In this document: in pieces, positions 1 through 64,000 of the stretch
Layout of the letters: each line of letters starts with the position of its first letter
Numbering within the stretch: position 1 is the stretch's first letter
Assembly: GCF_001748385.1 (NCBI RefSeq)
Contig: NZ_BCLI01000004.1
Location: forward strand, 558,001 to 622,000
Length of the DNA stretch: 64,000 nucleotides
Source: Vulcanisaeta thermophila
GTDB lineage: Archaea > Thermoproteota > Thermoprotei > Thermoproteales > Thermocladiaceae
Reading direction: 5' to 3'
Program-made: the position numbers and the translations under genes
The notes under the pieces: model-generated
The model's database searches: none
What the model was told of the DNA's origin: nothing
What the model saw: the letters and a program-made list of their open reading frames with translations, nothing else

Positions 1-199
1 TCACGTTAACCTTTGTCCTAAGCCCCAGCCCAACCCCGCTGATCCTCTCGGGCTCCTTAATATTCCTTATCACTATTGCCCTCCCCTCGGCAATCCTCCT
101 GCAAAGCTTCAGTTCATCAATACCCTCCATCTTGGCCACGAGCTTAACCTCATCCGTAACCCTACCCTCCCTGCACTCCATCATCAGTGTCCTAGCCAT
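1..199 (-). CDS. thiC: Phosphomethylpyrimidine synthase ThiC, N-terminal part (runs off the window)
   Basis: Only the first 66 codons are inside the window; the gene is read leftwards from an ATG at 199. ThiC is the radical SAM enzyme that converts aminoimidazole ribotide to hydroxymethylpyrimidine phosphate in thiamine synthesis. The visible N-terminus has the family layout: a short helix with an E-G-R-V-T-D-E motif, then a segment E-x-x-R-R-I-A-E-G-R-A-I-V-I-x-x-N that leads into the substrate-binding barrel. The catalytic core and C-terminal cysteine motif lie outside. It is divergent from panE, with only an AT-rich 84-base spacer between them. The family call rests on the N-terminal pattern alone. 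Confidence 0.75.
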   Translation of the reverse strand, partial: MARTLMMECREGRVTDEVKLVAKMEGIDELKLCRRIAEGRAIVIRNIKEPERISGVGLGLRTKVNV

Positions 200-283
200 T
201 ATAACATTGTTATTATCTTATCATTTAAGTTTTATCATAACGTGAAAGCAATAAAGGGCCCTCATTATGGGGTGTTGAGGCCC

Positions 284-1123
284 ATGTTTGGTGTGATAGG
301 CCTTGGTGCCGTGGGCTCGTTACTAACCTACTTCCTAAACAGGGCTGGGTTCGCACCGTACGTAATAACGAGGACTTTACATGAAAGGTACATAGTTAGG
401 TTTAATGGTGACCATGAACTAAGCATTAAATTGGTTCAGGAATTCCCTGACGAGGTTAGGTACTCATTAATTGCTGTTAAGGCGTACGATACAGCGAAGG
501 TAATAGGTAGGATTAAGGGGACGCCTGTGGTTTTCCAGAATGGCATTGGCGGTCTCGAGTTAATAAGGGAGAGGTTGGGTGTTGGTTACGGCGCAGTGGT
601 GACCTACGGCGTCACTAGGCGTGGAAACACCACGGAGGTTAAGGGGTTGGGCGAGATAATAATGCCGAGCGCCCTGGAAGAGTTGGCTGACGTGCTCAGG
701 GGTGGTGGCGCCAATGTGGCGGTTGTGGATGATGTGGAGCCCTTCAGGTGGTTGAAGGTTATTGTTAATGCCGCAATAAACCCAGTAACCGCAATACTCA
801 AGTCCCCAAATGGTGTACTGCTCAGCAGTGAACCGGCTAGGGAGTTGGCCCTGGAGGTGATTAATGAGGGCGTTGCCGTGGTTAGGGCATTAGGTATTAA
901 CCTACCCAGGGACCCCGTGGCCGAAACCCTCGACGTGGCCTCCAAAACCAGTAACAACTATTCATCAATGCTCCAGGACTTAATGAATTGTAGGGAGACT
1001 GAGGTTGATTACATCAATGGGGCCATTGCCAGGTACGGCAGCCTCCTTGGCATACCCACACCCATAAATAAAACCTTATTATTAATCATAAAAGCCCTGG
1101 AGAGTCAATGCTTAAACAAATAA
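284..1123 (+). CDS. panE: 2-dehydropantoate 2-reductase (ketopantoate reductase)
   Basis: NAD(P)H-dependent reduction of ketopantoate to pantoate, a step of coenzyme A synthesis in the cytoplasm. With the ATG at 284 the protein has 279 residues and opens directly with the Rossmann strand and a G-L-G-A-V-G dinucleotide motif at residues 6-11, as PanE/ApbA proteins do. A segment R-W-L-K-V-I-V-N-A-A-I-N-P-V-T-A-I near residue 159 matches the family's catalytic-lysine motif. The C-terminal helical domain follows. The frame stays open upstream to a GTG at 242, but that would add 14 residues before the Rossmann strand, so the ATG is preferred. It is probably a single-gene unit between thiC and the phosphoribosyltransferase. 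Confidence 0.85.
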   Translation: MFGVIGLGAVGSLLTYFLNRAGFAPYVITRTLHERYIVRFNGDHELSIKLVQEFPDEVRYSLIAVKAYDTAKVIGRIKGTPVVFQNGIGGLELIRERLGVGYGAVVTYGVTRRGNTTEVKGLGEIIMPSALEELADVLRGGGANVAVVDDVEPFRWLKVIVNAAINPVTAILKSPNGVLLSSEPARELALEVINEGVAVVRALGINLPRDPVAETLDVASKTSNNYSSMLQDLMNCRETEVDYINGAIARYGSLLGIPTPINKTLLLIIKALESQCLNK

Positions 1124-1160
1124 TTAAATAATAATAGTTGAAAATGCGTGGATTTCGTCA

Positions 1161-1178
1161 CGAGAAAGATTAATTAAT
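1161..1178 (+). promoter_or_regulatory. BRE/TATA promoter for the phosphoribosyltransferase gene
   Basis: A purine-rich BRE-like stretch (1161-1168) is followed by an AT-rich box (1169-1176) about 26 bases before the ATG at 1199. This spacing suggests a leaderless transcript. Confidence 0.45.
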
Positions 1179-1198
1179 TCTTAAAACTACAAACCCCA

Positions 1199-1813
1199 AT
1201 GTTGCCGGGTAAGAGGGTCGTTAAGTATGATGGGCGATTAACGCATAGGGTTGAAATAGCAGGCTTGGTTAGGGAGTTGCCCGTTGTTTTCATTGGTAAG
1301 GTTGAGATAAATGGACTTAACTACAATGCCTGGATAGCCTCTGATGCCGACCTGGTTCTCGGCGATGTTGAGTTCATAGGCGCCGTTGCTAGGGACCTCG
1401 CGGAATTATTGAGGGGTTACGACTTCGACATGATAGTCACGCCCGAGTCCAAGTCCATCGCCCTCACCTACGCCCTGGCCCGTGAGCTTGGCCTTCCCTC
1501 ATTCATTGTGGCCAGGAAGGATGTTAAGTCCTACATGAGGGATTACCTAACGGTTAAGGTTAACTCCATAACCACTGGGAGGGAGCAGGTGTTGGTTATT
1601 GATGGGGGTGCCAGGGGTAGGGTTAGTGGTAGGAGGGTTTGCCTATTTGATGATGTGGTCTCGACAGGCAGTACCATGAAGGCCCTGGAGACGTTGATTA
1701 AGATGGTTGGTGCTGATGTTGTGTGTAGGGCATCAATATGGCTTGAGGGTCCCTGGGTTAGTGATGATTACGTAATCCACCTGGGTGAGTTGCCCATCTT
1801 CGTTGATTCATAG
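1199..1813 (+). CDS. Phosphoribosyltransferase, adenine-PRT-like
   Basis: A type I phosphoribosyltransferase of 204 residues. The PRPP-binding signature, hydrophobic residues followed by D-D-V-V-S-T-G-S-T, lies at about residues 147-158. An upstream segment V-T-P-E-S-K-S-I-A-L-T-Y-A-L matches the pyrophosphate-loop region of adenine-PRT-like proteins. The N-terminal 75 residues form a hood region whose sequence does not decide the base. Such proteins salvage purines (base + PRPP to nucleotide) or bind PRPP as regulators. The gene is followed by a degraded purK remnant, so a purine link is plausible, but the substrate is not proven by sequence. Confidence 0.7.
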   Translation: MLPGKRVVKYDGRLTHRVEIAGLVRELPVVFIGKVEINGLNYNAWIASDADLVLGDVEFIGAVARDLAELLRGYDFDMIVTPESKSIALTYALARELGLPSFIVARKDVKSYMRDYLTVKVNSITTGREQVLVIDGGARGRVSGRRVCLFDDVVSTGSTMKALETLIKMVGADVVCRASIWLEGPWVSDDYVIHLGELPIFVDS

Positions 1814-1827
1814 GACTTTAATAGTGA

Positions 1828-2109
1828 GACAGCTTGGGCTACATGGGGCTCATTAGGCCCACGGCCATGATAAACATGCTCGGGGTACCCTACAATGGGG
1901 ATTTAATTAATAGGATCCTCTCTATACCGGCCACGGAGGTTTAGTGGTATGGTAAGACCAAGGTGATGCCGAGGCGTAAGATGGGGCATGTTAATACCAT
2001 GGCCAGCAACATGGGGGAGTTAATGAGGAAGGTGGATTTAATACTGGATTTGATATATGGTGGTGATGTTAGTAAGTACGTACCACCCTGGTATGCGGTC
2101 ACCTCTTAA
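1828..2109 (+). pseudogene. purK: purK remnant (C-terminal part of AIR carboxylase ATPase subunit), interrupted
   Basis: One frame reads through a PurK-like C-terminal domain: G-L-I-R-P-T-A-M-I-N-M-L-G from 1846, then W-Y-G-K and R-R-K-M-G-H-V, the signature of the ATP-grasp protein PurK, ending at a TAA at 2107-2109. An in-frame TAG at 1942-1944 falls just before W-Y-G-K, where functional PurK proteins have a residue such as histidine or glutamine. Upstream of about 1828 the frame is closed by a TGA and the ATP-grasp body is missing. The remnant is therefore both truncated and interrupted. Its last bases overlap the 3' end of pdxT on the other strand. Confidence 0.75.
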
Positions 2110-2695
2110 CCAGGTTCATTATGAACCACTCGTGGATTAATGTGGTCGTTAACTCTGGGTGGAAGGTCAGGGCAAGCATGTTGTTCTCGATAACCACTGG
2201 GTAGTTGTCGCCGTAGGCCACCAGGGGCTTTGCCGAGCCCCAGTACTTAACTATGGCTGGTGCCCTTATGAAGACGGCCCTCACCGTGCCAATACCCTCA
2301 ATATTAAGTGTGGTTTCGAAGGATTCCCTCTGCCTACCGTAGAAGTTCCTAACCACTGAGATGTCCATTACGTTTAAGACACCCTGCCCTGTCTCACCCA
2401 CAACCCTATCCCTAACCTCCCTGGCCATGAAAATGGCGCCCGCGCACGTCCCCATTACGGGCAGTCCGTTGGTTATCTCATCACGTAATTTATCCATTAG
2501 GTTACCCCTTGACGTTAGCCTCCAAATGCTTGTGGACTCGCCGCCGGGTATTATGATGCCCGAGAGCCCTGTTAAATCCTCAACCCTCTTAACCCTAACC
2601 ACGTCACCATTAATGCCCAGCCTCTCCATGGCCCTCCTAACGGCGTACTCATGCTCCTCCACGTCGCCCTGGACCGCCAGCACTCCAATCCTCAT
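2099..2695 (-). CDS. pdxT: Pyridoxal 5'-phosphate synthase glutaminase subunit PdxT
   Basis: Class I glutaminase that feeds ammonia to PdxS for de novo PLP synthesis. The ATG at 2695 gives M-R-I-G-V-L-A-V-Q-G, the canonical PdxT start; it lies one base after the pdxS stop (TAG-C-ATG), so the two genes are translationally coupled. A GTG three codons upstream is also in frame. The nucleophile elbow G-T-C-A-G has Cys at residue 84, the G-G-E-S-T motif lies near residue 52, and the F-H-P-E-L-T motif near the C-terminus supplies His and Glu of the triad. The length of 198 residues is normal. Confidence 0.93.
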   Translation of the reverse strand: MRIGVLAVQGDVEEHEYAVRRAMERLGINGDVVRVKRVEDLTGLSGIIIPGGESTSIWRLTSRGNLMDKLRDEITNGLPVMGTCAGAIFMAREVRDRVVGETGQGVLNVMDISVVRNFYGRQRESFETTLNIEGIGTVRAVFIRAPAIVKYWGSAKPLVAYGDNYPVVIENNMLALTFHPELTTTLIHEWFIMNLVKR

Positions 2696-2696
2696 G

Positions 2697-3716
2697 CTAA
2701 ACACCCCTTGTTTGCAGTAATTCCTCGGGTTTGAGGGTCCTCACGTCAATACCCACCATTGCGGATTTCTCGCTCACCATCTTCTGAGCCTCAACCACGG
2801 TCTCAGGGTCATCCCAGTACGCCGTGGCTAGCACAATGGCTTCGGCCCTCTGCCTCGGGTCCTGGCTCTTGAATATTCCAGACCCAACGAAGACCCCGTC
2901 AGCGCCGAGCCACATCATCAATGCCGCATCCGCGGGTGTGGCTATACCGCCTGCGGCGAAGGTTATCACGGGCAACCTACCCAACCTGGCGGTTAATGTG
3001 ACCAATTCCATGGGTACCTGGCACTGCCTTGCGAAGTCCCTGAGCCTCTCCTCATCACCCTCTCTATACGCCGAGCTTAACTCCTGAATGGCCCTGTTCA
3101 GAACCTTGAAGTGCTTGACCGCCTCGCTCACATTGCCCGTGCCAGCCTCACCCTTACTCCTAATCATACTGGCGCCCTCGGAAATCCTCCTAAGGGCCTC
3201 GCATAACTCCCTGCACCCGTTTACGAATGGTACCCTGAACATCCACTTATTGATGTGGTGCTGCTCATCCACTGGTGTTAGTACCTCGGACTCATCAATC
3301 AAGTCCACACCTATGGATTCCAGGAGCACAGCCTCGTAGTAATGCCTAATCCTCACCTTGGCACTCACGGGTATTGTTATGTGGTTCATCACGTCCTCAA
3401 TAACCTTCAAATCAGCCATCCTAGCCACGCCACCGGCCTTCCTAACATCGTAGGGTAGTTTATCCAGGACCATAACCCCAACGGCGCCCGCCTCCTCGGC
3501 AATCTGCGCCTGCTCCACATTGGTTACGTCCATGATCACGCCATTCCTAAGCATGGCTGGGAAGCCCACCTTAACATTGACAGTCCCTGGCAGGGCATTG
3601 GGCAACTTAACGGGCCACTGAACACCAACCTCCCTAAGCCTATCCCTAAACTCAAGCATGCCGTAGAGGAAGTCCCTGAGTTTATCCAGGTACTCAAGAC
3701 CGGGGGATATTGACAT
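2697..3716 (-). CDS. pdxS: Pyridoxal 5'-phosphate synthase lyase subunit PdxS
   Basis: TIM-barrel synthase that builds PLP from ribose 5-phosphate, glyceraldehyde 3-phosphate and ammonia, in a 12+12 complex with PdxT. Clear family blocks are [36 protein letters not shown] (Schiff-base Lys near residue 120), [17 protein letters not shown] (second lysine) and [12 protein letters not shown]. The N-terminus is about 40 residues longer than in bacterial PdxS and includes an extra helical segment. A GTG directly before the chosen ATG is also possible. It is the first gene of the pdxS-pdxT pair and divergent from queE. Confidence 0.95.
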
Positions 3717-3828
3717 CACGGGGTGATGCCTCGGGGTTAGATAAGCCTTGTTAAACGTTTAATAGCCATTTTCGTATTATTCATAATTATGAATTAGCAT
3801 TAAGAGGCCTCCCTGGCAGGGAGCACCA

Positions 3829-4524
3829 GTGAGGGTTGTAGAGGTCTTCAGGAGTAGACAGGGCGAGGGGCCGCACATGGGTGAGGAGGCGGTCTTCATA
3901 AGGCTAGCCTACTGTAACCTCTACTGCTCATGGTGCGACACCAAGTACTCATGGCACCCAGAAAAGGCCATAAAGCTTGGGTTTAAGGTAGAGACCCCAC
4001 GCACAATGGAGCTCACCGTGGATGGGGCAATAAACCTAATAACTAGCGTGGGCGATGGGGTTAACCACACAGTCATAACGGGCGGCGAACCCCTACTATG
4101 GAAGAGGGAGTTGATTGAGCTAACCAGTCGATTAAGGGGTATGGGCTGGCTCATTGAGGTTGAGACCAACGGAACCATAAGCCCCAGGGGCCTTGAGGGC
4201 ACTGTCGATGAGTTTAACGTATCCATCAAACTGGCCCACTCGGGGGTTCCAAGGAGGATTAGGATTAATGAGGGTGTAATCAAGGAATTCGTGAACCTAA
4301 ATAACTCGATTTTCAAGTTTGTGGTGAACTCATGGGATGATTACGATGAGATCCTGGAATTAATAACGCACTTCAAAATACCCAGGGACAGGGTCTACCT
4401 AATGAGCCAATGCACAACAAGGGAGGAGTGCACCGTGAAGGATGGGCAATTAACAAAACCCATGGCGAAAAAACTGGGTGTAAACCACACACCCAGGCTC
4501 CATATAATAATGGGCTTTAAATAA
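3829..4524 (+). CDS. queE: 7-carboxy-7-deazaguanine synthase QueE (radical SAM)
   Basis: Radical SAM enzyme that rearranges 6-carboxytetrahydropterin to 7-carboxy-7-deazaguanine, the precursor of archaeosine in archaeal tRNA. The cluster-binding motif C-N-L-Y-C-S-W-C (Cys 29, 33, 36) is followed by D-T-K-Y-S-W, and the N-terminal R-S-R-Q-G-E-G motif is the QueE hallmark. The SAM-binding glycine motif I-T-G-G-E-P lies near residue 85. It has 231 residues, close to the family size, and starts with GTG. No other preQ0 genes are in the window, so this one stands alone here. Confidence 0.9.
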   Translation: MRVVEVFRSRQGEGPHMGEEAVFIRLAYCNLYCSWCDTKYSWHPEKAIKLGFKVETPRTMELTVDGAINLITSVGDGVNHTVITGGEPLLWKRELIELTSRLRGMGWLIEVETNGTISPRGLEGTVDEFNVSIKLAHSGVPRRIRINEGVIKEFVNLNNSIFKFVVNSWDDYDEILELITHFKIPRDRVYLMSQCTTREECTVKDGQLTKPMAKKLGVNHTPRLHIIMGFK

Positions 4525-4564
4525 GGCACCACACCCCCACGAGCATTAATCCATAGTACGTTTT

Positions 4565-4631
4565 TCAATTAGTTTCTCGGTACTTGATCCGTGGCAAAAT
4601 TTTGCCATGAAACGAAAAACTAACTAATTGA
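4565..4631. repeat. Nested inverted repeats upstream of sufBD (possible operator)
   Basis: A perfect 16-base palindrome, TGGCAAAATTTTGCCA, occupies 4592-4607. It is centred inside a second 8-base inverted repeat, TCAATTAG at 4565-4572 and CTAATTGA at 4624-4631. The whole element lies in the 209-base gap between queE and sufB, about 100-170 bases before the sufB start. Perfect palindromes of this size are typical binding sites for dimeric regulators; an iron- or oxidative-stress-responsive factor would fit the downstream suf genes, but no regulator is visible. It could instead fold as RNA. Confidence 0.5.
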
Positions 4632-4733
4632 CTTAACTTGTTCATTGGTGTTTAATTAGTGTTTTGTGTGGGTTTTGGCGTGGTTGGTTAATTTCATTCG
4701 GAAGCGGGCTCTGTTTTTTAAGGGGTTATCACT

Positions 4734-6185
4734 ATGGTACCCTCGGTGACACTGATGGAGAATATAGCGTCAGAGTCTCTGAGGGACGTGGTTGCTAAGA
4801 GTTCTGTTGAGGAGTTGCTGGGTCCTGCGGAGCAGGTTCCGTGGGAGGCTGTTATTAAGGGTAGGATTACCCGTGATATGGTTGAGGAGCTTAGTAAAAT
4901 TAAGGGTGAGCCTGATTGGATGAGGAGGCTCAGGTTGAGGGCCCTCGAGATGTTTGAGAAGTTGCCGGAGCCTAGGTGGTTGCCCATTAAGGAGGAGATT
5001 GACCTGGAGTCCCTGGTCCTTTACGCAAAGCCCAGTGTGGAGAGGGCTAAGTCCTGGGATGAGGTTCCGAAGGAGATTAGGAAGTACTACGAGGCCCTGG
5101 GGCTCCCTGACCTGGAGGCCAGGGTATTCGCTGGGTTACTGGGTCAGTTTGATTCGGAGGTTGTTTACCTGAATGTGAAGAAGCAGTTGGAGCAGAAGGG
5201 GGTAATAGTCACCACCATGGATGAGGCCGTTAAGAAGTACCCAGACCTGGTTAAGCAGTACTTCACCAGGGTATTCCCACCTGGTGAGCATAAATTCGCG
5301 GCATTGCACGTGGCCCTTTGGAGCGGGGGCACCTTCATATACGTACCACCTGGCGTTAGGGTTGAAATGCCCATAGAATCCTTCTTCCTAATAGGCAGTG
5401 CTGGTGAGGGCCAGTTTGAGCATTCCCTGATAGTGGCTGATGAGGGCTCATACGTGGAGTGGCTCGAGGGGTGCGCCGCGCCCATGTACAAGGGCTTCAG
5501 CTTCCACGATGGTATGGTGGAGGGCTACGCTGCCAGGAATGCCCACCTGAGGATTAACACGATACAGAATTGGAGTAGGAACATAATAAACTTCAACAAT
5601 AAGAGGGCGGTGGCCATGGAGAACGCTACGGTTGAGTGGGTGGAGGGGAGCCTTGGGAGTAAGGTGAGCTATACATACCCAAGCACGGTGCTTAAGGGCG
5701 AGGGTGCCAGGACGAGCATAATAGGCGTTACAATAGCCAACGGGCCCTTCTGGAAGGAGAACGGCGCCAAGGCATACCACGACGCACCGCGCACCTCAAG
5801 CAAGATAGTTAATAAGAGTATTAGTGTGAATGGTGGGACCGTGGTTTATAGGGGCCTTGTTTACGTCAGGGAGGGCGCCAAGTACGCCAAATCCTCGGTG
5901 AGCTGCGATTCGTTGATATTCGATGATAAGTCCAGGGCGTACACAATACCCCACGACCAAGTGTTTGAAGAGACCGCCGTGGTGACTCACGAGGCGTACA
6001 CGGGGAGGCTCAGTGAGGATAAGCTGTTCTACCTAAGGAGCCGCGGGCTTGATGAGGGTAGTGCCAGGAGTCTCGTGGTCCTCGGCTTCATACAGGACGT
6101 CCTGGTTAGGCTCCCCACGGAGTACGCAATGACGTTGAATAGGGTAATAGAGCTTGAGTTTGGGAAGTTGAGTAAGGTGGGGTGA
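4734..6185 (+). CDS. sufB: Fe-S cluster assembly scaffold SufB
   Basis: Scaffold subunit of the SUF iron-sulfur assembly machine, a beta-helix protein that works with SufD and the ATPase SufC. The 483-residue protein has the SufB-specific N-terminal helical region, the Y-V-P-P-G-V-R-V-E-M-P block, W-L-E-G-C-A-A-P, a long beta-helix core, and the conserved Cys in S-S-V-S-C-D-S at residue 391, which corresponds to the functional cysteine of bacterial SufB. The C-terminal A-R-S-L-V-V-L-G-F block is also conserved. It overlaps sufD, so the two are co-transcribed. No sufC is adjacent. Confidence 0.93.
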   Translation: MVPSVTLMENIASESLRDVVAKSSVEELLGPAEQVPWEAVIKGRITRDMVEELSKIKGEPDWMRRLRLRALEMFEKLPEPRWLPIKEEIDLESLVLYAKPSVERAKSWDEVPKEIRKYYEALGLPDLEARVFAGLLGQFDSEVVYLNVKKQLEQKGVIVTTMDEAVKKYPDLVKQYFTRVFPPGEHKFAALHVALWSGGTFIYVPPGVRVEMPIESFFLIGSAGEGQFEHSLIVADEGSYVEWLEGCAAPMYKGFSFHDGMVEGYAARNAHLRINTIQNWSRNIINFNNKRAVAMENATVEWVEGSLGSKVSYTYPSTVLKGEGARTSIIGVTIANGPFWKENGAKAYHDAPRTSSKIVNKSISVNGGTVVYRGLVYVREGAKYAKSSVSCDSLIFDDKSRAYTIPHDQVFEETAVVTHEAYTGRLSEDKLFYLRSRGLDEGSARSLVVLGFIQDVLVRLPTEYAMTLNRVIELEFGKLSKVG

Positions 6186-7393
6186 TGATGAACCCCAAGT
6201 GGCTTGTTGATGTTAAAAGCAAGGCTAAGGAATTGGTTGATAAGGTACCGTACCAGCAAATAAGGGATTCACCATCAGTCAAGTACTACACAGACTGGAC
6301 GAGGTTTGACAAGTGCCTAGACCCTGCACAACAGCACGTGACGTCCAACGTGGGCGTCACGAAGTACCAATTACCGCCGGCCAGCCTCCTCTCCATTAAT
6401 GGTTCCATAAGCACATCAAGGATACCCAGTAATGTTAATGCGTGGGAATTGAGTGAGTTGGGTGAGGATAAGGGCTCCCTGGTGCTTCGTTCCATGGACC
6501 CATCGGAATCCAAGGCGCTGGCTAGGCATGTGGCGAACCTGGTGGGTGGGGGTTACGTGGAGGTTTTACGAAGCCCCAATGAACCCCTCAGGATAATCAA
6601 CATCGCAAGGCTCGAGGACGGCGTATTAATACCCACGCACTACACGGTGGTTGTTAATGACGATACTGAACTAACCCTAATACTCTACATGATAAGTGAG
6701 CCAGGGAGTAATGCGTGCCCATCAACAACCATGGAGTTGTACCTAGGCAGTAACTCCACACTAAACCTGGTGGTGGCCTCGAGCCAGGAGGCCTCGCCCA
6801 GTTACGCATACATTAAGGTCATGGCTGGTGAAAACTCCACGGTGAATGCATGGACATTATTACTAAACGGCTCCATGAACCATCATAGGGAGGATTACGT
6901 GCTCAATGGACGAGGGGCCAGGGTTAGGCATGAGGGGCTTGAGATAGGCCTTGGGACATCCAGGATTGATTACATAGTTAACCTAATGCATGTTGGTGAG
7001 TCCTCCACATCATACTCAAGGGTCACTGGAGTATCGAAGGATAAGTCATTCGTAATACATAGGGGTTTGGGCAGAATAACCGAGAAGGCCAGGTGGAGTG
7101 ATACCACGGTGGAGGGTAAAGTATTCATACTTAACGAGGGCTCCTACGCGGCCTCCGTGCCCATAATAATGGTGGACACAGGCGATGTAAATGGTGCGAG
7201 GCACAGCGCTGCGGATGCTTCGTTGGATGAGGACCAGGTTAATTATCTCAGGTTGAGGGGTATTTCCAGGGATGAGGTTATCCCCCTGATTATCCATGAG
7301 GTCACGTCCAGATTCCTTGGATCAATACCCAGCGTATTAAGGGATGACGCACAGTTCCTAAGGGACTTAATAACCAGTAAGATCATTACTTAA
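6185..7393 (+). CDS. sufD: Fe-S cluster assembly protein SufD
   Basis: Partner of SufB in the SUF scaffold. The roughly 400-residue protein is a diverged beta-helix paralogue; its C-terminal third carries G-L-G-R-I-T-E-K-A-R-W, followed by D-E-D-Q-V-N-Y-L-R-L-R-G-I-S-R-D-E-V, the SufD/SufB C-terminal signature. The reading frame begins in the GTGA that overlaps the sufB stop, with ATG codons at 6185 and 6188. The middle is more diverged than in bacterial SufD, so it is assigned by position and by the C-terminal block. Its last 8 bases overlap the convergent methyltransferase gene. Confidence 0.87.
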   Translation: MMNPKWLVDVKSKAKELVDKVPYQQIRDSPSVKYYTDWTRFDKCLDPAQQHVTSNVGVTKYQLPPASLLSINGSISTSRIPSNVNAWELSELGEDKGSLVLRSMDPSESKALARHVANLVGGGYVEVLRSPNEPLRIINIARLEDGVLIPTHYTVVVNDDTELTLILYMISEPGSNACPSTTMELYLGSNSTLNLVVASSQEASPSYAYIKVMAGENSTVNAWTLLLNGSMNHHREDYVLNGRGARVRHEGLEIGLGTSRIDYIVNLMHVGESSTSYSRVTGVSKDKSFVIHRGLGRITEKARWSDTTVEGKVFILNEGSYAASVPIIMVDTGDVNGARHSAADASLDEDQVNYLRLRGISRDEVIPLIIHEVTSRFLGSIPSVLRDDAQFLRDLITSKIIT

Positions 7394-8021
7394 TGGCTTC
7401 TATGCATACGAAACCGTACCTCTCAGCCTCATCTACACTGACCGTGTAAGCCCCATCCTCATAATCCCCCAAACCCCTGGATAACGTGGCCACAATCCTA
7501 CTAATCCTGAAACCCACCTCCCTCAGTAACTCGCTCACTTCCCTCACGGTGTAGAAGTGCGCCGCTGAGTAGAACCTGTGGCCCCTTTTACCCAACTCCA
7601 TGTAGAATCTTCCGTGTGGTGACTCACGGGGTACTATGCACGTTACCAACCTACCACCTTCCCTAAGCACCCTATGGCTTTCCCTGAGGGATTTCCTTGG
7701 GTCGTCCAGGAAGCATATGGTCACCACAATGAGTATGTAATCCAGGGCTCCATCCCTAATGGGCATAAGCTCACCAACACCAGCAATGACCCATACGCCC
7801 CGCCCCCTGGCCAGTTGGGCCATGCCCCACGCGGGCTCCAGGCCCATTGGTACGCCGAGCCTATGTGCAAAGAAGCCGCTGCCCACGCCAAGCTCCATGC
7901 CGAAGCCCCTGAAGCCAAAGCTCATGAGGGCCCTTACCTCGGTCTCCGCCGTGGGTTTATGCCTTGTGTACCATGAGTCGTAGTCTAGCGCGTACCTGTT
8001 GAATAATGGCGAGGTGCTCAT
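7386..8021 (-). CDS. Class I SAM-dependent methyltransferase
   Basis: A Rossmann-fold methyltransferase of 211 residues. Motif I (M-E-L-G-V-G-S-G-F-F) lies at residues 42-51; a post-motif acidic residue (G-L-E-P) follows, then the motif IV region (A-L-D-Y-I-L-I-V-V-T) and the L-R-E-G-G-R-L motif. It belongs to the UbiE/type 11 group, whose substrates range from quinones to small molecules, so the substrate is open. The gene sits 9 bases downstream of the PhoU-like gene on the same strand, suggesting one transcript. Its 3' end converges on sufD. Confidence 0.75.
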   Translation of the reverse strand: MSTSPLFNRYALDYDSWYTRHKPTAETEVRALMSFGFRGFGMELGVGSGFFAHRLGVPMGLEPAWGMAQLARGRGVWVIAGVGELMPIRDGALDYILIVVTICFLDDPRKSLRESHRVLREGGRLVTCIVPRESPHGRFYMELGKRGHRFYSAAHFYTVREVSELLREVGFRISRIVATLSRGLGDYEDGAYTVSVDEAERYGFVCIEAIK

Positions 8022-8030
8022 GGTACCACC

Positions 8031-9053
8031 TTACCTAGTTATGTCGAAGTACGTGTCCAGTGTGATCTCCGCTATGTCATAACTATACTCCGATATCCTC
8101 CTGAAGCTCTCGATTATCATCATCAACCTACCGCCCACGTCAACGTGCAACCCACTGCCGTAGATATCCTTTATTATCTCCATGCTCTTAACCCTCATAT
8201 ACTTCCTCCTATCCAAAACAGAGAGTGCGTCGTCAAGGTTCCTATTTATGAAGGAGAAGGCTGAGGTCCTTAGTAGTTCCGCGGAGCTCCTACCCATCTC
8301 CACGAGGTGGTCCACAAATGATGGGTTCTCGGCACAGCATAGTTTCCTAACCTCGTGTATGAAGTTTGCAGCCCTCCATGCATGGTCACCGGCTCTCTCT
8401 AGGGATTTGGCCACCATTAGTGAGTTTACCAGCTCCCTTGAATTCTCAACCTCCAGTTTACTCAGTATTGTTTGGTCCACGAGGCCCATCATCACGAGCC
8501 TAGCCATTAGTAGGTAGAGCCTATCGACCTCATTATCCCTCTCTACAATCTCCTCCACATCCCCATCACCCCTAAACAACGCCAGTGCGTCATCTATCAT
8601 CCCAAGGACCACAAGGGCCATCCTATTGAGCAACCTCTTAATGGGTATTTCAGGGCTTGGCATGATGAACTTAATGACCAGGTAATCGCCACCCTCCTCA
8701 ATAACCTCAGCCCCTGATATCCTATCCCTAATTAACTCCTTAACCGCGGGCTTTATGGCCGTGAACTTACCAAACACCAGCTTAACCTGGTCAATACCCC
8801 TAAGGTAGTGCGTTATCAACCTCCTCAACGCGTAATCCGGGTCCCCCCTCTCAATGGTGATGGTGACGCCCGTACCCAACCCAGTGTTTACGGCCATGTT
8901 CAGGGGCGTTACGACCATGTAATTACCCATTAATTGAATGAGTACGGGAGACCCTGGCCTGAGCCCCATGGCATCAACCCACCTCTTGGGCAGGGTAATG
9001 CCCAGTGATGACCTCCCTAGGATTTGGAGTTTACGTATTTCCTGCTCAACCAC
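8031..9053 (-). CDS. PhoU-like regulator with N-terminal AbrB/SpoVT domain
   Basis: Archaeal PhoU-type protein of about 340 residues. The first 45 residues form a swapped-hairpin AbrB domain (R-K-L-Q-I-L-G-R-S-S-L-G-I-T-L-P-K-R-W), a DNA-binding fold; the C-terminal two thirds are helical PhoU repeats, including E-R-D-N-E-V-D-R-L-Y and S-L-E-R-A-G-D-H-A-W-R-A-A, a PhoU metal-binding motif. Members are thought to link phosphate status to transcription. No pst transporter genes are nearby. The open frame starts at a TTG (9071), but a TATA box at 9074-9081 lies 26 bases before the GTG at 9053, so a leaderless GTG start is preferred. Confidence 0.82.
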   Translation of the reverse strand: MVEQEIRKLQILGRSSLGITLPKRWVDAMGLRPGSPVLIQLMGNYMVVTPLNMAVNTGLGTGVTITIERGDPDYALRRLITHYLRGIDQVKLVFGKFTAIKPAVKELIRDRISGAEVIEEGGDYLVIKFIMPSPEIPIKRLLNRMALVVLGMIDDALALFRGDGDVEEIVERDNEVDRLYLLMARLVMMGLVDQTILSKLEVENSRELVNSLMVAKSLERAGDHAWRAANFIHEVRKLCCAENPSFVDHLVEMGRSSAELLRTSAFSFINRNLDDALSVLDRRKYMRVKSMEIIKDIYGSGLHVDVGGRLMMIIESFRRISEYSYDIAEITLDTYFDITR

Positions 9054-9071
9054 AGGGTTAATAAGTATCAA

Positions 9072-9082
9072 GTATTTAAATG
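9072..9082. promoter_or_regulatory. Shared bidirectional TATA box (phoU-like / THEP1)
   Basis: A near-palindromic box, TATTTAAATG at 9073-9082, is the only TATA-like element between the divergent PhoU-like and THEP1 genes. It is about 25 bases from the GTG at 9053 on the minus strand and about 26 bases from the start region of the THEP1 transcript on the plus strand. Confidence 0.5.
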
Positions 9083-9111
9083 TTTACGAAAAACAGGCAA
9101 CGGGAGGCCCG

Positions 9112-9654
9112 GTGCTTCTTAGGTTATTAATCACGGGGCCGCCAGGCGTGGGGAAGACCACGTTGGTTAGGAGGGTTGTTGATTACGTGAGGCAGCGTGG
9201 TGTTGAGGTTCACGGGTTCATAACGGAGGAGGTTAGGCAGGGTGGTGCCAGGGTTGGCTTTAAAATAATTAACCTAAGCACTGGTGAGTGGGATTGGTTG
9301 GCCCACGTGTCACTATTTCAGGGTGGCCCTAGGGTTGGTAAGTACAATGTTAATATTAATGCAATGGTGAGGCTGGGCATACCCTCAATACTGAGTGCCA
9401 AGCCCAATTCACTACTTGTTGTTGATGAGATTGGCAAGATGGAGCTACTCGCCGGTGACTTCATAAGCGCCATTGAGGGTGTCATGGGCAGCGTGAGCTT
9501 CCTGGGCACCATATACATGGGCTATGGGAGCAACCCCAAACTTACGGGCTTCATTAGGAGGCATGGTATTAAGGTCATAGAGTTAACTAGGGAGAATAGG
9601 GATAGGGTGCTTAATGAGGTGTTGAATGAGGTTAGGTCCGCCCTGGGTATTTAA
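9112..9654 (+). CDS. Nucleoside-triphosphatase THEP1
   Basis: P-loop NTPase of the THEP1 family (180 residues), which hydrolyses NTPs to NDPs in vitro and whose cellular role is unclear. Walker A, T-G-P-P-G-V-G-K-T-T, is at residues 8-17; Walker B with the family motif V-V-D-E-I-G-K-M-E-L is near 101-110; G-F-I-T-E-E-V-R near residue 37 is also diagnostic. The frame is open for 58 more codons upstream, but those overlap the divergent gene. A GGAGG ribosome-binding site at 9103-9107 sits correctly before the GTG at 9112, which settles the start. Confidence 0.9.
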   Translation: MLLRLLITGPPGVGKTTLVRRVVDYVRQRGVEVHGFITEEVRQGGARVGFKIINLSTGEWDWLAHVSLFQGGPRVGKYNVNINAMVRLGIPSILSAKPNSLLVVDEIGKMELLAGDFISAIEGVMGSVSFLGTIYMGYGSNPKLTGFIRRHGIKVIELTRENRDRVLNEVLNEVRSALGI

Positions 9655-9733
9655 TTAATTGATTAAATATTAATGGGTAATCGCCACGTTATTAATGGGT
9701 TAGGTTTAAATAAGAATTAAAATAAGTGGTTCC

Positions 9734-10735
9734 GTGGATAGATTGAGGATATTGCTGGTCTCGGACCTTCACGGTTCAAGCACAGCCTTTGGTAAACTCT
9801 CAAACGCTCTCAAGTTCTATAAGGCTGATGTGGTGGTTCTGGCCGGTGACTTAACGGGTAAGGCCCTGATCCCCATCATAAGGAGGAATGGTGGTTACGT
9901 CGTGGGTAGAAGCGTCAGTAAGTACCTACTGAATTTCCTAAACGGTAAGAATGAGTTCAACGAGGGGAGGCTTGATGATGTGGTGAGGGCCATCAGATCC
10001 AGGGGCTACTACCCATACATAACCGATGAGGCCGATTATGAGGAACTGATCAACAATGAGGCTAAAGTTAAGGAGGTGTTCATTAAGTTGATGATGAGTG
10101 CGCTCCTTGAGGATTTGGGTAAGGTTGAGGAGAGGTATAGGGAGCATGGTGTTAAGCTCCTCATAATGCCGGGTAATGATGATTACCAGGAAATAGCGGA
10201 TTACGTAAACCATAAACTAAGCTCAGACGTGATAATACCCATTGACGAGGGCATTTACGAGTTCAATGGCTACACATTCATAGGGTTTGGATACTCAACA
10301 CCAACACCCTGGCACACACCGAGGGAGGTTCCCGAGGATGAGTTGAGGGCTAGGGTTTCCAAGCTCATTGATGGTGTTGATACCTCCAGGAGGGGTAAGA
10401 TGATATTCGTGATTCACGACCCACCCCACGGAACACTGATAGACCAGGCATATCAGTTGGATAGGGATTTCAAGCCCGTGATACGTGGTGGCGAGGTTGC
10501 CAGGGTTCACGTGGGTAGTAGGGCCGTTAGGGAGTTAATCGAGGTCCACTCGCCAATCCTGGGTCTGCACGGTCATATCCATGAATCCCCGGGCATTGAT
10601 TATGTTAGGAATAGTGCTGGATTTAGGACCCACGTGGTTAATGCGGGTAGTGAGTATAGTCAGGGCGTACTGAGGCTTGCTTACTTAATAATTGAGGGTG
10701 GTAGGTTGAGGAATTACTTCCTAATGAGTGGTTAG
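9734..10735 (+). CDS. Calcineurin-like metallophosphoesterase
   Basis: Two-metal phosphoesterase of 333 residues. All metal motifs are visible in order: S-D-L-H near residue 10, A-G-D-L near 36, P-G-N-D-D near 145, a conserved His in V-I-H-D-P-P, and H-G-H-I-H near 278. Between the first and third motifs is an insert of roughly 100 residues, longer than in simple cyclic-nucleotide or Icc-type enzymes. The substrate cannot be read from the sequence. It starts with GTG, lies about 80 bases after THEP1 and 40 bases before the next gene, and is probably transcribed separately from the latter. Confidence 0.82.
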   Translation: MDRLRILLVSDLHGSSTAFGKLSNALKFYKADVVVLAGDLTGKALIPIIRRNGGYVVGRSVSKYLLNFLNGKNEFNEGRLDDVVRAIRSRGYYPYITDEADYEELINNEAKVKEVFIKLMMSALLEDLGKVEERYREHGVKLLIMPGNDDYQEIADYVNHKLSSDVIIPIDEGIYEFNGYTFIGFGYSTPTPWHTPREVPEDELRARVSKLIDGVDTSRRGKMIFVIHDPPHGTLIDQAYQLDRDFKPVIRGGEVARVHVGSRAVRELIEVHSPILGLHGHIHESPGIDYVRNSAGFRTHVVNAGSEYSQGVLRLAYLIIEGGRLRNYFLMSG

Positions 10736-10742
10736 TGGTAGG

Positions 10743-10751
10743 ATTTATAAA
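10743..10751 (+). promoter_or_regulatory. TATA box of the inositol-phosphatase-family gene
   Basis: ATTTATAAA is centred 28 bases before the GTG start at 10775, giving an essentially leaderless mRNA. Confidence 0.55.
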
Positions 10752-10774
10752 GGCACTTTCCACAGTAGCTCAAT

Positions 10775-11593
10775 GTGGAGATAAACCTAGAAACATTACT
10801 GATAGACATAGCCACTAAGGCTGGTTCCCTAGTTTCTGAGGCCTTTGGTGACTCATCCTATAGGCACATTGTTAGGAGGAACGTGGGCGATGTTACCAGG
10901 AGGATTGATCAGGAGGTTGAGGACTTTGTAATAAACACCCTGAGGTCCGAGGGTTTAAGGGCCCTGGTACTAACCGAGGAGAGCGGCACCGTGAGGATTG
11001 GTGATGGGGAGCCCGAGTACATAGTGGTCATGGACCCACTGGATGGCTCACTCAACTTCACCCTGGGCATACCCTTCTACTCGGTATCAATAGCCATGGG
11101 TAGGTATAGGGAGAATGCCAACTTTGGCGTGCTTACTAATGGTGTTGTTAACTTCATACCAAGGGGCGTGGTTTATTATGGGGAATTGAATAAGGGATTC
11201 ACAATAAGGGGTTATGACGACGTGAGCATTGAGGAGGATATTGACAGGCCCGTGGCCTCAATATACATGGAGCCCACGGTGGAGGACGGCGTATTAAGAA
11301 ACCTGAGGAATGCCTACGAGAAGCTTGGCAGGTTTAAGATAAGGAGTTTAGGTTCTGCGAGCCTTGAGATGACAATGGCAGCCCTGGGCAAGCTCCTCTT
11401 CTTCATGGACGTGAGGAATAGGTTAAGGATATTCGACATAGCCGGTGCGTACGTCATTGCCAAGTCATCCGGCGCCCTGGCAATGACACTGGGCGGTAAT
11501 GACCTGTCCTCAATCCCCCTGGATCTCGGTATCAGGCTTAGTGTCATAGTGACTAGGAGCGTTGACGTTGCCAGGCTTCTCCTTGGTCAATGA
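10775..11593 (+). CDS. Inositol monophosphatase / type IV fructose-1,6-bisphosphatase family enzyme
   Basis: Mg-dependent, lithium-sensitive-type phosphatase of 272 residues. The metal motif D-P-L-D-G-S-L-N-F is at about residues 87-95, with the E-E-S-G motif near 69-72 before it and the second motif F-D-I-A-G-A near 219. Archaeal members often hydrolyse both inositol 1-phosphate and fructose 1,6-bisphosphate; the choice cannot be made from sequence alone. It has its own promoter and a GTG start, with an out-of-frame ATG two bases upstream that would stop after three codons. Confidence 0.85.
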   Translation: MEINLETLLIDIATKAGSLVSEAFGDSSYRHIVRRNVGDVTRRIDQEVEDFVINTLRSEGLRALVLTEESGTVRIGDGEPEYIVVMDPLDGSLNFTLGIPFYSVSIAMGRYRENANFGVLTNGVVNFIPRGVVYYGELNKGFTIRGYDDVSIEEDIDRPVASIYMEPTVEDGVLRNLRNAYEKLGRFKIRSLGSASLEMTMAALGKLLFFMDVRNRLRIFDIAGAYVIAKSSGALAMTLGGNDLSSIPLDLGIRLSVIVTRSVDVARLLLGQ

Positions 11594-11671
11594 GTAATGC
11601 GAAAGTTTCAGTGTACTCATTGGTTAATAAGTGAGGAGGTATTAAAAGGCGTATACGCAATGTAAACGGCA

Positions 11672-11911
11672 ATGAAGTTGGTACTGGACCTTCCATGCCC
11701 AAGGTGCGGGAGGAAACTCATCCTAACCGAGGACAAGCGCTCCGTGAGTATAAAATGCCCCTCATGCAAATTAACCGCCCAACTGAGCCTCCACGAGGCA
11801 TCAAGGAGGGCCATTAGGTATGTTGGCGGTAAGTTAATCTTTGACTGGGGCGTCGTTATTGATGAGCTATACTTCGAGATGGCCCTCGACTCAAGCCACG
11901 GTTTTGGGTAA
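11672..11911 (+). CDS. Small zinc-ribbon protein
   Basis: A 79-residue protein with a four-cysteine zinc ribbon: Cys 9 and 12 (C-P-R-C-G) and Cys 29 and 32 (C-P-S-C). The C-terminal 35 residues carry no recognisable domain. Proteins of this kind often bind nucleic acid or act as subunits of larger complexes. It is followed after 20 bases by a second small zinc protein (SWIM) on the same strand and then a Trm9-like methyltransferase, so the three may form one transcript. The gene is real by its motif spacing and context, but its function is unknown. Confidence 0.65.
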   Translation: MKLVLDLPCPRCGRKLILTEDKRSVSIKCPSCKLTAQLSLHEASRRAIRYVGGKLIFDWGVVIDELYFEMALDSSHGFG

Positions 11912-11930
11912 TACGCTGAGAAAGTAATAA

Positions 11931-12362
11931 GTGCCCAGCCCCCGCACTTACTGGGAAGTCGGTGATTTTGTGGAGGAGTACCAGCAATTAAACAAGAGGC
12001 TTAAGGAGTGGCTCCTCGAGCTAGCCTCATCATTAAACTGGAGGGTTGATAAAGTCCTCGACTCATACAAACTGGCACAGAATTCCGAAATACTGGATTT
12101 AAGGGATGATGGGAGGTACATAACGGGTATAAGGCTTAAGGTGCCCTCCGAAAGCAGGAACAACACCTACTATTACGTGTCCGTGGGTCCCTACGGGGCC
12201 AAGTGCACCTGCGAGGCCTCCGTGATAAGGGGCGAGGTCTGTAAGCACATAGTGGCTGGGTTAATAATGTGGAACATGCTCAACGTGATTAAGTACGGCA
12301 GGTGGATTGACACTAAGGAATTGGGGTGGTTGAGGGGGGATGGAGGTCATCAGGTGGGTTAA
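11931..12362 (+). CDS. SWIM zinc-finger protein
   Basis: A 143-residue protein starting with GTG. It contains one SWIM zinc finger, C-T-C-E ... C-K-H, with ligands Cys 92, Cys 94, Cys 104 and His 106. The N-terminal 70 residues are predicted helical, with an acidic, leucine-rich stretch. SWIM fingers mediate DNA or protein binding, and archaeal stand-alone SWIM proteins have been linked to recombination proteins such as RadA paralogues in some lineages. Nothing in the neighbourhood supports that role here. Its last 23 bases overlap the start of the Trm9-like gene, so the two are probably co-expressed. Confidence 0.75.
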   Translation: MPSPRTYWEVGDFVEEYQQLNKRLKEWLLELASSLNWRVDKVLDSYKLAQNSEILDLRDDGRYITGIRLKVPSESRNNTYYYVSVGPYGAKCTCEASVIRGEVCKHIVAGLIMWNMLNVIKYGRWIDTKELGWLRGDGGHQVG

Positions 12363-13005
12363 GGACTCCTATGAGAGGATAGCCGAGAGGTATGGTGAAA
12401 CGAGGCGTGGAGGCCCCATAGCCAATCAATTAATACCAATAATTAATAGGTATATTCAGGGAGAACCAGGCATTGTGGTGGACATAGGCCCTGGCAATGG
12501 TGACAACCTCAGGATAACGTGGGAGAGATTCCACCAAAGCACCTACATAGGCTGTGAATTAAGCATTAACATGATAAGGGGCTCACAGGTAACAATACAC
12601 TGGGTAAACTGCTCCGCAACCCACATACCCATTAGGGATGGGGTTGCCGACCTGGTGATAGCCATTGCGGTGCTCCATCACGTGCCCAAATCCATCATTA
12701 AGTACGTGCTAGAGGACATAAACAGGATCATGAAGAACAACGGCATATTCATAGCCACAGTATGGGCATGCAACGAGAGCACCCTACGCAAATTAATACC
12801 CTTCAATGATTGCGAGGGATCCATACCGTGGAGTTACGGTGTTGAGGAGCAAGTGCACAGGTATTACAGGCTTTATAGGCAGGGTGAGCTGGAGAGTGAA
12901 TTAGGCGGTGCTGGGTTCGTGCCAATTGAAAGCGGCGCCCTACGGCTGGGCAGGTACCTAAACTACTACGCCGTAGCATTAAAGGGGCAGGTCAATAGGC
13001 AATAA
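12340..13005 (+). CDS. Trm9/ALKBH8-like SAM methyltransferase
   Basis: Class I methyltransferase of 221 residues. Motif I is V-V-D-I-G-P-G-N-G-D at 46-55; A-V-L-H-H-V near 115 and the C-terminal stretch W-S-Y-G-V-E-E-Q-V-H-R-Y-Y-R-L-Y are shared with the Trm9 group, which methylates carboxymethyluridine at the wobble position of tRNA. An archaeal tRNA-wobble role is therefore possible but is not established by this sequence. The ATG overlaps the 3' end of the SWIM gene and follows a G-rich ribosome-binding stretch. The 3' end overlaps the convergent amidohydrolase by 14 bases. Confidence 0.65.
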   Translation: MEVIRWVKDSYERIAERYGETRRGGPIANQLIPIINRYIQGEPGIVVDIGPGNGDNLRITWERFHQSTYIGCELSINMIRGSQVTIHWVNCSATHIPIRDGVADLVIAIAVLHHVPKSIIKYVLEDINRIMKNNGIFIATVWACNESTLRKLIPFNDCEGSIPWSYGVEEQVHRYYRLYRQGELESELGGAGFVPIESGALRLGRYLNYYAVALKGQVNRQ

Positions 13006-13936
13006 CGCTTATTCTCTGTAGGTACTGGTCAAAGTCATGGTATTTGAGGAGTTCCAGGGTATTGTCAATAAGTATTGATTCCCTCTCATGATCATCTAAG
13101 GCGCCCTCTACCACGCACTTTAACTCATAACTCACATCCTTAAACCTCCTATATGGATACCCACTCCCAAACATTAACCTATCAACTCCCAAACTACTTA
13201 CCTTCAACCCCGAATTATTGAATAAGTAACAGTTTATGTCAGTTGTGCTTAGGTACAGATTATCGAACCTCCTCATTAACTTAGTGATCCTCTGAAGCCA
13301 AACCTGCACAATATCAGGTGTTAAGCCCAACCCAGTGATTACTATGTCCGGCCTGTACTCATCAAGGACATTACTTAGTTCGTCAAGGACAATATCCAAC
13401 AACCTTTTGTACTCATTCCCATCCATTATTGATGGTAATCCCAGGTGCATCGCAATCAGTATATTATTCCTCTCGGAATAATCAAGGATTAGGCGAAAGG
13501 CCTCGTTGCCCAATGGATCGATGAATTGAAGTACGGGGGATATGAAGATGCCCCTCATACCCAGGTGCTCCAGCTCCCAGAGCTTCTGCTTAACATACCT
13601 AACACCGAAGCTTGGGTTTATGCTCATGAATGGAATGAAGAAATCACTAACGCTTTGGCTGAAAATGGAGTACCAAAGCTTCATGCCGTCAATCATCATA
13701 TCAGGCCAATCATTAATTAATTTCCTGATCTCATTAAGAATGGTCTTTACGCTAATTATGCTAAGCCTTAACTTATTACTAAGCCTTAGTAACTCATTCA
13801 TGGATAGGTTAAGCAATGGATCTATGTCAATTGGGTGGAGAATGGCCGCGCCGGCACCCATTTTCTGGAGCCTATAACGTAGAGCCCTGAGATCACCCAC
13901 AGCTGGGTGCGTATGGAAGTCTATAAATTGGGTCAT
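12992..13936 (-). CDS. Amidohydrolase-2 family metal-dependent hydrolase
   Basis: TIM-barrel hydrolase of 314 residues in the amidohydrolase-2 (decarboxylase/lactonase-like) group. The N-terminal metal motif D-F-H-T-H-P is at residues 6-11, a later A-M-H-L-G-L near 175 supplies the next histidine, and L-M-F-G-S-G-Y-P-Y near 250 replaces the usual G-S-D-x-P motif, with Gly and Tyr around where the metal-site Asp is expected. The substrate is unknown. It is a single gene on the minus strand with an AT-rich promoter region of its own near 13957-13970. Confidence 0.65.
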   Translation of the reverse strand: MTQFIDFHTHPAVGDLRALRYRLQKMGAGAAILHPIDIDPLLNLSMNELLRLSNKLRLSIISVKTILNEIRKLINDWPDMMIDGMKLWYSIFSQSVSDFFIPFMSINPSFGVRYVKQKLWELEHLGMRGIFISPVLQFIDPLGNEAFRLILDYSERNNILIAMHLGLPSIMDGNEYKRLLDIVLDELSNVLDEYRPDIVITGLGLTPDIVQVWLQRITKLMRRFDNLYLSTTDINCYLFNNSGLKVSSLGVDRLMFGSGYPYRRFKDVSYELKCVVEGALDDHERESILIDNTLELLKYHDFDQYLQRISVIAY

Positions 13937-14072
13937 AGTAAGTATTTACCCTGGGAGATTAAATATATTTTGCATTGTTAATGTTTATAAATTCATGGAT
14001 TGTTGATGGGCGTGTCACTACGTACATATATAGTTACATGGGGATTATAAGTAGTCCTATATTAAGGTCGTG

Positions 14073-14080
14073 TTTAAATA
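14073..14080 (+). promoter_or_regulatory. TATA box of the acyl-CoA dehydrogenase/hydratase fusion gene
   Basis: TTTAAATA is centred 26-27 bases before the ATG at 14103 and only 18 before the ATG at 14094, which favours 14103 as the start of a leaderless message. Confidence 0.55.
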
Positions 14081-14102
14081 GGGCATAGGCACCATGGTTT
14101 TG

Positions 14103-16100
14103 ATGTCCCAGCTGGGTATTAGGAAGGTTGCGGTTATTGGGAGTGGAACGATGGGACACGGAATAGCTGAGGTATCTGCAATGGCTGGTTATGACGTGGT
14201 TATGGTTGATGTGAGCCAGGAAATACTCAACAAGGCCCTGGAACGCATTAGGTGGAGCCTGGGTAAGTTCGTGGAGAGGGGTAGGTTGTCTAAGGATGAT
14301 GTTGAGAGGATAATGGGTAGGATAAGGACCTCCCTATCCATCGCCGAGGCAGTTAGGGATGCCGACATAATGATCGAGGCGGTTCCCGAGGACATAAACC
14401 TAAAGAAGAAGGTGTTCGCAGAGGCCGACGCCAATGCACCACCCCACGCAATACTGGCCACCAACACCAGTAGCTTGCCGATAACTGAGATTGCGGAGGC
14501 CACGAGGAGGCCCGATAAGGTGGTGGGCATTCACTTCTTCAACCCACCACCACTCATGCCCCTGGTGGAGGTAATTAAGGGTGCCAAGACCAGTGATGAA
14601 ACCGCCAAGAAGGCCTACGAATTCGCCAAGAGCCTGGGTAAGGAGCCAATAATGGTTAATAGGGACGTGCCAGGCTTCATAGTTAATAGGATACTCATAG
14701 CCCTAAACTCAGGGGTATGCCTAATGGCGGCTGATGGGACATACAGCGTTGTTGAGATAGACTCAGCCACAAAGTACAGGGCTGGCTTACCCATGGGGAT
14801 ATTCGAGTTACAGGACTTCACGGGGATAGACGTGGGCTACATGGTTGGATTAGCAGTGGCCCTTAGGGACCCACTGCTCAGGGTTCCATGCCCATTGATT
14901 GAGGACTTGTACAAGAAGGGTTGGCTTGGCCAGAAGAGTGGCAGGGGGTTCTACGAGTATAAGGAGGGGACGTACAGTAGGGCAAACATACCCAGGGAGG
15001 CTGGCGAGAAGGTGGACCTTGTTAAGGTATTCGCACCAGCAGTAAACATGGCCGCGTGGCTTCTCAGGGAGGGGATTGCCACGAGGGATGATATTGATAA
15101 GGGCGTTAAACTGGGCCTTGGCTGGCCCAAGGGGGTTTTCGAGTATGCCGATGAGTTCGGCATTGACAATATTGTTAAGGCATTGAATGAATTACACGCC
15201 AAGTATAACTACGACCTATTCAAACCAGACCCATTACTTGAGCAGATGGTTAAGGAGGGGAGGCTTGGCCAAAAGAGTGGGCGTGGATTCTACGAGTATG
15301 GTCCTGGGGCGACGGTGGAGTTTAAGGAAATAATACTCAAGAAAGAGCCACCGCTAGCATGGATAATACTCAACAGGCCCATGAGGCTCAATACGCTCAC
15401 TATGACCATGATGGAGGAGATAAGCAAGGCCCTTGACATGCTCTGGGATGATAAGGATGTTAGGGTTGTGATTTTCAGGGGCGCAGGTGACAGGGCATTC
15501 TCAGCCGGCGCCGATGTGACGGCATTCGCGGGGCCGCTCCACACGTACTATTTCTATATAAGTAATAGGAAGTTCCAAGAGGTGGTAAGTAAGATCGAGA
15601 GGTTCCCCAAGCCCACAATAGCCGCCATAGATGGTTACGCGCTGGGCGGAGGACTCGAGCTAGCCCTGGCCTGTGACTTCAGGATAGCCACGGACAGGTC
15701 GGAGCTTGGTCAACCCGAGATTAACCTTGGCATTATACCAGGGGCCGGCGGGACACAGAGGCTCATTAGGTACGTGGGGCTTGGCAGGGCTAAGGAATTG
15801 ATAATGCTCGGTGACAGGATAAAGGCTGAGGAGGCATATAGGATAGGCCTGGTCAATAGGGTGGTGCCCAAGGAGAAGTTTGAGGAGGAAGTTAGGTCAT
15901 TTGCCATGAAGCTCGCACAGGGGCCACCCATTGCACTAACATATGCTAAGTACGCCATAAACTTCGGAACCCAGGTACCCACGGACATAGGGCTAATGCT
16001 AGAGGCTGCATTCTTCAGCATGGCCACAACCACCAAGGACGCCCAGGAGGGTGTTTTGGCGTTTCTAAATAGGAGGAAGCCCGAGTTCAAGGGTGAATAA
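14103..16100 (+). CDS. Bifunctional 3-hydroxyacyl-CoA dehydrogenase / enoyl-CoA hydratase (crotonyl-CoA hydratase type)
   Basis: Fused enzyme of about 665 residues. The NAD domain opens with I-G-S-G-T-M-G-H-G at residues 12-20; a 3-hydroxyacyl-CoA dehydrogenase core follows with two C-terminal dimerisation repeats, each ending in G-R-G-F-Y-E-Y. From about residue 405 a crotonase domain carries S-A-G-A-D-V, G-Y-A-L-G-G-G-L-E and P-G-A-G-G-T-Q. This order (dehydrogenase first) is that of the crenarchaeal enzyme converting crotonyl-CoA to acetoacetyl-CoA in the 4-hydroxybutyrate carbon-fixation cycles; it can also serve beta-oxidation. The surrounding acyl-CoA genes leave both roles open. Confidence 0.9.
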   Translation: MSQLGIRKVAVIGSGTMGHGIAEVSAMAGYDVVMVDVSQEILNKALERIRWSLGKFVERGRLSKDDVERIMGRIRTSLSIAEAVRDADIMIEAVPEDINLKKKVFAEADANAPPHAILATNTSSLPITEIAEATRRPDKVVGIHFFNPPPLMPLVEVIKGAKTSDETAKKAYEFAKSLGKEPIMVNRDVPGFIVNRILIALNSGVCLMAADGTYSVVEIDSATKYRAGLPMGIFELQDFTGIDVGYMVGLAVALRDPLLRVPCPLIEDLYKKGWLGQKSGRGFYEYKEGTYSRANIPREAGEKVDLVKVFAPAVNMAAWLLREGIATRDDIDKGVKLGLGWPKGVFEYADEFGIDNIVKALNELHAKYNYDLFKPDPLLEQMVKEGRLGQKSGRGFYEYGPGATVEFKEIILKKEPPLAWIILNRPMRLNTLTMTMMEEISKALDMLWDDKDVRVVIFRGAGDRAFSAGADVTAFAGPLHTYYFYISNRKFQEVVSKIERFPKPTIAAIDGYALGGGLELALACDFRIATDRSELGQPEINLGIIPGAGGTQRLIRYVGLGRAKELIMLGDRIKAEEAYRIGLVNRVVPKEKFEEEVRSFAMKLAQGPPIALTYAKYAINFGTQVPTDIGLMLEAAFFSMATTTKDAQEGVLAFLNRRKPEFKGE

Positions 16101-16160
16101 TGGGAATACCGAACATTAATTAAAAATAAATATAAATATGTAGTTTATATTGCATCAAGG

Positions 16161-16168
16161 TTTAAATA
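16161..16168 (+). promoter_or_regulatory. TATA box of the first SCP2 gene
   Basis: TTTAAATA is centred 27 bases before the ATG at 16192, the same arrangement as upstream of the dehydrogenase/hydratase gene. Confidence 0.5.
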
Positions 16169-16191
16169 ATACCCTAGTAATGAAGCAATTG

Positions 16192-16527
16192 ATGTCAGAG
16201 GATCCCTTCGAATTACTAAGGTCAAACATAAACCAAGCCCTCCCAAGGATACAGAGTAGGTTATCAGGGCCCGTTAAGGTCTTTCAATTTACTGGGGAGG
16301 GCTACGAACCATTTTACCTAGAGGTTGGTGGGGGAACGATAAAGATAAACAAGGGCTCGCACTCATCACCCACAGCCACCATACAGGTAAGTAAGGATAA
16401 CCTACTAAAGCTAATTAAGGGCCAGCTAGATGCCATGCAGGCATACTTCTCAGGGCAGCTCAAGGTCACTGGGAACATATTGGATGCAGCATCCCTCGTG
16501 GATATACTAAACGCAGCCAGAGGCTAA
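16192..16527 (+). CDS. SCP2 sterol-carrier-like protein
   Basis: Small lipid-binding protein of 111 residues with an SCP2 fold: alternating beta strands, then the T-I-Q-V-S-K-D-N-L-L-K-L-I-K-G motif and a C-terminal helix with Y-F-S-G-Q-L-K-V-T-G-N, diagnostic for SCP2. Such proteins carry fatty acids, acyl-CoA or other lipids. The frame is open from a TTG at 16150, but the TATA box at 16161-16168 lies inside that extension, so the start must be downstream; ATG 16192 has ideal leaderless spacing and ATG 16180 is the alternative. It directly follows the hydroxyacyl-CoA dehydrogenase gene, fitting an acyl-CoA role. Confidence 0.82.
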   Translation: MSEDPFELLRSNINQALPRIQSRLSGPVKVFQFTGEGYEPFYLEVGGGTIKINKGSHSSPTATIQVSKDNLLKLIKGQLDAMQAYFSGQLKVTGNILDAASLVDILNAARG

Positions 16528-16618
16528 ATACCAAGCCACCAGGATTAGATAAATTAAAAATCAATCATTAAGTTATATAGAAGGCTCACTTAATAATGGG
16601 GTCAATAACAAGTAATTA

Positions 16619-17665
16619 ATGAAGGCAGCAACATACAGAGGACCGAATAAACCCTGGCTTGAAATTAAGGAGGTGCCCACACCAAAGCCGGGGCCTGGTG
16701 AGATTCTCATTAGGGTTGCGGCCACGGGAATATGCCATAGCGACTTACATTTATTCAAGGGGGACTTCGGACCCGTTAGGGAGGGCTTCATACCTGGTCA
16801 TGAGATTTCAGGTTGGGTTGAGGATTTTGGACCCGATGTTAAGAATCCATGGGGTCTGAAGAAGGGGGATCCCGTTATTGTCTCTTGGATAGTGCCTGAC
16901 GGTATCTGTAAGTACTGCGCCAGCGGTAGGGAGAACTATTGCCCGGCGGCTGCGGGTAGGATGCCTGGTCTAGTGGGGTTGAATGGCGGGCATGCGGAGT
17001 ATTTAACGGTGCCGGAAATAGCCGTGATACCTCTGGAGAAGGGTGTTGATGTTTACTACGCGGCACCAATAGCCTGCGCCTATGGCACGGCCTACCACGC
17101 ACTGAGGGAGGCTGGTGTTGGTCCAGGGACTAGCCTGGTGGTCATTGGTGCGGGTGGTGTTGGTTTGTCAGCAATACAGCTTGCCCATGCCATGGGGGCT
17201 TACCCAATAATTGCCGTGGATATCAGGGACTACGCACTTGAGAAGGCAAAGGAATTAGGGGCCACCTACGTGATAAACTCCTCAAAGGAGGACCCAGTGA
17301 GTAAAATAAGGGATATACTACCCGATGGTGCTGATGCGGTTCATGAGGCAAGGCCTGAACCAGACCTGAAGATATCCATGGAGGTAATTGCCAGGGCAGG
17401 TACCATAGTGGTTACTGGGTTAGGGGGTCCCAAATCCGCGTTCTCAATCAACGTGCTACCCTTTGTGATAAACGGCATTAGGGTCATTGGCAGCCTAGGT
17501 TATAGGCCAAGGCTTGATTTACCAGAGATAATAAGGCTAGTGGCCTCGGGTAAGGTGGATATTAAGAAATTCGTCAGCCACACATACGCACCTGAACAGA
17601 TAAATGAGGCCTATGAAAACCTCGAGAAGGGACTACATACCAGGGCAATTGTTAAGTGGGGTTGA
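16619..17665 (+). CDS. Zinc-dependent alcohol dehydrogenase (MDR superfamily)
   Basis: Medium-chain dehydrogenase of 348 residues. Catalytic zinc residues are Cys 39 (G-I-C-H-S-D-L-H) and His 61-Glu 62 (P-G-H-E). The nucleotide motif G-A-G-G-V-G-L-S is near residue 177. The structural-zinc loop has only three cysteines (97, 100, 108); the usual first cysteine position holds Asp 94. An acidic ligand in this loop is known in thermophilic archaeal alcohol dehydrogenases. The substrate could be a short alcohol/aldehyde such as a semialdehyde of the nearby acyl-CoA pathway. It is placed between two SCP2 genes and has its own AT-rich promoter region. Confidence 0.85.
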   Translation: MKAATYRGPNKPWLEIKEVPTPKPGPGEILIRVAATGICHSDLHLFKGDFGPVREGFIPGHEISGWVEDFGPDVKNPWGLKKGDPVIVSWIVPDGICKYCASGRENYCPAAAGRMPGLVGLNGGHAEYLTVPEIAVIPLEKGVDVYYAAPIACAYGTAYHALREAGVGPGTSLVVIGAGGVGLSAIQLAHAMGAYPIIAVDIRDYALEKAKELGATYVINSSKEDPVSKIRDILPDGADAVHEARPEPDLKISMEVIARAGTIVVTGLGGPKSAFSINVLPFVINGIRVIGSLGYRPRLDLPEIIRLVASGKVDIKKFVSHTYAPEQINEAYENLEKGLHTRAIVKWG

Positions 17666-17719
17666 TAATTCCAGAGCCAGGTAATTTAAAAACCATTAAT
17701 GCCTGCCCAATAATTACTT

Positions 17720-18259
17720 TCAATCCACAAATTTAGTGGGTACCTTTAATGACGTGTTTGCCATCTTTATGGCAGCTGATGAGTATTGAATTAGTGTTAG
17801 GAAGCTGCCCTTCTTTAGCCTTATCTTCCTTGATAATAATGCGGCCGTCACATCAGCCTTACCCAGGATTATATCCTTCCATAGCTTATAATCAGCCTCA
17901 AGCACATAATCAGCGTCTACGGGTCCTATCCTAACATTACCAGGCAATGAGGCACTCTGCAAAGCACTTGGTATGTTCTCCCCAAGATCCAGTATGAACT
18001 CGGAACCCTGGCAGGTACCATCCCTCAACCTAAGCTTAATGGCACCACCCCTCACAGTCACACCAAGAGTTCTAGGATCCGGCAAACCCAGTATCCTGGC
18101 AACTGCGGATGTTACATTATCTGGTATATTAACAGCAACAAGGGCCACATCCCACTTCCAACCCTTACCCGCCTCCCTATACTCAGGATTGTCATTTAGC
18201 GCCTTACAGTACGCCTCAGCCCACTGTGGACTTGGAAATACAAAGCCCTCGCTAGACAT
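17720..18259 (-). CDS. SCP2-domain protein, second copy
   Basis: A 179-residue protein with an N-terminal F-P-S-P-Q-W-A-E-A-Y-C-K-A-L-N segment and a C-terminal SCP2-like half: A-D-Y-V-L-E-A-D-Y-K-L-W-K-D-I-I-L-G-K-A-D, then R-K-I-R-L-K-K-G-S. The combination is typical of SCP2-domain proteins near acyl-CoA genes. It is unlike the shorter SCP2 protein at 16.2 kb, so it is not a recent duplicate. It is divergent from the acyl-CoA dehydrogenase gene, sharing a 124-base AT-rich spacer. A TTG directly upstream of the chosen ATG is also in frame. Confidence 0.75.
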   Translation of the reverse strand: MSSEGFVFPSPQWAEAYCKALNDNPEYREAGKGWKWDVALVAVNIPDNVTSAVARILGLPDPRTLGVTVRGGAIKLRLRDGTCQGSEFILDLGENIPSALQSASLPGNVRIGPVDADYVLEADYKLWKDIILGKADVTAALLSRKIRLKKGSFLTLIQYSSAAIKMANTSLKVPTKFVD

Positions 18260-18383
18260 CAAAATTTGCTAAATTACCAAGATCTAAAGCTTCACTGCTA
18301 ATTACATTACTTATTACACTTATTTTTATATATAAACTATATCTAAACAACCCTTAAACGTATTATTCCAAGGTAGTAATATA

Positions 18384-19649
18384 ATGGCCGAGTACATAGA
18401 CCTAGAGCCACTGAGTAATGAGGATAAATTATTACGCCAAAGCATACATAAATTCGCTAAGGAAGTATTGAGACCTAATTCAACACTCCTTGATAAAACG
18501 AGCCCAAAAGATAGGGTTAGTATGAACTCTCCATCATTTCATGTAATTAGGGAGATGAGGCGCATTGGTATTCATAGAATCCACCTACCCTCACAGTTAG
18601 GCGGGCTTGGGTTAACGCACCTTCAAAGGTACATAATTGCCGAGGAGCTTGGTTGGGGCAGCCTGGGCTTTGCCACACTAGCTGGTGTTGATGCAATCCC
18701 CTTCACCCTAGCCGCGCTTTACGGCTCCGAGAGGATTAAGGAGGAGTTGGTTAAGCCGTGGTTAGAGGATACAGAGGGCAGGTACATAGGCTGCTGGGGT
18801 GTTACGGAACCCGAGCATGGGTCTGATTACATACTTGCCTTTAGGGATAAGGATGTGGAGTCTTTCGGTAGGGGTAATGTAATTATAGAGCAGGATGGTG
18901 ATGAGTGGGTAATAAATGGACAGAAATCTGCCTGGGTTTCAGCGGCACCAATATGCACCCACATGGGCTTACACGCACAGATTAAGGATGGAAAGAGCCT
19001 CAGGGACGGCGCCTTCGTAATAGTTCCGTTAAATGCTAAGGGAGTAAGGAAGGGTGAGGTTATGGATATGCTAGGTCTCCATGATTGTCCCCAGGGACCT
19101 GTCTACTTTGATAATGTTAGGGTGCCCAGTGATTACGTTATTGCATTACCACCATTCTATGAGGTGTTCTCTGATCAATTACTAAACATAACAAGCGTCA
19201 ATATGGGCGCATTCGCAGTGGGATTGGCAAGGGCAGCCTTTGAGGAGGCTCTGCAGTATGCTAAGTCCAGGGTGCAGGGAGGTAAGCCGTTGGTTGAGCA
19301 TAAAAACATAAAATTGAAATTATACGAAATGTTCGAGAAAGTAATAACCGCTAGGTACTATGTAAGGCGTGCCTACGAATTCGTTTATAGGAAATTCTTT
19401 GATGAACAAGTAATCCTTACACCACCTAGATACGCCAGGGCGGCCCAGGTGTATGCTAAGAAAGTGGCCTTTGAAGTGGCGCATGAGGCGCTGCAAATAT
19501 TCGGCGCCTATGGATTAACAAAGGAATTCATAATTGAAAAACTATTTAGAGACGCCAGGGCACTACTCATTGAGGATGGTACAGTGGAAGCCCTAAGTCT
19601 CGATGCGGCTGATGACTTAATAAATAACTATAGTATTGAATACGAATAA
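18384..19649 (+). CDS. Acyl-CoA dehydrogenase
   Basis: FAD-dependent acyl-CoA dehydrogenase of 421 residues: helical N-domain, a beta-domain with W-G-V-T-E-P-E-H-G-S-D (flavin/substrate loop) near residue 140, N-G-Q-K-S-A-W-V-S near 180, and a C-terminal helical domain ending in L-F-R-D-A-R ... I-E-D-G-T-V-E-A. In the last motif the common E-G-T is D-G-T, preceded by Glu, so the catalytic base may be shifted by a residue. Electrons would pass to an ETF-type acceptor, none of which is in the window. The neighbours (SCP2, decarboxylase-like, hydroxyacyl-CoA dehydrogenase) suggest fatty-acyl or branched-acyl oxidation. Confidence 0.87.
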   Translation: MAEYIDLEPLSNEDKLLRQSIHKFAKEVLRPNSTLLDKTSPKDRVSMNSPSFHVIREMRRIGIHRIHLPSQLGGLGLTHLQRYIIAEELGWGSLGFATLAGVDAIPFTLAALYGSERIKEELVKPWLEDTEGRYIGCWGVTEPEHGSDYILAFRDKDVESFGRGNVIIEQDGDEWVINGQKSAWVSAAPICTHMGLHAQIKDGKSLRDGAFVIVPLNAKGVRKGEVMDMLGLHDCPQGPVYFDNVRVPSDYVIALPPFYEVFSDQLLNITSVNMGAFAVGLARAAFEEALQYAKSRVQGGKPLVEHKNIKLKLYEMFEKVITARYYVRRAYEFVYRKFFDEQVILTPPRYARAAQVYAKKVAFEVAHEALQIFGAYGLTKEFIIEKLFRDARALLIEDGTVEALSLDAADDLINNYSIEYE

Positions 19650-19701
19650 AAATAACTTATATAGACATAAACCAGAAAAAGCATTGAATTAATTAAAAAC
19701 T

Positions 19702-20499
19702 ATGGTCCTTAAAGGTGGTGATAAGGGCTTTGGGATACCACTCAATGCCCCACTGTACCCATTTAACACGTCGATTAGTAAGATATTGTATAGTCAAGTG
19801 AAGGTGGGTATTGTATTGGCTAGTATTGACGGTAAATCCGTAGAACCCCTACTACCTGAGGGTGTGGATTTGGCCATGGAGATGGCAGCATTCTGGGTAA
19901 GTGAGTACGGGATATCAAACGTGGGTAGGTACAGGGAGGCAATAGTGGCAATACCAGTAAGGACGAGCGGTGTTGATCTAGCTTATTACATACCGTACAT
20001 ATACGTGACAAATGATGCGGCAATGGCAGGGGGTAGGGAAATACTCGGCGCACCCAAGAAAATAGGCGACGTAAAACTCTGGGTTGATGATTACGGGATA
20101 GTACACGGCACACTAAATAGGGGAGGCGACCTAATGAAGCTAATGATTCACATAAGCAATAAACTAAGCCCCGAACAACTGGACTCCTTTTCCAACCTAA
20201 TGCCCAGGAAAGAAAACGTAATAACATTCCCACTACTATCAGTGAGAACACTACCACCACTACCAGACGGAACACCAGGAATAGCACAACTAATACTATG
20301 GTACGCCAGATTCACATTACTACCCAAGGAATACCCTGAACTATGGATAGGAACCGCAGCACTGGAACTCCACGGAACACCCAACGACCCACTAAATGAA
20401 ATCACAGTTACACAAATAATCAGTGGATTTTATATGGAAGGTAACATGGAGCTAGGCGTCACAAGGAAATTAAGGGATTGGATCCTCGAGTGGAAATAA
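19702..20499 (+). CDS. Acetoacetate decarboxylase family protein
   Basis: A 265-residue protein of the acetoacetate decarboxylase fold. The diagnostic block G-G-R-E-I-L-G-A-P-K-K-I-G near residues 109-121 includes the adjacent lysines, one of which forms the Schiff base in true acetoacetate decarboxylase. The N-terminal region with L-L-P-E-G-V-D-L and the barrel strands also match. Family members include decarboxylases and other Schiff-base enzymes, so acetone formation is not certain. It follows the acyl-CoA dehydrogenase by about 50 bases and may be co-transcribed. The 3' part of the gene (20200-20480) is richer in CCA and ACA codons than the 5' part. Confidence 0.8.
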   Translation: MVLKGGDKGFGIPLNAPLYPFNTSISKILYSQVKVGIVLASIDGKSVEPLLPEGVDLAMEMAAFWVSEYGISNVGRYREAIVAIPVRTSGVDLAYYIPYIYVTNDAAMAGGREILGAPKKIGDVKLWVDDYGIVHGTLNRGGDLMKLMIHISNKLSPEQLDSFSNLMPRKENVITFPLLSVRTLPPLPDGTPGIAQLILWYARFTLLPKEYPELWIGTAALELHGTPNDPLNEITVTQIISGFYMEGNMELGVTRKLRDWILEWK

Positions 20500-20562
20500 T
20501 TAATGGAACTATATAGTATATCTAGACAATAACCATAAAAAGATAACAATAATAATATATTT

Positions 20563-21150
20563 GTGGACAAAAAGACCATGGCTATAATAATGGACTTAAT
20601 AATTATCGCCAGCATCACAACTATATTAGTTACACTACCTAAAACGCAACTAAACCCTGATAAATACATAAGCAAGCACATAAACCTCCCAACACCCATT
20701 CTACACACCCCAACAACCCCAGACCCATTAATTACTAATAAATCAGGCGATCCACAACCCTTCCTAATAACGGCACCGGTGGTTACACCAGCTCTTTTCG
20801 TAAGTTTCTCAGCCGGTACGTACAATAACATTCCAGTTGTGGTTTATAAAACCGGGCGAGTATCCATGCCCAATGGTTTAACGGTAAATCAAACCTTAAA
20901 CGGCACACAATTAATAATTAATGCAAGTAGTGCCACACTTACAGGCGTTACGATATACGCAGCCAACATAACAGCCACAGCGCTTGGGATAACAATAACA
21001 ATAACCCCACAAAACGTGGGGACACTATCAATACTGGCGACGATAGCATCAAGTTTACTACCCCTCTATAACGTGAAGATATACGCTTACTATGTAAACG
21101 CGACATCAATGTCCCTCAGTAACCTTAAAATCCAAATTACAAATCATTAA
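20563..21150 (+). CDS. Membrane-anchored, secreted protein of unknown function
   Basis: A 195-residue protein with a short basic start, one hydrophobic helix at about residues 6-24 (signal anchor), a proline/threonine-rich linker (about 28-60) and a beta-rich, threonine- and asparagine-rich ectodomain with several N-x-S/T glycosylation motifs. No family is recognised. The composition resembles cell-surface or pilus-like proteins of crenarchaea. The start may be the GTG at 20563 or the ATG at 20578. It lies upstream of two other envelope proteins on the same strand. Confidence 0.55.
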   Translation: MDKKTMAIIMDLIIIASITTILVTLPKTQLNPDKYISKHINLPTPILHTPTTPDPLITNKSGDPQPFLITAPVVTPALFVSFSAGTYNNIPVVVYKTGRVSMPNGLTVNQTLNGTQLIINASSATLTGVTIYAANITATALGITITITPQNVGTLSILATIASSLLPLYNVKIYAYYVNATSMSLSNLKIQITNH

Positions 21151-21258
21151 TCATTTATAATTAATTAAATTAACATATGCCTCACCTAAGTCTATTAATA
21201 TCATGAACTTCTATACTAAATTTGGGTTCTTCTGGGCTATTTTATGGAGGTATAAGGC

Positions 21259-22011
21259 TTGGTTTTTCCTGTATTGGTACTTCTCAATGTGGCTGCTTGG
21301 GTTTACTTCTGGCTTAGGCCGTCTATCCTGGGCTTTGCGTTGATCTCGACCATGCTCGCCATCTTCTTTACTTACGTCTTTATTGGGGTTGTCCCTGTGG
21401 AGATTATGGAGGAGAATGATTATGACCCAAGGGTTGTTAGGAGTATGGGTATTGCTATTTTGGTTGGTTTGATTATTGTGTACGTTCTGTACTTCTATGT
21501 GGGTGGTATTTTATTGACGTTCATTAAGCCCCCTCAATTGCTCCTGGTGGATATGGTTCTTTTATTGTTTATAGTTCCATTGACACCCTACGTGGTTCTT
21601 CTTATTATGATACCGCCCATCATTGGTTATTTCATTAGGGGTAAATGGGCCAGCCTTAGGCGTCATGTGCCATTTTGGGGTGTTTATCTTGGGGTTTTGG
21701 CGGCGGTCTTCACATTATTAATGCCCATTTTATATTTTAGAGTTATATTCGTAGGTTCATCCCTCATTAACACATTTATCGCAGGTGGCGTTCTATTAAT
21801 CCTTTCAATAATTCCACTGATGACACGCGGAATTAAGTCTGAGGGCTTATTATTACTTGCGAATAGGGTTGTTGCGTTGATCCTGGTCCTCATGGGCATA
21901 GCACTTTGGTTTATTGCGGCTGGCGGTATGGGTTGGGGTTCAGTACTTAGTATAATTGCCGGTGCCTATTTATACGATTGGAAGCCCAAATACCCGGGCA
22001 AAAATATATAA
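21259..22011 (+). CDS. Polytopic membrane protein, unknown; start region may be frameshifted
   Basis: A 250-residue hydrophobic protein with about seven to eight predicted membrane helices and short loops; no family is recognised. The open frame starts at a rare TTG (21259) after a GGAGG at 21246-21250. A second frame, beginning at an ATG at 21203, encodes a plausible amphipathic membrane-protein N-terminus (M-N-F-Y-T-K-F-G-F-F-W-A-I-L-W-R-Y-K-A-W) and would join this frame exactly at the T-run 21263-21267 if one T were added. The gene may therefore start at 21203 with a one-base deletion or sequencing error. Confidence 0.55.
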   Translation: MVFPVLVLLNVAAWVYFWLRPSILGFALISTMLAIFFTYVFIGVVPVEIMEENDYDPRVVRSMGIAILVGLIIVYVLYFYVGGILLTFIKPPQLLLVDMVLLLFIVPLTPYVVLLIMIPPIIGYFIRGKWASLRRHVPFWGVYLGVLAAVFTLLMPILYFRVIFVGSSLINTFIAGGVLLILSIIPLMTRGIKSEGLLLLANRVVALILVLMGIALWFIAAGGMGWGSVLSIIAGAYLYDWKPKYPGKNI

Positions 22012-22069
22012 GGTATATAATGGTTTGCATTAAAAGCAGACAGAATATGATAAAGTAAGTGGTTATTTA

Positions 22070-24154
22070 ATGTATGGAGGGTATCGTGGGATCATCAGGG
22101 CGTTGGGGATTACTGCGCTCATCCTTACTATCGTAATAGTGGGTCTTACGTTATATGGTGAGTATCAATCAAGCTTATTACTTGCCAGTATTCCCAAGTG
22201 CTATACTTTACCTGCCAATGAGTTGTTGACTAAGACGTCCATAAAGCACGTCATAATAATATTCCTGGAAAACCATAGTTTTGATAACATCTTTGGCGTA
22301 TACCCATCCAATGGGTCAATTTCTAACCCATTAATCACTCGATTATCAGTACCAATGAATTTACTTACAATGAATGGGTCATATAATTTCCTGAAACCCG
22401 TGCCAATTGACGTATTTACCACTAGGGATCCCAATGAGGGCTATGTACCGTATCATGAGGATTGGGATTATGGGAGGATGGATGGTTGGTCTAAAGGTTC
22501 TGGGCCTCAATCACTGTATTACTTCACGGTTGATCAGGTATCGCCTCTGTGGGTCCTTGCTGAGGAGTATGGGATTGCCGATAACTATTTCACACCAGTG
22601 CTTTCTGAAAGCGCCCCCAACCACCTCTACTTATACGCTGCCTTCTCCCCAGTCATTGATGATTATGGCCCACCGCCATACATACCCATCCAGGAGAGTA
22701 TATTCGCTGAGCTTTGTGAGTACCACGTTAGTTGGGGTTATTATGTAAATCCCAAGGAGCCCCATGAGTTACTGAGTATTAAGTACTTCTACGGGATTAA
22801 GGAGTACATGGATCATGTTCAGTCATGGGGTGATTTTATAAATGAGGTAATGAACGGTTCATTACCAGCAGTGGCGTTTGTACTGCCCGATCCAACCACA
22901 GACATGGGTCCCCCAGCTAGCGTATTAACCGGTGAGGAGTGGTTGTTGTACATTATTAATGCCGTGATGAATAGCCCCATTTGGAATTCCACGGTTATCT
23001 TCATAACCTGGGATGAATTCGGTGGTTACTATGATCATGTGGCACCACCCATTATTAATGGGGAGCCGTTGGGCGTTAGGGTACCGTTAATCGTCATATC
23101 ACCCTTTGCAAAGGAGGATTATGTATCACACACGTTGTTAACGCATGCATCTATTATTGCGTTCATAGATTATAACTGGGGGTTACCAGCCCTGAATTAC
23201 TACGTGGCCAGTAGCAACGTACCCCTTGACTTCTTTTACTTCAACTACACAAGACCACCAATAAGTTTACGGGGATTCCCAATACCAGGCTCCATATACC
23301 CACCCTACAATATTAATGTAACCGTAAGCAACCTGGTACGGTTGTACCCAGCGGAGCCGCAGATACCCCTTGACCAACTACCCTATTCAAGGTATGGTTC
23401 GTCAAACATAACATTACTTCAACTTAATTCTACGGTGTACGTAAGGCATAATTGGGCCTATACACCCATAATATACACCCAGGGATACCTATGGCTAGTT
23501 ATGTCACTAATCATGGTGCTATTGGTCATGGCCTCCCTATACTTAAATGCCCCTAGGGATTCCCAGGCGGGTTCATTGCCCATAAAGGCCCTGGTGGTTA
23601 TTGTGGCTTCAATAACAACGAGTATTATTGTGGGCCTTGTAACGTTGACCGTGGGCTTCATAAACTATATCGGTAATGTTGCCGAGTCATTACCGTTAAT
23701 ACTTGGTTATTTCATTGGCCTACTGGTATTCTCAATAGTGGGTTTGGTACTAATTAGGTTAGGTAATGCGTGGGCTCCATTGATAATCTCATTACTTACT
23801 CCGCTTATTCTCTACGTGGTATTTTACGAGCAAGCCGTGGTCAATTATTTAATGAATGATTCCTTCTTTTTAATTTATGGTGTCTTATCAGCGGCGCCCC
23901 TGATAATCACCATGTACCTACTTCTCAGGGTTTATGTGATCAGGGGTTCGTGGGCCGTTGGCCTTATGTACTCCATAGTATCTGGTCTGCTATCATTCTT
24001 AATAATAATAGTGGTTGCCCGTGAGTACATAGCCCTATACCAACCAGGATTATCAACACTCCTACTGCCCATTGAGTTGGTTGACCTAGTGCTCGCTGCG
24101 ATGCTAGTATTAATAGCCAGGACTAGGGTGAGGGTTGGTGGCTATGGGGGTTGA
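22070..24154 (+). CDS. Phospholipase C/acid-phosphatase family ectoenzyme with seven C-terminal membrane helices
   Basis: A 694-residue protein with an N-terminal signal anchor (about 10-30), a phosphoesterase domain (about 58-440) and seven hydrophobic segments from about 465 to 690. The phosphoesterase motifs are E-N-H-S-F-D-N-I-F-G at 67-76 and W-D-E-F-G-G-Y-Y-D-H-V-A-P-P near 320, both hallmarks of the phospholipase C / AcpA family, which cleaves phosphate esters with an alkaline-phosphatase-like fold. The catalytic domain is predicted to face outside. The multi-helix tail is not part of the typical secreted enzyme. The gene overlaps the start of the GlpA-like gene, so phosphate-ester cleavage may feed the glycerol operon. 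Confidence 0.8.
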   Translation: MYGGYRGIIRALGITALILTIVIVGLTLYGEYQSSLLLASIPKCYTLPANELLTKTSIKHVIIIFLENHSFDNIFGVYPSNGSISNPLITRLSVPMNLLTMNGSYNFLKPVPIDVFTTRDPNEGYVPYHEDWDYGRMDGWSKGSGPQSLYYFTVDQVSPLWVLAEEYGIADNYFTPVLSESAPNHLYLYAAFSPVIDDYGPPPYIPIQESIFAELCEYHVSWGYYVNPKEPHELLSIKYFYGIKEYMDHVQSWGDFINEVMNGSLPAVAFVLPDPTTDMGPPASVLTGEEWLLYIINAVMNSPIWNSTVIFITWDEFGGYYDHVAPPIINGEPLGVRVPLIVISPFAKEDYVSHTLLTHASIIAFIDYNWGLPALNYYVASSNVPLDFFYFNYTRPPISLRGFPIPGSIYPPYNINVTVSNLVRLYPAEPQIPLDQLPYSRYGSSNITLLQLNSTVYVRHNWAYTPIIYTQGYLWLVMSLIMVLLVMASLYLNAPRDSQAGSLPIKALVVIVASITTSIIVGLVTLTVGFINYIGNVAESLPLILGYFIGLLVFSIVGLVLIRLGNAWAPLIISLLTPLILYVVFYEQAVVNYLMNDSFFLIYGVLSAAPLIITMYLLLRVYVIRGSWAVGLMYSIVSGLLSFLIIIVVAREYIALYQPGLSTLLLPIELVDLVLAAMLVLIARTRVRVGGYGG

Positions 24155-25535
24155 TTACGACGTGGTCATAGTGGGCTCCGGCGTTGTTGGTTTATTCATA
24201 GCCTACGAGCTCGCCCATTACGAAACTAAGGTACTGGTTATTGATAGGAATGAGGAGCCTGGTTTCGGGGTCTCTAGGGGGCATGCTGGTGTTATTCATG
24301 TGGTTCAACCACCCTTCAACTCCCTAAGGAGTAGGTTGGCCATTGAGGGTAATAGGGCTTATGATGGTATTGCCAGGAGGCTCCATGTGCACCTCGAGAG
24401 GTTAAGCACGTTGTTAGTTGCCAAGTCTCCTGTGGAGGTTCTGGCCATACCCATTATTTACCTAGTGTTAAGGAGGGTTTATGGTAAGTATGGATTCAGG
24501 GTTAGCATGGTGAGTTGGCGGGGGTTAAGGAGACTTGAGCCTAATGTTAAGGGTTATGGCGCGGTTAAGGTTGATGGTTACGGTGTCATTAATTCCTTCG
24601 AACTGGTCTATCAACTATTCAATTTCTGTAGGGTTAATGGTGTGAATTTCATGCTCGGTACCGCGGTACTCGGTATCAGGGTTTCTGGGGATTCCATAGT
24701 CGTGTCTACGAGTAAAGGTGAGGTGAGTACCAGGTACTTAGTTAATGCGGCGGGGCTTTACTCGGCGGACATTGCTAGGATGGTTGGTGATGAGTTTAGG
24801 ATGGAGTTTGGTAAAGGTGCCATGTTGGTCTTTGCTGGCAGACTTACTAATAATATAGTTGCACCATTACAATTGATACCCAATCCAAAAACCAAGGGTG
24901 GTGCCATAATACCAACAGCGTTTGGCAACACCATATGGGGACCAAGCCTTTCATACTCCACTAGGGAGGATAGGTCGGTTAATGAGGATGACGTCAAGAC
25001 CCTATACTCAAAATTTGGAACTTTACTTAGGTCCCTGAGCACACCAATAAAGGCCTATGCTGGGGTTAGGCCCATACCAGAGGGTGATGACTTCATAATA
25101 ACATATAGCAAAGTTAGTAGGAGGATAATTCACTTGGTTGGTATTGAGTCCCCTGGGCTCACAGCGGCGCCTGCAATTGCTAAGAAAGTCCTTTCTTTGC
25201 TTAGGGATGCTGGTTTCAATTTCAGAATAAAAGATACCAAGGAGGTCCCACCCCTACTGCTCACTAGGGAATTGATAGGTGAGGGTAAGGAGGTTGGTGG
25301 TGTTAATGGGGAGATTGTGTGCCCATGCATGGCCGTTAGTAGGGGCGATATTAAGAGGGCCATTGAGCGCGGAGCGAAAACACTTGATGGCGTCATGCAA
25401 TTAACAGGACTGGGTATGGGCATGTGCCAAGGCCAATGCATTGGTAGGGCTATAAAAATTATTGCCGAGGAGCTAGGTGTGGATGCCACGCAATTAACGA
25501 AAAGTGGTGGTGATTCATGGTTAGTTACACGATAA
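24144..25535 (+). CDS. FAD-dependent glycerol-3-phosphate dehydrogenase GlpA-like, with BFD iron-sulfur domain
   Basis: A 463-residue flavoprotein. The FAD motif V-I-V-G-S-G-V-V-G is at residues 7-15, followed by a DAO-fold body with R-G-H-A-G-V-I-H. The last 60 residues form a BFD-type [2Fe-2S] domain with ligands in I-V-C-P-C-M-A-V and M-C-Q-G-Q-C. This layout matches GlpA, the FAD subunit of anaerobic G3P dehydrogenase (G3P to DHAP), and similar proteins in Thermotoga-type glycerol operons. The ATG at 24144 overlaps the previous gene by 11 bases. The next genes are a second flavoprotein and a glycerol-kinase-like gene, which strongly supports a glycerol-phosphate role. Confidence 0.8.
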   Translation: MGVDYDVVIVGSGVVGLFIAYELAHYETKVLVIDRNEEPGFGVSRGHAGVIHVVQPPFNSLRSRLAIEGNRAYDGIARRLHVHLERLSTLLVAKSPVEVLAIPIIYLVLRRVYGKYGFRVSMVSWRGLRRLEPNVKGYGAVKVDGYGVINSFELVYQLFNFCRVNGVNFMLGTAVLGIRVSGDSIVVSTSKGEVSTRYLVNAAGLYSADIARMVGDEFRMEFGKGAMLVFAGRLTNNIVAPLQLIPNPKTKGGAIIPTAFGNTIWGPSLSYSTREDRSVNEDDVKTLYSKFGTLLRSLSTPIKAYAGVRPIPEGDDFIITYSKVSRRIIHLVGIESPGLTAAPAIAKKVLSLLRDAGFNFRIKDTKEVPPLLLTRELIGEGKEVGGVNGEIVCPCMAVSRGDIKRAIERGAKTLDGVMQLTGLGMGMCQGQCIGRAIKIIAEELGVDATQLTKSGGDSWLVTR

Positions 25536-26437
25536 TTGGCGCCGGACTTGCAGGCCTGGTGCTGGCGAAGGAGTTGGTGAAGAGCGGCTTCGGTGTTAGG
25601 GTAATTGAGTATAGGGATTACCCTGGCGGTATACATACACTCAATGAGGAAATCCTGAGGGGTGTTATGAAGGATGTTGGGGACGTTGAAATTAATTATG
25701 AATCCACGGCCGTATTAATTAATGATAAGCCCGTTATAGTGTCTAGGAAGGGTGTTGAGGAGTTGGGCGGTAATACCATAGTGGCCACGGGGTTTAGGGT
25801 TATGACACCAGTCGAGCTTGGTATTTATGGTGATAGGCCAGCTGGTGTGTACGCATTCCATGCAGTTATTGACTTACTTAGGAGTGATTTACTACCTGGT
25901 CGTAATGTGGTGGTTTACGGTGATAATGTCTACGCATGGCTCTTAACCAAGGAACTAATCAATAAGGGGGTTAATGCATTGATGGTGTCACCCAGCGGGT
26001 TAATGGGGGTTTCTAGCGAGGCCGTTAGGGTTGGGCGTATTAAGTATGTGAGGGGTTCATCAAGGGTTGAGAAAATACTCATTGACAATGAATGGGTCAA
26101 TGCTGACACGCTGGTCATAGGGATGTTTAGGCCGTACAATCCAATACCCAGATACCCAGCGGTGGGTCAAGCGGTCCTTGATGTTTATGATCCCAACATT
26201 GTCATGGAGTCGGCTAGGATAATGGCTCGTGAATTATTAAGCATGGATAACGACTACATAACAATAACCAGTGAATTACCTGTATTCCCAGGCCCAAGGG
26301 TTCATAGGAGTGTTAGGCGGGTAATCGTTAATTACAGGGGGAAGCTATTGATTAATGATAGGGAGGTTATGGTTAATGGTCCCACGGTTATTGAATTACC
26401 AGATGTAGAGAGTGTGCGGATTAGGAGGTGGTCTTAA
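25517..26437 (+). CDS. FAD/NAD(P)-binding oxidoreductase subunit, GlpB-like
   Basis: A 306-residue protein beginning with an FAD-binding motif I-I-G-A-G-L-A-G-L (residues 6-14), with a second, weaker nucleotide site around V-V-V-Y-G-D near residue 133. It resembles the small pyridine-nucleotide-disulfide-like partner of GlpA-type dehydrogenases (in position like GlpB, in fold closer to the GltD/HcnB group). The redox-active disulfide of classical reductases is absent. It overlaps the GlpA-like gene by 19 bases and the kinase gene by one base (TAATG), so all three are translationally coupled. It probably passes electrons from the GlpA-like subunit to a carrier. Confidence 0.7.
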   Translation: MVSYTIIGAGLAGLVLAKELVKSGFGVRVIEYRDYPGGIHTLNEEILRGVMKDVGDVEINYESTAVLINDKPVIVSRKGVEELGGNTIVATGFRVMTPVELGIYGDRPAGVYAFHAVIDLLRSDLLPGRNVVVYGDNVYAWLLTKELINKGVNALMVSPSGLMGVSSEAVRVGRIKYVRGSSRVEKILIDNEWVNADTLVIGMFRPYNPIPRYPAVGQAVLDVYDPNIVMESARIMARELLSMDNDYITITSELPVFPGPRVHRSVRRVIVNYRGKLLINDREVMVNGPTVIELPDVESVRIRRWS

Positions 26438-27834
26438 TGTATGGGGTAATAGATATTGGTACAACAAACATAAAGCTCTTCATTTACGATGAGGAATTAA
26501 ACATGCGGTATCAGGAATCACTATCAACGACTTTAATAACAAGCCATGGTGGTGTTTATGTGGAGCATGATGCGGAGTCATTAAGGGATTCCGTACTTCA
26601 TCTAATCAACATCGCCAGGGATAAGGGCGCTAGGGTTATTGGGTTCTCGACGTACAGGGCATCCGTAGTTGCGTGGGATAGGGATGCGAGGCCATTAATT
26701 AATGTGATAACCTGGCTGGATACAAGAACGCTGGAGGTATTGAGAACCTTCCCCATATCGCTATACAGGAAATTACCGATCCTTAAGGGTGTACTAATGC
26801 ACTCATCACCCACCGCGCAGATTCTCTGGTTAATTAGGAATAGGCGTGATATCATTAATGAGGCGGTCAGGGGCAATGCCTACATAGGTACGTTAAGTTC
26901 ATACCTTGCATACCTGGTTGGGCGTAAGTACGTTAACGACGCATCGAACGAGGCCCTAACGGGATTGTGGCACCCAGGCTCCATGAGGAGGTTGGGCTTA
27001 GTGTATGAATTGCTGGGTATTCCCAGGGAGTTGAGTCCCGAGGTTGTGGATAATATTTACGACTTCGGAGAGATAAACGGGGTTAAGGTGAGCGTGATTA
27101 TAGCAGATCAGCAGGCGGCCATGGTTGGTGAGGGATGCTTACTACCTGGGTGTGGTAAGATAACGAATGGTACGGGCTCCTTCGTAGACGCACCCGTGGG
27201 CTCCTTCAAACTCGTTAATGGCGGTTTAATACCGCTGTTAATACTCAGGGTTGGTAAAAGGGTTTATTATGGTGTTGAGGGTTTCCTACCAACCAGCGGT
27301 GCCGTAATTGACTGGTTAGTTAGGAATGGCATGCTCAGGGGTGTTGAGGAATTAGACGTACTGCCCGAGTACTCAGGGGGTTTGGTGGCAATTCCATCAC
27401 TGGCCGGTCTCAACATTCCCCAAAAGCCCTGTGCGAAGGGCCTACTCTATGGGTTCTCGCTGGATACTAAGAGGGAGCATATTGCCAGGGCGGTTGTGGA
27501 GGGTATTGTTCAATTAATCGCCTTGATATACGACAGGGTGGTTAGGATAACGAATGTGAGGTTTGTGAGGGTTGATGGTGGCCTAGCAAAAAGTACATTA
27601 TTCTTAAGGTTATTAGCCACTGCGCTGGGCGTGCCTGTGGAGAGGCAGGAGGATCCAGAGGTCACCGCAAGGGGCGTGGCCGCACTCCTTGCTGTGAGCG
27701 AGGGTAAGTTGAGCCTTAAGGATGTTGAGGATGGGGTCCACGTTAAGGTATCCATGAGGGTAAACCCAGGTGAGGTTAAGTTATTAACCAGTAAGGATGA
27801 GGTACTGAAAATGCTGGGGTGGATAAAATGCTAG
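26437..27834 (+). CDS. FGGY-family carbohydrate kinase, glycerol-kinase-like
   Basis: A 465-residue kinase of the actin-like ATPase fold. The phosphate-1 motif is G-V-I-D-I-G-T-T-N-I-K at residues 3-13; W-L-D-T-R-T near 90 replaces the W-Q-D-x-R-T of glycerol kinase; A-D-Q-Q-A-A with G-x-x-K-I-T-N-G-T-G and V-D-G-G-L-A-K-S complete the family motifs. Glycerol is the likeliest substrate given the adjoining GlpA/GlpB-like genes, but the substitutions allow another polyol. The ATG shares its A with the upstream stop (TAATG) and has a GGAGGTG site 7 bases before it, which fixes the start. Confidence 0.8.
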   Translation: MYGVIDIGTTNIKLFIYDEELNMRYQESLSTTLITSHGGVYVEHDAESLRDSVLHLINIARDKGARVIGFSTYRASVVAWDRDARPLINVITWLDTRTLEVLRTFPISLYRKLPILKGVLMHSSPTAQILWLIRNRRDIINEAVRGNAYIGTLSSYLAYLVGRKYVNDASNEALTGLWHPGSMRRLGLVYELLGIPRELSPEVVDNIYDFGEINGVKVSVIIADQQAAMVGEGCLLPGCGKITNGTGSFVDAPVGSFKLVNGGLIPLLILRVGKRVYYGVEGFLPTSGAVIDWLVRNGMLRGVEELDVLPEYSGGLVAIPSLAGLNIPQKPCAKGLLYGFSLDTKREHIARAVVEGIVQLIALIYDRVVRITNVRFVRVDGGLAKSTLFLRLLATALGVPVERQEDPEVTARGVAALLAVSEGKLSLKDVEDGVHVKVSMRVNPGEVKLLTSKDEVLKMLGWIKC

Positions 27835-29204
27835 ATATTGTTAATAGGTTGATTAAGGAGGTTGGTGAGGATAAGGTGGCGACAGGCCAGGAGGTGCTTA
27901 CCCAGTACTCCCATGACTTCTGGCCCTTACTATTAATGAAAATTCGATACTTCAAGGAGGAATTACCCAAACCCATTGCTGTTGTCTACCCCGAAGACGT
28001 AAATGACGTCGTAAAGGTGATTAAGATACTCAGGGAGTACAAGACAGCTAAACTCGTGGTCTACGGAGGAGGGTCCAGCGTCACAGGGGCCTCTGCGCCC
28101 ATGGGTAATGCGGTGGTTCTTGATATGAGGAGGATGAGGAAGATCCTGGATTTCAACGAGTACGACCTAATGGTAACGGTGGAGACTGGGATTTACCTCA
28201 GGGATTTAGAGGCCGAGCTTAACAAGAGGGGCTTTAGTATTAGGCATATTCCTCAATCATTCAATTACGCAACAATAGGGGGCTTAATAGCCACGATGAG
28301 TTCGGGGCAGTTCAGTACCCTTTACGGTAATATTGAGGATATTGTGATAAACATGGAAGTGGTACTCCCAAGTGGTGAAGTAACGTGGTTAAGGAGAAAT
28401 AACGCGCCCAGGTCATCAACAGGGCCCTCACTTAAATACCTATTCATAGGGTCGGAGGGCATGCTTGGGGTGATAACGAAGGCAGTTTTGAGGGTTGTAC
28501 CAACACCCACCAGTGTGAGGTATGGTGCATTCATATTCCCATCGTTTAAACAGGGCATTGAGGCATTGAGGGAGTTAATGCTACGTAGGCTAATACCTGC
28601 CGTTGCTAGGCTTTATGATGAGCAGGAATCAAGGATTAGGTTCAGTATAGATGGCTCATTATTAATAATCAGCTTTGAGGGCTATGACGATGAATTAACA
28701 AGCGTGATATGGAACAAGGCAATTACAGTCGTGAAGGGGCATGGTGGTAATTACGTGGGTGAGGAGCCCTACGAAAGGTGGTTAAGCACCAGGTTTAATG
28801 TTGAGGAGGAGATAAGCTTAATTGAGAAGTTGGGGCTATGGTTTGATACAATAGAGATTTCATCCCCATGGTCAAGACTGTACGAGTTGTATAGGGATAT
28901 AAGGGATTCCACGTTGAATATCAACGGCGTCTTTAGTATAATGGCACATGTATCCCACCTATACATTAATGGTGCGTGCGTGTACTTCACAGTAATATTC
29001 AAGCCAAGTGAAGAGGTCTACTGGAGGATTTGGGATAACATAATGAGGATTACGATAAATGGGGGTGGCTCCATAAGTCATCACCACGGGATAGGGATAC
29101 TAAGAAGTAAGTGGCTCGTAGAGGAGCTTGGTAAGGGTCTCAATGTACTAAAGGAAATAAAGAATGCCCTGGATGCGCATGGATTATTTAGAAACCTCGA
29201 TTAA
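27828..29204 (+). CDS. FAD-linked oxidase of the alkyl-DHAP synthase type, copy 1
   Basis: A 458-residue VAO-family flavoprotein. The FAD segment Y-G-G-G-S-S-V-T-G is near residue 80. Several blocks match alkyl-dihydroxyacetonephosphate synthase (AGPS) better than glycolate/lactate oxidases: Y-G-N-I-E-D-I-V, R-S-S-T-G-P-S, G-S-E-G-M-L-G-V-I-T, N-G-A-C-V-Y-F-T, and S-H-H-H-G-I-G near residue 418, the triple-histidine motif of AGPS. AGPS swaps the acyl chain of acyl-DHAP for a fatty alcohol, forming an ether. The gene overlaps the glycerol-kinase-like gene and is the fourth gene of that operon. The true reaction is open: ether formation, ether cleavage, or 2-hydroxyacid oxidation. Confidence 0.75.
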   Translation: MLDIVNRLIKEVGEDKVATGQEVLTQYSHDFWPLLLMKIRYFKEELPKPIAVVYPEDVNDVVKVIKILREYKTAKLVVYGGGSSVTGASAPMGNAVVLDMRRMRKILDFNEYDLMVTVETGIYLRDLEAELNKRGFSIRHIPQSFNYATIGGLIATMSSGQFSTLYGNIEDIVINMEVVLPSGEVTWLRRNNAPRSSTGPSLKYLFIGSEGMLGVITKAVLRVVPTPTSVRYGAFIFPSFKQGIEALRELMLRRLIPAVARLYDEQESRIRFSIDGSLLIISFEGYDDELTSVIWNKAITVVKGHGGNYVGEEPYERWLSTRFNVEEEISLIEKLGLWFDTIEISSPWSRLYELYRDIRDSTLNINGVFSIMAHVSHLYINGACVYFTVIFKPSEEVYWRIWDNIMRITINGGGSISHHHGIGILRSKWLVEELGKGLNVLKEIKNALDAHGLFRNLD

Positions 29205-29250
29205 TTATGTAGCCCATGATATTATCCCTTTATATTATTTAGGAACCATA

Positions 29251-29260
29251 CTTAAATATA
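29251..29260 (+). promoter_or_regulatory. TATA box of the acyl-CoA synthetase gene
   Basis: CTTAAATATA lies about 24-27 bases before the clustered ATG codons at 29279 and 29282, so the synthetase has its own promoter, separate from the glycerol operon, and a leaderless message. Confidence 0.5.
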
Positions 29261-29278
29261 TTTCCAAACAATTAAAGT

Positions 29279-30961
29279 ATGATGGCGATGAGTACAGGGT
29301 ACGCGTATGATTATCAATTAACCCTAGATAAGATAATTAGGCAGAGGGCGCTGTATATACCTGACGTGGAGCTTGTTTACTCATCACCAAGTGGTAAGGT
29401 TGTTAGGTCTAATTACGCCAGGGAGTGGGATAGGATCCAAAGGCTTGGGTCCGTGCTTGAGGAACTTGGTGCACAGCCTGGTGAGCCGGGTAAGTTCGGT
29501 ACAATAATTGGTGTGCTTGACTGGAATACGCTCTGGTACTATGAGCTTTACTTTGGCATACCATCGTATGGGGCTGTGATGCATACGGTCAACGTGCTCC
29601 TGTCACCTGAGGATATAATTTACACGTTAATGCAGGCCAGGGATGAGATACTCTTCATTAATGAGGATTTCCTGGCGCTGGCCAAGGTGGCTGTTAACCT
29701 TGTTAAGTCCATAAAGAAGGTGGTTATTATTAGTGAGAGGGAGGAGCATGGTGAGGTGGGGATACCCAATGTGGAGGTTTATTGGTACGAGGACCTAATA
29801 AGGGATGCCAAACCATACAGCTTCAGGGATCTTAATGAAAACGCACCAGCCACATTACTATTTACCTCAGGAACCACGGGAAGGCCAAAGGGTGTTTATT
29901 TCACGCATAGGCAGTTAGTCCTGCACGCGATGTCAGTGGCACTGGCATTAACACTGCCCCCGATTAATTCTACGATTTACGACGTAGCCATGCCCCTGGT
30001 CCCCATGTTCCACGTACACTCATGGGGGCTACCATACATCGCCACATTGGCAGGTATTAAGCAGGTGTACCCAGGTAGGTTTGAGTGGGGCCATGTGCTT
30101 AAGACTATTAAGGAGGAGGGTGTTACCATAGTCAATGGCGTACCCACAATACTCTTCAACCTACTTTACCACCCAGACTCCCCAAAGTACGATCTTAAGG
30201 GGCTAAAGTTCATATCAGGTGGTGCAGCACTGCCTAGGGGATTATTAGAGGAAGCCACAAGGAGGGGTATTACGGTGATACAGGGCTTTGGGATGACGGA
30301 AACCGCCCCAGTACTTACGTTAGCCTATGAAAAACCCAGCATGAGGAATTGGGATCCAGAAAGGAAGAGGGAGTACACGGCATTGAGCATAGGTTTGCCA
30401 ATACCACTCGTTGACGTGAAAATAGTGGATACAGAGGGTAGGGAGTTGCCGTGGGATGGCAAATCCATGGGTGAATTAGTGGTTAGGGCACCCTGGGTTG
30501 CCAGGGAGTATATAAATGACCCAGAGAAGACTAAACATGCCTGGCGTGATAAGTGGTTCCATACGGATGATTTAGTTACGATAACACCAGACGGTTATGT
30601 GTGGGTAATGGATAGGGCTAAGGACGTGATCAAAAGTGGTGGTGAATGGATATCAAGTACCAGGCTTGAGGACCTCATCAGCACACACCCAGCTGTTGCC
30701 GAGGTGGCGGTTATTGGGGTACCTCATCCAAAGTGGGGTGAGAGGCCGGTGGCTATAGTGGTTCCTAAGCAGGGTATGAGTGTGACGGAGGACAATATAA
30801 AGAATCACTTAATAAAGTATGTGAACAACGGTGTAATACCCAGGTGGTGGATCCCTGATAAGGTGGTCATATCGAATGTGGAATTACCAAAAACCAGTAC
30901 AGGTAAGGCTGATAAGAAGATCCTTAAGGAGAGATACTCCAACGTATTATCAACCACGTAA
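29279..30961 (+). CDS. AMP-forming acyl-CoA synthetase
   Basis: ANL-superfamily ligase of 560 residues that would activate a carboxylic acid to its CoA thioester with ATP. The P-loop motif L-F-T-S-G-T-T-G-R-P-K-G is near residue 195; G-F-G-M-T-E-T-A-P near 337, W-F-H-T-D-D near 425, and the C-terminal lysine in T-S-T-G-K-A-D-K-K complete the set. The size and the motif region resemble medium/long-chain fatty acyl-CoA synthetases rather than acetyl-CoA synthetase. It lies between two AGPS-like genes, consistent with handling of lipid acyl chains. Confidence 0.88.
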   Translation: MMAMSTGYAYDYQLTLDKIIRQRALYIPDVELVYSSPSGKVVRSNYAREWDRIQRLGSVLEELGAQPGEPGKFGTIIGVLDWNTLWYYELYFGIPSYGAVMHTVNVLLSPEDIIYTLMQARDEILFINEDFLALAKVAVNLVKSIKKVVIISEREEHGEVGIPNVEVYWYEDLIRDAKPYSFRDLNENAPATLLFTSGTTGRPKGVYFTHRQLVLHAMSVALALTLPPINSTIYDVAMPLVPMFHVHSWGLPYIATLAGIKQVYPGRFEWGHVLKTIKEEGVTIVNGVPTILFNLLYHPDSPKYDLKGLKFISGGAALPRGLLEEATRRGITVIQGFGMTETAPVLTLAYEKPSMRNWDPERKREYTALSIGLPIPLVDVKIVDTEGRELPWDGKSMGELVVRAPWVAREYINDPEKTKHAWRDKWFHTDDLVTITPDGYVWVMDRAKDVIKSGGEWISSTRLEDLISTHPAVAEVAVIGVPHPKWGERPVAIVVPKQGMSVTEDNIKNHLIKYVNNGVIPRWWIPDKVVISNVELPKTSTGKADKKILKERYSNVLSTT

Positions 30962-30999
30962 GGACTTAACAGAAGTGGCTACGTTATGGTGAATTAAAA

Positions 31000-32376
31000 A
31001 TGAACCCTAATGATGAATTCATTAAATCAGTGGTTAATGAATTAGGTGATGATGTTTTAGTTAAGGGTGACGATGCATGGTCACTCAGGAGGGACTGGTG
31101 GCCATTACTAATGCTTAGGGAGGTTCTGGGCCAGGGTATTAACGTCCCAGTGGTCCTTAGGCCCAGGACTATTGAGGAATTGATAATTATTGTAAAGCTG
31201 GCGTGTAAATATGGTGTTGGCATCGTACCATTTGGCGGCGGTAGTAGTGTTGTTGGTGGTTCGTATCATAATGGCAATGTTATTATTGACCTATCAATGC
31301 TCAATAAAATACTCAATTTTAACAGCGATGATCTACTGGTCACGGTGGAGGCCGGCATTAAGGTTCGTGATTTAGAGGCTTGGCTTAATGAAAGGGGCTT
31401 TACCCTAGACTTTCACCCTCAATCATTTCAATTACTAACTGTAGGCGGCGCCATTGCTCACGGGGCCACGGGATCCCACGACATGAGCAATATTGAGGAA
31501 CTCACCCACTCAATTGATGTGGTGCTACCCAATGGTGAGTTAGTGAGTCTAGGGGTAAGGGGAGCACCCAGGGCATCCCTTGGTCCAGACCTCAAGCGGC
31601 TCTTCATAGGTTCTGAAGGTACCCTTGGTTTCATAGTTAGGGCTACGCTTAAGGTCAAGCCCCTGGCTAACGTCGCCCTTGACAGGGCTTACGTGTTCCC
31701 AGACGTAAGGAGCGCCCTGTCCTTTGCGAGGGAGTGCTCCATTAAATTACCACATCCACTGAGGCTCGTGATCCATGATAATGAGAGTAGCAGGTTATTC
31801 CTGGGTATGGATAACACAGTAGCGTTGCTGAGGATTAGGGGTTATATGAATGAGTTGGTACAGTTAATGGCGAATATTACAGACGGCATTGCAAGGTCAT
31901 ATGGTGGTGAGATTAGTGAGGCATCACTTATTAGTAAGTGGAGGTATGTATTCTCCAGGGAGTATGAGAGGCAGTTAGGTGAGTTGGTGCGTAGTGGTTA
32001 TTGGGTGGAGACGTTGGACACAGCGGGTACCTGGACTGTGCTTAATAAGGCGTATTGGGAATTAACCGCAAGGTTGCACGGAATTAAGGGTGTGGACCTT
32101 GTTCTTACCAGGTTTACGCACTTCTACCTAAATGGTGCATCTATGTATGTAGTGGTTGTTTTCAGGCAAAGTGAGGAGACTTACTGGAGGATTTGGGAGG
32201 TAACTGCCGAGGTTATGCATAAATACGGGGGGACAATCTCTCATCACCACGGTATTGGATTACTGAAGAGGCGATGGCTCATTAAGGAACTGGGTGGTGG
32301 GCAGTATGAGTTACTGAGGAGGATTAAGGGTGTGTTGGATGATGCTGGGATCATGAACCCTGGAAAACTCGTTTAA
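31000..32376 (+). CDS. FAD-linked oxidase of the alkyl-DHAP synthase type, copy 2
   Basis: A 458-residue paralogue of the protein encoded at 27.8 kb. The FAD segment F-G-G-G-S-S-V-V-G is near residue 79, G-S-E-G-T-L-G-F-I-V near 208, and the C-terminal N-G-A-S-M-Y-V-V and S-H-H-H-G-I-G (about 414) match AGPS. Some blocks differ from copy 1: H-G-A-T-G-S-H-D replaces the M-S-S-G-Q-F region, and the end reads I-M-N-P-G-K-L, as in glycolate-oxidase-like enzymes. The copies are therefore old duplicates that may act on different substrates or as partners. The ATG lies 39 bases after the acyl-CoA synthetase stop, suggesting one transcript. Confidence 0.75.
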   Translation: MNPNDEFIKSVVNELGDDVLVKGDDAWSLRRDWWPLLMLREVLGQGINVPVVLRPRTIEELIIIVKLACKYGVGIVPFGGGSSVVGGSYHNGNVIIDLSMLNKILNFNSDDLLVTVEAGIKVRDLEAWLNERGFTLDFHPQSFQLLTVGGAIAHGATGSHDMSNIEELTHSIDVVLPNGELVSLGVRGAPRASLGPDLKRLFIGSEGTLGFIVRATLKVKPLANVALDRAYVFPDVRSALSFARECSIKLPHPLRLVIHDNESSRLFLGMDNTVALLRIRGYMNELVQLMANITDGIARSYGGEISEASLISKWRYVFSREYERQLGELVRSGYWVETLDTAGTWTVLNKAYWELTARLHGIKGVDLVLTRFTHFYLNGASMYVVVVFRQSEETYWRIWEVTAEVMHKYGGTISHHHGIGLLKRRWLIKELGGGQYELLRRIKGVLDDAGIMNPGKLV

Positions 32377-32460
32377 GTAGAGGCGCTATGTTTTTAGTTA
32401 AGTCCATTAGTTCCCGCATGGTGAGCGGATTGGTCTTTGCTGATTAATGATGAGTGCACA

Positions 32461-32856
32461 TCAGGGCGAGTAACCTCCTGCGATTAGGTAGTTCTCGATC
32501 CTCTTGATGAATTTCTCTGCTTTTTCAATCTCCCTTTCAAGGTCCTCCATGGTTATTAACCCCTCGTAAAATCCGTCACCATGTAGTCTTTGAAACCTGG
32601 CGTTGTACTGGTCATAAACACCCTCAAGCTCTGGGTACCTCTCCTCAATCATCCACAGGGCATCCCTCCTCTCCCTATGGCTCATGGGTCTCCTGCCCAG
32701 CAATGCCATTATTAATGCATCAGCTGCCTGGACAACAGCATTCCAAGCCTTCTCAGCGGCGTCTCTAGCCAGCACAGGGTCACTTCTCTCCCTAGCCATT
32801 AGGTACTCCTCCTTGGCTGCCTTGAGGAAATTCCACGCATCCTGTATTAAATCCAT
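32461..32856 (-). CDS. PaREP1-family HEPN-like protein
   Basis: A 131-residue all-helical protein. The pattern D-A-W-N-F-L-K-A-A-K-E-E-Y, A-E-K-A-W-N-A-V-V-Q-A-A-D-A-L, then a short loop with R-R-P-M-S-H-R-E-R-R-D-A-L matches PaREP1 proteins, a family amplified in Thermoproteales and related to HEPN domains. HEPN proteins are often toxins or parts of toxin-antitoxin or RNA-processing pairs. The usual catalytic R-x4-6-H is not clearly present, and no nucleotidyltransferase partner lies next to it, so it may be a non-toxic stand-alone member. It is a single minus-strand gene between the AGPS-like and hydroxyacid-dehydrogenase genes. Confidence 0.7.
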   Translation of the reverse strand: MDLIQDAWNFLKAAKEEYLMARERSDPVLARDAAEKAWNAVVQAADALIMALLGRRPMSHRERRDALWMIEERYPELEGVYDQYNARFQRLHGDGFYEGLITMEDLEREIEKAEKFIKRIENYLIAGGYSP

Positions 32857-32988
32857 CCCTAACCATGATCACTGGGTCATGAGCCATATAAGTATTTTCC
32901 CCATTCATGTCTCACTGCCAGTGGGTCACGGTGTGTATATAAATTAAGTAGTTGGTTTGTTTATTAATGGGGTTTACTTAGTTAAATT

Positions 32989-33951
32989 GTGAGGGCTAAG
33001 ATCCTGGTTACGGTGCCACTCACGGAGCCTGAAACGGGCCCCATGGCCCTTAGGCTGCTGCAGGAGGTTGGTGATGTGGATGTGAGGCCCATGGGCATGG
33101 ATGAGTTGAGGAGGGTCATTGCCGATTACGACGCCGTAATAATCTCCGTGTGGCACAGGATCACTAGGGATATTATCGACTCAGCACCGAGACTTAAGGT
33201 AATAGGCACAGCCTCCGTTGGTACGGATCACATTGATGTTGAGTACGCGGAGTCCAAGGGCATTAAGGTGGTTTCCGCCGCCGGTGCGAGTACGTACTCA
33301 GTGGCTGAGTTTACCTTTGGTTTGCTCTTAATGATGGTGAAGAGGATCCCCGAGAACATGGAGAGGGTTAGGGGTGGTGAGTGGGGTAGCCTATTGACCC
33401 CTGGCATTGAGCTCTTTGGTAAGACCCTGGGAGTGATAGGGCTTGGTAGGATTGGTGGTTACGTGGCTGAGATAGCCAATGCCTTTAGAATGAGGGTTCT
33501 GGCGTACGACCCATTCATACCCAGTGAGAGGTTTACGGAGGTCCATGCGCAGAGGGTTGATAATCTCCATGATTTACTAAGAAACTCCGACTTCATAACA
33601 ATACACACGTCCCTAACCAGGGAGAGTAGGGGCTTGATTGGTAAGGGGGAGGTTAATGCCATGAAGGATGGCGTTTACATAGTCAATACGGCCAGGGGTG
33701 AGGTTGTTGATGAGAACGCAATACTGGATGGGTTAAGGAGCGGTAAAATAGCTGGTTACGCAACAGATGTGCTGACTGGGGAACCACCCACGGAGGAGTC
33801 ATCGCCATTACTTAGGGCTTTTAGGAGGGGCGAGGTTCGTAACCTATTCATAACATCGCACATAGCCGGAGTCACCAGGGAGTCTATTAAAAGGTATACA
33901 CTGTACACAGCACGTGGGGTTAGGGATGCACTACTTAGTATCATGAGGTGA
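32989..33951 (+). CDS. D-isomer-specific 2-hydroxyacid dehydrogenase (glyoxylate/hydroxypyruvate reductase type)
   Basis: NAD(P)-dependent dehydrogenase of 320 residues. The coenzyme motif G-L-G-R-I-G is near 151-156; catalytic residues sit in T-A-R-G-E-V-V-D (Arg), L-T-G-E-P-P (Glu) and S-H-I-A-G (His). Family substrates include glyoxylate, hydroxypyruvate, 3-phosphoglycerate and D-lactate; the length without a C-terminal ACT domain fits glyoxylate/hydroxypyruvate reductase better than SerA. The start is a GTG. The stop overlaps the ribosome-binding site of the TPP enzyme gene, so the two are coupled, and a permease and amidohydrolase follow. Confidence 0.85.
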   Translation: MRAKILVTVPLTEPETGPMALRLLQEVGDVDVRPMGMDELRRVIADYDAVIISVWHRITRDIIDSAPRLKVIGTASVGTDHIDVEYAESKGIKVVSAAGASTYSVAEFTFGLLLMMVKRIPENMERVRGGEWGSLLTPGIELFGKTLGVIGLGRIGGYVAEIANAFRMRVLAYDPFIPSERFTEVHAQRVDNLHDLLRNSDFITIHTSLTRESRGLIGKGEVNAMKDGVYIVNTARGEVVDENAILDGLRSGKIAGYATDVLTGEPPTEESSPLLRAFRRGEVRNLFITSHIAGVTRESIKRYTLYTARGVRDALLSIMR

Positions 33952-33956
33952 TCGCC

Positions 33957-35642
33957 ATGGTCACGGGTGGGGAGGCCGTTGTGAGGTCGTTGGCTGAGGA
34001 GGGCGTTGATGTGGTATTTGGGATACCGGGAACCCACGTATTAAGCCTATACGCTGCGCTCCATGACTATAGGGATAGGATTAGGCATGTGCTTGGTAGG
34101 TTTGAGCCTAGCATGGGCTTCATGGCCGATGGGTACGCAAGAGCCAGTGGTGAGGTTGGTGTTGCGATAGCCACTGCGGGCCCTGGCGCCACGGGCCTCG
34201 TAACACCACTGGCACACGCTAGTGTGGAGAGCGTGCCCATAGTGGCGCTCGCGGGTTTAACCCCAATAAGGACCGCGGGCAGGGGTTACTACCATGAGTT
34301 TAGGGGCAGGGATTCCCAGTTAAGTATTTTCAGGGCATTCACGAAAATGGCCGTTAGGGTTGAGGATCCGGGGGATATCCCCAGCGTGATTGCCAAGGCC
34401 TTTAGGGTTGCCAGGGAGGGTAGGCCAGGCCCCGTTTACATTGAGCTACCCAGGGATGTTCTTGAAAGTGAAACTGAATGGCGCGGGTACCAAAGGGAGG
34501 TTGTGACCAAGCCATCACCTGACCCGGAAATAGTCAATAAGGTGGCCAGGGAATTACTAAGTGCCGAGAGGCCCGTTATCTACGCAGGTGGCGGTGTGAT
34601 AGCGGCCAATGCCAGCGAATTACTGGTGAGGGTTGCTGAGGAGTTGGGCGCGCCCGTGGTCACCACGGTTATGGGTAAAGGAGCCATACCCTTTGACCAC
34701 CCACTACATGGTGGGTTAGCCGCGGGTTACTTCGGCGATACTGTCGCGGTTAAGTTGGTGGAGGGTGCGGACGTTGTTTTGGCAATCGGCACCAGGTTTA
34801 ATGAGCTGGATACCGGCATGTGGTCCTTCGGGATAAGGGGTAAGTTGATCCATGTTAATATAGATCCCGAGGATCTCGGCAAGAATTACACGCCGTACAT
34901 GACGGTACTGGCCGACGCCCTGGAATTCCTAAGGGCGCTTTATGAGAGGGTGCGTGGTAAGGGGCCTGGTAAGGATAGGGGTGTTAAGCTCATTAATGAG
35001 GTTAGGGAGAGCGTGGGTAGTACGGAATTACTGGAGATGGGGTATGATAAGAGTAAGATAAACCCAAGCGACCTGGTAAGGACGCTTAGGAAGGTCCTGG
35101 ACAGGGATGCCATAGTCACGTGCGATGCGGGTGGGAATCAAGTGGCCATGTTCGAGTTCCCGGTCTACAAGCCGAGGACGTACTTCAACCCCACGGGATT
35201 CACCACACTGGGCTACTCAATACCAGCGGCCATTGGTGCCAAGATAGCACGCCCAGACGCCACTGTGGTTGCCACCACGGGTGATGCGGCCTTCTTCATG
35301 ACGGGTATGGAGATAGCCACGGCGGCGGAGCTCAACCTAAACATAGCCTTTGTGATATTCAATGATAGGGCGCAGGGAGTACTTAAGTTACAACAGAGGC
35401 TCCTCTACGGTGGTAAGGTGTACGAATCCCACACATACCCCATGGACTTCTGCAGGTTTGCGGAATCACTAAGTGTAAGGTGTGTGAGGATTCAATCCAG
35501 GGATGAGTTGGAGGAGGGCCTTCATAACTGTATCTATGGCGGTAAAGGCCCATGCATAGCCGACGTGTTAATCAACCCCGATGCAATCCCCATCCCAATA
35601 ACGAGGCAGTTAATGGCATTGTTCAGGAGGAGGGGTTCCTAA
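33957..35642 (+). CDS. Thiamine-diphosphate enzyme, acetolactate-synthase-like
   Basis: A 561-residue three-domain TPP enzyme. The N-terminal PYR domain has R-F-E-P-S-M-G-F-M-A-D-G-Y-A-R, with the cofactor-activating Glu retained; the C-terminal PP domain has G-D-A-A-F-F-M-T-G-M-E and a diverged metal motif (N-D-R-A-Q-G). The fold is that of acetolactate synthase and benzoylformate decarboxylase, but the diverged residues and lack of an ilvN neighbour argue against branched-chain amino acid synthesis. The ATG at 33957 has a GAGGTGAT site 5-12 bases upstream; a GTG at 33948 is less likely. It shares an operon with a 2-hydroxyacid dehydrogenase, suggesting linked 2-oxoacid chemistry. Confidence 0.82.
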   Translation: MVTGGEAVVRSLAEEGVDVVFGIPGTHVLSLYAALHDYRDRIRHVLGRFEPSMGFMADGYARASGEVGVAIATAGPGATGLVTPLAHASVESVPIVALAGLTPIRTAGRGYYHEFRGRDSQLSIFRAFTKMAVRVEDPGDIPSVIAKAFRVAREGRPGPVYIELPRDVLESETEWRGYQREVVTKPSPDPEIVNKVARELLSAERPVIYAGGGVIAANASELLVRVAEELGAPVVTTVMGKGAIPFDHPLHGGLAAGYFGDTVAVKLVEGADVVLAIGTRFNELDTGMWSFGIRGKLIHVNIDPEDLGKNYTPYMTVLADALEFLRALYERVRGKGPGKDRGVKLINEVRESVGSTELLEMGYDKSKINPSDLVRTLRKVLDRDAIVTCDAGGNQVAMFEFPVYKPRTYFNPTGFTTLGYSIPAAIGAKIARPDATVVATTGDAAFFMTGMEIATAAELNLNIAFVIFNDRAQGVLKLQQRLLYGGKVYESHTYPMDFCRFAESLSVRCVRIQSRDELEEGLHNCIYGGKGPCIADVLINPDAIPIPITRQLMALFRRRGS

Positions 35643-35689
35643 TTCATTTAATAATTTGTTTAAATTGACCCATAATACTTAAGCAAAAG

Positions 35690-35699
35690 CTTTATAAAA
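35690..35699 (+). promoter_or_regulatory. TATA box of the permease-amidohydrolase pair
   Basis: CTTTATAAAA is centred 25 bases before the ATG at 35720, so permease and amidohydrolase can be transcribed independently of the upstream dehydrogenase/TPP pair. Confidence 0.55.
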
Positions 35700-35719
35700 T
35701 CTTTAGTTAGCCAACATCA

Positions 35720-37237
35720 ATGGAGGACGAGGGTAAGATCTTCCTCAGGGAGTCCACGGGTTTGGTTAAGGAGGCTGGCTTCTGGGATGCCGTATCAATA
35801 AACATAGCCAACATGTCCGCCGGCGCTGCCCTGGGCACAGTGGGCTTCACGCTAATGGCGTTACCGAGCATAGCGGGTGTGAACCTTGTCTACGCATCCA
35901 TAATGGCCTTCCTACTCTCCATACCCCAAATCATAGTCTACACAATACTGACCACGGTGATACCAAGGACTGGTGGTGATTATGTTTGGTTAACCAGAGC
36001 CCTGGGTCCCCGGTGGGCATGGTTGAGTAATGGCCTTGTTATGGCCTTCGTAATACAGGCCCTGGCTTACTACGCATTGGTCGCCCTGGCTGGTGTGGCC
36101 CAGTTGACCTCCGTACTCCCCGTACTGGGTATGTCAATAAGCCTAAGCACCCCTGAGGTTGTGGGTATAGCCATCTCATTCTTCGCTGTGATTGTGCTTG
36201 TTAACATCCTGGGCACTAGGTATGGTATTAGGCTCATGACCGTACTAACCACATTATCCATACTGGGCCTGGTAACAGCCATACTGGTACTATTCCTAAC
36301 CCCGCACTCTGCGATTGTGAAGGCGGTAAACTCCTTACTACCAAGCGGTTACTCATACAAATCCCTAGCTACATCGTACAGAGGCCCCACCTTTACATTA
36401 AGTGGTGCATTGATGGTCATACCCTTCTTCGCCCTTTACGTCTACCCATGGTTAATGGCCGGCCCTGCGATAGCGTCTGAGATAAGGGGTAGGAACGCCC
36501 TTAGGTGGAACGTACCCCTGGGCGCCCTGTTGACAATGGGGATGGCGACCCTGGGCTTCGCATCAATGTACTACGCACTGGGTTTTGGCTTCACCACAGA
36601 GGCCCTCTCAAACCCAAGCACCAACTCCATCATTAACTTCTGGACCGTGGCTATGGTGGCGTCGGGTAATAAGTACCTTGAGTGGTTCCTTGGGATCGTA
36701 TCCGTGCTTTGGTACCTGGCCATACTAGCCTATGGAGCCATCCTGGTGGTTAGGTATTGGTTTGCCCTTGCCTTTGATAGGGTTTGGCCCAGCTTCTTCG
36801 CATACCTAAGCCCAAGGTTCGGAACACCAATATACGCACACCTAATTGACCTACTGGGCACATCCGCATTAATAGCCGCTGCGGGTTTCCTATACAACAC
36901 ATTCACGGCACTTTACGGAACCGAGGTGGGGCCACTAACCTACCTGGCCTTTGTGGGCATAGCCGCTGTGGTACTAGCCAGAAGGAGGGGCGACCTAGGT
37001 AGGGGCTCCAGGGCGCTCCTTACAATTGCCGGTGCCCTTCAATTTGCGGTTTTCGTGTACCTGGTTTACGAGTTCCTGGCATACCCCAGTATTTGGGGCG
37101 GTAATTGGCTCGCCTACGGTGTTGAGATTGGCGCCTTCGTACTGGGTGTTGTGGCTTACTTCGTGGCGAGGCACGTGAGCATTAATAAGTATGGGTTGGA
37201 CATATCCGTTGCTTACCAGGAGATACCACCCGAGTGA
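35720..37237 (+). CDS. APC-superfamily amino acid/amine permease
   Basis: A 505-residue transporter with about 12-14 membrane helices. The N-terminal region F-W-D-A-V-S-I-N-I-A-N-M-S-A-G and the following I-P-R-T-G-G-D-Y-V-W helix-break motif are those of the APC (amino acid-polyamine-organocation) superfamily. The substrate is not decidable from sequence. The amidohydrolase gene begins 5 bases after its stop, so the imported compound is probably the substrate of that hydrolase. A leaderless ATG start is supported by a TATA box 25 bases upstream. Confidence 0.85.
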   Translation: MEDEGKIFLRESTGLVKEAGFWDAVSINIANMSAGAALGTVGFTLMALPSIAGVNLVYASIMAFLLSIPQIIVYTILTTVIPRTGGDYVWLTRALGPRWAWLSNGLVMAFVIQALAYYALVALAGVAQLTSVLPVLGMSISLSTPEVVGIAISFFAVIVLVNILGTRYGIRLMTVLTTLSILGLVTAILVLFLTPHSAIVKAVNSLLPSGYSYKSLATSYRGPTFTLSGALMVIPFFALYVYPWLMAGPAIASEIRGRNALRWNVPLGALLTMGMATLGFASMYYALGFGFTTEALSNPSTNSIINFWTVAMVASGNKYLEWFLGIVSVLWYLAILAYGAILVVRYWFALAFDRVWPSFFAYLSPRFGTPIYAHLIDLLGTSALIAAAGFLYNTFTALYGTEVGPLTYLAFVGIAAVVLARRRGDLGRGSRALLTIAGALQFAVFVYLVYEFLAYPSIWGGNWLAYGVEIGAFVLGVVAYFVARHVSINKYGLDISVAYQEIPPE

Positions 37238-37242
37238 TTTAA

Positions 37243-38592
37243 ATGCGTGAGAAGGTGGACCTAATCGTCAAATCCAGGTTCATAATAACAATGAGTGAGC
37301 CCATGGTTATTGAGGACGGCGCCATCGCCGTTAGTGAGGGCAGGATCGTGGCCGTGGGTAGGTCCGGCAGGATGCTCAGTGAGTACACGGCTGAGGAGGT
37401 TATCCAACGGGACAGGCACATAGTGATGCCGGGGCTCATTGACACCCACACCCACACACAGCAGGTGCTCCTCAGGTCATCAATAGGTGATTATGAACTG
37501 TCCCTACCACCCATATGGACCAGGTACCTCATACCCTTCGAGAATAGGTTAGATGATGACCTGGCATACCTATCCTCACTCCTTAGCCTCATTAACATGG
37601 TTAGGATGGGCACCACGTACTTCATAGAGGCTGGGGCACCAAGGCCTGGGGAGTTGGTAAGGGCTGTGAATGAGGTTGGGATTAAGGGTGTGGTCACCGC
37701 ATCAACCTTCGACTTAATCAATGGGGAAAGGCTTGATACTAAGGGTGTTTTGAATAGGACGCTGGAGTTGATAGGTGTGGCTAGGGGTAATGCCAGGCCC
37801 TGGTGCTCCATTAGGCAGTTGATGATGGCGTCTGAGGACTTAATCCTAGGCCTAAGGGATTTATGCCTCAGGCATGGTTTAGGCATTACCTACCACCTCG
37901 ATGAATACCAGGGAGAGGTTGACTACTCCCTAACCAGGTATGGTGTGAGGCCGCTTGAGGCCTTGGATAGACTGGGGATCACCAGTGTGAGGCCTTCTGT
38001 GATTGCCCACGGTGTTTACATGTCGGCCAGTGAGGTGGAGATAATGAGGAGGAAGGGCTTGGGACTTGCCTGGTGCCCCACGGTTGACTCAATACTCATG
38101 GGACCCCATTGGCTTGCATTTAATCATAGGGACTTAATCTTCGGTATTGGTAGTGATGGTGGTGCATTCACGAGCCTTGACCTGCTTCATGAGGTTAAGG
38201 TGGCCAGGGCATTGGGTAAGTCCTCCCTGGTATCCCACACCTATGATAAGTCTTCCCTGGACTCATTAACACTGTTGAGGGCGTTGACCGGCTTCGGGGG
38301 TGCGTTGGTTAATGATAGGGTTGGTGCCATTAGGGAGGGATTCTCGGCGGACTTCATAGTCCTTGATGCGAGAAGCACAGCATCCATACCCATCTATGAC
38401 CCCATAAATGCCGTGGTGAGCATCCTCGAGGGTTCCTCGGTGAGTGATGTGGTTGTTAATGGTGGGTTCATAATGATGAATGGTAGGTTATTAACGGTAA
38501 GTGAGGAGAGGGTCCTCGAGCTCCTTGACAGGAATTTGGATAAGGTTTTTGGAATCATTAACGAATTAAGGGAGAGCATTAAGAGTGGGTAA
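37243..38592 (+). CDS. Amidohydrolase, deaminase/chlorohydrolase (TRZ/ATZ-like) type
   Basis: Metal-dependent hydrolase of 449 residues in the cytosine-deaminase/TRZ-ATZ branch. The first metal motif D-T-H-T-H-T is at 68-73, H-L-D-E-Y near 213, I-A-H-G-V-Y near 250 and G-S-D-G-G-A near 304 give the remaining ligands. Relatives deaminate guanine, adenosine-type nucleosides, or dechlorinate/deaminate ring compounds. It is coupled to the APC permease, so uptake and hydrolysis of a nitrogen-rich compound is the likely job. Its 3' end overlaps the convergent phosphoribosyltransferase gene by 14 bases. Confidence 0.82.
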   Translation: MREKVDLIVKSRFIITMSEPMVIEDGAIAVSEGRIVAVGRSGRMLSEYTAEEVIQRDRHIVMPGLIDTHTHTQQVLLRSSIGDYELSLPPIWTRYLIPFENRLDDDLAYLSSLLSLINMVRMGTTYFIEAGAPRPGELVRAVNEVGIKGVVTASTFDLINGERLDTKGVLNRTLELIGVARGNARPWCSIRQLMMASEDLILGLRDLCLRHGLGITYHLDEYQGEVDYSLTRYGVRPLEALDRLGITSVRPSVIAHGVYMSASEVEIMRRKGLGLAWCPTVDSILMGPHWLAFNHRDLIFGIGSDGGAFTSLDLLHEVKVARALGKSSLVSHTYDKSSLDSLTLLRALTGFGGALVNDRVGAIREGFSADFIVLDARSTASIPIYDPINAVVSILEGSSVSDVVVNGGFIMMNGRLLTVSEERVLELLDRNLDKVFGIINELRESIKSG

Positions 38593-39178
38593 CCCCGCGG
38601 TTTTCCAAACTTAGTAGGTTCCTTAATTTACTAATGAATTCACCACTGTAGTAATTAACAAGCCTTAATTCGTTGATTACCGTGTCCGTGTCACGTCCAC
38701 CCTTACTTAACTCCCTAATGACCTCACCCACCTCCCAGGGGAATACAATCCACTTGTCGGTCACTTCAACGTAGTACTCGGGCTTAACCTTGGACCAGGG
38801 CTTTAGGAATAGCGTGGCTACCCTGAGGTCCCTGGCCCCGTAAAGCCTTATCAAGTCCCTCGCCTTCTCCAGCGTCTTACCTGTATCTGCAACATCATCC
38901 ACTATCAAGACCACCTTATCATTGAGGTTTGTTATTAATGGGTGAGTGACCACGGGCTCGGCCTCACCACCTATCCTGGTACCATAACTCCTAAGGCCCA
39001 GGACCACTAGGTCCTCCACGCCCAGGAAGTCCGAGATGAGCTTACCCACTATGTAGCCTCCCCTAAGTATGGCTATTACGGTATCGGGATTGTAACCACT
39101 ACTCCTTATCTTAATTGCCAGGTCCATGGTCATGTTCACGAGCATGTCCCAATTCAGCACCAGGAACCGGGACTCCAT
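38579..39178 (-). CDS. Purine phosphoribosyltransferase, xanthine/guanine type
   Basis: A 199-residue phosphoribosyltransferase. The PRPP motif V-V-L-I-V-D-D-V-A-D-T-G-K-T is at about 89-102, and the R-G-G-Y loop near 39-42 matches the Gpt/HGPRT-like archaeal salvage group, which uses guanine, xanthine or hypoxanthine. The ATG at 39178 gives the family N-terminus; the longer open frame to 39223 would run into the divergent GMP synthase gene. Being head-to-head with guaA genes makes purine salvage to GMP/XMP the natural role. Confidence 0.78.
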   Translation of the reverse strand: MESRFLVLNWDMLVNMTMDLAIKIRSSGYNPDTVIAILRGGYIVGKLISDFLGVEDLVVLGLRSYGTRIGGEAEPVVTHPLITNLNDKVVLIVDDVADTGKTLEKARDLIRLYGARDLRVATLFLKPWSKVKPEYYVEVTDKWIVFPWEVGEVIRELSKGGRDTDTVINELRLVNYYSGEFISKLRNLLSLENRGVTHS

Positions 39179-39284
39179 GTTTATTAACCCATGATCCCTG
39201 GAATTAATAACACTTTTGCCCACGTGGCGTGAATACTACCTAAGCCCTGGGAGAAGCCTTATTAATGCATGGTCTATCAATAAT

Positions 39285-39854
39285 GTGTCCCTCCACGTAG
39301 GTGTGATGAACTTCAGCGGTCAGTATAACCACTTAATACTAAGGAGGGTTAGGGAGCTAGGCTTCACGGGGGACTTCGTGGACCTAAACGAACCCGTGAA
39401 CCAAATCATTGAGAGGTTCAGGTGCCTCATTATCAGTGGTGGTCCCTGGAACGTGCCTGAGGACCTGCCCAGGCTGGGTAATGCCCAGAGGCTCATCCTC
39501 GAGTTTCCAGGCCCTGTACTTGGTATATGCCTCGGTCACCAACTCATGGCTTATACATACGGTGGTGAATTGGCCAGGGTTAACCCAGAGTTTGGTGGTG
39601 TGAGGATCATGGTTGATGATGAGGATACACTATTCCGTGGGTTACCCAGGGAGTTCAAGGTTTGGGAGAGCCACAACATAAGCGTCATAAGGGCACCCAG
39701 CGGGTTTAGGGTTATAGCGCATAGTGATAGGGTTCCCGTGGAGGCCATGGTTAATGAGGATATCAGGAGGTTCGGTGTTCAATTCCACCCAGAGGTGAGC
39801 CACACGGAGTACGGTAGGGAAATACTGAGGAACTTCCTAAACCTATGCCATTAA
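39285..39854 (+). CDS. guaA: GMP synthase, glutaminase subunit
   Basis: Separate glutamine amidotransferase subunit of archaeal GMP synthase (guaAA); it releases ammonia for amination of XMP. Class I GATase motifs are G-I-C-L-G-H-Q (nucleophile Cys) and Q-F-H-P-E-V (His/Glu). With the GTG at 39285 the protein has 189 residues and starts V-S-L-H-V-G-V-M-N-F, the expected first beta-strand; the longer frame from 39216 overlaps the divergent gene, and an AT-rich box at 39257-39266 is well placed for the GTG. The ATP-PPase subunit follows 80 bases downstream with its own promoter. Confidence 0.88.
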   Translation: MSLHVGVMNFSGQYNHLILRRVRELGFTGDFVDLNEPVNQIIERFRCLIISGGPWNVPEDLPRLGNAQRLILEFPGPVLGICLGHQLMAYTYGGELARVNPEFGGVRIMVDDEDTLFRGLPREFKVWESHNISVIRAPSGFRVIAHSDRVPVEAMVNEDIRRFGVQFHPEVSHTEYGREILRNFLNLCH

Positions 39855-39905
39855 ATCAAATCATTAAATAAACCCACAATTAAGCTGGGGAATTACCAGT
39901 AAAGC

Positions 39906-39914
39906 ATTTAAAAG
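39906..39914 (+). promoter_or_regulatory. TATA box of the GMP synthase ATPase subunit gene
   Basis: ATTTAAAAG is centred 25 bases before the ATG at 39935, giving a leaderless message for the second GMP synthase subunit. Confidence 0.55.
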
Positions 39915-39934
39915 ATTCATAAAAACAATACGTA

Positions 39935-41059
39935 ATGGATGTAAAGGCGTTCATAAACCAGGTGGTGGAGGCCATTAAGCGAGTACCATTGAGGTGCGCC
40001 CTGGCCGCGGTCAGCGGTGGTGTTGATAGCACCACCAGCGCAGTCCTAGCGAGGCTGGCACTGGGTGATAGGTTGAGGGCGGTCTTTATGGACACAGGCT
40101 TCATGAGGATCAACGAACCACAAAGCGTTAGGGATGCCCTTAGGGACTTACTACCCCTGGAAATAATAGATCTGAGTAATGAGTTTTACAGCAGCATGAT
40201 GGGCCTGGCAGACGCTGAGGAGAAGAGGTTAAGGTTCAGGGAGACCTTCTACAACGCATTATCAAGGATCGCCAGGGACTATGGCTGTGATTACCTGGTT
40301 CAGGGAACCATAGCCCCAGACTGGATAGAAACTAAGGGTGGCATTAAGACGCAGCACAACGTCCTGGAGCAGCTGGGCATAGATACGGCTAGTAAGTACG
40401 GGTTTAAACTCATAGAGCCCCTGAGAGAGCTGTACAAGGACCAGGTTAGGGAGGTGGCCAGGGAGTTGGGCATACCCAGCCTAATCATTAATAGGCAGCC
40501 CTTCCCAGGGCCTGGACTGAGCATTAGGGCCGTGGGCAGGCTGACCCTGGAGAAGCTTGAACTTGTTAGGAGGGCCACGGCAATAGTCGAGGATGAGCTC
40601 TCGGGCATGGGGCTAAGCCAGTGGTTCGCAGCCGCCTGGGAAGACGACTCATCATTTAATGATGACCTATCAAGGGCCATTAGGAATTACGGAGATTTAG
40701 AGGTGGAGTTGTTCAGGGTAAGGGCCACTGGGGTTAAGGGAGATTCCAGGGAGTACGGGGGTATAGCCCTGGTCAGGGGTCACGTTAAGAGTTGGGAGCT
40801 CATATATGAGCTTTACGATGCAATAACCACCAGGAGCAACGTGACCCACGTCATTTACGAACTAACCAGGAGGGGCCGTGGTGGGTATTTCGTATCCATT
40901 AGGGCTGTGGAGACCCAGGACTTCATGACCGCAGAGGTCCCCAGGCTGGGTAGGGAGTTATTAATGGGTGTGGCCCAGAAGTTGATGAGGTATGATGAGG
41001 TTTCTGCCGTGGGTTTTGACGTAACGCCAAAACCCCCGGCCACTATTGAGTACGAGTAA
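39935..41059 (+). CDS. guaA: GMP synthase, ATP-pyrophosphatase subunit
   Basis: Archaeal PP-loop subunit (guaAB) that adenylates XMP and, with ammonia from the partner glutaminase, makes GMP. The P-loop A-V-S-G-G-V-D-S-T-T is at 25-34; Q-G-T-I-A-P-D near 123 and the R-Q-P-F-P-G-P-G-L-S-I-R motif near 188 are specific to GMP synthase. The 374-residue length is longer than the minimal archaeal subunit (about 300) because of the C-terminal dimerisation domain, ending in P-P-A-T-I-E-Y-E, the typical terminus. Confidence 0.93.
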   Translation: MDVKAFINQVVEAIKRVPLRCALAAVSGGVDSTTSAVLARLALGDRLRAVFMDTGFMRINEPQSVRDALRDLLPLEIIDLSNEFYSSMMGLADAEEKRLRFRETFYNALSRIARDYGCDYLVQGTIAPDWIETKGGIKTQHNVLEQLGIDTASKYGFKLIEPLRELYKDQVREVARELGIPSLIINRQPFPGPGLSIRAVGRLTLEKLELVRRATAIVEDELSGMGLSQWFAAAWEDDSSFNDDLSRAIRNYGDLEVELFRVRATGVKGDSREYGGIALVRGHVKSWELIYELYDAITTRSNVTHVIYELTRRGRGGYFVSIRAVETQDFMTAEVPRLGRELLMGVAQKLMRYDEVSAVGFDVTPKPPATIEYE

Positions 41060-41197
41060 TTGAATACCAAGCCCACTGGTGGTTACTCATAATAACCATC
41101 CCTGGATGTTAAGACCATGTCAGGAATACCCAACGCGCAATCCCTTCAATATTCCCTAGGGATTACCTGGATTGTGAGGGTTTGGTGTTTTAAGGGC

Positions 41198-42145
41198 TTA
41201 GCCGAAGGCCTTGACCAACCTTGCCAGGTAATCCCAGTATTCGTCTATTTCCTTCTCTATCTCCTTTATATCCTCCGGCGTCAAGTGGGCAAACCTCCCC
41301 TGCCTCTTTAGATACTCCACTATCGGCTTCCTCCTTGACTTGTCCAGGTGGGTATTGCTTGGTGGGTTGAGTATTATCTTACCATGGTCCCACTCGTATA
41401 GTGGGAAGTACCCTGTTTCCGTGGCCAGCCTGGCTATTTCAATGGTCTGCTCCTCAGGGTACTTCCAGCCTGGTGGGCATGGGGCTAGTACGTGTATGAA
41501 TGCAGGCCCCTCGTTTAGGCGTTCCAGGGCCGTCCTTACCTTATTCGCCAGGTCTATTGGGTATGCTATGTTTGCTGTGGCTGCATATGGTATGTGGTGA
41601 GCCATCACAATACCCATTATATCCTTCTTCCTCTGCACCTTACCCCTCATTACCTTACCCACGGGTGATGTGGTGGTCCACGCGAAGTGCGGTGTTCCCC
41701 CGCTTCTTTGTATTCCTGTGTTCATGTAGGCCTCATTATCATAAAGCACATAGAGAACCCCATGACCACGCTCAAGCATACCACTAAGAGACTGCAAACC
41801 AATATCATAAGTACCACCATCACCAGCTATCACCATTACCCTGGCATTGGTGTCAGTAAGCCCCTTCCTTCTAAGCACCTTCAGCGCTGCCTCTATTCCG
41901 GAAGCCACGGCTGCGGAGTTTTCAAAGGCCACATGTATGTAAGGCACACCCCAGGCGGTGTATGGGAATGATGTTGTGGTGACCTCTATGCAGCCTGTGG
42001 CGTTGACCACTATGATGTCATCCCCAGCGGCCTTCAACAACCACCTAACCGCTATTGATGGACCACAGCCAGCGCAGGTTAGCTGACCAGGTCCATACCT
42101 CTCCTCAGCGGGTAACTCCCTTATGTTTCTGAAGTAGACCTTCAT
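41198..42145 (-). CDS. porB: Pyruvate:ferredoxin oxidoreductase beta subunit
   Basis: TPP-binding subunit (315 residues) of the four-subunit pyruvate synthase, which interconverts pyruvate + CoA and acetyl-CoA + CO2 with ferredoxin. C-A-G-C-G near residue 25 provides cluster cysteines; G-D-G-G-T-Y-D-I-G near 108 and N-E-A-Y-M-N-T-G are the TPP/metal motif; a further Cys lies in A-P-C-P-P-G-W. It is the last gene of porCDAB and overlaps porA by 4 bases. A related 2-oxoacid such as 2-ketoisovalerate cannot be fully excluded. Confidence 0.9.
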   Translation of the reverse strand: MKVYFRNIRELPAEERYGPGQLTCAGCGPSIAVRWLLKAAGDDIIVVNATGCIEVTTTSFPYTAWGVPYIHVAFENSAAVASGIEAALKVLRRKGLTDTNARVMVIAGDGGTYDIGLQSLSGMLERGHGVLYVLYDNEAYMNTGIQRSGGTPHFAWTTTSPVGKVMRGKVQRKKDIMGIVMAHHIPYAATANIAYPIDLANKVRTALERLNEGPAFIHVLAPCPPGWKYPEEQTIEIARLATETGYFPLYEWDHGKIILNPPSNTHLDKSRRKPIVEYLKRQGRFAHLTPEDIKEIEKEIDEYWDYLARLVKAFG

Positions 42146-43359
42146 GCTCTCAACCCCATGAACATTGTCCTCCTTGGGAAGTAGCCCGTGTTTTTGAATT
42201 CCACGAGCTCCCTTATTAATTCATAAAGGTCCTCTATGAATATGGTTCTTTGGGATATGCCGTGGACCACGGAGACCACGGGCACACTCACACCCTGGCT
42301 ATACATGGCAGCCACAACCTCATTGAACACGGGGCCCTCGAAGGTGGACCCAGGCGATAACGCCCTGTCTATGACCGCAACAGCCTTAGCATCCTTTATC
42401 GCCTTAACCACCTCCTCAGTGGGGAAGGGCTTGAGAACCCTTATCCTAAGGACCCCAGCCCTTATCCCATTCCTCCTGGCCTCATCCACAGCCTCCTTGG
42501 CATTCCCCGTGGACGCGCCCCCGTATGTTATGAGTATGTAGTCCGCATCATCAACCCTGTACTGCTCCACAACGTCGTAATCCGTCCCGAAGGCCTTGTT
42601 GAATTCGCCCTGGATCTCCTTAATCACTGACTTGGACTCCTTAATCGCATTTATCACCTGGTACTTAATCTCATAGTACCAGTCCGGACTTGCTATCACG
42701 CCCATGGTTATTGGATTCCTTGGGTCAAGCCTTGGCCTGCTCCTATTCCTCGGGGTGAACCTCCTAACCAACTCTTCGTGGTAGAGTTCCACGGGTTCCA
42801 TGGTGTGGCTCATGAGGAATCCGTCGTAGGCCACCATAACGGGCAGTAACACCCTACTATCCTCAGCAATCCTATAAGCCATGATAATCGAATCATAAAC
42901 CTCCTGAGCCGTAGACGCGATGATTATTATCCACCCCGTATCCCTGGCATTCATTATGTCCTGATAATCACCGTGGATGCTTATTGGTGCTGATAAGGCC
43001 CTGCCTGGCGTGGCCATTACCACGGGTAGCCTGAGGCCCGATGTTATGTGTAGTATTTCATGCATTAGCTCAAGGCCCTGGCTGGAGGTTGCTGTGAACA
43101 CCCTGGCGCCTGCCGCGGAGGCCCCCACCATCGCCGATAACGCGCTGTGCTCACTCTCCACGGGTATGAACTCCGCATCCAACTCCCCATTAGCCACGAA
43201 CTCCGCTATCTTCTCTATGATGGTGGTTTGCGGAGTTATTGGGTAGGCGGCCACCACATCAACATCCACATCCTTAACCGCGTAGGCAACCGCGTAATTA
43301 CTAGTTAACCCAATCCTCTCTCTAACCACCTCATCCCTAACCTTTAACTCGGCCTTCAT
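42142..43359 (-). CDS. porA: Pyruvate:ferredoxin oxidoreductase alpha subunit
   Basis: Alpha subunit of 405 residues. The N-terminal half has A-A-Y-P-I-T-P-Q-T-T-I-I-E and E-S-E-H-S-A-L-S-A-M, the POR/VOR PYR-domain motifs that contact TPP; T-A-T-S-S-Q-G-L-E-L-M is the CoA/TPP-channel segment. The C-terminal domain II is complete. Start and stop overlap neighbours in the order C-D-A-B, as in most archaeal por operons. Confidence 0.92.
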   Translation of the reverse strand: MKAELKVRDEVVRERIGLTSNYAVAYAVKDVDVDVVAAYPITPQTTIIEKIAEFVANGELDAEFIPVESEHSALSAMVGASAAGARVFTATSSQGLELMHEILHITSGLRLPVVMATPGRALSAPISIHGDYQDIMNARDTGWIIIIASTAQEVYDSIIMAYRIAEDSRVLLPVMVAYDGFLMSHTMEPVELYHEELVRRFTPRNRSRPRLDPRNPITMGVIASPDWYYEIKYQVINAIKESKSVIKEIQGEFNKAFGTDYDVVEQYRVDDADYILITYGGASTGNAKEAVDEARRNGIRAGVLRIRVLKPFPTEEVVKAIKDAKAVAVIDRALSPGSTFEGPVFNEVVAAMYSQGVSVPVVSVVHGISQRTIFIEDLYELIRELVEFKNTGYFPRRTMFMGLRA

Positions 43360-43363
43360 GGTC

Positions 43364-43678
43364 TCACCCCACCTCGGGCACCATCTTTATAGCCTTTACT
43401 GGGCATTCGTGGGCGCATATCCCACAGCCCTTGCAGTGGTCGTAATCGATCTCGTAGGTCACATCGTACTTCCTACCTGTCTTGGTCACGTAGGGCTTGC
43501 TCAACTCCAGTATGGCTGGTTCTGGGCAGTACATCCAGCATATCCTGCACCTAATGCATGCGTCCTGGTCAATGACTGGTCTCTCGGTTCTCCAGGTACC
43601 CGTTAGGTTGTTCCTGGAGTTCCTGGGCTCGAGTACGTAACCACCCAGTGGTATTTCCCTCCAGGTTAGTGGTTTCAT
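43364..43678 (-). CDS. porD: Pyruvate:ferredoxin oxidoreductase delta subunit (2x[4Fe-4S] ferredoxin-like)
   Basis: A 104-residue electron-transfer subunit with two [4Fe-4S] motifs: C-I-R-C-R-I-C-W-M-Y-C-P and C-K-G-C-G-I-C-A-H-E-C-P. It carries electrons from the TPP site to free ferredoxin. The N-terminal 30 residues (T-W-R-E-I-P-L-G-G) are the usual PorD lead segment. It lies between porC (4-base overlap) and porA (4-base gap). Confidence 0.93.
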   Translation of the reverse strand: MKPLTWREIPLGGYVLEPRNSRNNLTGTWRTERPVIDQDACIRCRICWMYCPEPAILELSKPYVTKTGRKYDVTYEIDYDHCKGCGICAHECPVKAIKMVPEVG

Positions 43679-44232
43679 GGGCTCATCACCTGGGCCACCT
43701 TATAGGCCTCCTCCAGGGCCTCCGCATTTAATCTACCCAACTTCGGCCCAAAGGTCTCCACCACCAATTGCTTCACCGTCTCGAGATCCACGATATCCAA
43801 CACTTTAAGCAATGCGCCCAGCATTGTCGTGTTAACTATGGGCTTACCCAGGTGCTTTGTGGATATTTCATACGCATTCACAACCACTACCTTACCCGTG
43901 AATCCCGTGATCAAGGGCTTCACCGTATTGAGCCCCGTGGCATTTATTACTATGTAGTCCCTCGTGGTGCCCACTATATTAAAGACCTCCAGGAGCCTCG
44001 TGTCAAAGACCACAGATATGTTGGGCCTCTCCACAGGCTCCCTAGCCGCTATACTCTCCCTGGACAGCCTAACATAGGCCCTAACAGGGGCTCCCCTCCT
44101 TTCAGCGCCATACTCAGGAAAGGAACTCGCAAAGAGGCCTCTCCTAATGGCCGCCTGTGCTATGATCTGGGCCGCAGTCACAGCGCCCTGCCCACCCCTT
44201 CCGTAGAATGTGATTTCCACGGTATTCGTCAT
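43675..44232 (-). CDS. porC: Pyruvate:ferredoxin oxidoreductase gamma subunit
   Basis: A 185-residue gamma subunit and first gene of porCDAB. The family motif G-R-G-G-Q-G-A-V-T-A-A lies at residues 10-20, E-Y-G-A-E-R-R-G-A-P-V near 41 and the C-terminal L-G-R-L-N-A-E-A-L region are diagnostic. It probably contributes to CoA binding. The AT-rich region 44240-44300 upstream is the likely operon promoter, shared with the divergent gene at 44.4 kb. Confidence 0.92.
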   Translation of the reverse strand: MTNTVEITFYGRGGQGAVTAAQIIAQAAIRRGLFASSFPEYGAERRGAPVRAYVRLSRESIAAREPVERPNISVVFDTRLLEVFNIVGTTRDYIVINATGLNTVKPLITGFTGKVVVVNAYEISTKHLGKPIVNTTMLGALLKVLDIVDLETVKQLVVETFGPKLGRLNAEALEEAYKVAQVMSP

Positions 44233-44422
44233 TACGGTCCCTATTTACACCTAAAATGCATTATTTATAACCCTTACTCTTTATATTCATAATTATCAAT
44301 AATTATATTCTAAAGGGGGAACCACACCCACTAAAAACCGTAATTCACCAGACCATCAACATCAAGGCAGTGTATTAATAAGCCTTTTCATATCCCGATA
44401 GAAGTTCTGGGTATGGTTTTTA

Positions 44423-44833
44423 ATGCAACCCCCTGTGTCTGACGTGATGGTTAATGTCATATGCACCACAACATCAGATGGCGATGTTCTGGATCTATTC
44501 TCCAGGGCCAAGTACCTGGCTTTGATTAATGAGTCCGGCGAGGTGATTCATAGGGAGTTGAACCCAGCCCTAAAATCAAGCAGTAGGAGGCCAGCGGTGG
44601 CCAGGAGGTGTGTTGAGCTTGGTGCCAACATTGTGCTGGCACCCCACGGCTCCCTCTGTTACCCATCATACATGATACTAAGGAGGGCCGGGGTGAACAT
44701 GTACGTTGTGGAGCCCGGCGTCTCACTACGTGATGGTTTAATGAACAAGAGCCCGGTGGGTCAGGGGGAGGTTCTGTACTCGAGCTTCCTGGCCATTATG
44801 GAGAGGATTAGGGAGGTGCTTACTCATGATTGA
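44423..44833 (+). CDS. Small protein, possibly NifX/NafY-like fold
   Basis: A 136-residue protein with no firm family. A central stretch R-R-P-A-V-A-R-R-C-V-E-L-G-A-N-I-V-L-A-P-H-G-S-L-C-Y-P-S-Y recalls the dinitrogenase-cofactor-accessory (NifX/NifB C-terminal) fold, where a similar V-x-E-x-G-x-D-x-V-I segment occurs, but the usual nitrogenase-related context is absent. It overlaps the ureohydrolase gene by 8 bases and is probably co-transcribed with it. The call is tentative. Confidence 0.5.
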   Translation: MQPPVSDVMVNVICTTTSDGDVLDLFSRAKYLALINESGEVIHRELNPALKSSSRRPAVARRCVELGANIVLAPHGSLCYPSYMILRRAGVNMYVVEPGVSLRDGLMNKSPVGQGEVLYSSFLAIMERIREVLTHD

Positions 44834-45722
44834 GTTCTACACAGGGCTCTCCCAAACCCTCTTCGGGGTTAGGCGTTGTGGTGATGGAATACCAGTGCTG
44901 GGCATACCCATGGAGGACACCCTGAGCTTTAGGCCAGGCACCAGGTTCGCGACTAGCGTTATTAGGCAGTGGAGTCAGTACTTCGAGTTCACACCCACGA
45001 GGGACCTGGGGGTTGATGTCCTATCCAGGGTCTGCGACATGGGCGACGTATCACTACTCCAGGGATTGCCTGAAAGGAATATCTCGAGGATTGAGAGGGT
45101 GGTTTCCGAGGCAGTGGGTAGATGGGGTAGGTTGGTGAACATTGGTGGTGAGCACACCGTAAGCCTCGGCGTCGCCTTAGGCCTCAGGGACTCCCTGGGC
45201 TACGGCGCCTACATCCATATAGACGCCCACCTGGACTCAAGATCCGAGTGGCCCCTGGGCCAGTCACTATCCCACGCAACATTCGTTAGGCGGTTAATTA
45301 AGGATGTAAAGCCTGAGTTAATCCTTTACCTGGGCTTCAGGTCCTACGATAATGAGGAGCTGGACTTCATAAATGAGTTGGGCAATGCCGTGGCCCTGCC
45401 AGGCAGCGCCATTAAGTCCCTGGGTAATTACGAGGCCAGGGCCCTGATTAGGGATTTCATGAGCACCGTGGGCGGCCCCATACACGTGAGCATAGACTTG
45501 GATGTTCTCGACCCATCAATAATGCCCGGCGTGGGTAATCCCGAGGGCAATGGTTTGACGTATAACGAACTCCTCAGGGTGTTGGAGCCAGTGCTGGAGC
45601 TTGGGGGCTCCAGGGTCGGGGCTGTGGACATAGTGGAGTACTCACCACCCAATGACCCAAACCTCACGTCCCTACCCACGGTGATTAAGTTAATAATTGA
45701 CGTCCTTAATTACCTACGTTGA
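44826..45722 (+). CDS. Ureohydrolase family enzyme (agmatinase/arginase-like)
   Basis: Binuclear manganese hydrolase of 298 residues. The metal motifs are G-G-E-H-T-V near residue 104, D-A-H-L-D-S near 137, and S-I-D-L-D-V-L-D-P near 225. All ligands of the arginase/agmatinase fold are therefore present. In archaea this family mainly makes putrescine and urea from agmatine, but formiminoglutamase or guanidinase activities exist in the fold. It is downstream of and overlapping the small gene at 44.4 kb. Confidence 0.85.
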   Translation: MIEFYTGLSQTLFGVRRCGDGIPVLGIPMEDTLSFRPGTRFATSVIRQWSQYFEFTPTRDLGVDVLSRVCDMGDVSLLQGLPERNISRIERVVSEAVGRWGRLVNIGGEHTVSLGVALGLRDSLGYGAYIHIDAHLDSRSEWPLGQSLSHATFVRRLIKDVKPELILYLGFRSYDNEELDFINELGNAVALPGSAIKSLGNYEARALIRDFMSTVGGPIHVSIDLDVLDPSIMPGVGNPEGNGLTYNELLRVLEPVLELGGSRVGAVDIVEYSPPNDPNLTSLPTVIKLIIDVLNYLR

Positions 45723-45730
45723 CAGGCAAA

Positions 45731-45742
45731 ATATTTATTTAA
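45731..45742 (+). promoter_or_regulatory. TATA box of glyS
   Basis: ATATTTATTTAA lies about 28 bases before the ATG at 45766; a TTG at 45760 is in frame but less well spaced. Confidence 0.5.
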
Positions 45743-45765
45743 GGTTTCATCAGCCGTAGTTGGGA

Positions 45766-47544
45766 ATGGAGACCGACAAGTTCCTGGACTTCCTAACGGA
45801 GAGTGGTTTTTTCTACCCAAGCTTTGAGATCTATAGGGGTAAGACCGAGGCCGGCGGCTTCTATGATTATGGACCCCTGGGTGTGGAGCTTAAGAGGAAT
45901 ATCATTGAGAAGTGGAGGAGAATCTTCATCTACCCGTACCAGGACTTCATAGTGGAGGTGGAGACCCCAATAATAATGCCCAAGATAGTCTTCGAAGCCA
46001 GCGGCCACCTGGAGCACTTCACGGACGCAATAACCGAGTGCCTCAAGTGCGGTCGTAAGTACAGGGCTGACCACCTCATAGAGGAGGAGTTGGGGAAGAG
46101 GGGTGTTTCGGTGAAGACTGAGGGGTTGAGGTTGGAGGAGCTTGATGAGTTGATTAGGAGGTACGGCATTAAATGCCCAGTATGCGGTGGTGACCTGGGG
46201 CCTGTTAAACCCTTCAACCTACTATTCCAAACCACCATAGGCCCCTACAGCGACAACATAGGGTACCTAAGGCCCGAGACCGCACAGGGAATGTTCGTAT
46301 CATTCCCAAGGGTATTCAACCTATTGGGTAGGAAGCTACCCCTGGGCATTGCCCAGGTGGGTAAGGTGGGCAGAAACGAGATATCGCCAAGGCAGGGCTT
46401 GATCAGGCTTAGGGAGTTCACGCAGATGGAGATTGAGTTCTTCTTTGACCCCGAAAACCCAAGGTGCCCATTCCTTGATGAACTAGACGTTAAGATTAGG
46501 GTGCTTCCCGAGGAGGATGTCAAGGCCGGTAAGAAGGAGCCCAGGGAGTTCAGGCCCAGGGAGGCTGTGGAGAGTCGCGTAATCCCCAATGAGTGGATGG
46601 CATTCTTCATGGGCCTAGCAACAATATACATGAACGAGTTGGGAATACCCACCGACCACCAGTACTTCCTAGCCAAGCTACCCGAGGAGAGGGCTCACTA
46701 CTCATCAGCAAGCTTCGACCAGATGGTGTTTAGCGAGAGGTTTGGTTGGGTTGAGGTTAGTGGGCACGCCTACAGGACCGATTACGACCTGAGCAGGCAC
46801 ATGAAATTCAGTGGCTACGACCTAACGGTGGAGAGGAGGTTGAAGGAGCCCAAGGAGGTGGAGGAGGTCAGGATCTACCCCAACCCAACCAGGATAAGGG
46901 AGGTTTACGGTAACGAGGCAGGTAAGGTAATGAAGGCACTATCCACCGCTGACCCCAATGAGTTGAGGAGCTCCCTTGAGAGGAGTGGTGAGGCTCTCGT
47001 GGGTGGTTATAGGGTTACCAGGGACATGGTGTTCATGAGGGTTGAGCGTAGGAAGGTGTTCACAGAACGCTTCATCCCACACGATGTGGAGCCCTCCTTT
47101 GGCGTGGATAGGATTGTCTACGTAACCCTAGAACACGCGGCCAAGGTCATTGATGGCAGGTTCATCCTAACCCTAGCCCCAGACATCGCGCCCATAAAGG
47201 CCGTGGTACTACCAATAATTGACAAGGAGGAATATAATAAAATTGGCATTGAGCTTAGCAGGAAGCTCATGAGGGCTGGCTTCAGGGTGGTCTTTGACAA
47301 TGACGGTACCATTGGCAGTAGGTACGCTAGGTATGACTCCCTCGGTGTCCCCCTCGCAATCACCATAGATGAGGAGACGCTCAGGGACAACACAGTGACC
47401 ATTAGGGACAGGGATACCAAGGTTCAGGTTAGGGTTGGGATTAATGACGTACCGATCATTATTAAGAAGGCCGTGGAGGAGAATAAAACGCTTAGTAGGC
47501 TCATTGACGAGTTGAAACTAACCATCTACACAAGACAGCACTGA
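45766..47544 (+). CDS. glyS: Glycyl-tRNA synthetase (archaeal/eukaryotic type)
   Basis: Class II synthetase of about 592 residues that charges tRNA-Gly. The N-terminal F-Y-D-Y-G-P-L-G-V-E-L-K-R motif, the zinc-type cysteine pairs (C-L-K-C-G and C-P-V-C-G), the R-P-E-T-A-Q-G-M-F motif near 173 and the class II motif F-G-V-D-R-I-V-Y near 445 are all visible. The C-terminal 120 residues form the HGTP anticodon-binding domain (A-P-I-K-A-V-V-L-P ... D-D/N-G-T-I-G-x-R-Y-A-R-Y-D). The length is normal for the alpha2-type enzyme. It is followed by a putative C/D sRNA and tRNA-Glu. Confidence 0.95.
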   Translation: METDKFLDFLTESGFFYPSFEIYRGKTEAGGFYDYGPLGVELKRNIIEKWRRIFIYPYQDFIVEVETPIIMPKIVFEASGHLEHFTDAITECLKCGRKYRADHLIEEELGKRGVSVKTEGLRLEELDELIRRYGIKCPVCGGDLGPVKPFNLLFQTTIGPYSDNIGYLRPETAQGMFVSFPRVFNLLGRKLPLGIAQVGKVGRNEISPRQGLIRLREFTQMEIEFFFDPENPRCPFLDELDVKIRVLPEEDVKAGKKEPREFRPREAVESRVIPNEWMAFFMGLATIYMNELGIPTDHQYFLAKLPEERAHYSSASFDQMVFSERFGWVEVSGHAYRTDYDLSRHMKFSGYDLTVERRLKEPKEVEEVRIYPNPTRIREVYGNEAGKVMKALSTADPNELRSSLERSGEALVGGYRVTRDMVFMRVERRKVFTERFIPHDVEPSFGVDRIVYVTLEHAAKVIDGRFILTLAPDIAPIKAVVLPIIDKEEYNKIGIELSRKLMRAGFRVVFDNDGTIGSRYARYDSLGVPLAITIDEETLRDNTVTIRDRDTKVQVRVGINDVPIIIKKAVEENKTLSRLIDELKLTIYTRQH

Positions 47545-47547
47545 CCC

Positions 47548-47595
47548 ATGACGAGCTTGACCGCTACTGAACAATGATGAAAACGAACCCACCGA
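47548..47595 (+). ncRNA. Candidate C/D box sRNA (2'-O-methylation guide)
   Basis: Four boxes appear in the right order and spacing: C-like ATGACGA (47548-47554, one mismatch), a 12-base guide, D' CTGA (47567-47570), a 3-base spacer, a perfect C' ATGATGA (47574-47580), an 11-base guide, and D-like CCGA (47592-47595, one mismatch). The two guides (47555-47566 and 47581-47591) would direct methylation of the target base paired five positions upstream of each D box. It lies right after the glyS stop. No strong terminal stem is visible, and the outer C and D boxes are imperfect. Confidence 0.4.
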
Positions 47596-47620
47596 AACCA
47601 AATAAATAACCCTGGGCGCG

Positions 47621-47698
47621 TGGTGCCCCGGCCGGGATTTGAACCCGGGTCACGGGCTCGAAAGGCCCGCATACTTGACCGGGCTATACTACCGGGGC
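47621..47698 (-). tRNA. tRNA-Glu (anticodon TTC)
   Basis: Read on the minus strand it folds as a cloverleaf: a 7-bp acceptor stem (GCCCCGG / CCGGGGC), a weak D stem, a 5-bp anticodon stem (CGGGC / GCCCG) enclosing the loop C-T-T-T-C-G-A with anticodon TTC, a T arm with G-G-T-T-C-A-A-A-T-C-C, discriminator A, and an encoded CCA at 47621-47623. There is no intron. The encoded CCA is notable for an archaeal tRNA gene but is seen in Thermoproteales. Confidence 0.93.
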
Positions 47699-47786
47699 TT
47701 CTTAGTGTGTCTTTACGGTGCTTTGGCGTTTTTAAGTTCTTTGGGTCGTGGTTAGGTTTTTAATGTGTGTTTGGTGTTTTTCGTTA

Positions 47787-48296
47787 ATGGGTATCCGCGT
47801 TGATGGTTTCAACGTGGTTTTAAGACCCATTGGTGTGGTGAGGCATGGTTTCGATGATGACTTTGTGAGGAGGTCCTTCAATGGTGTTGATGGTGTTGTG
47901 GAGGTTTTTGAGGAGTTTGCTGAGGGTCTTGATGGCCTTGATGGCTTCTCCCACATAATACTAATTTCGCTCCTACATAAGGTTAGTGAGGGGCAGAGGA
48001 GGGTTCTTAGGGTAAGGCCCAGGCGCCTCGTTACACTGGGCGTTCCCGAGGATGAATTACCCACCGTGGGTGTCTTCGCCACTGACTCTCCACATAGGCC
48101 CAACCCCATAGGTATTAGTGTGGTTAGGCTTCTAGGCCGTGACGGTAGGTTCCTCCGCGTCTCAGGTCTCGATCTATTCGATGGGACTCCAATCCTCGAT
48201 ATTAAGCCCTTGACTCACGATAAGGCTCCCCACATTATCTCCTTCCCTAGTTGGTACGAAAGGCTTAGGGTCAGGGTTGGTGATAAGCCTATATGA
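47787..48296 (+). CDS. trmO: tRNA (N6-threonylcarbamoyladenosine-37) methyltransferase TrmO-like
   Basis: A 169-residue protein of the TsaA/TrmO family, which methylates t6A37 of some tRNAs using SAM. The family landmarks are P-I-G-V-V-R-H-G near the start, F-S-H-I-I-L-I-S near residue 55, the signature V-G-V-F-A-T-D-S-P-H-R-P-N-P-I-G near 95 and L-D-I-K-P-L near 137. The ATG at 47787 gives the natural length; a GTG-type start 13 codons upstream is open but lacks homology. It lies in a tRNA-modification neighbourhood (taw1, thiI). Confidence 0.88.
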   Translation: MGIRVDGFNVVLRPIGVVRHGFDDDFVRRSFNGVDGVVEVFEEFAEGLDGLDGFSHIILISLLHKVSEGQRRVLRVRPRRLVTLGVPEDELPTVGVFATDSPHRPNPIGISVVRLLGRDGRFLRVSGLDLFDGTPILDIKPLTHDKAPHIISFPSWYERLRVRVGDKPI

Positions 48297-48310
48297 GTTT
48301 TAATTTAAGA

Positions 48311-48321
48311 AGGTTTATATA
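48311..48321 (+). promoter_or_regulatory. TATA box of taw1
   Basis: GTTTATATAAA-like box about 30 bases before the taw1 ATG at 48350. Confidence 0.45.
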
Positions 48322-48349
48322 AATGCGCGTATTTCTTCCTTAGATATTA

Positions 48350-49489
48350 ATGGAGGTTGTTGGTGGTAAGGCTCGGGAGGGGTTTAAGTACCACGTTATT
48401 TCCGAGATTAATGGTAGGATTAGGCTCAGGATTAGTGAGGATGCCAAGTCTAGGCTCATGAGGGCTGGTTACGGAATATTTAATCACTCCACGGTGGAGC
48501 TTTGCCACTGGACCAAGAGTGCTCTTACCCAGGGGCCCAGTTGTTATAAGTTTAAGTTTTACGGAGTCCCCGCGGGTGGTTCCCATAGGTGTGTGGAGTT
48601 TAGTCCCGTGGGTATGATTTGCAGTAATAAGTGCGTCTATTGTTGGAGGCCCACGGACTCCTTCGACTCTTTCATACCCAATGCCGATTACCTTGACGAC
48701 CCTGTGGAGTTGGTTCAGGGTATTCTTAGGGAGAGGTATAGACTCCTCACGGGGTACTTCGGAAACCCCAAGGCTAGGGAGAGGGCTAAGGAGGCCCTGA
48801 CGCCCACTCATTGGGCCATTTCATTGTCCGGCGAGCCCACCATGTACCCAAAATTGCCGGAGCTTGTTAAGTACCTCAAGTCCCTCCCCAGCACGAGGTC
48901 CGTCTTCATAGTGACCAATGGCCAGTATCCCGAGATGCTCGAGAGGCTTGAGAGGGAGGGTGCATTACCCACGCAGCTTTACCTGTCCTGCAACGCACCC
49001 AATAGGGAATTATTCTACAGGATCAACGTGCCCGTTTTGAACAGGGATGATGCCTGGGAGAGGTGGTTGAGGAGCCTTGAGTTGCTCAGTAGGTTGAATA
49101 CCAGGACCATAATCAGGATAACCCTGATAAGGAGTTTGAATTACGATCCCAAGTATATACCCGAGTTCGCGAGGTTAATGCTCATTGGTAACCCACACTT
49201 CATTGAGGTTAAGTCCTACATGCACCTGGGACACTCCACGTATAGGCTCAGTAAGAGTGACATGCTTTATCACCGTGAGATTAGGGAGTGGGCCCTGAAG
49301 CTCCTTGAGGAGATTAATAGGTTGGGTGGTAACTTCAGGTTCATGGATGAGGATGAGCAGAGTAGGATTGTGGTTCTACAGAACATGAGTAGGTATGTTG
49401 ATAGGTGGATAGTGCGCCCTGAGGATCAGCCAAAGCTCAGCGAGGCTGATGTGCAGAAGTTATCCAGCGCCCTTAAATCCTCGATGTAG
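48350..49489 (+). CDS. taw1: tRNA 4-demethylwyosine synthase Taw1 (TYW1)
   Basis: Radical SAM enzyme that makes the tricyclic 4-demethylwyosine from m1G37 of tRNA-Phe and pyruvate. The SAM cluster motif C-S-N-K-C-V-Y-C-W is at Cys 91, 95, 98; extra cysteines at 52, 65 and 81 match the second [4Fe-4S] cluster of archaeal Taw1. S-L-S-G-E-P-T-M-Y-P near 164 is the SAM motif. The 379 residues are somewhat longer than typical archaeal versions. Its last 64 bases overlap the convergent endonuclease V gene. Confidence 0.93.
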   Translation: MEVVGGKAREGFKYHVISEINGRIRLRISEDAKSRLMRAGYGIFNHSTVELCHWTKSALTQGPSCYKFKFYGVPAGGSHRCVEFSPVGMICSNKCVYCWRPTDSFDSFIPNADYLDDPVELVQGILRERYRLLTGYFGNPKARERAKEALTPTHWAISLSGEPTMYPKLPELVKYLKSLPSTRSVFIVTNGQYPEMLERLEREGALPTQLYLSCNAPNRELFYRINVPVLNRDDAWERWLRSLELLSRLNTRTIIRITLIRSLNYDPKYIPEFARLMLIGNPHFIEVKSYMHLGHSTYRLSKSDMLYHREIREWALKLLEEINRLGGNFRFMDEDEQSRIVVLQNMSRYVDRWIVRPEDQPKLSEADVQKLSSALKSSM

Positions 49490-50208
49490 TGATCCCTCAG
49501 GTAATTGGTTATCTTCCTCTTTAGTGCGTTGGCCACGTTGTGTGAGTGGAGTATGGGTATTGGCATTTGTGACCCCACGCACAGCCTCCTAACTAACTCA
49601 ACGGCACTCCTCAGTGAGACCCCATGCCCAACGCTCACGTACGTGGGCTTACTGGACGCGCACCTCAGTGCCCACCCAATGACCTCGCCAGTGCCTGGAT
49701 CCAGCACCGGCCCCTCAATACTATCCACCCTACCGTAGAGTAGAGACTTAGCCACACCCACAGTGGGTATGCCCATGCAAACGCCAAAGTGACTCGCTAT
49801 CCCAAGCCTATACGGGTGCGCCCTGCCGTGCCCGTCCACCAGCACCACCTGGGGTTTCTCCCTGAGTCTCATGTAGGAGCCCACCATGGGCTTCAACTCC
49901 CTAAAGGATAACAACGTAGGTATATACGGGAACCTGACCTCACCAACCCAGCAACTCACATCCACAATGGACCTCCTGGTCATGGAGTATGTGCTGGCCA
50001 CGGAAACCCCAACCTCGTGATTAGCAATGTTTATGTAAGCCACATCTAAACCCGCCACCGTGTCCACACTATCCATGCTTATCAAGTCACTCTCAATGAC
50101 CCTGCCCGCGAGGGTTCTTTGGATCCTCCTTGCAACGGTTAGGTTGAAGTTGGGCGGTATCCTTGACCTCACAAAGGATTCGCTGGGTCCCCTACTGACC
50201 CTTGCCAT
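49426..50208 (-). CDS. nfi: Endonuclease V
   Basis: Repair enzyme that nicks DNA near deoxyinosine. The 260-residue protein contains V-A-G-L-D-V-A-Y (first Asp), F-P-Y-I-P-T-L-L-S-F-R-E (Glu), V-L-V-D-G-H-G (second Asp) and P-T-V-G-V-A-K-S, with the wedge and catalytic residues of the family. The C-terminal 20 residues are antisense to taw1. Its start overlaps the thiI 3' end by 17 bases, suggesting a shared transcript with thiI. The segment 49820-49923 has an exact copy elsewhere in the window. Confidence 0.93.
   Translation of the reverse strand: MARVSRGPSESFVRSRIPPNFNLTVARRIQRTLAGRVIESDLISMDSVDTVAGLDVAYINIANHEVGVSVASTYSMTRRSIVDVSCWVGEVRFPYIPTLLSFRELKPMVGSYMRLREKPQVVLVDGHGRAHPYRLGIASHFGVCMGIPTVGVAKSLLYGRVDSIEGPVLDPGTGEVIGWALRCASSKPTYVSVGHGVSLRSAVELVRRLCVGSQMPIPILHSHNVANALKRKITNYLRDHYIEDLRALDNFCTSASLSFG
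49820..49923 (-). repeat. 104-bp exact repeat, copy inside nfi
   Basis: This interval, read on the minus strand, is identical base for base to 57084-57187 read on the plus strand. It encodes the central endonuclease V segment from the P-T-L-L-S-F-R-E block through the catalytic V-D-G-H-G-R. The other copy belongs to a truncated nfi fragment. Confidence 0.9.
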
Positions 50209-51652
50209 ATGAATCCCTCAATTTCTCAATGCTTATCGAGAACGCCCTGTAGCCCATTCTCCTTAGTTCCGATGCTACGAACCTACTACTCAACCCCCTG
50301 CTGCAGTATAGTACGTAAACCCTGTCCTTACCCATGGACTTTACGAGATCCATTACATTATCAATGTTGGCATTTATCGCCCCTGGGTAATGCCACGACT
50401 CATACTCAGGCTTACTCCTTAGGTCTATGACCACGGCATCCCTAGGCACAACATCAATATCCACGTCCTGGGAGTCCTCTAGGGCCTTCAGGACCTCGGG
50501 TATTGAGCTTGCCTTTATGGTGACCATGGTGCTTAACGCCTCATCTATCAACCCCGGGCTCAATTTCGAGACCTCGGCCTCCACATCCTCCGGTGTTGCC
50601 CTTGTCCTGGGCTTCTCTGAGAATATGGCGCAGAATTCCTCGTTCTTTATTGATAATTCGTAGGTCCCAATCATCCTCGCGTAACTCACAATTTCGTCCT
50701 TGTCAAGCCCTATCAATGGTCTGTATATGGGTATGTCAATCCCGTGGCTCGCGGCCATTAGGTTGTGGAGTGTTTGTGATGAGACCTGCCCCAGGGACTC
50801 CCCCGTGACTATGCCCAATGCGTTTGTGGACTTGGCAATGGCCTGGGCTATTCTGTAGAGTATGTGTTTGTAAACCACATTCCATAGGTGCGGGTTAACA
50901 GTACCCCTTATCTCATTCACCAACCCTGAGCAATTAATTATGTGTATTGACGCGTCGTAACCAATGGACCACCTACTGAATAATTCATGGGCAACCCTGA
51001 GAAAGCCCAGTGTATCCAGTGGGTGTGCCAGGGAGCAGAACATGGCATCCACGTAGGCCCCCCTCTTCATCATGAACCAGGCGGCCACGGGCGAGTCCAG
51101 CCCTCCTGATATCAACGCCAGGACCTTGCCTTCAGAGCCCAGTGGGAGCCCACCAGGCCCCTTAACAACCTCATGGAAGAGGTACGCCCTGTCACCCCTA
51201 ACCTCTATGTGAAGCTCCACATCGGGCCTCTCCAAATCCACACCCCTGGCGTACTGCCTAAGTGCGGCGCCCACCTCCCTATTTATGTCCATTGACGTGA
51301 AGCCATGCACCCCAACCCTGTGACTCCTCACCGCGAATACCTTATCCTTAACGAGGGACGCCCACTCCCTAACCGCGGCATTGACTATATCATTTATGCT
51401 GTGGACCACGTACTCACGGGCTGGCGCCACGAACTTAACACCGAAAACCCTACTCACCAGGTCCACCGCATCCTTAGCCCTGTCATCACTAACCTCCACA
51501 AGCAACCTACCCTGCGACCTACTAACCCTCGCCTCAATGCCCGCTTTCTTCAATCCCTCCATTATATTCCTCATTAGTAGGTTCTCCATCCTCCTCCTGG
51601 TTCCCGGGCCCTTTATGGCAACCTCACCATAACCAATGAGCAGCACAACCAT
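50192..51652 (-). CDS. thiI: tRNA 4-thiouridine synthetase ThiI with rhodanese domain
   Basis: Sulfurtransferase that makes s4U8 in tRNA and may also serve thiazole synthesis. Domain order in the 486 residues: N-terminal ferredoxin-like/THUMP region (about 1-170), PP-loop ATPase with I-S-G-G-L-D-S-P-V near 181, and a C-terminal rhodanese domain whose loop Y-C-S-R-G-L-S-S holds the persulfide Cys. Cys in N-E-E-F-C-A-I-F-S matches the second catalytic cysteine of bacterial ThiI. A TATA-like box (revcomp near 51672-51682) gives a leaderless start at the ATG 51652. It overlaps nfi. Confidence 0.93.
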   Translation of the reverse strand: MVVLLIGYGEVAIKGPGTRRRMENLLMRNIMEGLKKAGIEARVSRSQGRLLVEVSDDRAKDAVDLVSRVFGVKFVAPAREYVVHSINDIVNAAVREWASLVKDKVFAVRSHRVGVHGFTSMDINREVGAALRQYARGVDLERPDVELHIEVRGDRAYLFHEVVKGPGGLPLGSEGKVLALISGGLDSPVAAWFMMKRGAYVDAMFCSLAHPLDTLGFLRVAHELFSRWSIGYDASIHIINCSGLVNEIRGTVNPHLWNVVYKHILYRIAQAIAKSTNALGIVTGESLGQVSSQTLHNLMAASHGIDIPIYRPLIGLDKDEIVSYARMIGTYELSIKNEEFCAIFSEKPRTRATPEDVEAEVSKLSPGLIDEALSTMVTIKASSIPEVLKALEDSQDVDIDVVPRDAVVIDLRSKPEYESWHYPGAINANIDNVMDLVKSMGKDRVYVLYCSRGLSSRFVASELRRMGYRAFSISIEKLRDSYGKGQ

Positions 51653-51751
51653 TTACACACTAATGTTATCACCTCCCTTTAAAACACATACGCCCACCAC
51701 AGTAGGGAATAAAAACACCAACACATTAATTAGGCAAGGCCCTCCGGCGTG

Positions 51752-51804
51752 GGCCCTGGAGGTGGGCTCAGCCCACCAATGAATTGGGCTCCTCCAAGGG
51801 GGCC
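51752..51804. other. Three-way-junction inverted repeat in the thiI/amidase gap
   Basis: Strong nested complementarity: GGCCC (51752-51756) with GGGCC (51800-51804), TGGAGG (51757-51762) with CCTCCA (51791-51796), enclosing the hairpin GTGGGC-TCA-GCCCAC (51762-51776, about 6-7 bp) and a small CCAA-TGAA-TTGG hairpin (51776-51787). Either strand could fold into a compact junction RNA. The element lies upstream of the thiI TATA box, so it is not in the thiI leader; on the minus strand it lies about 170 bases beyond the amidase stop. The rest of the 320-base gap is T-rich on the plus strand with nothing recognised. Confidence 0.45.
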
Positions 51805-51973
51805 AAAAACCCTCCCTACAATGGGATTTGTGGTGGTTGTGGACTAGGCCTGGTTTTGTTTTGGTTTTGTAAGGTGATCGGTTGTGGTTTGTTCAATACT
51901 TATTAGCTATGTTTTTATGTTTTATGGTTTATATTTAGTATCATGAGCACAGGATTACTGTGGTTGCGGATAG

Positions 51974-53494
51974 TTATGAATATAGTTTGTTTATTTCTAT
52001 TGCGTGTGCTATGTTTAGTATTGTTTCTTCGTTTAAGTGTTTGGTTACTAGCATCATTCCAATTGGTAATCCGTTTAATTTACAGCAGGGTATTGATAGT
52101 GCTGGGTGTCCGGTTACGTTGAATGGTGCGGTATTGTATAGCATGCCGGCTGTCATTAATAGCATTAGTTCAGGTGTTGGGTTGTCTATGAATTTGAGTG
52201 GTTTTTGTGGGGTGGTGGGCATGAGTAATGCGTCGAATTTTGTTAATGCATTGTCGTAGACTTTTCTTAGATCTAATGCTAGGTTTCTGGCTTTTGCATA
52301 GTATACGTTGTTGTACCTGGTTATCATGTAGTAGCCGAGTACTGCGGCTGCCTTAACGTTTAATGGTAATTCACTGGACATGGTTTTGAGGACATTGCCA
52401 AAGAATTCGGCTAATTGCCATTCGAGGTAGCCGCTTCTCCAGCCGACCCCTGAGGCTAGGAGCATATTGGCTACAGCGCCTTCGATCATTATTGGTGTCC
52501 AGATGGTCATGCCTAACTTGTGCATTGGTATTGAAACCTCCTCAACGTTTGCTCCTAGGTCGCGTAGTTTATCGGCGGCTTCCTTGACGGCCTTGTTTAC
52601 ATCCTCCTCGGAAACGGGCCATTCAAAGCCCTCCTTTACGATTCCTATTTTTAATCCCTTAATGCTGCCCGTGAGCAATTTTGTGTAAGGTTTGACAGGG
52701 GGTCTTGGTAGGTCGCTGGGTTGCCTGGGATCTAGGTCGTCTCTGCCTGCAATAACCTCAAGTGCTATGGCTAAGTCCTCGACTCTGCGTGCTATTGGTC
52801 CCGCGTGGTCTAATGTGGGTTCTATTGTGGCGATTCCTGTGTATGGTACTAAGCCGTACGTTGGTTTAAGCCCGTAAACCCCACTCCATGCGCTTGGGAC
52901 CCTTATTGAGCCGCCCTGATCGGCGCCTATCGCTACATCGCATACGCCTGTAGCGACGGCTACGGCTGCGCCGCTAGATGAGCCACCACTCATGTATTCG
53001 GGGTTAATAGGGTTTAGTACTGGTGTTGGGTATGATGTGAAGCTGCCACCTGAGAAGCTGAGTGCTTCACAGGTTGTTTTTGCAACTATGTGTCCTCCTT
53101 CGTTAAGTATTCTTATGACGACGGTAGCATCAATTTCGGGTACAAAGCCCTCGAGTATTTTTGAGCCGTGTAGCATTGGTACGCCAGCGATCATCACGTT
53201 ATCCTTAACGCAGAATTTCTTGCCGTTAAATTTACCATTGTCTTTGCCCTTGATGTCAGTGAGGAAGGCTATGGCACCGTAAGGATTCTCCTGAGGGTTT
53301 GGTCTTCTCCATGTCCTGGAGTAGGGTGCACGTAATGAGTTGGAGGTTTCGTCGCTGATTTTATCAAGTTCATTATATGATAGTATTAGTAATTTAATTG
53401 CGGATTGTATTGCTGTGATTTCCTCATCGTTTAGGTGAATACCTATTTTTGTGGCTAAATCCCTGATTTCTGTGGCTGAGGGGGTTCTGGGCAT
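51974..53494 (-). CDS. Amidase (amidase-signature family)
   Basis: Ser-cisSer-Lys hydrolase of 506 residues. The triad is visible: Lys 97 in C-V-K-D-N-V, the cis-Ser in M-S-G-G-S-S-S-G near 172, and nucleophile Ser 196 in D-Q-G-G-S-I-R-V-P. It could cleave aliphatic or aromatic amides; GatA-type tRNA amidation is unlikely because no gatB/gatC neighbours exist. Codon choice is more T-rich than in most of the window. With the permease and formamidase 0.8 kb upstream it forms an amide-use group. An AT-rich promoter (53525-53545) precedes the ATG. Confidence 0.82.
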   Translation of the reverse strand: MPRTPSATEIRDLATKIGIHLNDEEITAIQSAIKLLILSYNELDKISDETSNSLRAPYSRTWRRPNPQENPYGAIAFLTDIKGKDNGKFNGKKFCVKDNVMIAGVPMLHGSKILEGFVPEIDATVVIRILNEGGHIVAKTTCEALSFSGGSFTSYPTPVLNPINPEYMSGGSSSGAAVAVATGVCDVAIGADQGGSIRVPSAWSGVYGLKPTYGLVPYTGIATIEPTLDHAGPIARRVEDLAIALEVIAGRDDLDPRQPSDLPRPPVKPYTKLLTGSIKGLKIGIVKEGFEWPVSEEDVNKAVKEAADKLRDLGANVEEVSIPMHKLGMTIWTPIMIEGAVANMLLASGVGWRSGYLEWQLAEFFGNVLKTMSSELPLNVKAAAVLGYYMITRYNNVYYAKARNLALDLRKVYDNALTKFDALLMPTTPQKPLKFIDNPTPELMLLMTAGMLYNTAPFNVTGHPALSIPCCKLNGLPIGMMLVTKHLNEETILNIAHAIEINKLYS

Positions 53495-54070
53495 GTGTCT
53501 GTGTTACCTTGTATTTAATAAATATTTTGGATAGGAAAAATATATAATTATCTACACCTAGCATATAGCTAGAGAGTTTGTTATTGAGAATTTTATAGAT
53601 GCGGGGCAATAATTCATAAGTATTAAAATTACGCACTAACATAATGCTTAATGAGGAGGGACTAGCGGCACATTACTTGAATGAATCAGTAGATAATGCG
53701 TTGAGAAGTACATTTTTCACAAAGCAAATCTAGTAAAATAGTCTTAAGTACCGGGCATAATCGTGACATAGAGATAACAAGGCAGGGTTAATACTACGGT
53801 TATACCCAAGATAATGAGGATAATTAAGGGTGAAGTAGCTAATAGAAAGAACATAACTATATTAGCCATCTTCCCTGAATTATTAATTGCCTGGGTGTGG
53901 GTTATTGGGGTTATATTGTGAGGGCTATGGTGGAGAATGTAGCATTAAATATTAATGGGCATTTTAGTAAGCCTTTTATGCATATTGCTTTCATTAATAT
54001 AATAACATTGTCATAGCACCTAAAATCGCATCCTCCTTGAGGAAGCTCACGTACTCACTACATGTGTTCT

Positions 54071-54092
54071 TCAGAACTACGCAAAGTTCTGA
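54071..54092. repeat. Hairpin in the gene-poor gap
   Basis: TCAGAACT (54071-54078) and AGTTCTGA (54085-54092) form a perfect 8-bp stem with a 6-base loop ACGCAA. Hairpins like this occur at ends of IS200/IS605-type elements, but no transposase or TnpB sequence is visible beside it. Confidence 0.4.
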
Positions 54093-54271
54093 GTCCCTAA
54101 TGAGCTGAAGGATCTAATGGATTTTAGTAACTGGTTCTCTAGGGTTAATCTGAGCCGTTGATCAAGAATGTTCGAAGTCACTGTCCCATGTTATCTAATG
54201 GGTGGTTATGGGAATAATGGATAGAGGTATTATTTCAGGAGTATTCTATAGGGGATTTATTTAGGGTAAAG

Positions 54272-54284
54272 CTTAAAAATTTAT
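54272..54284 (+). promoter_or_regulatory. TATA box of the second APC permease gene
   Basis: CTTAAAAATTTAT lies about 30 bases before the ATG at 54309, consistent with a leaderless start there rather than at the GTG 54300. Confidence 0.5.
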
Positions 54285-54308
54285 AGACTACATAGCTCCG
54301 TGGGTTCC

Positions 54309-55694
54309 ATGGATTCTTCAACCGGTTTAAAAAGAGGTGTTGTGACTTTTCTAGAACTTGTTTTTCAGTCCATAAGTTTCACGGCCCCTGGTATAGCTGC
54401 CCTGGCTACGCTTAGTGGTGCAGTGGCCTTTGCCTATGGTTCCACACCCCTCGCTGTGCTCTTGGCTGCATTTGGTGTTGCCTCAGCTGCATATGCGGTT
54501 TATGAATTCTCGCTTAAGGTGGCGTCCAGTGGTGGGTATTATAGGTATATTGAGAGGGGATTTGGTCCTAGGGTTGGTACCTGGGGTGGTTGGTTGTACA
54601 TATTGTACGCGGGCATTGGAGCAACGCCATTCATTTACCTTGAGACAGCCTTAACAGTTCAGTATGGCTTGTCTGCATTGGGTGTTAACTTACCGGATTG
54701 GTCCTGGTACCCGCTGGGTATTGCTGATGCCCTGCTTGCCTTGGTGCTGCCTTACCTGGGAATTAAGCCCTCGGTTAGGTACATGCTGTGGACTGGTATG
54801 ATAGAGATGGCGGCTTTAATGCTCGGTGGCGCAATAATAATTGCCCTGTCCCCAAGGCCCTGGGATCCACTTGTATTTACACCAACCTACGCTCCCGGTG
54901 GTTGGTCGGGTGTTGGTATGGGCTTGATCTTCGCCTTCACGGCATTTGCTGGCTGGGGCTCTATGGTATTCTTAGGTGCAGAGGCTAAGGAGGCGCACAT
55001 GAATATTAGGAGGGGTGTCATAACAGTGATACTACTGCTTTCAGTATTCTTCGTGTTCATGAGCTATGCCTTGATAATAGGCTGGGGGCCCAGTAATGCC
55101 TCTACTTATTTTCAATACTTCATACCTGGAATTGTAGAGGCCGTTAAGTACGGCTTATATCCTATGGCCGTAATATGGTTAATACTTGTAATAAATAGTG
55201 GGTTTACCGATACAATGGCCATACTCAATGCAGTCTCTAGAGATATCTACACAATGTCTAGGGATAATGCCTTGCCTCGGTGGTTTTCAATTACTCATCC
55301 TAAGTATAGGACGCCTCATAGGGCGTTGGTTATTGATACGGTAATTGGCTTGATATTATTCACGGTGCTCGGCTGGACGTTGGGGCCATTAAATGCGTTC
55401 TTAATCACTGGTCTTTGGGGTGGTATTGCTACATCCATAGAGCATTTACTGGTGAATACGGCACTACCTTTGTACTCGAGGAAAAAGGGGTTCTTCAAGT
55501 GGACGCATGTTGTTGTGCCTTCGATATCGTCTGTACTTTACATATTCGTCCTTTACGCCACCGCAGTAACCACCGCAGTAAGCTTGCCGGTAATCATTGC
55601 GGCCATTTTCCTAGTGGCCTGGTTCGTGGCCACAGCAATTATATCCTGGGTAAGACCAGCAAAACCCCAAATCGAAGCTGGTGAGGAGTTATGA
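54309..55694 (+). CDS. APC-superfamily permease, second copy
   Basis: A 461-residue transporter with about 12 predicted helices. The N-terminal G-V-V-T-F-L-E-L-V-F-Q-S-I-S-F-T-A-P-G-I helix and the Y-R-Y-I-E-R-G-F-G-P-R-V-G-T-W segment are typical of the amino acid permease/APC group. It differs clearly from the permease at 35.7 kb. The formamidase gene starts within its last codons (ATGA overlap), so the two are translationally coupled and the permease likely imports an amide, amine or amino acid used by the neighbours. Confidence 0.85.
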   Translation: MDSSTGLKRGVVTFLELVFQSISFTAPGIAALATLSGAVAFAYGSTPLAVLLAAFGVASAAYAVYEFSLKVASSGGYYRYIERGFGPRVGTWGGWLYILYAGIGATPFIYLETALTVQYGLSALGVNLPDWSWYPLGIADALLALVLPYLGIKPSVRYMLWTGMIEMAALMLGGAIIIALSPRPWDPLVFTPTYAPGGWSGVGMGLIFAFTAFAGWGSMVFLGAEAKEAHMNIRRGVITVILLLSVFFVFMSYALIIGWGPSNASTYFQYFIPGIVEAVKYGLYPMAVIWLILVINSGFTDTMAILNAVSRDIYTMSRDNALPRWFSITHPKYRTPHRALVIDTVIGLILFTVLGWTLGPLNAFLITGLWGGIATSIEHLLVNTALPLYSRKKGFFKWTHVVVPSISSVLYIFVLYATAVTTAVSLPVIIAAIFLVAWFVATAIISWVRPAKPQIEAGEEL

Positions 55695-56626
55695 TCACTA
55701 TTGACGGGACTAAGGAGGAGAACTTGCACTTTAAGTGGAGTCCCGATCTAAGACCCATTGCTTATGTTAGGGATGGTGATGAGGTTAGGGTCATAATACC
55801 GGACTCCTCAACAATGCAGATAAAGCCGGGTATGACTACGGAGGATCTAGCCAAGCTGAGTTCCTCAAAGTTTGATGCAGCAGTCGGGCCTATCTATGTT
55901 GAGGGTGCTGAGCCTGGTGATGCCTTAGCCATTGATATACTGGATATACAGGTGGGTGATTGGGGTTGGTCCGCAATACTTAGTTTCATAGGTCTATTAA
56001 AGGGTAGGTTTAGGGATTTACTCGTTCATTGGAGAATTAGTAATGGCTATGCCGAGACCATGGGCGAGTTCCTCAGGGGCATTAGGGTGCCTGTTAGGCC
56101 ATTCCTTGGGGTTATTGGGGTTGCGCCTAGGGATGGTGTGTTCGGCATGATACCACCGCAGTACTTCGGTGGTAATATGGATAATAGGCTTCATGGGGTT
56201 GGGGCCAGGGTTTACTTACCTGTTAGTGTGAGGGGTGCGTTGCTGTCGCTGGCTGATCCGCACGCTAGCCAGGGAGATGGCGAGGTCACGGGCACGGCGA
56301 TAGAAACGAATGCGACTGTTAAGATTAGGGTTAACGTCGTTAAGGGCTTGAACATAAGGAGGCCGTTCACGGTGGCCCCAGTTAGGGATGAGCCTACAGA
56401 TGTCATTGCAACCATGGGAATATCCAATGACCTGTATCAAGCGGCTAGGGATGCTCTTGAGGATATGCTGTCAATATTGGGTAAGCTATATGGCTTGACG
56501 CCTGAGGAGGGTTATGTGTTGAGTAGTGTAGTTGGTAATCTGAGGATCTCAGAAATAGTTGATGAGCCAAACTATGTGGTAACGTTAACAATACCAAGGA
56601 ATATACTAGAAAGACGAAAAAATTAG
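55691..56626 (+). CDS. fmdA: Acetamidase/formamidase family protein
   Basis: A 311-residue FmdA-type hydrolase that releases ammonia from short-chain amides. The family features are V-G-P-I-Y-V-E-G-A-E-P-G-D, G-G-N-M-D near residue 160 (metal-binding loop), D-P-H-A-S-Q-G-D-G-E-V near 190 and R-D-E-P-T-D near 235. Together with the coupled permease and the amidase across the gap it forms a nitrogen-scavenging module. No regulator is seen next to it. Confidence 0.88.
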   Translation: MITIDGTKEENLHFKWSPDLRPIAYVRDGDEVRVIIPDSSTMQIKPGMTTEDLAKLSSSKFDAAVGPIYVEGAEPGDALAIDILDIQVGDWGWSAILSFIGLLKGRFRDLLVHWRISNGYAETMGEFLRGIRVPVRPFLGVIGVAPRDGVFGMIPPQYFGGNMDNRLHGVGARVYLPVSVRGALLSLADPHASQGDGEVTGTAIETNATVKIRVNVVKGLNIRRPFTVAPVRDEPTDVIATMGISNDLYQAARDALEDMLSILGKLYGLTPEEGYVLSSVVGNLRISEIVDEPNYVVTLTIPRNILERRKN

Positions 56627-56686
56627 TTTTAGCGATATGTTAGTGTTAAATTATGTCGCATATCCATTACGCTTAACTATTACTAA

Positions 56687-57085
56687 TTAAATTCTCTTTC
56701 TGTCGAAGACCTCCGAAAAACCAATACCCAGGTATAATGGGCCGTCAATCACCAGAACACTGCTTCCCAGGGATTCCTTACTCACGGCTTCAACGGCTCT
56801 GTTCTCCAGGTTCATTCGTAATTCATCACCTATCAGTGTATCATTCTTAATGGATGAGTAGTATGCACCATTCTCAACATCGCTTTTGACCCTTATCCCC
56901 TTGATCTTCCCATCAATTTCCCTTAAAACCTCCTCACCAGCCTTTAACCCAATGAACGCCTCACCACCCAGATCCAAGGCCTTACCCATCAAGCCCGGGT
57001 GAGTGCTCAAAGGTACGCCATTATAGTTCCATATTGATTTTGCGTCATCCTTGCTTTTTAAATACTCCTTAAGCTCCCCATACAT
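56687..57085 (-). pseudogene. Truncated NurA-like nuclease fragment
   Basis: A 132-codon frame starting at ATG 57085. It contains E-N-R-A-V-E-A-V near residue 94 and V-L-V-I-D-G-P-L-Y-L near 110, a pair resembling the second motif region of the NurA 5'-3' nuclease, which normally runs to 300 or more residues. Here the protein stops soon after, so the C-terminal catalytic half is missing. The frame continues 12 codons upstream to 57121, but that part is antisense to the duplicated nfi fragment. The family assignment is moderate; it may alternatively be a short diverged member. Confidence 0.45.
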
Positions 57086-57209
57086 ACCTACGTTGTTATC
57101 CTTTAGGGAGTTGAAGCCCATGGTGGGCTCCTACATGAGACTCAGGGAGAAACCCCAGGTGGTGCTGGTGGACGGGCACGGCAGGGCCTGCGCCAGAGGG
57201 TTTAGTTAG
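57078..57209 (+). pseudogene. Endonuclease V gene fragment (partial duplicate of nfi)
   Basis: One frame reads P-Y-I-P-T-L-L-S-F-R-E-L-K-P-M-V-G-S-Y-M, continues through V-D-G-H-G-R-A, then diverges and stops at 57207-57209. The stretch 57084-57187 is exactly identical to nfi 49820-49923 in the opposite orientation. Just left of the exact part, the P-Y-I codons match the nfi protein but differ at two bases. Both ends of the gene are missing, so it is not functional. Confidence 0.85.
57084..57187 (+). repeat. 104-bp exact repeat, copy in the fragment patch
   Basis: Identical to the minus strand of 49820-49923 in nfi, so the two copies form an inverted pair about 7.2 kb apart. Recombination between them could invert the intervening segment that contains thiI, the amidase and the permease/formamidase genes. 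Confidence 0.9.
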
Positions 57210-57345
57210 GGTTACTGGCATAGTGACCCTGGACTCCGTGATAAGGTCGCTACCTGAGTTCATTGGTAGGGAGAGCCTGGTTAGGCTTAATGCCGAGGCC
57301 GTTAAGATGGGTTATGACCGAGGTGTATGGGCATACCTTAATTAA
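57205..57345 (+). pseudogene. C-terminal fragment of a 2-oxoacid:ferredoxin oxidoreductase gamma subunit
   Basis: The frame reads V-T-L-D-S-V-I-R-S-L-P-E-F-I-G then L-V-R-L-N-A-E-A-V-K-M-G-Y-D and ends at TAA 57343-57345. The L-N-A-E-A motif followed by a G-Y segment is the C-terminus of gamma subunits of POR/IOR-type enzymes. It is not the same as the intact porC at 43.7 kb, which ends differently. It directly abuts the nfi fragment, and no start codon or N-terminal part exists. Confidence 0.65.
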
Positions 57346-57374
57346 CCAATGATTAACCTGGGATGTTTCACCGC

Positions 57375-57992
57375 CTAGAGCCTGAGGGGTTGGAGTGGTA
57401 TTGTTTCTTCGCTTGTTCCATTGCTCGTTATTGTGAGTATGTCTATGCCGTCCCCAGACACTGGGTCCCTGGATATGCTCTGGGCTATGGCCTTCACGGC
57501 CAGGTCCCTGGCCTCCTTAACGCTCATACCACTCCTGTAATTGCTCTCCAGGATCGCGATGGCCAGTTTGGTCCCCGTGCCCACCGCTGCGTAGTCGTCC
57601 TCTATTAATGAGCCCAGGGAGTCCATTATGAAGAGGTGGGGCCCCTCATCATCCACACCGCCCACGATCACCTCCACGAAGTATGGGAGTATCCTGTTTG
57701 AGAATAGTACGTAGGATAGTAACTTGGCGGCTGACCTAATACTGGGCCTTGTTTTTGTGTCCATTGCGTAGAGTGACATGTATGCCTTGGCTATCTTTGT
57801 CAGGACCTGCATGTCAGCCACTATGCCTATTGAGGCAATCCCAATATTATCATTAACCTTAAACACCTTCTTACCAGACCTACTGAACATTGTGAATCCG
57901 TAGGAAACCCTCTTCTCAGCCGCTAAAACCACACCATCACTCGCCTTTATACCCACGGCGGTCCCAGTTATTAGCTCCTCCACTGATGACAT
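57375..57992 (-). CDS. psmB: Proteasome beta subunit, apparently non-catalytic type
   Basis: Beta subunit of the 20S proteasome (205 residues). The fold is intact: D-G-V-V-L-A-A-E-K-R, S-G-K-K-V-F (active-site Lys position), and G-S-L-I-E-D-D-Y-A-A-V-G-T-G. At the N-terminus the sequence is T-G-T-A-V-G-I; aligned without gaps to catalytic subunits (T-T-T-V-G-I), the essential Thr1 position holds Gly 10, while Thr lies one residue before and one after. This resembles the inactive beta1-type subunit of crenarchaea, which works with a separate catalytic beta2. The ATG at 57992 is preferred to the TTG just upstream. It is divergent from the next gene. Confidence 0.85.
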   Translation of the reverse strand: MSSVEELITGTAVGIKASDGVVLAAEKRVSYGFTMFSRSGKKVFKVNDNIGIASIGIVADMQVLTKIAKAYMSLYAMDTKTRPSIRSAAKLLSYVLFSNRILPYFVEVIVGGVDDEGPHLFIMDSLGSLIEDDYAAVGTGTKLAIAILESNYRSGMSVKEARDLAVKAIAQSISRDPVSGDGIDILTITSNGTSEETIPLQPLRL

Positions 57993-58045
57993 CAAATCAA
58001 TGGGTTAAGGAGCATTTATAAATTTAAGCTCAGTAATTACCATTA

Positions 58046-58372
58046 ATGAGCACCCTGGTTAAAGACCTAAATGGTGTGAGTATCCAGTGTGACATGGATT
58101 ATGGGAAGTACGTCATTAATGGCGTTAATTACGTACCCTGCACCCTAACCACCAAAAATGCGGAGCTGGTACTAAAGGTACTCAGCAACTACCTAACCAA
58201 GAACCCCCACTACTCGTCGGTGACACTGAGGCTCCTAACTAGTAATTCCCTGGAGATCAGGATACCAAGGACGTTACTAGATGCTGGTGAGTCCTTCGGT
58301 GAGTTTGTGGACTTACTACTCCACATGATCATTGGAATCAGGGAATGCGCGGCATTAATAGGCGTTAAGTAA
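58046..58372 (+). CDS. Conserved-looking hypothetical protein
   Basis: A 108-residue cytoplasmic protein with alternating beta segments and a C-terminal amphipathic helix; two cysteines near residues 15 and 32 and one near 102. No family is recognised. It shares a short AT-rich spacer with psmB, so the two divergent genes may be co-regulated. The next membrane protein starts 33 bases downstream on the same strand. It is kept as real because of codon quality, start context and lack of a competing frame. Confidence 0.5.
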   Translation: MSTLVKDLNGVSIQCDMDYGKYVINGVNYVPCTLTTKNAELVLKVLSNYLTKNPHYSSVTLRLLTSNSLEIRIPRTLLDAGESFGEFVDLLLHMIIGIRECAALIGVK

Positions 58373-58405
58373 TTGTTAAATACGCAATTAAGCTGGAATC
58401 ATTAA

Positions 58406-60766
58406 ATGGTGCTTAAACGATATGGTGACCACTGGGGCGGGGCGATACTGGGTTTTTCAATTTACCTCATAACAGTGATAGAGATCGCCTACGTAATGCT
58501 CCAAATCCTCGGTGGTAATGCTGATTACCAGGTTGGGCTGGGCAGCATAATAATCAATGCAGTTATGCATAACATTGCCAGCCCCTACACCGCACTTCAA
58601 TCATTATTACTGGGGCCATTCATAACCGGTGGTTTGGGTTTGATCATAATACCAGTATTCATAGCCCTAACGAATACGTTAGTGGGTATTTACACGTATA
58701 AGTTAGTGATCATTAGGGGCTTGGGACCTGCCTATGCACTGCCAATCACATTAATGGCCGTGTTGAATCCCTACGTAATCAACTCCCTAGTCAACCCATG
58801 GCAACCCCAAACCCTAGCCCTGGCGCTGGGTGTCATGCTTTACTACTACGTGGATGTTGATAGCACGGTCGCGAGCCTGGCGGTTTCGGCATTACTCTCG
58901 GTATTGAGCCCATACACGAGTATCCTATCCATAATGATCCCGCTAATGCATGGGGCCGCCAGGAAGGGGCTTAATGAGTCTGGTTATTACGCATTGACCC
59001 TGGGGGTCATAGCGGTGGTTTACTACCTAATAATGCATGCCGTGCCCATATCAATAACACCAATCATCACCACACAGTACCTAGTGAATAGGCTTGTTGA
59101 GGATTTAGCCTCCACCGCATTCCTGCAACTGGCTTTTCTTGACACAGGTGTTGCGGCCATAGCCTCATCATTAATATCGAGCATCTCCACACTGGTTATA
59201 CTACCACCTATGCTTGTAATAACAGTAATAGAGGCGCTGGTTAGGTTGAGGGAGAGGAGGCTTGCCTGGCTTGTGCTTGTTATCTCCATAATAATGACGT
59301 TATTATTAACCGCAATCTCACCCCTATGGCCCATCCTAAAGGGAATAAACGTGATTAATTACAACTGGGAACCAGTGAGCAGGGGCGAGGCTGTGATCTA
59401 TGACTTAGTGAGCCTAGCACCCCAGGGGCTGGTGAAGACCCCACCCTTTGCCTCCATGGCCTCACTCCTAGTGAAACCTGGGTCGAAATTCATTGGTAGT
59501 GTTGTGCCTCTGGGCCCCAGGAATGGTACTTATGCCATATGCGGTGATTATGAATTGGTAATTAATGGTTATGAGGGCATCACTAAGGTGAATGGATTAT
59601 CCCTAACCATTAGTGCCGAGGACATGCGGGTTAATACGAGTAGTTACGTAATTAATAATGGATTCTTAACAATACTTGCCGGTGCATACCAGAGGTTCAT
59701 AAACGTCAGTGGTTACGTGATTAATTTACCGCCGGGGCGGTACTTAGTATCCACGTTACTTAGGGTTGAAGGGGTTACTAATTACCAGAATATTACCGAG
59801 ATTAGGGTAATAAGTGTAAAACCATCTGGCGGTGTATTGCCCGTTAATTCACAATCAACCGTGTCATTCAATGTATACCTCAATGCGTCATTCCTAAGGT
59901 ACTTCATAATCTATGGCGTCTCGTACACAACCAATGAGGCCCAGGTCACACTGAAGCTCATTGGGAATGGCACGGTGATTTACGTGGGTAATTCCACGGC
60001 ACCACCAATAACCTCAGGCTTATCCCCACACCCAATCACATTCGTTATTAATGAGCAGGTACCAGGTGGTAATTACGAGATTGAGATCGCACCAAACCAG
60101 CCCATGATAATTTACGTAAGCACAGCCCCAGGGTTTACATTGAACATAGTAAGTTCTGGATTCACATACACATACCCCAACGAGGCACCAGGCTTCGCAA
60201 TTATCTACCTAATTAACGCTACGAGGCCCATCACCAAGGCCGCAATTAACGCGTCATTGATCATCATGGACGAGGAAGCGCATGTGAGTATTAATGGTTC
60301 TGGCGATTACGTACTCAACACAACAATCACTACACAGCAATGGGTTAATGCATCAATCAATGTACTGATTGTATCATCAACGCCAGCCTTACCTTTTAAC
60401 ATAACCGTAGGCCCCCTGGTGGTGAGGTCCCTGGAGCAGCGTGAATGCCCCACACCACCCATGGTCCACCTGGCCCTAGACCCATGGGGTTTAATAAGGT
60501 ACTTACTACTCTGGTCCCCACTACCCATTGCACTTGGCGCCTTACCATGGACTAGGTTCGGCGGTGCCGTTAGGCGTTTTAGGAGGTATTTCGTAATCCT
60601 TGGTTTGGTGCTTATGCTCCTATTCTACGTGGTCTGGATCCTCGGCTTCCTAAACATAGTACCCACTCTGTATAACGAGGCCGTGCTAAGGGTATTCGGT
60701 GCATTATTCCTAGTGGGTCTGGTTATGACGGTGCTATTCATGGCAATGGGCTCAACCCCTCATTAA
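58406..60766 (+). CDS. Large membrane protein with extracytoplasmic beta-rich domain, unknown
   Basis: A 786-residue protein: about nine to ten membrane helices in residues 1-310, a roughly 380-residue exported domain rich in Asn, Thr, Val and N-x-S/T glycosylation motifs, and two to three helices at about 705-780. No catalytic motif of glycosyltransferases (no D-x-D loop after helix 1) is obvious, so a glycan or polymer enzyme is only a guess. It overlaps the convergent DUF998 gene by 15 bases. A role in the cell envelope is likely from its layout. Confidence 0.6.
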   Translation: MVLKRYGDHWGGAILGFSIYLITVIEIAYVMLQILGGNADYQVGLGSIIINAVMHNIASPYTALQSLLLGPFITGGLGLIIIPVFIALTNTLVGIYTYKLVIIRGLGPAYALPITLMAVLNPYVINSLVNPWQPQTLALALGVMLYYYVDVDSTVASLAVSALLSVLSPYTSILSIMIPLMHGAARKGLNESGYYALTLGVIAVVYYLIMHAVPISITPIITTQYLVNRLVEDLASTAFLQLAFLDTGVAAIASSLISSISTLVILPPMLVITVIEALVRLRERRLAWLVLVISIIMTLLLTAISPLWPILKGINVINYNWEPVSRGEAVIYDLVSLAPQGLVKTPPFASMASLLVKPGSKFIGSVVPLGPRNGTYAICGDYELVINGYEGITKVNGLSLTISAEDMRVNTSSYVINNGFLTILAGAYQRFINVSGYVINLPPGRYLVSTLLRVEGVTNYQNITEIRVISVKPSGGVLPVNSQSTVSFNVYLNASFLRYFIIYGVSYTTNEAQVTLKLIGNGTVIYVGNSTAPPITSGLSPHPITFVINEQVPGGNYEIEIAPNQPMIIYVSTAPGFTLNIVSSGFTYTYPNEAPGFAIIYLINATRPITKAAINASLIIMDEEAHVSINGSGDYVLNTTITTQQWVNASINVLIVSSTPALPFNITVGPLVVRSLEQRECPTPPMVHLALDPWGLIRYLLLWSPLPIALGALPWTRFGGAVRRFRRYFVILGLVLMLLFYVVWILGFLNIVPTLYNEAVLRVFGALFLVGLVMTVLFMAMGSTPH

Positions 60767-61294
60767 CTCGCCAGAGAACCCCAGGGCCCAGATCATGTTT
60801 GGATAAACAATCATGCGCTCCATACCCCCTGGGCCAAGGCCCAGGTAAACACCCATTATGAATAGTGCCAGGGCTATTAATCCCATGGTCCCAAGGACAA
60901 CCCATAAGTACCTACCTGGCGCCTTTGATAATGGGTATGCGGTGTATGATGATATTGATGAGAATAGGAAGGCCATTAGGGCGAAGATTAGGTGATATGG
61001 GTGGAGGTGCTCATTGAATATCCCAACACCAGCGGCCCCAATGCCAGTTAGGAGGAGCGTTACCATGAGGTATTTGCTAAGTCTAGCTAGTAGTATTGAT
61101 GCTATGATTAGCATAACCCCCATGACCACTATTGATGAGTTGAAAATGAGCGCCGTGGGGCCCACACCCAAGTCACTGATGTAGTTTGTATGAACAGAGT
61201 AACCAGGGTACAATACTTCACTTATGAGCATTAGTAGTAGGAATTCCGAGACCCCAATGAATATTAGTAAGCCAGAAATCCGCGCCCTATCCAC
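60752..61294 (-). CDS. DUF998-family membrane protein
   Basis: A protein of about 180 residues with six predicted helices. The motif N-Y-I-S-D-L-G after the first helix, and H-L-H-P-Y-H near the middle, are typical of DUF998 proteins, whose function is unknown. The longer frame to 61393 adds a hydrophilic leader; the GTG at 61294 lies about 26 bases after a TATA-like box (minus strand near 61318-61326), so it is preferred. It is divergent from the Nog1-like gene. Confidence 0.65.
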   Translation of the reverse strand: MDRARISGLLIFIGVSEFLLLMLISEVLYPGYSVHTNYISDLGVGPTALIFNSSIVVMGVMLIIASILLARLSKYLMVTLLLTGIGAAGVGIFNEHLHPYHLIFALMAFLFSSISSYTAYPLSKAPGRYLWVVLGTMGLIALALFIMGVYLGLGPGGMERMIVYPNMIWALGFSGELMRG

Positions 61295-61395
61295 GGTATG
61301 TATTCTACCCTCCTGCTTTAAGGTGTTTCTATTAAATATGCTATATACCGCATCATTATGGTTTAAATACCCCCTTATAGTCCTGGTAATCAATA

Positions 61396-62436
61396 ATGTC
61401 CATTAAGCATAACCTACCCCACGTGCCCAGCGCTGAGGAGTTGATTTCCGGTGTTCGTGGTATGTACTTTAGCATACAGGCCAGGAGCCCCAGTGTTGAG
61501 GTTGGCATTGATAGGTTGAGGAGGCTCGAGCTTAAGCGCATTAAGGAGGTTAGGAATTACCTCATTAGCACCTTCAGGGATGTTGCCATGGGGATGCCCT
61601 TCCTGGACTCTGTGCACCCATTCTATAGGGAGTTGATTTCGCTCCTCATCGACGTTAATGAGTATAGGCACTCCCTGGGTAAGGTTGCCCATGCCTCAAA
61701 GGCCGTGGCCTCCATATACAGGGATGCGGTGATTGGGATTAGGTCCGCGGTCTCCAGAGAGGACATAGTGAGGAGTAGGAGGAAATTCCTCTCCAGGATT
61801 TACGACTTAATAAATGACCTAAAGCCCGAGCTAGATTACCTCAAGTACGTGGTCTCGAGGCTTGATAAACTACCTGACATAGACCCTGGCATATTCACCA
61901 TAGTGGTTGCTGGGGCACCCAATGTGGGTAAGAGTAGTTTTGTTCGTTGTATAAGCAGTGGTAAGCCCAGGGTTGCCGAGTACCCATTCACCACCAAGGA
62001 GCTCCATGTGGGGCATTTAACGGTTCTGAATGACTTTAAGATACAGGTAATAGATACACCGGGCCTCCTTGACAGACCCCTCAGCGAGAGGAATAAGATT
62101 GAGTTACAAGCGGTGTTGGCACTTAGGTACCTGGCCAGGGTCATAGTGTTCATCCTGGACCCCACAATGCACAGCGGTTACTCACTTAAGGAGCAACTGA
62201 ACATACTAAGGGAGGTGCACGAAAACATTAACGCGCCCATGCTCGTCCTAATAAATAAGGTGGATATGGCCTCCGAGGATGACATCAACAGGACCATTGA
62301 CGGAGCAAGGCGTGTTGATGATTCGTTAAGGTTTTTCAGAACATCAACCATCAACTGCCTTGGATGTGACAATGTTGTTGATCACATAGTGAGGAATTAC
62401 GTAATACCCACACTACTGGCGGGTGGGGCTAGGTAA
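61396..62436 (+). CDS. GTP-binding protein, Nog1/OBG-type
   Basis: P-loop GTPase of 346 residues with the archaeal Nog1 layout: a helical N-terminal domain of about 165 residues (with a R-H-S-L-G-K-V segment), then G1 A-G-A-P-N-V-G-K-S-S near 173, G2 around Y-P-F-T-T-K, G3 D-T-P-G-L-L near 218 and G4 N-K-V-D near 285. Nog1-type GTPases assist large ribosomal subunit assembly. No C-terminal extension is present. It is followed after 31 bases by the LOG-like gene. Confidence 0.88.
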   Translation: MSIKHNLPHVPSAEELISGVRGMYFSIQARSPSVEVGIDRLRRLELKRIKEVRNYLISTFRDVAMGMPFLDSVHPFYRELISLLIDVNEYRHSLGKVAHASKAVASIYRDAVIGIRSAVSREDIVRSRRKFLSRIYDLINDLKPELDYLKYVVSRLDKLPDIDPGIFTIVVAGAPNVGKSSFVRCISSGKPRVAEYPFTTKELHVGHLTVLNDFKIQVIDTPGLLDRPLSERNKIELQAVLALRYLARVIVFILDPTMHSGYSLKEQLNILREVHENINAPMLVLINKVDMASEDDINRTIDGARRVDDSLRFFRTSTINCLGCDNVVDHIVRNYVIPTLLAGGAR

Positions 62437-62467
62437 TAATTTATAATGCCTGGGGAAATCACGGCTG

Positions 62468-63001
62468 ATGCAGATTGGGATAGCGGCTCACAGCAGTCCC
62501 GTGAATGCCAAGGTGGAGTCCATGGTTAGGGAATTCCTCAGGGAGCTCAGGGCCTCATGCCCCCAGGCAACGCTCCTACTGGGTGGTTATTGGGGGCTTA
62601 TGAAATTCGTGGTTGATGAAGCCCTGAAGTTAAATTTCACGGTGGTGGTTGTACTACCCGTGGAGAGGTACGATGTGGAATTACCACAGGGTGTGATTAG
62701 GATTGACACGGGGGCTGAGTTCCGCTCGCGCTCAGTGGTCCTCGTTAGATCCAGCGACGTACTGGTGGCGTTGGGGGGTGGTGCGGGCACCATGATCGAG
62801 GTCCTCATGGCGTATGCAATGGGTAAGCCAGTCTACGTACTAACGGACACAGGGCTAAGCAGTGATGCACTACAGAGGGCGTTTCCAGACTATATTGATG
62901 ATAGGAGGGTGGTTAGGATTAGGTACTTTAACGACCCAATTAAAATGGCCAGGGAGGTCTGCCGTGAGGCCCCGAGGGCCGTTAAGATATCGTTTGGTTA
63001 A
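62468..63001 (+). CDS. LOG-family / molybdenum-cofactor-carrier-like protein
   Basis: A 177-residue Rossmann-like protein. The motif A-L-G-G-G-A-G-T-M-I-E near residue 100 corresponds to the P-G-G-x-G-T-x-x-E site of the LOG/lysine-decarboxylase-like family, with one extra Gly in place of Pro. Relatives hydrolyse nucleotide 5'-monophosphates or bind molybdenum cofactor, and the activity of this archaeal form is unknown. It lies between the Nog1-like GTPase and the PhoH-like gene and may share the GTPase transcript. Confidence 0.72.
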   Translation: MQIGIAAHSSPVNAKVESMVREFLRELRASCPQATLLLGGYWGLMKFVVDEALKLNFTVVVVLPVERYDVELPQGVIRIDTGAEFRSRSVVLVRSSDVLVALGGGAGTMIEVLMAYAMGKPVYVLTDTGLSSDALQRAFPDYIDDRRVVRIRYFNDPIKMAREVCREAPRAVKISFG

Positions 63002-63010
63002 CGTGAAAGG

Positions 63011-63018
63011 ATTTAAAA
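63011..63018 (+). promoter_or_regulatory. TATA box of the PhoH-like gene
   Basis: ATTTAAAA preceded by a purine-rich BRE-like stretch (63005-63010) is centred 21-27 bases before the ATG codons at 63035 and 63041. Confidence 0.5.
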
Positions 63019-63034
63019 ACCAATTAATTACCTC

Positions 63035-64000
63035 ATGGCGATGTCATCACTCCTGGACAAGATAAAGCCCATGAGCATTGGGCAGGAGAGATTAATCAAT
63101 GCGCTTAAGGATTCACGGAACGAGATAGTGGGCGTCTTCGGCCCCACGGGCACGGGCAAGAGCCTAATATCCTGCGCCTACGGCATATCCTCAGTGCTCT
63201 CGGGTGCGTATAAGAGGTTCATAATTGCGAGGCCCGTGGTTGACGTGAGCACGGGGAAGCCACTAACACCCGAGGAGCTTGGCGAGCTGTACTATAAGGT
63301 TGCCTCGGCATACCTGGAGGATATCCTAGAGGGTTACATGGGTAAGGATGAAATATCGAAATTACTCCAGGAGGGTAAGGTGCTGGTCACTGACGTATCG
63401 TACCTAAGGGGCCGAACCTTTGATGACTCATTAATATTCCTAGATGACGCACAAAGTACACAGCCGGAGAACGCGGCGGAGATACTCATGAGGATTGGGA
63501 GGAATTCAAGGTTAATAATAGCCGGCGACCCAGTGCTCCAGAGGCCCATGGGTGTTGAGAAGGATGGAGCCACATTACTAAGGGAGGTCCTGCTTAATGA
63601 GGAGAATTCGGTGGTTGTGGACCTGGGCCTTAAGGACATAGTGAGGCCTGGTGCAAGGAGAGGTGTTAAGGTGGCCTTTGAACTTAGGATGAGGAAGAGG
63701 GAATTGAGTAATTCAGAGAAGCAGGTACTTGATTTGGTCAGGATCCACGCACCCGATGCCGACGTGGTGACTGTTGTGGAGTTTAAGCAGGAGAAGGAGA
63801 ACCTGGGTATTAAGAGTGAGAATGTGCCTGACGTACTCATAGTGGCCAAGGAGGGGCACCTGGGCAGGGTTGTGGGTAAGGGCGGTGAGAGGATTAAGGC
63901 CATAGAGGGTGAGAGTAACTTTAGGATTAGGACTGTGGAGATGAACCTGGACTTCAAGGAGTGGATAAGGTCACTACACCCCATTGGCTGGATTAAGAAG
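63035..64000 (+). CDS. PhoH-like ATPase with C-terminal KH domain (runs off the window)
   Basis: The frame is open from the ATG at 63035 to the window edge (322 codons, no stop). Residues 25-210 form a PhoH-like P-loop ATPase: Walker A G-P-T-G-T-G-K-S near 36-43, A-R-P-V-V-D near 63, Walker B L-I-F-L-D-D-A-Q near 135 and A-G-D-P near 165. From about residue 260 a KH RNA-binding motif G-R-V-V-G-K-G-G-E-R-I appears. PhoH plus KH suggests an RNA helicase or nuclease partner. The first Met may also be the ATG two codons later. Confidence 0.82.
   Translation, partial: MAMSSLLDKIKPMSIGQERLINALKDSRNEIVGVFGPTGTGKSLISCAYGISSVLSGAYKRFIIARPVVDVSTGKPLTPEELGELYYKVASAYLEDILEGYMGKDEISKLLQEGKVLVTDVSYLRGRTFDDSLIFLDDAQSTQPENAAEILMRIGRNSRLIIAGDPVLQRPMGVEKDGATLLREVLLNEENSVVVDLGLKDIVRPGARRGVKVAFELRMRKRELSNSEKQVLDLVRIHAPDADVVTVVEFKQEKENLGIKSENVPDVLIVAKEGHLGRVVGKGGERIKAIEGESNFRIRTVEMNLDFKEWIRSLHPIGWIKK

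What the first reader, a model, noticed from the sequence alone, without database searches (positions are those of the whole stretch)
57084..57187. 104-bp perfect inverted copy of part of nfi, 7 kb from the gene
Bases 57084-57187 equal the reverse complement of 49820-49923 without a single mismatch, yet just outside the left edge the match drops to homologous but diverged codons. An old nfi fragment recently made identical by gene conversion, or a fresh partial duplication, would explain this. The inverted pair could also flip the 7-kb segment with thiI, amidase and formamidase genes.
Basis: seen in the sequence. Interest (0 to 1): 0.6.

Follow-up and report, generated by a model that had tools for sequence, protein, structure and literature searches.

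The report
Two-gene fragment scar beside proteasome gene
Between a formamidase gene and a proteasome gene of the hot-spring archaeon Vulcanisaeta thermophila lies a patchwork of broken gene pieces, two of which (about 100 bases each, from nfi and porC) are identical to the working genes; it looks like a DNA-repair scar whose pieces were later copied over by the intact genes, and it is interesting mainly as a natural record of repair in archaea.

Summary
In detail: 57084-57187 equals the reverse complement of 49820-49923, 104/104. The finding is larger than described. Right beside it, 57205-57304 is a 100-bp exact copy (homology runs to 57317) of the 3' end of the pyruvate synthase gamma gene (porC) on another contig, and to its left lies a truncated NurA-like piece. 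The genome is V. thermophila CBA1501T. In ten relatives nfi-thiI-psmB are collinear with 225-1184 bp between thiI and psmB. Here a 5.6-kb amidase-permease-formamidase island sits in that gap, and the mosaic is its right edge. At three sites on the fragments' outer edges the copy keeps the ancestral base while the intact gene has changed; inside both ~100-bp cores all 25 gene-specific changes are shared. The favoured history is two-step: illegitimate (Ku-less, templated) capture of gene pieces, then homogenisation of the cores by ectopic gene conversion. Collapse by the short-read assembler, or one recent copying event, is not excluded. Inversion of the 7-kb segment is not supported: the order matches relatives and inversion would break nfi. 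An 850-kb sample of the genome showed no other such site. Real and instructive, but a scar rather than a system.

The parts
49426..50208 (-). nfi, endonuclease V, intact; donor of the fragment (49820-49923)
   Evidence: Pfam PF04493 E=2e-55; 104/104 match
50192..51652 (-). thiI, intact, collinear with relatives
   Evidence: PF02568; order in relatives
51740..51807 (+). H/ACA-like small RNA element (PyrR201-like), conserved between thiI and psmB in relatives; marks the left border of the inserted island
   Evidence: Rfam RF02801, 33.7 bits, E=0.0033, below the gathering score of 49; conserved block in relatives
51808..57374 (.). inserted island (amidase, permease, formamidase, fragment mosaic), absent from this place in ten relatives; borders approximate
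   Evidence: relatives have 225-1184 bp between thiI and psmB
56687..57069 (-). NurA-like fragment (ORF 56687-57121), lacking the first ~70 residues and the C-terminal half of its relatives; right end approximate
   Evidence: PF09376 E=0.018, below cut-off; 36-45% identity to NurA-like proteins of relatives over residues 24-125 of the 133-aa query; relative 391 aa
57033..57070 (-). 38-bp promoter-like stretch (TTTAAA) 84% identical to the sequence upstream of a gene on contig C1
   Evidence: E=2e-4 in own genome; position just upstream of an ORF
57070..57083 (+). diverged outer edge of the nfi fragment, ancestral base at 57083
   Evidence: alignment with 11 relatives
57084..57187 (+). nfi fragment core, 104/104 identical to nfi (sense on +); holds only part of the gene, not a working gene
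   Evidence: frames
57188..57204 (.). 17-bp filler between the two fragments, source not traceable
   Evidence: only chance-level matches
57205..57304 (+). porC (POR gamma) 3'-end fragment core, 100/100 identical to G000:C1:499924-500023
   Evidence: donor gene TIGR02175 E=1.4e-54
57305..57317 (+). diverged outer edge of the porC fragment, carrying ancestral bases at two sites
57375..57995 (-). psmB, proteasome beta subunit; right border of the island
   Evidence: PF00227 E=3e-52; 87-93% identical in most relatives

Best explanation
A repair scar with a two-step history. First, when the amidase-permease-formamidase island was joined to the chromosome in the short gap between the H/ACA-like RNA and psmB (or in a later break there), the right-hand junction was closed by illegitimate, templated end joining. 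Short single-stranded or newly copied pieces of chromosomal genes (about 110-120 bp of nfi, about 113 bp of porC, separated by 17 bp of filler) were patched in next to a truncated NurA-like gene. Later, the intact nfi and porC genes overwrote most of their fragments by ectopic gene conversion, leaving identical cores of 104 and 100 bp and unconverted 13-14 bp outer edges. Shown: the mosaic, its donors, the island context, the ancestral edge bases. Inferred: the end-joining step, the enzymes (candidate: primase-mediated microhomology annealing, as shown in Saccharolobus) and the direction of conversion.
For: Mosaic of two gene fragments from unlinked donors at one junction. Island absent at this place in ten relatives. 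No other recent gene-fragment copy of this kind in about 850 kb of the genome; the rest are tRNA genes, paralogues, low-complexity DNA, a CRISPR-like repeat or unidentified G+C-rich stretches near contig ends. Outer edges keep ancestral bases at 3 sites where the gene is derived, cores share 25/25 gene-derived sites (Fisher p=0.001, boundary set post hoc); clustering of the differences at the ends p about 4e-4 or less. No Ku gene found in the genome, so a Ku-independent route. Microhomology-mediated end joining by the replicative primase is shown in Saccharolobus islandicus (PMC12019639). In yeast, inserts at breaks have median 88 bp (rad27 mutant) or 187 bp (dna2 mutant) and can be complex (PMC11724301).
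Against: No clear microhomology could be shown at the junctions and the 17-bp filler is untraceable. Two conversions of such short fragments are needed. Only one genome of the species is held, so neither step can be dated or seen segregating. The genome is a short-read draft, and an assembler could have produced the identical cores.
Confidence: 0.5

Rival explanations
1. One recent event: 104 bp of nfi and about 110 bp of porC were copied into the junction together by template switching or capture of short single strands. The few edge differences arose afterwards in the intact genes, or are chance similarity at the nfi left edge.
For: Simplest count of events; cores are identical; the porC differences are changes in the intact gene, as expected if the copy is frozen; fragment sizes resemble known templated insertions (PMC11724301).
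Against: All differences sit at the outer ends (joint p about 4e-4 or less); relatives' nfi genes align through the nfi left edge.
Confidence: 0.28
2. The fragments are real but their perfect cores are made by the assembler: CLC merged the similar gene and fragment paths and wrote one consensus in both places.
For: Draft MiSeq/CLC assembly with non-specific reads mapped randomly (PMC5069417); both cores are about 100 bp and end at the first mismatch.
Against: 300-bp reads at 688x can span the whole 234-bp mosaic, and mapping parameters are reported; merging needs shared words between few differences, which fits badly with edges that differ at 7 of 27 sites; the gene cores look normal against relatives.
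Confidence: 0.15
3. The fragments serve as an antisense tail: transcripts running leftwards out of psmB would carry 104 nt and 100 nt perfectly complementary to nfi and porC messages.
For: Both fragments lie in the same orientation, antisense to psmB transcription; no run of T within about 190 nt after psmB; identity of the cores is kept.
Against: Same orientation has probability one half by chance; no such fragments in relatives; no RNA data; no reason for these two targets.
Confidence: 0.03
4. An inversion switch: the inverted pair recombines and flips the 7-kb segment.
For: 104-bp perfect inverted pair.
Against: Order and strand of nfi, thiI and psmB equal those of relatives; inversion separates the two halves of nfi.
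Confidence: 0.02

Closest known systems
Templated insertions at double-strand breaks (yeast dna2/rad27 mutants, cancer genomes; PMC11724301)
   Same: Short pieces (about 100 bp) of distant loci, more than one per junction
   Different: Seen here as a fossil in a hyperthermophilic archaeon in which no Ku gene was found, not observed in action; junction microhomology not shown
Primase-mediated microhomology end joining in Saccharolobus islandicus (PMC12019639)
   Same: Crenarchaeal, Ku-independent, templated copying across discontinuous templates
   Different: Reported products there are mostly 1-2 bp insertions or deletions, not 100-bp gene pieces; not tested in Vulcanisaeta
Short-patch double illegitimate recombination (SPDIR) in Acinetobacter baylyi (from memory)
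   Same: Short single-stranded pieces of own or foreign DNA patched into unrelated sites
   Different: Known from a bacterium and usually as replacements; not tested here
Ectopic gene conversion between a gene and its partial copy
   Same: Identical core, diverged ends, core carries the gene's private changes
   Different: Tracts here are limited to about 100 bp by fragment length, two fragments side by side

Membership tests
Templated insertion scar at an illegitimate junction | Inserted pieces copied from identifiable distant donor loci that remain intact | tested here: met
   nfi at 49820-49923 and porC on contig C1, both intact
Templated insertion scar at an illegitimate junction | Junction absent from related genomes | tested here: met
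   relatives have thiI-RNA-psmB without island or fragments
Templated insertion scar at an illegitimate junction | Microhomology or filler at the joints | tested here: inconclusive
   17-bp filler present, microhomology not demonstrable
Ectopic gene conversion | Core shares gene-specific derived sites while flanking homologous edges do not | tested here: met
   25/25 core sites shared, 3 of 4 edge sites not
Ectopic gene conversion | Tract real in the cell, not an assembly product | not testable with these tools
   no reads or second assembly held
Invertible segment / inversion switch | Both orientations exist and leave genes usable | tested here: not met
   single orientation equal to relatives; inversion disrupts nfi
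Mobile element carrying host fragments (virus or plasmid) | Same fragments or mosaic in viral or plasmid sequence | tested here: not met
   no match in viral contigs, phages or plasmids

The most novel reading that the evidence does not exclude
The paired fragments are a kept antisense module in the 3' tail of psmB transcripts, linking proteasome expression to nfi and porC through 100-nt perfect duplexes, with identity maintained by repeated conversion.
Probability: 0.03. Interest if true: 0.75.

Novelty: new member of a known kind. Interest (0 to 1): 0.3.

Why it matters
How archaea without Ku join unrelated DNA, and how large acquired islands get stitched into their chromosomes, is poorly documented. 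A natural junction with two traceable ~100-bp donor pieces, polarised against relatives, gives a concrete substrate for testing templated end joining and short-tract gene conversion in a hyperthermophile. It is also a caution that identical short repeats in short-read drafts may be assembler-made.

Tried and rejected
Searched viral contigs, phages and plasmids for the fragments, the mosaic and the NurA piece: nothing. Self-comparison of about 850 kb for further fragment copies: tRNA genes, paralogues, low-complexity DNA, a CRISPR-like repeat and unidentified G+C-rich stretches near contig ends only. Traced the 17-bp filler and the 60-bp tail: chance-level matches. Island stretch 51653-54320 against the genome: no further copies. 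Ku search negative. Inversion switch rejected. Length match to archaeal Okazaki fragments (about 100 nt, from memory; the original paper is not held) was considered as a source of the pieces but could not be tested.

Full report
What was checked. The genome is Vulcanisaeta thermophila CBA1501T: 2,022,594 bp in 10 contigs, largest 791,731 bp, window contig 634,758 bp, as published (PMC5069417; contig sizes). It is an isolate sequenced with 300-bp MiSeq reads at 688-fold depth and assembled with CLC.

What lies there. The 748 bases between the formamidase gene (ends 56626) and psmB (57375-57995, minus strand) are a patchwork. From left to right: a NurA-like piece on the minus strand (PF09376 E=0.018, below cut-off; 36-45% identical to NurA-like proteins of relatives over part of its length) that lacks the beginning and end of its relatives; a 38-bp stretch resembling the region upstream of another gene; the nfi fragment; 17 bp of untraceable filler; and a fragment of the 3' end of the pyruvate synthase gamma gene (TIGR02175), identical to the intact gene on contig C1 over 100 bp and homologous to 57317. 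Both fragments are sense on the plus strand.

Context. In ten Vulcanisaeta relatives nfi, thiI and psmB follow each other on one strand with 225 to 1184 bp between thiI and psmB. That gap holds a conserved H/ACA-like RNA element (PyrR201-like, weak Rfam score), which in V. thermophila is still next to thiI (51740-51807). A 5.6-kb island with amidase, permease and formamidase has been inserted between this element and psmB; in two relatives the permease-formamidase pair lies at an unrelated place. The fragment mosaic is the right edge of that island.

Is it unusual in this genome? A self-comparison of about 850 kb (all of contig C4 and parts of C1 and C6) found no other recent copy of a gene fragment. 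The other short matches were tRNA genes, paralogous genes, low-complexity DNA, a CRISPR-like repeat, and two unidentified G+C-rich matches involving the ends of contigs C4 and C6. That both recent copies sit 17 bp apart points to one junction event.

Age and homogenisation. Relatives give the direction of change. At the outer edge of the nfi fragment and at the outer edge of the porC fragment, three sites carry the base of the relatives while the intact V. thermophila gene has a derived base. Inside the cores the intact genes have 25 derived sites and the copies share all of them. If differences fell evenly along the fragments, confining them to the ends would have a joint probability of about 4e-4, or 3e-6 with the wider nfi edge. 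The core limits were set after seeing the data, so these values are indicative. The pattern favours older fragments whose cores were later overwritten by the intact genes; an assembler that merged gene and fragment would leave a similar trace and cannot be excluded without reads.

Mechanism. No Ku gene was found, which argues against classical end joining. Microhomology-mediated end joining driven by the replicative primase is documented in Saccharolobus islandicus (PMC12019639), and short templated insertions of distant DNA, sometimes complex, are documented in yeast with medians of 88 or 187 bp in flap-processing mutants (PMC11724301). The mosaic looks like a product of such a process; this is inference. 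No microhomology could be shown at the joints.

Inversion. The present order and strand are those of the relatives, and recombination between the two copies would part the two halves of nfi. A switch is therefore unlikely.

Verdict. A real, larger-than-described feature, best read as a repair scar at an island border with later core homogenisation: a new instance of known kinds of events, of moderate interest.

Noticed in passing
51740-51807; L032 3817-3887: Conserved H/ACA-like RNA element between thiI and psmB across Vulcanisaeta (Rfam PyrR201-like, below gathering score).
   Followed up: partly
L032 3964-4020: Conserved C/D-box-like RNA in the thiI-psmB gap of relatives, not seen at this place in V. 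thermophila.
   Followed up: partly
L036 4306-5489, L037 8352-9535, L035 3620-4216: Three relatives also carry extra DNA (about 0.2-0.8 kb) between the RNA element and psmB, so this spot may attract insertions.
   Followed up: partly
L112 (G000:C6:80001-96878), C6:87190 and C6:90704: Inverted pair of a CRISPR-like repeat (AAAACCAATGATACAGAAGATTTCACAAGAAGATTGAAAG).
   Followed up: no
G000:C4:634624-634707 and C6:95557-95640; C4:171436-171577 and C6:96667-96808: G+C-rich non-tRNA repeats, most copies near contig ends, identity unknown.
   Followed up: no

Follow-up and report, generated by a model that had tools for sequence, protein, structure and literature searches.

In the human genome, class 2 TSIPs are pieces of distant loci found at breaks; as described in the passages on them in PMC5110952, they have neither a target-site duplication nor poly(A), and non-templated bases are present at their junctions. 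The patch of gene pieces reported here for the archaeon Vulcanisaeta thermophila resembles them in that its nfi and gamma pieces have intact donors in the same genome, the site is empty in 10 of 11 sister genomes, there is no duplication or terminal repeat, and a 17-bp filler appears non-templated. It differs from the human insertions, which are often RNA-derived, in being archaeal, in containing several pieces in a row and in showing no sign of an RNA origin. At yeast double-strand breaks, template switching guided by microhomology inserts short sequences that come from distant loci or are inverted, according to the abstract of PMC11724301. Those breaks were induced, whereas the V. thermophila patch is known from its sequence alone. 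In the bacterium Acinetobacter baylyi, short intragenomic segments reportedly replace unrelated sequence, giving the short-patch substitutions of Harms et al. 2016. Judged by its title, no other prokaryotic work comes closer as a precedent, particularly for the second case presented below (genome G011). It concerns a bacterium, whereas the pieces reported here are archaeal and 37-113 bp long, with the main patch at an insertion junction.

Archaeal double-strand break repair remains unclear, as stated in the abstract of a 2025 study of Saccharolobus (PMC12019639). In passages of that study, Saccharolobus islandicus, which has no Ku, uses the primase PriSL to anneal ends at 2-4 GC pairs, followed by non-templated addition and extension. 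The indels reported there are mostly 1-2 bp, and fillers copied from genes are absent from these passages. Microhomology end joining in Haloferax gives junctions of 3-5 bp (a passage of PMC2700283). By analogy, these two routes show that archaea would have suitable chemistry, although fillers of ~100 bp are unshown in either. Marker exchange in Sulfolobus occurs in small discontinuous patches with little exchange beyond 300 bp (a passage of PMC9899855, citing earlier work), a pattern that would agree with short tracts. In the literature searched, to which subscription papers mostly did not belong, no archaeal templated insertion was recognizable by title or by the start of an abstract. Insertions of this kind are thus already on record for human cells, for yeast and, to judge by a title, for Acinetobacter, and no archaeal report was found in that literature.

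The stretch analysed, called the window throughout, comprises 64,000 nucleotides of V. thermophila CBA1501 (G000:C4:558001-622000). Contig C4 has 634,758 bases and contig C1 has 791,731, in an assembly of 2,022,594 bases and 10 contigs. The features of the locus, in window positions, are as follows.

49426..50208, minus strand: nfi, the donor gene (Endonuclease_5, E = 2e-55)
50192..51652, minus strand: thiI, the neighbour of psmB in sister genomes
51737..51807, plus strand: H/ACA-like small RNA region (PyrR201-like, under the gathering score), on the other side of the insertion
51808..56626, no strand: inserted block with the H/ACA-like RNA on one side and the patch on the other, missing from the site in sisters
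51974-53494, minus strand: amidase, in the inserted block
54300-55694, plus strand: amino-acid permease, in the inserted block
55691-56626, plus strand: acetamidase/formamidase, in the inserted block
56687..57121, minus strand: NurA-like ORF of 144 codons, with NurA homology at ~56715-57025 only
57026..57076, no strand: ~50 bp between the NurA homology and the nfi piece, without an assigned source
57084..57187, plus strand: nfi (endonuclease V) piece, an exact 104-bp inverted copy of 49820-49923
57188..57204, no strand: 17-bp filler between the nfi and gamma pieces
57205..57317, plus strand: piece of a 2-oxoacid:ferredoxin oxidoreductase gamma subunit gene (POR domain), 111 of 113 bases identical to G000:C1:499924-500036
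57318..57374, no strand: 57 bp from the gamma piece to the psmB stop
57375..57995, minus strand: psmB, proteasome subunit, marking the patch side of the insertion

The patch of ~660 bases is a patchwork of copied gene scraps at an insertion junction. When window positions 56620-57380 were searched against the whole genome, three other matches were obtained, namely the nfi gene, the gamma gene and a match of 38 bp at 84%. The last of these (57033-57070 against G000:C1:678391-678428, E = 2e-4) is TATA-like and lies at the 5' end of an unrelated ORF; it is probably due to chance and was set aside. All three pieces are far above chance, the two copied ones by BLAST and by base-by-base comparison. 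The nfi piece corresponds to the middle of the gene, and beyond the 104 bp both flanks diverge, apart from a weaker extension down to 57077 with 2 mismatches (111 bp at 98% in BLAST, E = 2.5e-49). The gamma piece corresponds to the 3' part of a 185-codon POR-domain gene (PF01558, E = 4e-31) on another contig, C1; its frame reaches a stop at 57345, but reading past 57317 is by chance only. Both donor genes are intact. The corresponding genes of the genus sisters match the pieces far less well, at just 69-76% for nfi and 72-88% for gamma; hence, both donors belong to V. thermophila itself. A search with 57318-57374 gave no source, its best other match in the genome being 23 bp at 87% (E = 0.24), and the 19-mer 57187-57205, which covers the filler, occurs nowhere else in the genome even when up to 3 mismatches are allowed.

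The original prediction had described three abutting gene fragments and suggested that pieces of chromosomal genes had been captured there, for example through illegitimate end joining or repair. This interpretation is supported on the whole. All three pieces are indeed present within 660 bases, but they do not lie edge to edge, as 17 bp separate nfi from gamma and ~50 bp separate NurA from nfi. The proposed search of the genome for source genes succeeded for nfi and gamma, at 98-100% identity. It returned no close source for the NurA piece, leaving a chromosomal origin of that piece unsupported.

The order and orientation of psmB, thiI and nfi are kept in 10 of 11 sister loci (tblastn of window genes). 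For the eleventh, G010, 5 kb was examined, in which psmB is present and thiI is absent. The psmB-thiI interval measures 225-1184 bp in the ten sisters versus 5,722 bp in V. thermophila. Sister intervals contain a conserved H/ACA-like stretch and a C/D-box-like RNA (Rfam, under gathering scores; the H/ACA match was scored in the V. thermophila locus only). In the sisters the H/ACA-like stretch lies directly between psmB and thiI, and in V. thermophila it adjoins thiI, at 51737-51807; therefore, the extra DNA has psmB on one side and this stretch on the other, and the patch fills its psmB-side junction. In the comparison with sister species that had been proposed, the patch is absent from the orthologous site in 10 of 11 sisters, and so is the whole adjoining block. 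On this comparison, which went beyond what the original prediction could see, the patch is one junction of a lineage-specific insertion.

A common word of at least 10 bp, direct or inverted, was sought between 51640-51990 and 57060-57400 as a sign of a target-site duplication or terminal repeat, and none was found. Pfam detected no transposase or integrase among the main genes from nfi to 58.4 kb, in line with what had been noted for the patch. The permease and acetamidase genes are paired at other loci in genomes G011 and G004 without the amidase, and the DNA homology of 76-80% covers these two genes only. The amidase occurs in one of the 11 sisters, G001, as a gene alone (90% protein and 83% DNA identity), and a passage of the published CBA1501 analysis places an amidase among the strain's singletons (PMC5069417).

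Several other features of the region were seen in passing. In V. thermophila there is no C/D-box-like RNA in the gap from the H/ACA-like stretch to thiI, where the sisters have one, and 84 bp are left there; a stretch with the motif TTGGTCTTTGCTGA, common to the sister C/D-box-like RNA, is present at window position 32430 (region 32374-32463). Genomes G002 and G003 contain ~0.8 kb of other sequence (L074 ~3300-4490 and L073 ~5350-6535, respectively) on the side of the H/ACA-like stretch where the V. thermophila island also lies; the spot thus seems to have been entered more than once. Elsewhere in the window, the intergenic stretch 1811-2101 resembles, by eye, the C-terminal part of a purK-type gene that has been disrupted and is interrupted in frame by a stop codon; it has no near-identical copy in the genome.

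We consider it probable that the patch is a scar left by error-prone repair of a break at one junction of the lineage-specific insertion, and is neither a gene nor a mobile element. The ancestor had psmB, the H/ACA-like RNA, thiI and nfi as neighbours, an arrangement in which the nfi donor lies ~2 kb from the patch site. In the V. thermophila lineage, as the comparison of loci shows, the amidase-permease-acetamidase block entered between psmB and the H/ACA-like RNA. The broken end on the psmB side may then have been bridged by short gene pieces serving as filler, in the order NurA-like middle piece, 104 bp of inverted nfi, the unique 17-bp filler and the 113-bp gamma piece. That this was a break repair and a single event is our inference, and the patch may have arisen separately from the island. 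As the donors are intact, the pieces were either copied or derived from extra DNA that was captured. Short bouts of synthesis on wrong templates, repeated a few times, could have done the bridging, as could the joining of captured fragments. A Ku-independent primase end joining, as in Saccharolobus, would be a plausible candidate for the enzymatic activity.

In order to see how rare such patches are, we surveyed 1.664 Mb of four Vulcanisaeta genomes (464 kb of C4 and 400 kb each of G008, G011 and G004), a design that detects donors only within the same stretch. In C4, the nfi piece is the sole pair of at least 95% identity in the self-comparison of 464 kb; it is also the sole exact inverted repeat of at least 20 bp within 10 kb, and none was found in one block-shuffled control. 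When a further 39.6 kb of the window was compared with the whole genome, other matches did not exceed 89%, except for four of 28-32 bp at 91-97%, two of which lie in the tRNA-Glu gene. The survey yielded one further clear case, so that like cases occur in only two of the four stretches, which counts against reading the patch as a repair scar.

This second case is located at G011:C1:608717-608753 (L146), where 37 bp are the exact reverse complement of 607219-607255 within an ORF 1.46 kb away, called rhomboid-like here from a reading of its sequence by eye. At the orthologous site in G008 (L127) both flanks agree almost base for base with those of G011, and they enclose ~50 bp of unrelated sequence versus ~40 bp in G011. 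The rhomboid-like ORF of G008 retains the donor region (31 bp at 94%). G008 is thus, on sequence comparison, the before state, and in G011 the stretch was replaced by an inverted copy of a piece of a nearby gene. By eye, ~3 bp (TGG) are common to donor and recipient at one edge.

The other repeats of the survey are of different kinds, and the labels Cren7, tRNA, CRISPR and TnpB given to them come from reading the sequences, with no family search. The 400 kb of G004 contain no exact inverted repeat of at least 20 bp within 10 kb. In G008, the inverted repeats among the matches listed all fall at 1601-1613 kb, a CRISPR region, and there is also one 35-bp direct repeat. Pairs of at least 93% identity were set aside when they represented CRISPR repeats, one palindrome and a Cren7-like ORF pair (G008) or a Cren7-like ORF pair, a tRNA pair and one palindrome (G004); a 38-bp pair of G011, with one copy beside a TnpB-like ORF, was likewise set aside as it includes no gene-fragment patch. 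The Cren7-like copies (G008:C1:1397426-1397624 and 1637780-1637978; G004:C1:145582-145773 and 176524-176715) are 99-100% identical within each species and have unrelated flanks. These pairs of 192-199 bp show what may be signs of ongoing gene conversion between short paralogues.

The second case bears on how the pieces arrived. They could have been captured as physical DNA fragments, for example debris of a sister chromosome or DNA of lysed kin, and ligated into the break. Loose DNA would fit the gamma donor, which is located on another contig, and the NurA piece, for which no close source was found in this genome; the intact state of the donors would fit it too. Captured fragments, however, should have donors anywhere in the genome, whereas in both clear cases, the patch and the 37-bp copy of G011, a donor is nearby and inverted, as expected of strand switching within one region. 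For this reason we favour microhomology-guided template switching as likelier than capture, which we regard as unlikely. For the main patch there is no before-and-after reference near enough to score microhomology at the junctions, and template switching there is suggested by the arrangement of the copies.

An assembly artefact, in which reads were chimerically joined in a short-read draft, has to be weighed as well, and we find it quite improbable. According to passages of PMC5069417, CBA1501 was sequenced with MiSeq pairs of 300 bases (mean insert 852 bp, 688-fold coverage) and assembled with CLC, the result being a draft of 10 contigs. Copies of ~100 bp are of a size that can mislead short-read assemblers, and the patch lies only 19-20 kb from the end of contig C4. 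Against this, read pairs of that length, insert size and depth span every piece plus its flanks. Moreover, unique sequence flanks the array, the 17-bp filler is itself unique, the array falls exactly at a real synteny junction, and the like event in G011 is found in a genome consisting of a single contig.

The comparison of the gamma piece with its donor raises a further alternative. Positions 57205-57304 are 100 consecutive identical base pairs, and the two differences, at 57305 and 57315, fall within the last 13 bp. In an alignment of 10 sister gamma genes, the A at 57305 matches nine of them and the T at 57315 also matches nine. Such sister-like differences at the outer edge of the piece are not predicted by simple recent copying; they could reflect chance, a donor that has since changed, or an older copy that later underwent gene conversion. 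If the last were general, nfi and gamma would be older duplications whose cores were later homogenised with their donors. The difference-free cores of 104 and 100 bp with diverged outer edges would suit this, as would the agreement of the gamma differences with most sister genes, and ectopic homogenisation looks active in the genus, as the Cren7-like pairs of G008 and G004 indicate. However, an original short-patch insertion would be needed anyway, and two differences in one piece are few; we therefore give this explanation very little credence.

The first 13 codons of the NurA-like ORF are nfi sequence in antisense, and the ATG at 57083-57085, the second in the ORF, does sit at the boundary of nfi as had been pointed out. 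The match to Pfam NurA is weak (E = 0.018, under the curated cut-off) and covers profile positions 60-106 of 254. Sister NurA-type genes match the ORF at 31-45% (best E = 3.7e-11), and their proteins, of up to 392 aa, align to codons 33-136 or less. The first conserved motif, DGSS in relatives of ~390 aa, is missing, as is nearly everything after the second, DGP; the ORF thus does not contain a complete NurA domain with both conserved aspartate motifs. Because of these two losses and of the nfi antisense start, we take the piece to be cut at both ends and to encode no working nuclease. It is a middle piece, both protein ends being missing, and not the N-terminal piece it had been taken for.

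A search of the V. thermophila genome with E values up to 1 gave no second copy of the NurA piece, only a distant NurA on contig C6 (36%) and nfi itself. The genome collection yielded three named Vulcanisaeta contigs at just 35-36%, and no match to the ORF protein was obtained in viral contigs or in the plasmid and phage collections. Since no source was found, the piece may have come in with the inserted block as a passenger, or it may be a remnant of older date. Its closest relative, in G008, adjoins an ATPase ORF that looks HerA-like, judging by a sequence motif. Our guess is that the piece came from an accessory HerA-NurA locus.

That the 144-codon ORF is a real small NurA-type gene, as an open frame of this length with NurA homology might suggest, has next to no chance of being correct given that it has no DGSS motif and nothing beyond DGP, that its start region is nfi antisense and that the 10 sisters keeping the neighbourhood have no ortholog at the site. 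Had a homologue matched the combined patch over its full length, the patch would have been one real gene or a known element; none was found in 41 genomes at the DNA level or with the NurA-like ORF protein, nor with that protein in the plasmid, phage and viral collections.

As a single locus, the patch looks functionless and would be a curiosity without a likely function. A broader proposal, which we put forward tentatively and regard as rather doubtful, is that Thermoproteales possess a recurrent Ku-independent route by which gene copies of ~40-110 bp are written into breaks and rearrangement junctions, the template often being inverted and nearby, and that mosaic scars therefore mark the entry of new gene blocks. 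The V. thermophila patch would then be a multi-step example and the rhomboid copy of G011 a single-step one, its before state surviving in G008.

Little is known of how archaea that have no Ku mend chromosome breaks and acquire new genes, and scars with identifiable donors are a record of the templates used by repair. If such scars are common, the route would be testable from genomes alone, some archaeal orphan ORFs and gene fragments would be explained, and the manner in which new gene blocks are stitched in would be revealed. The patch, together with the smaller example in a sister genome, hints that archaeal repair may fill breaks with short copies of genes.
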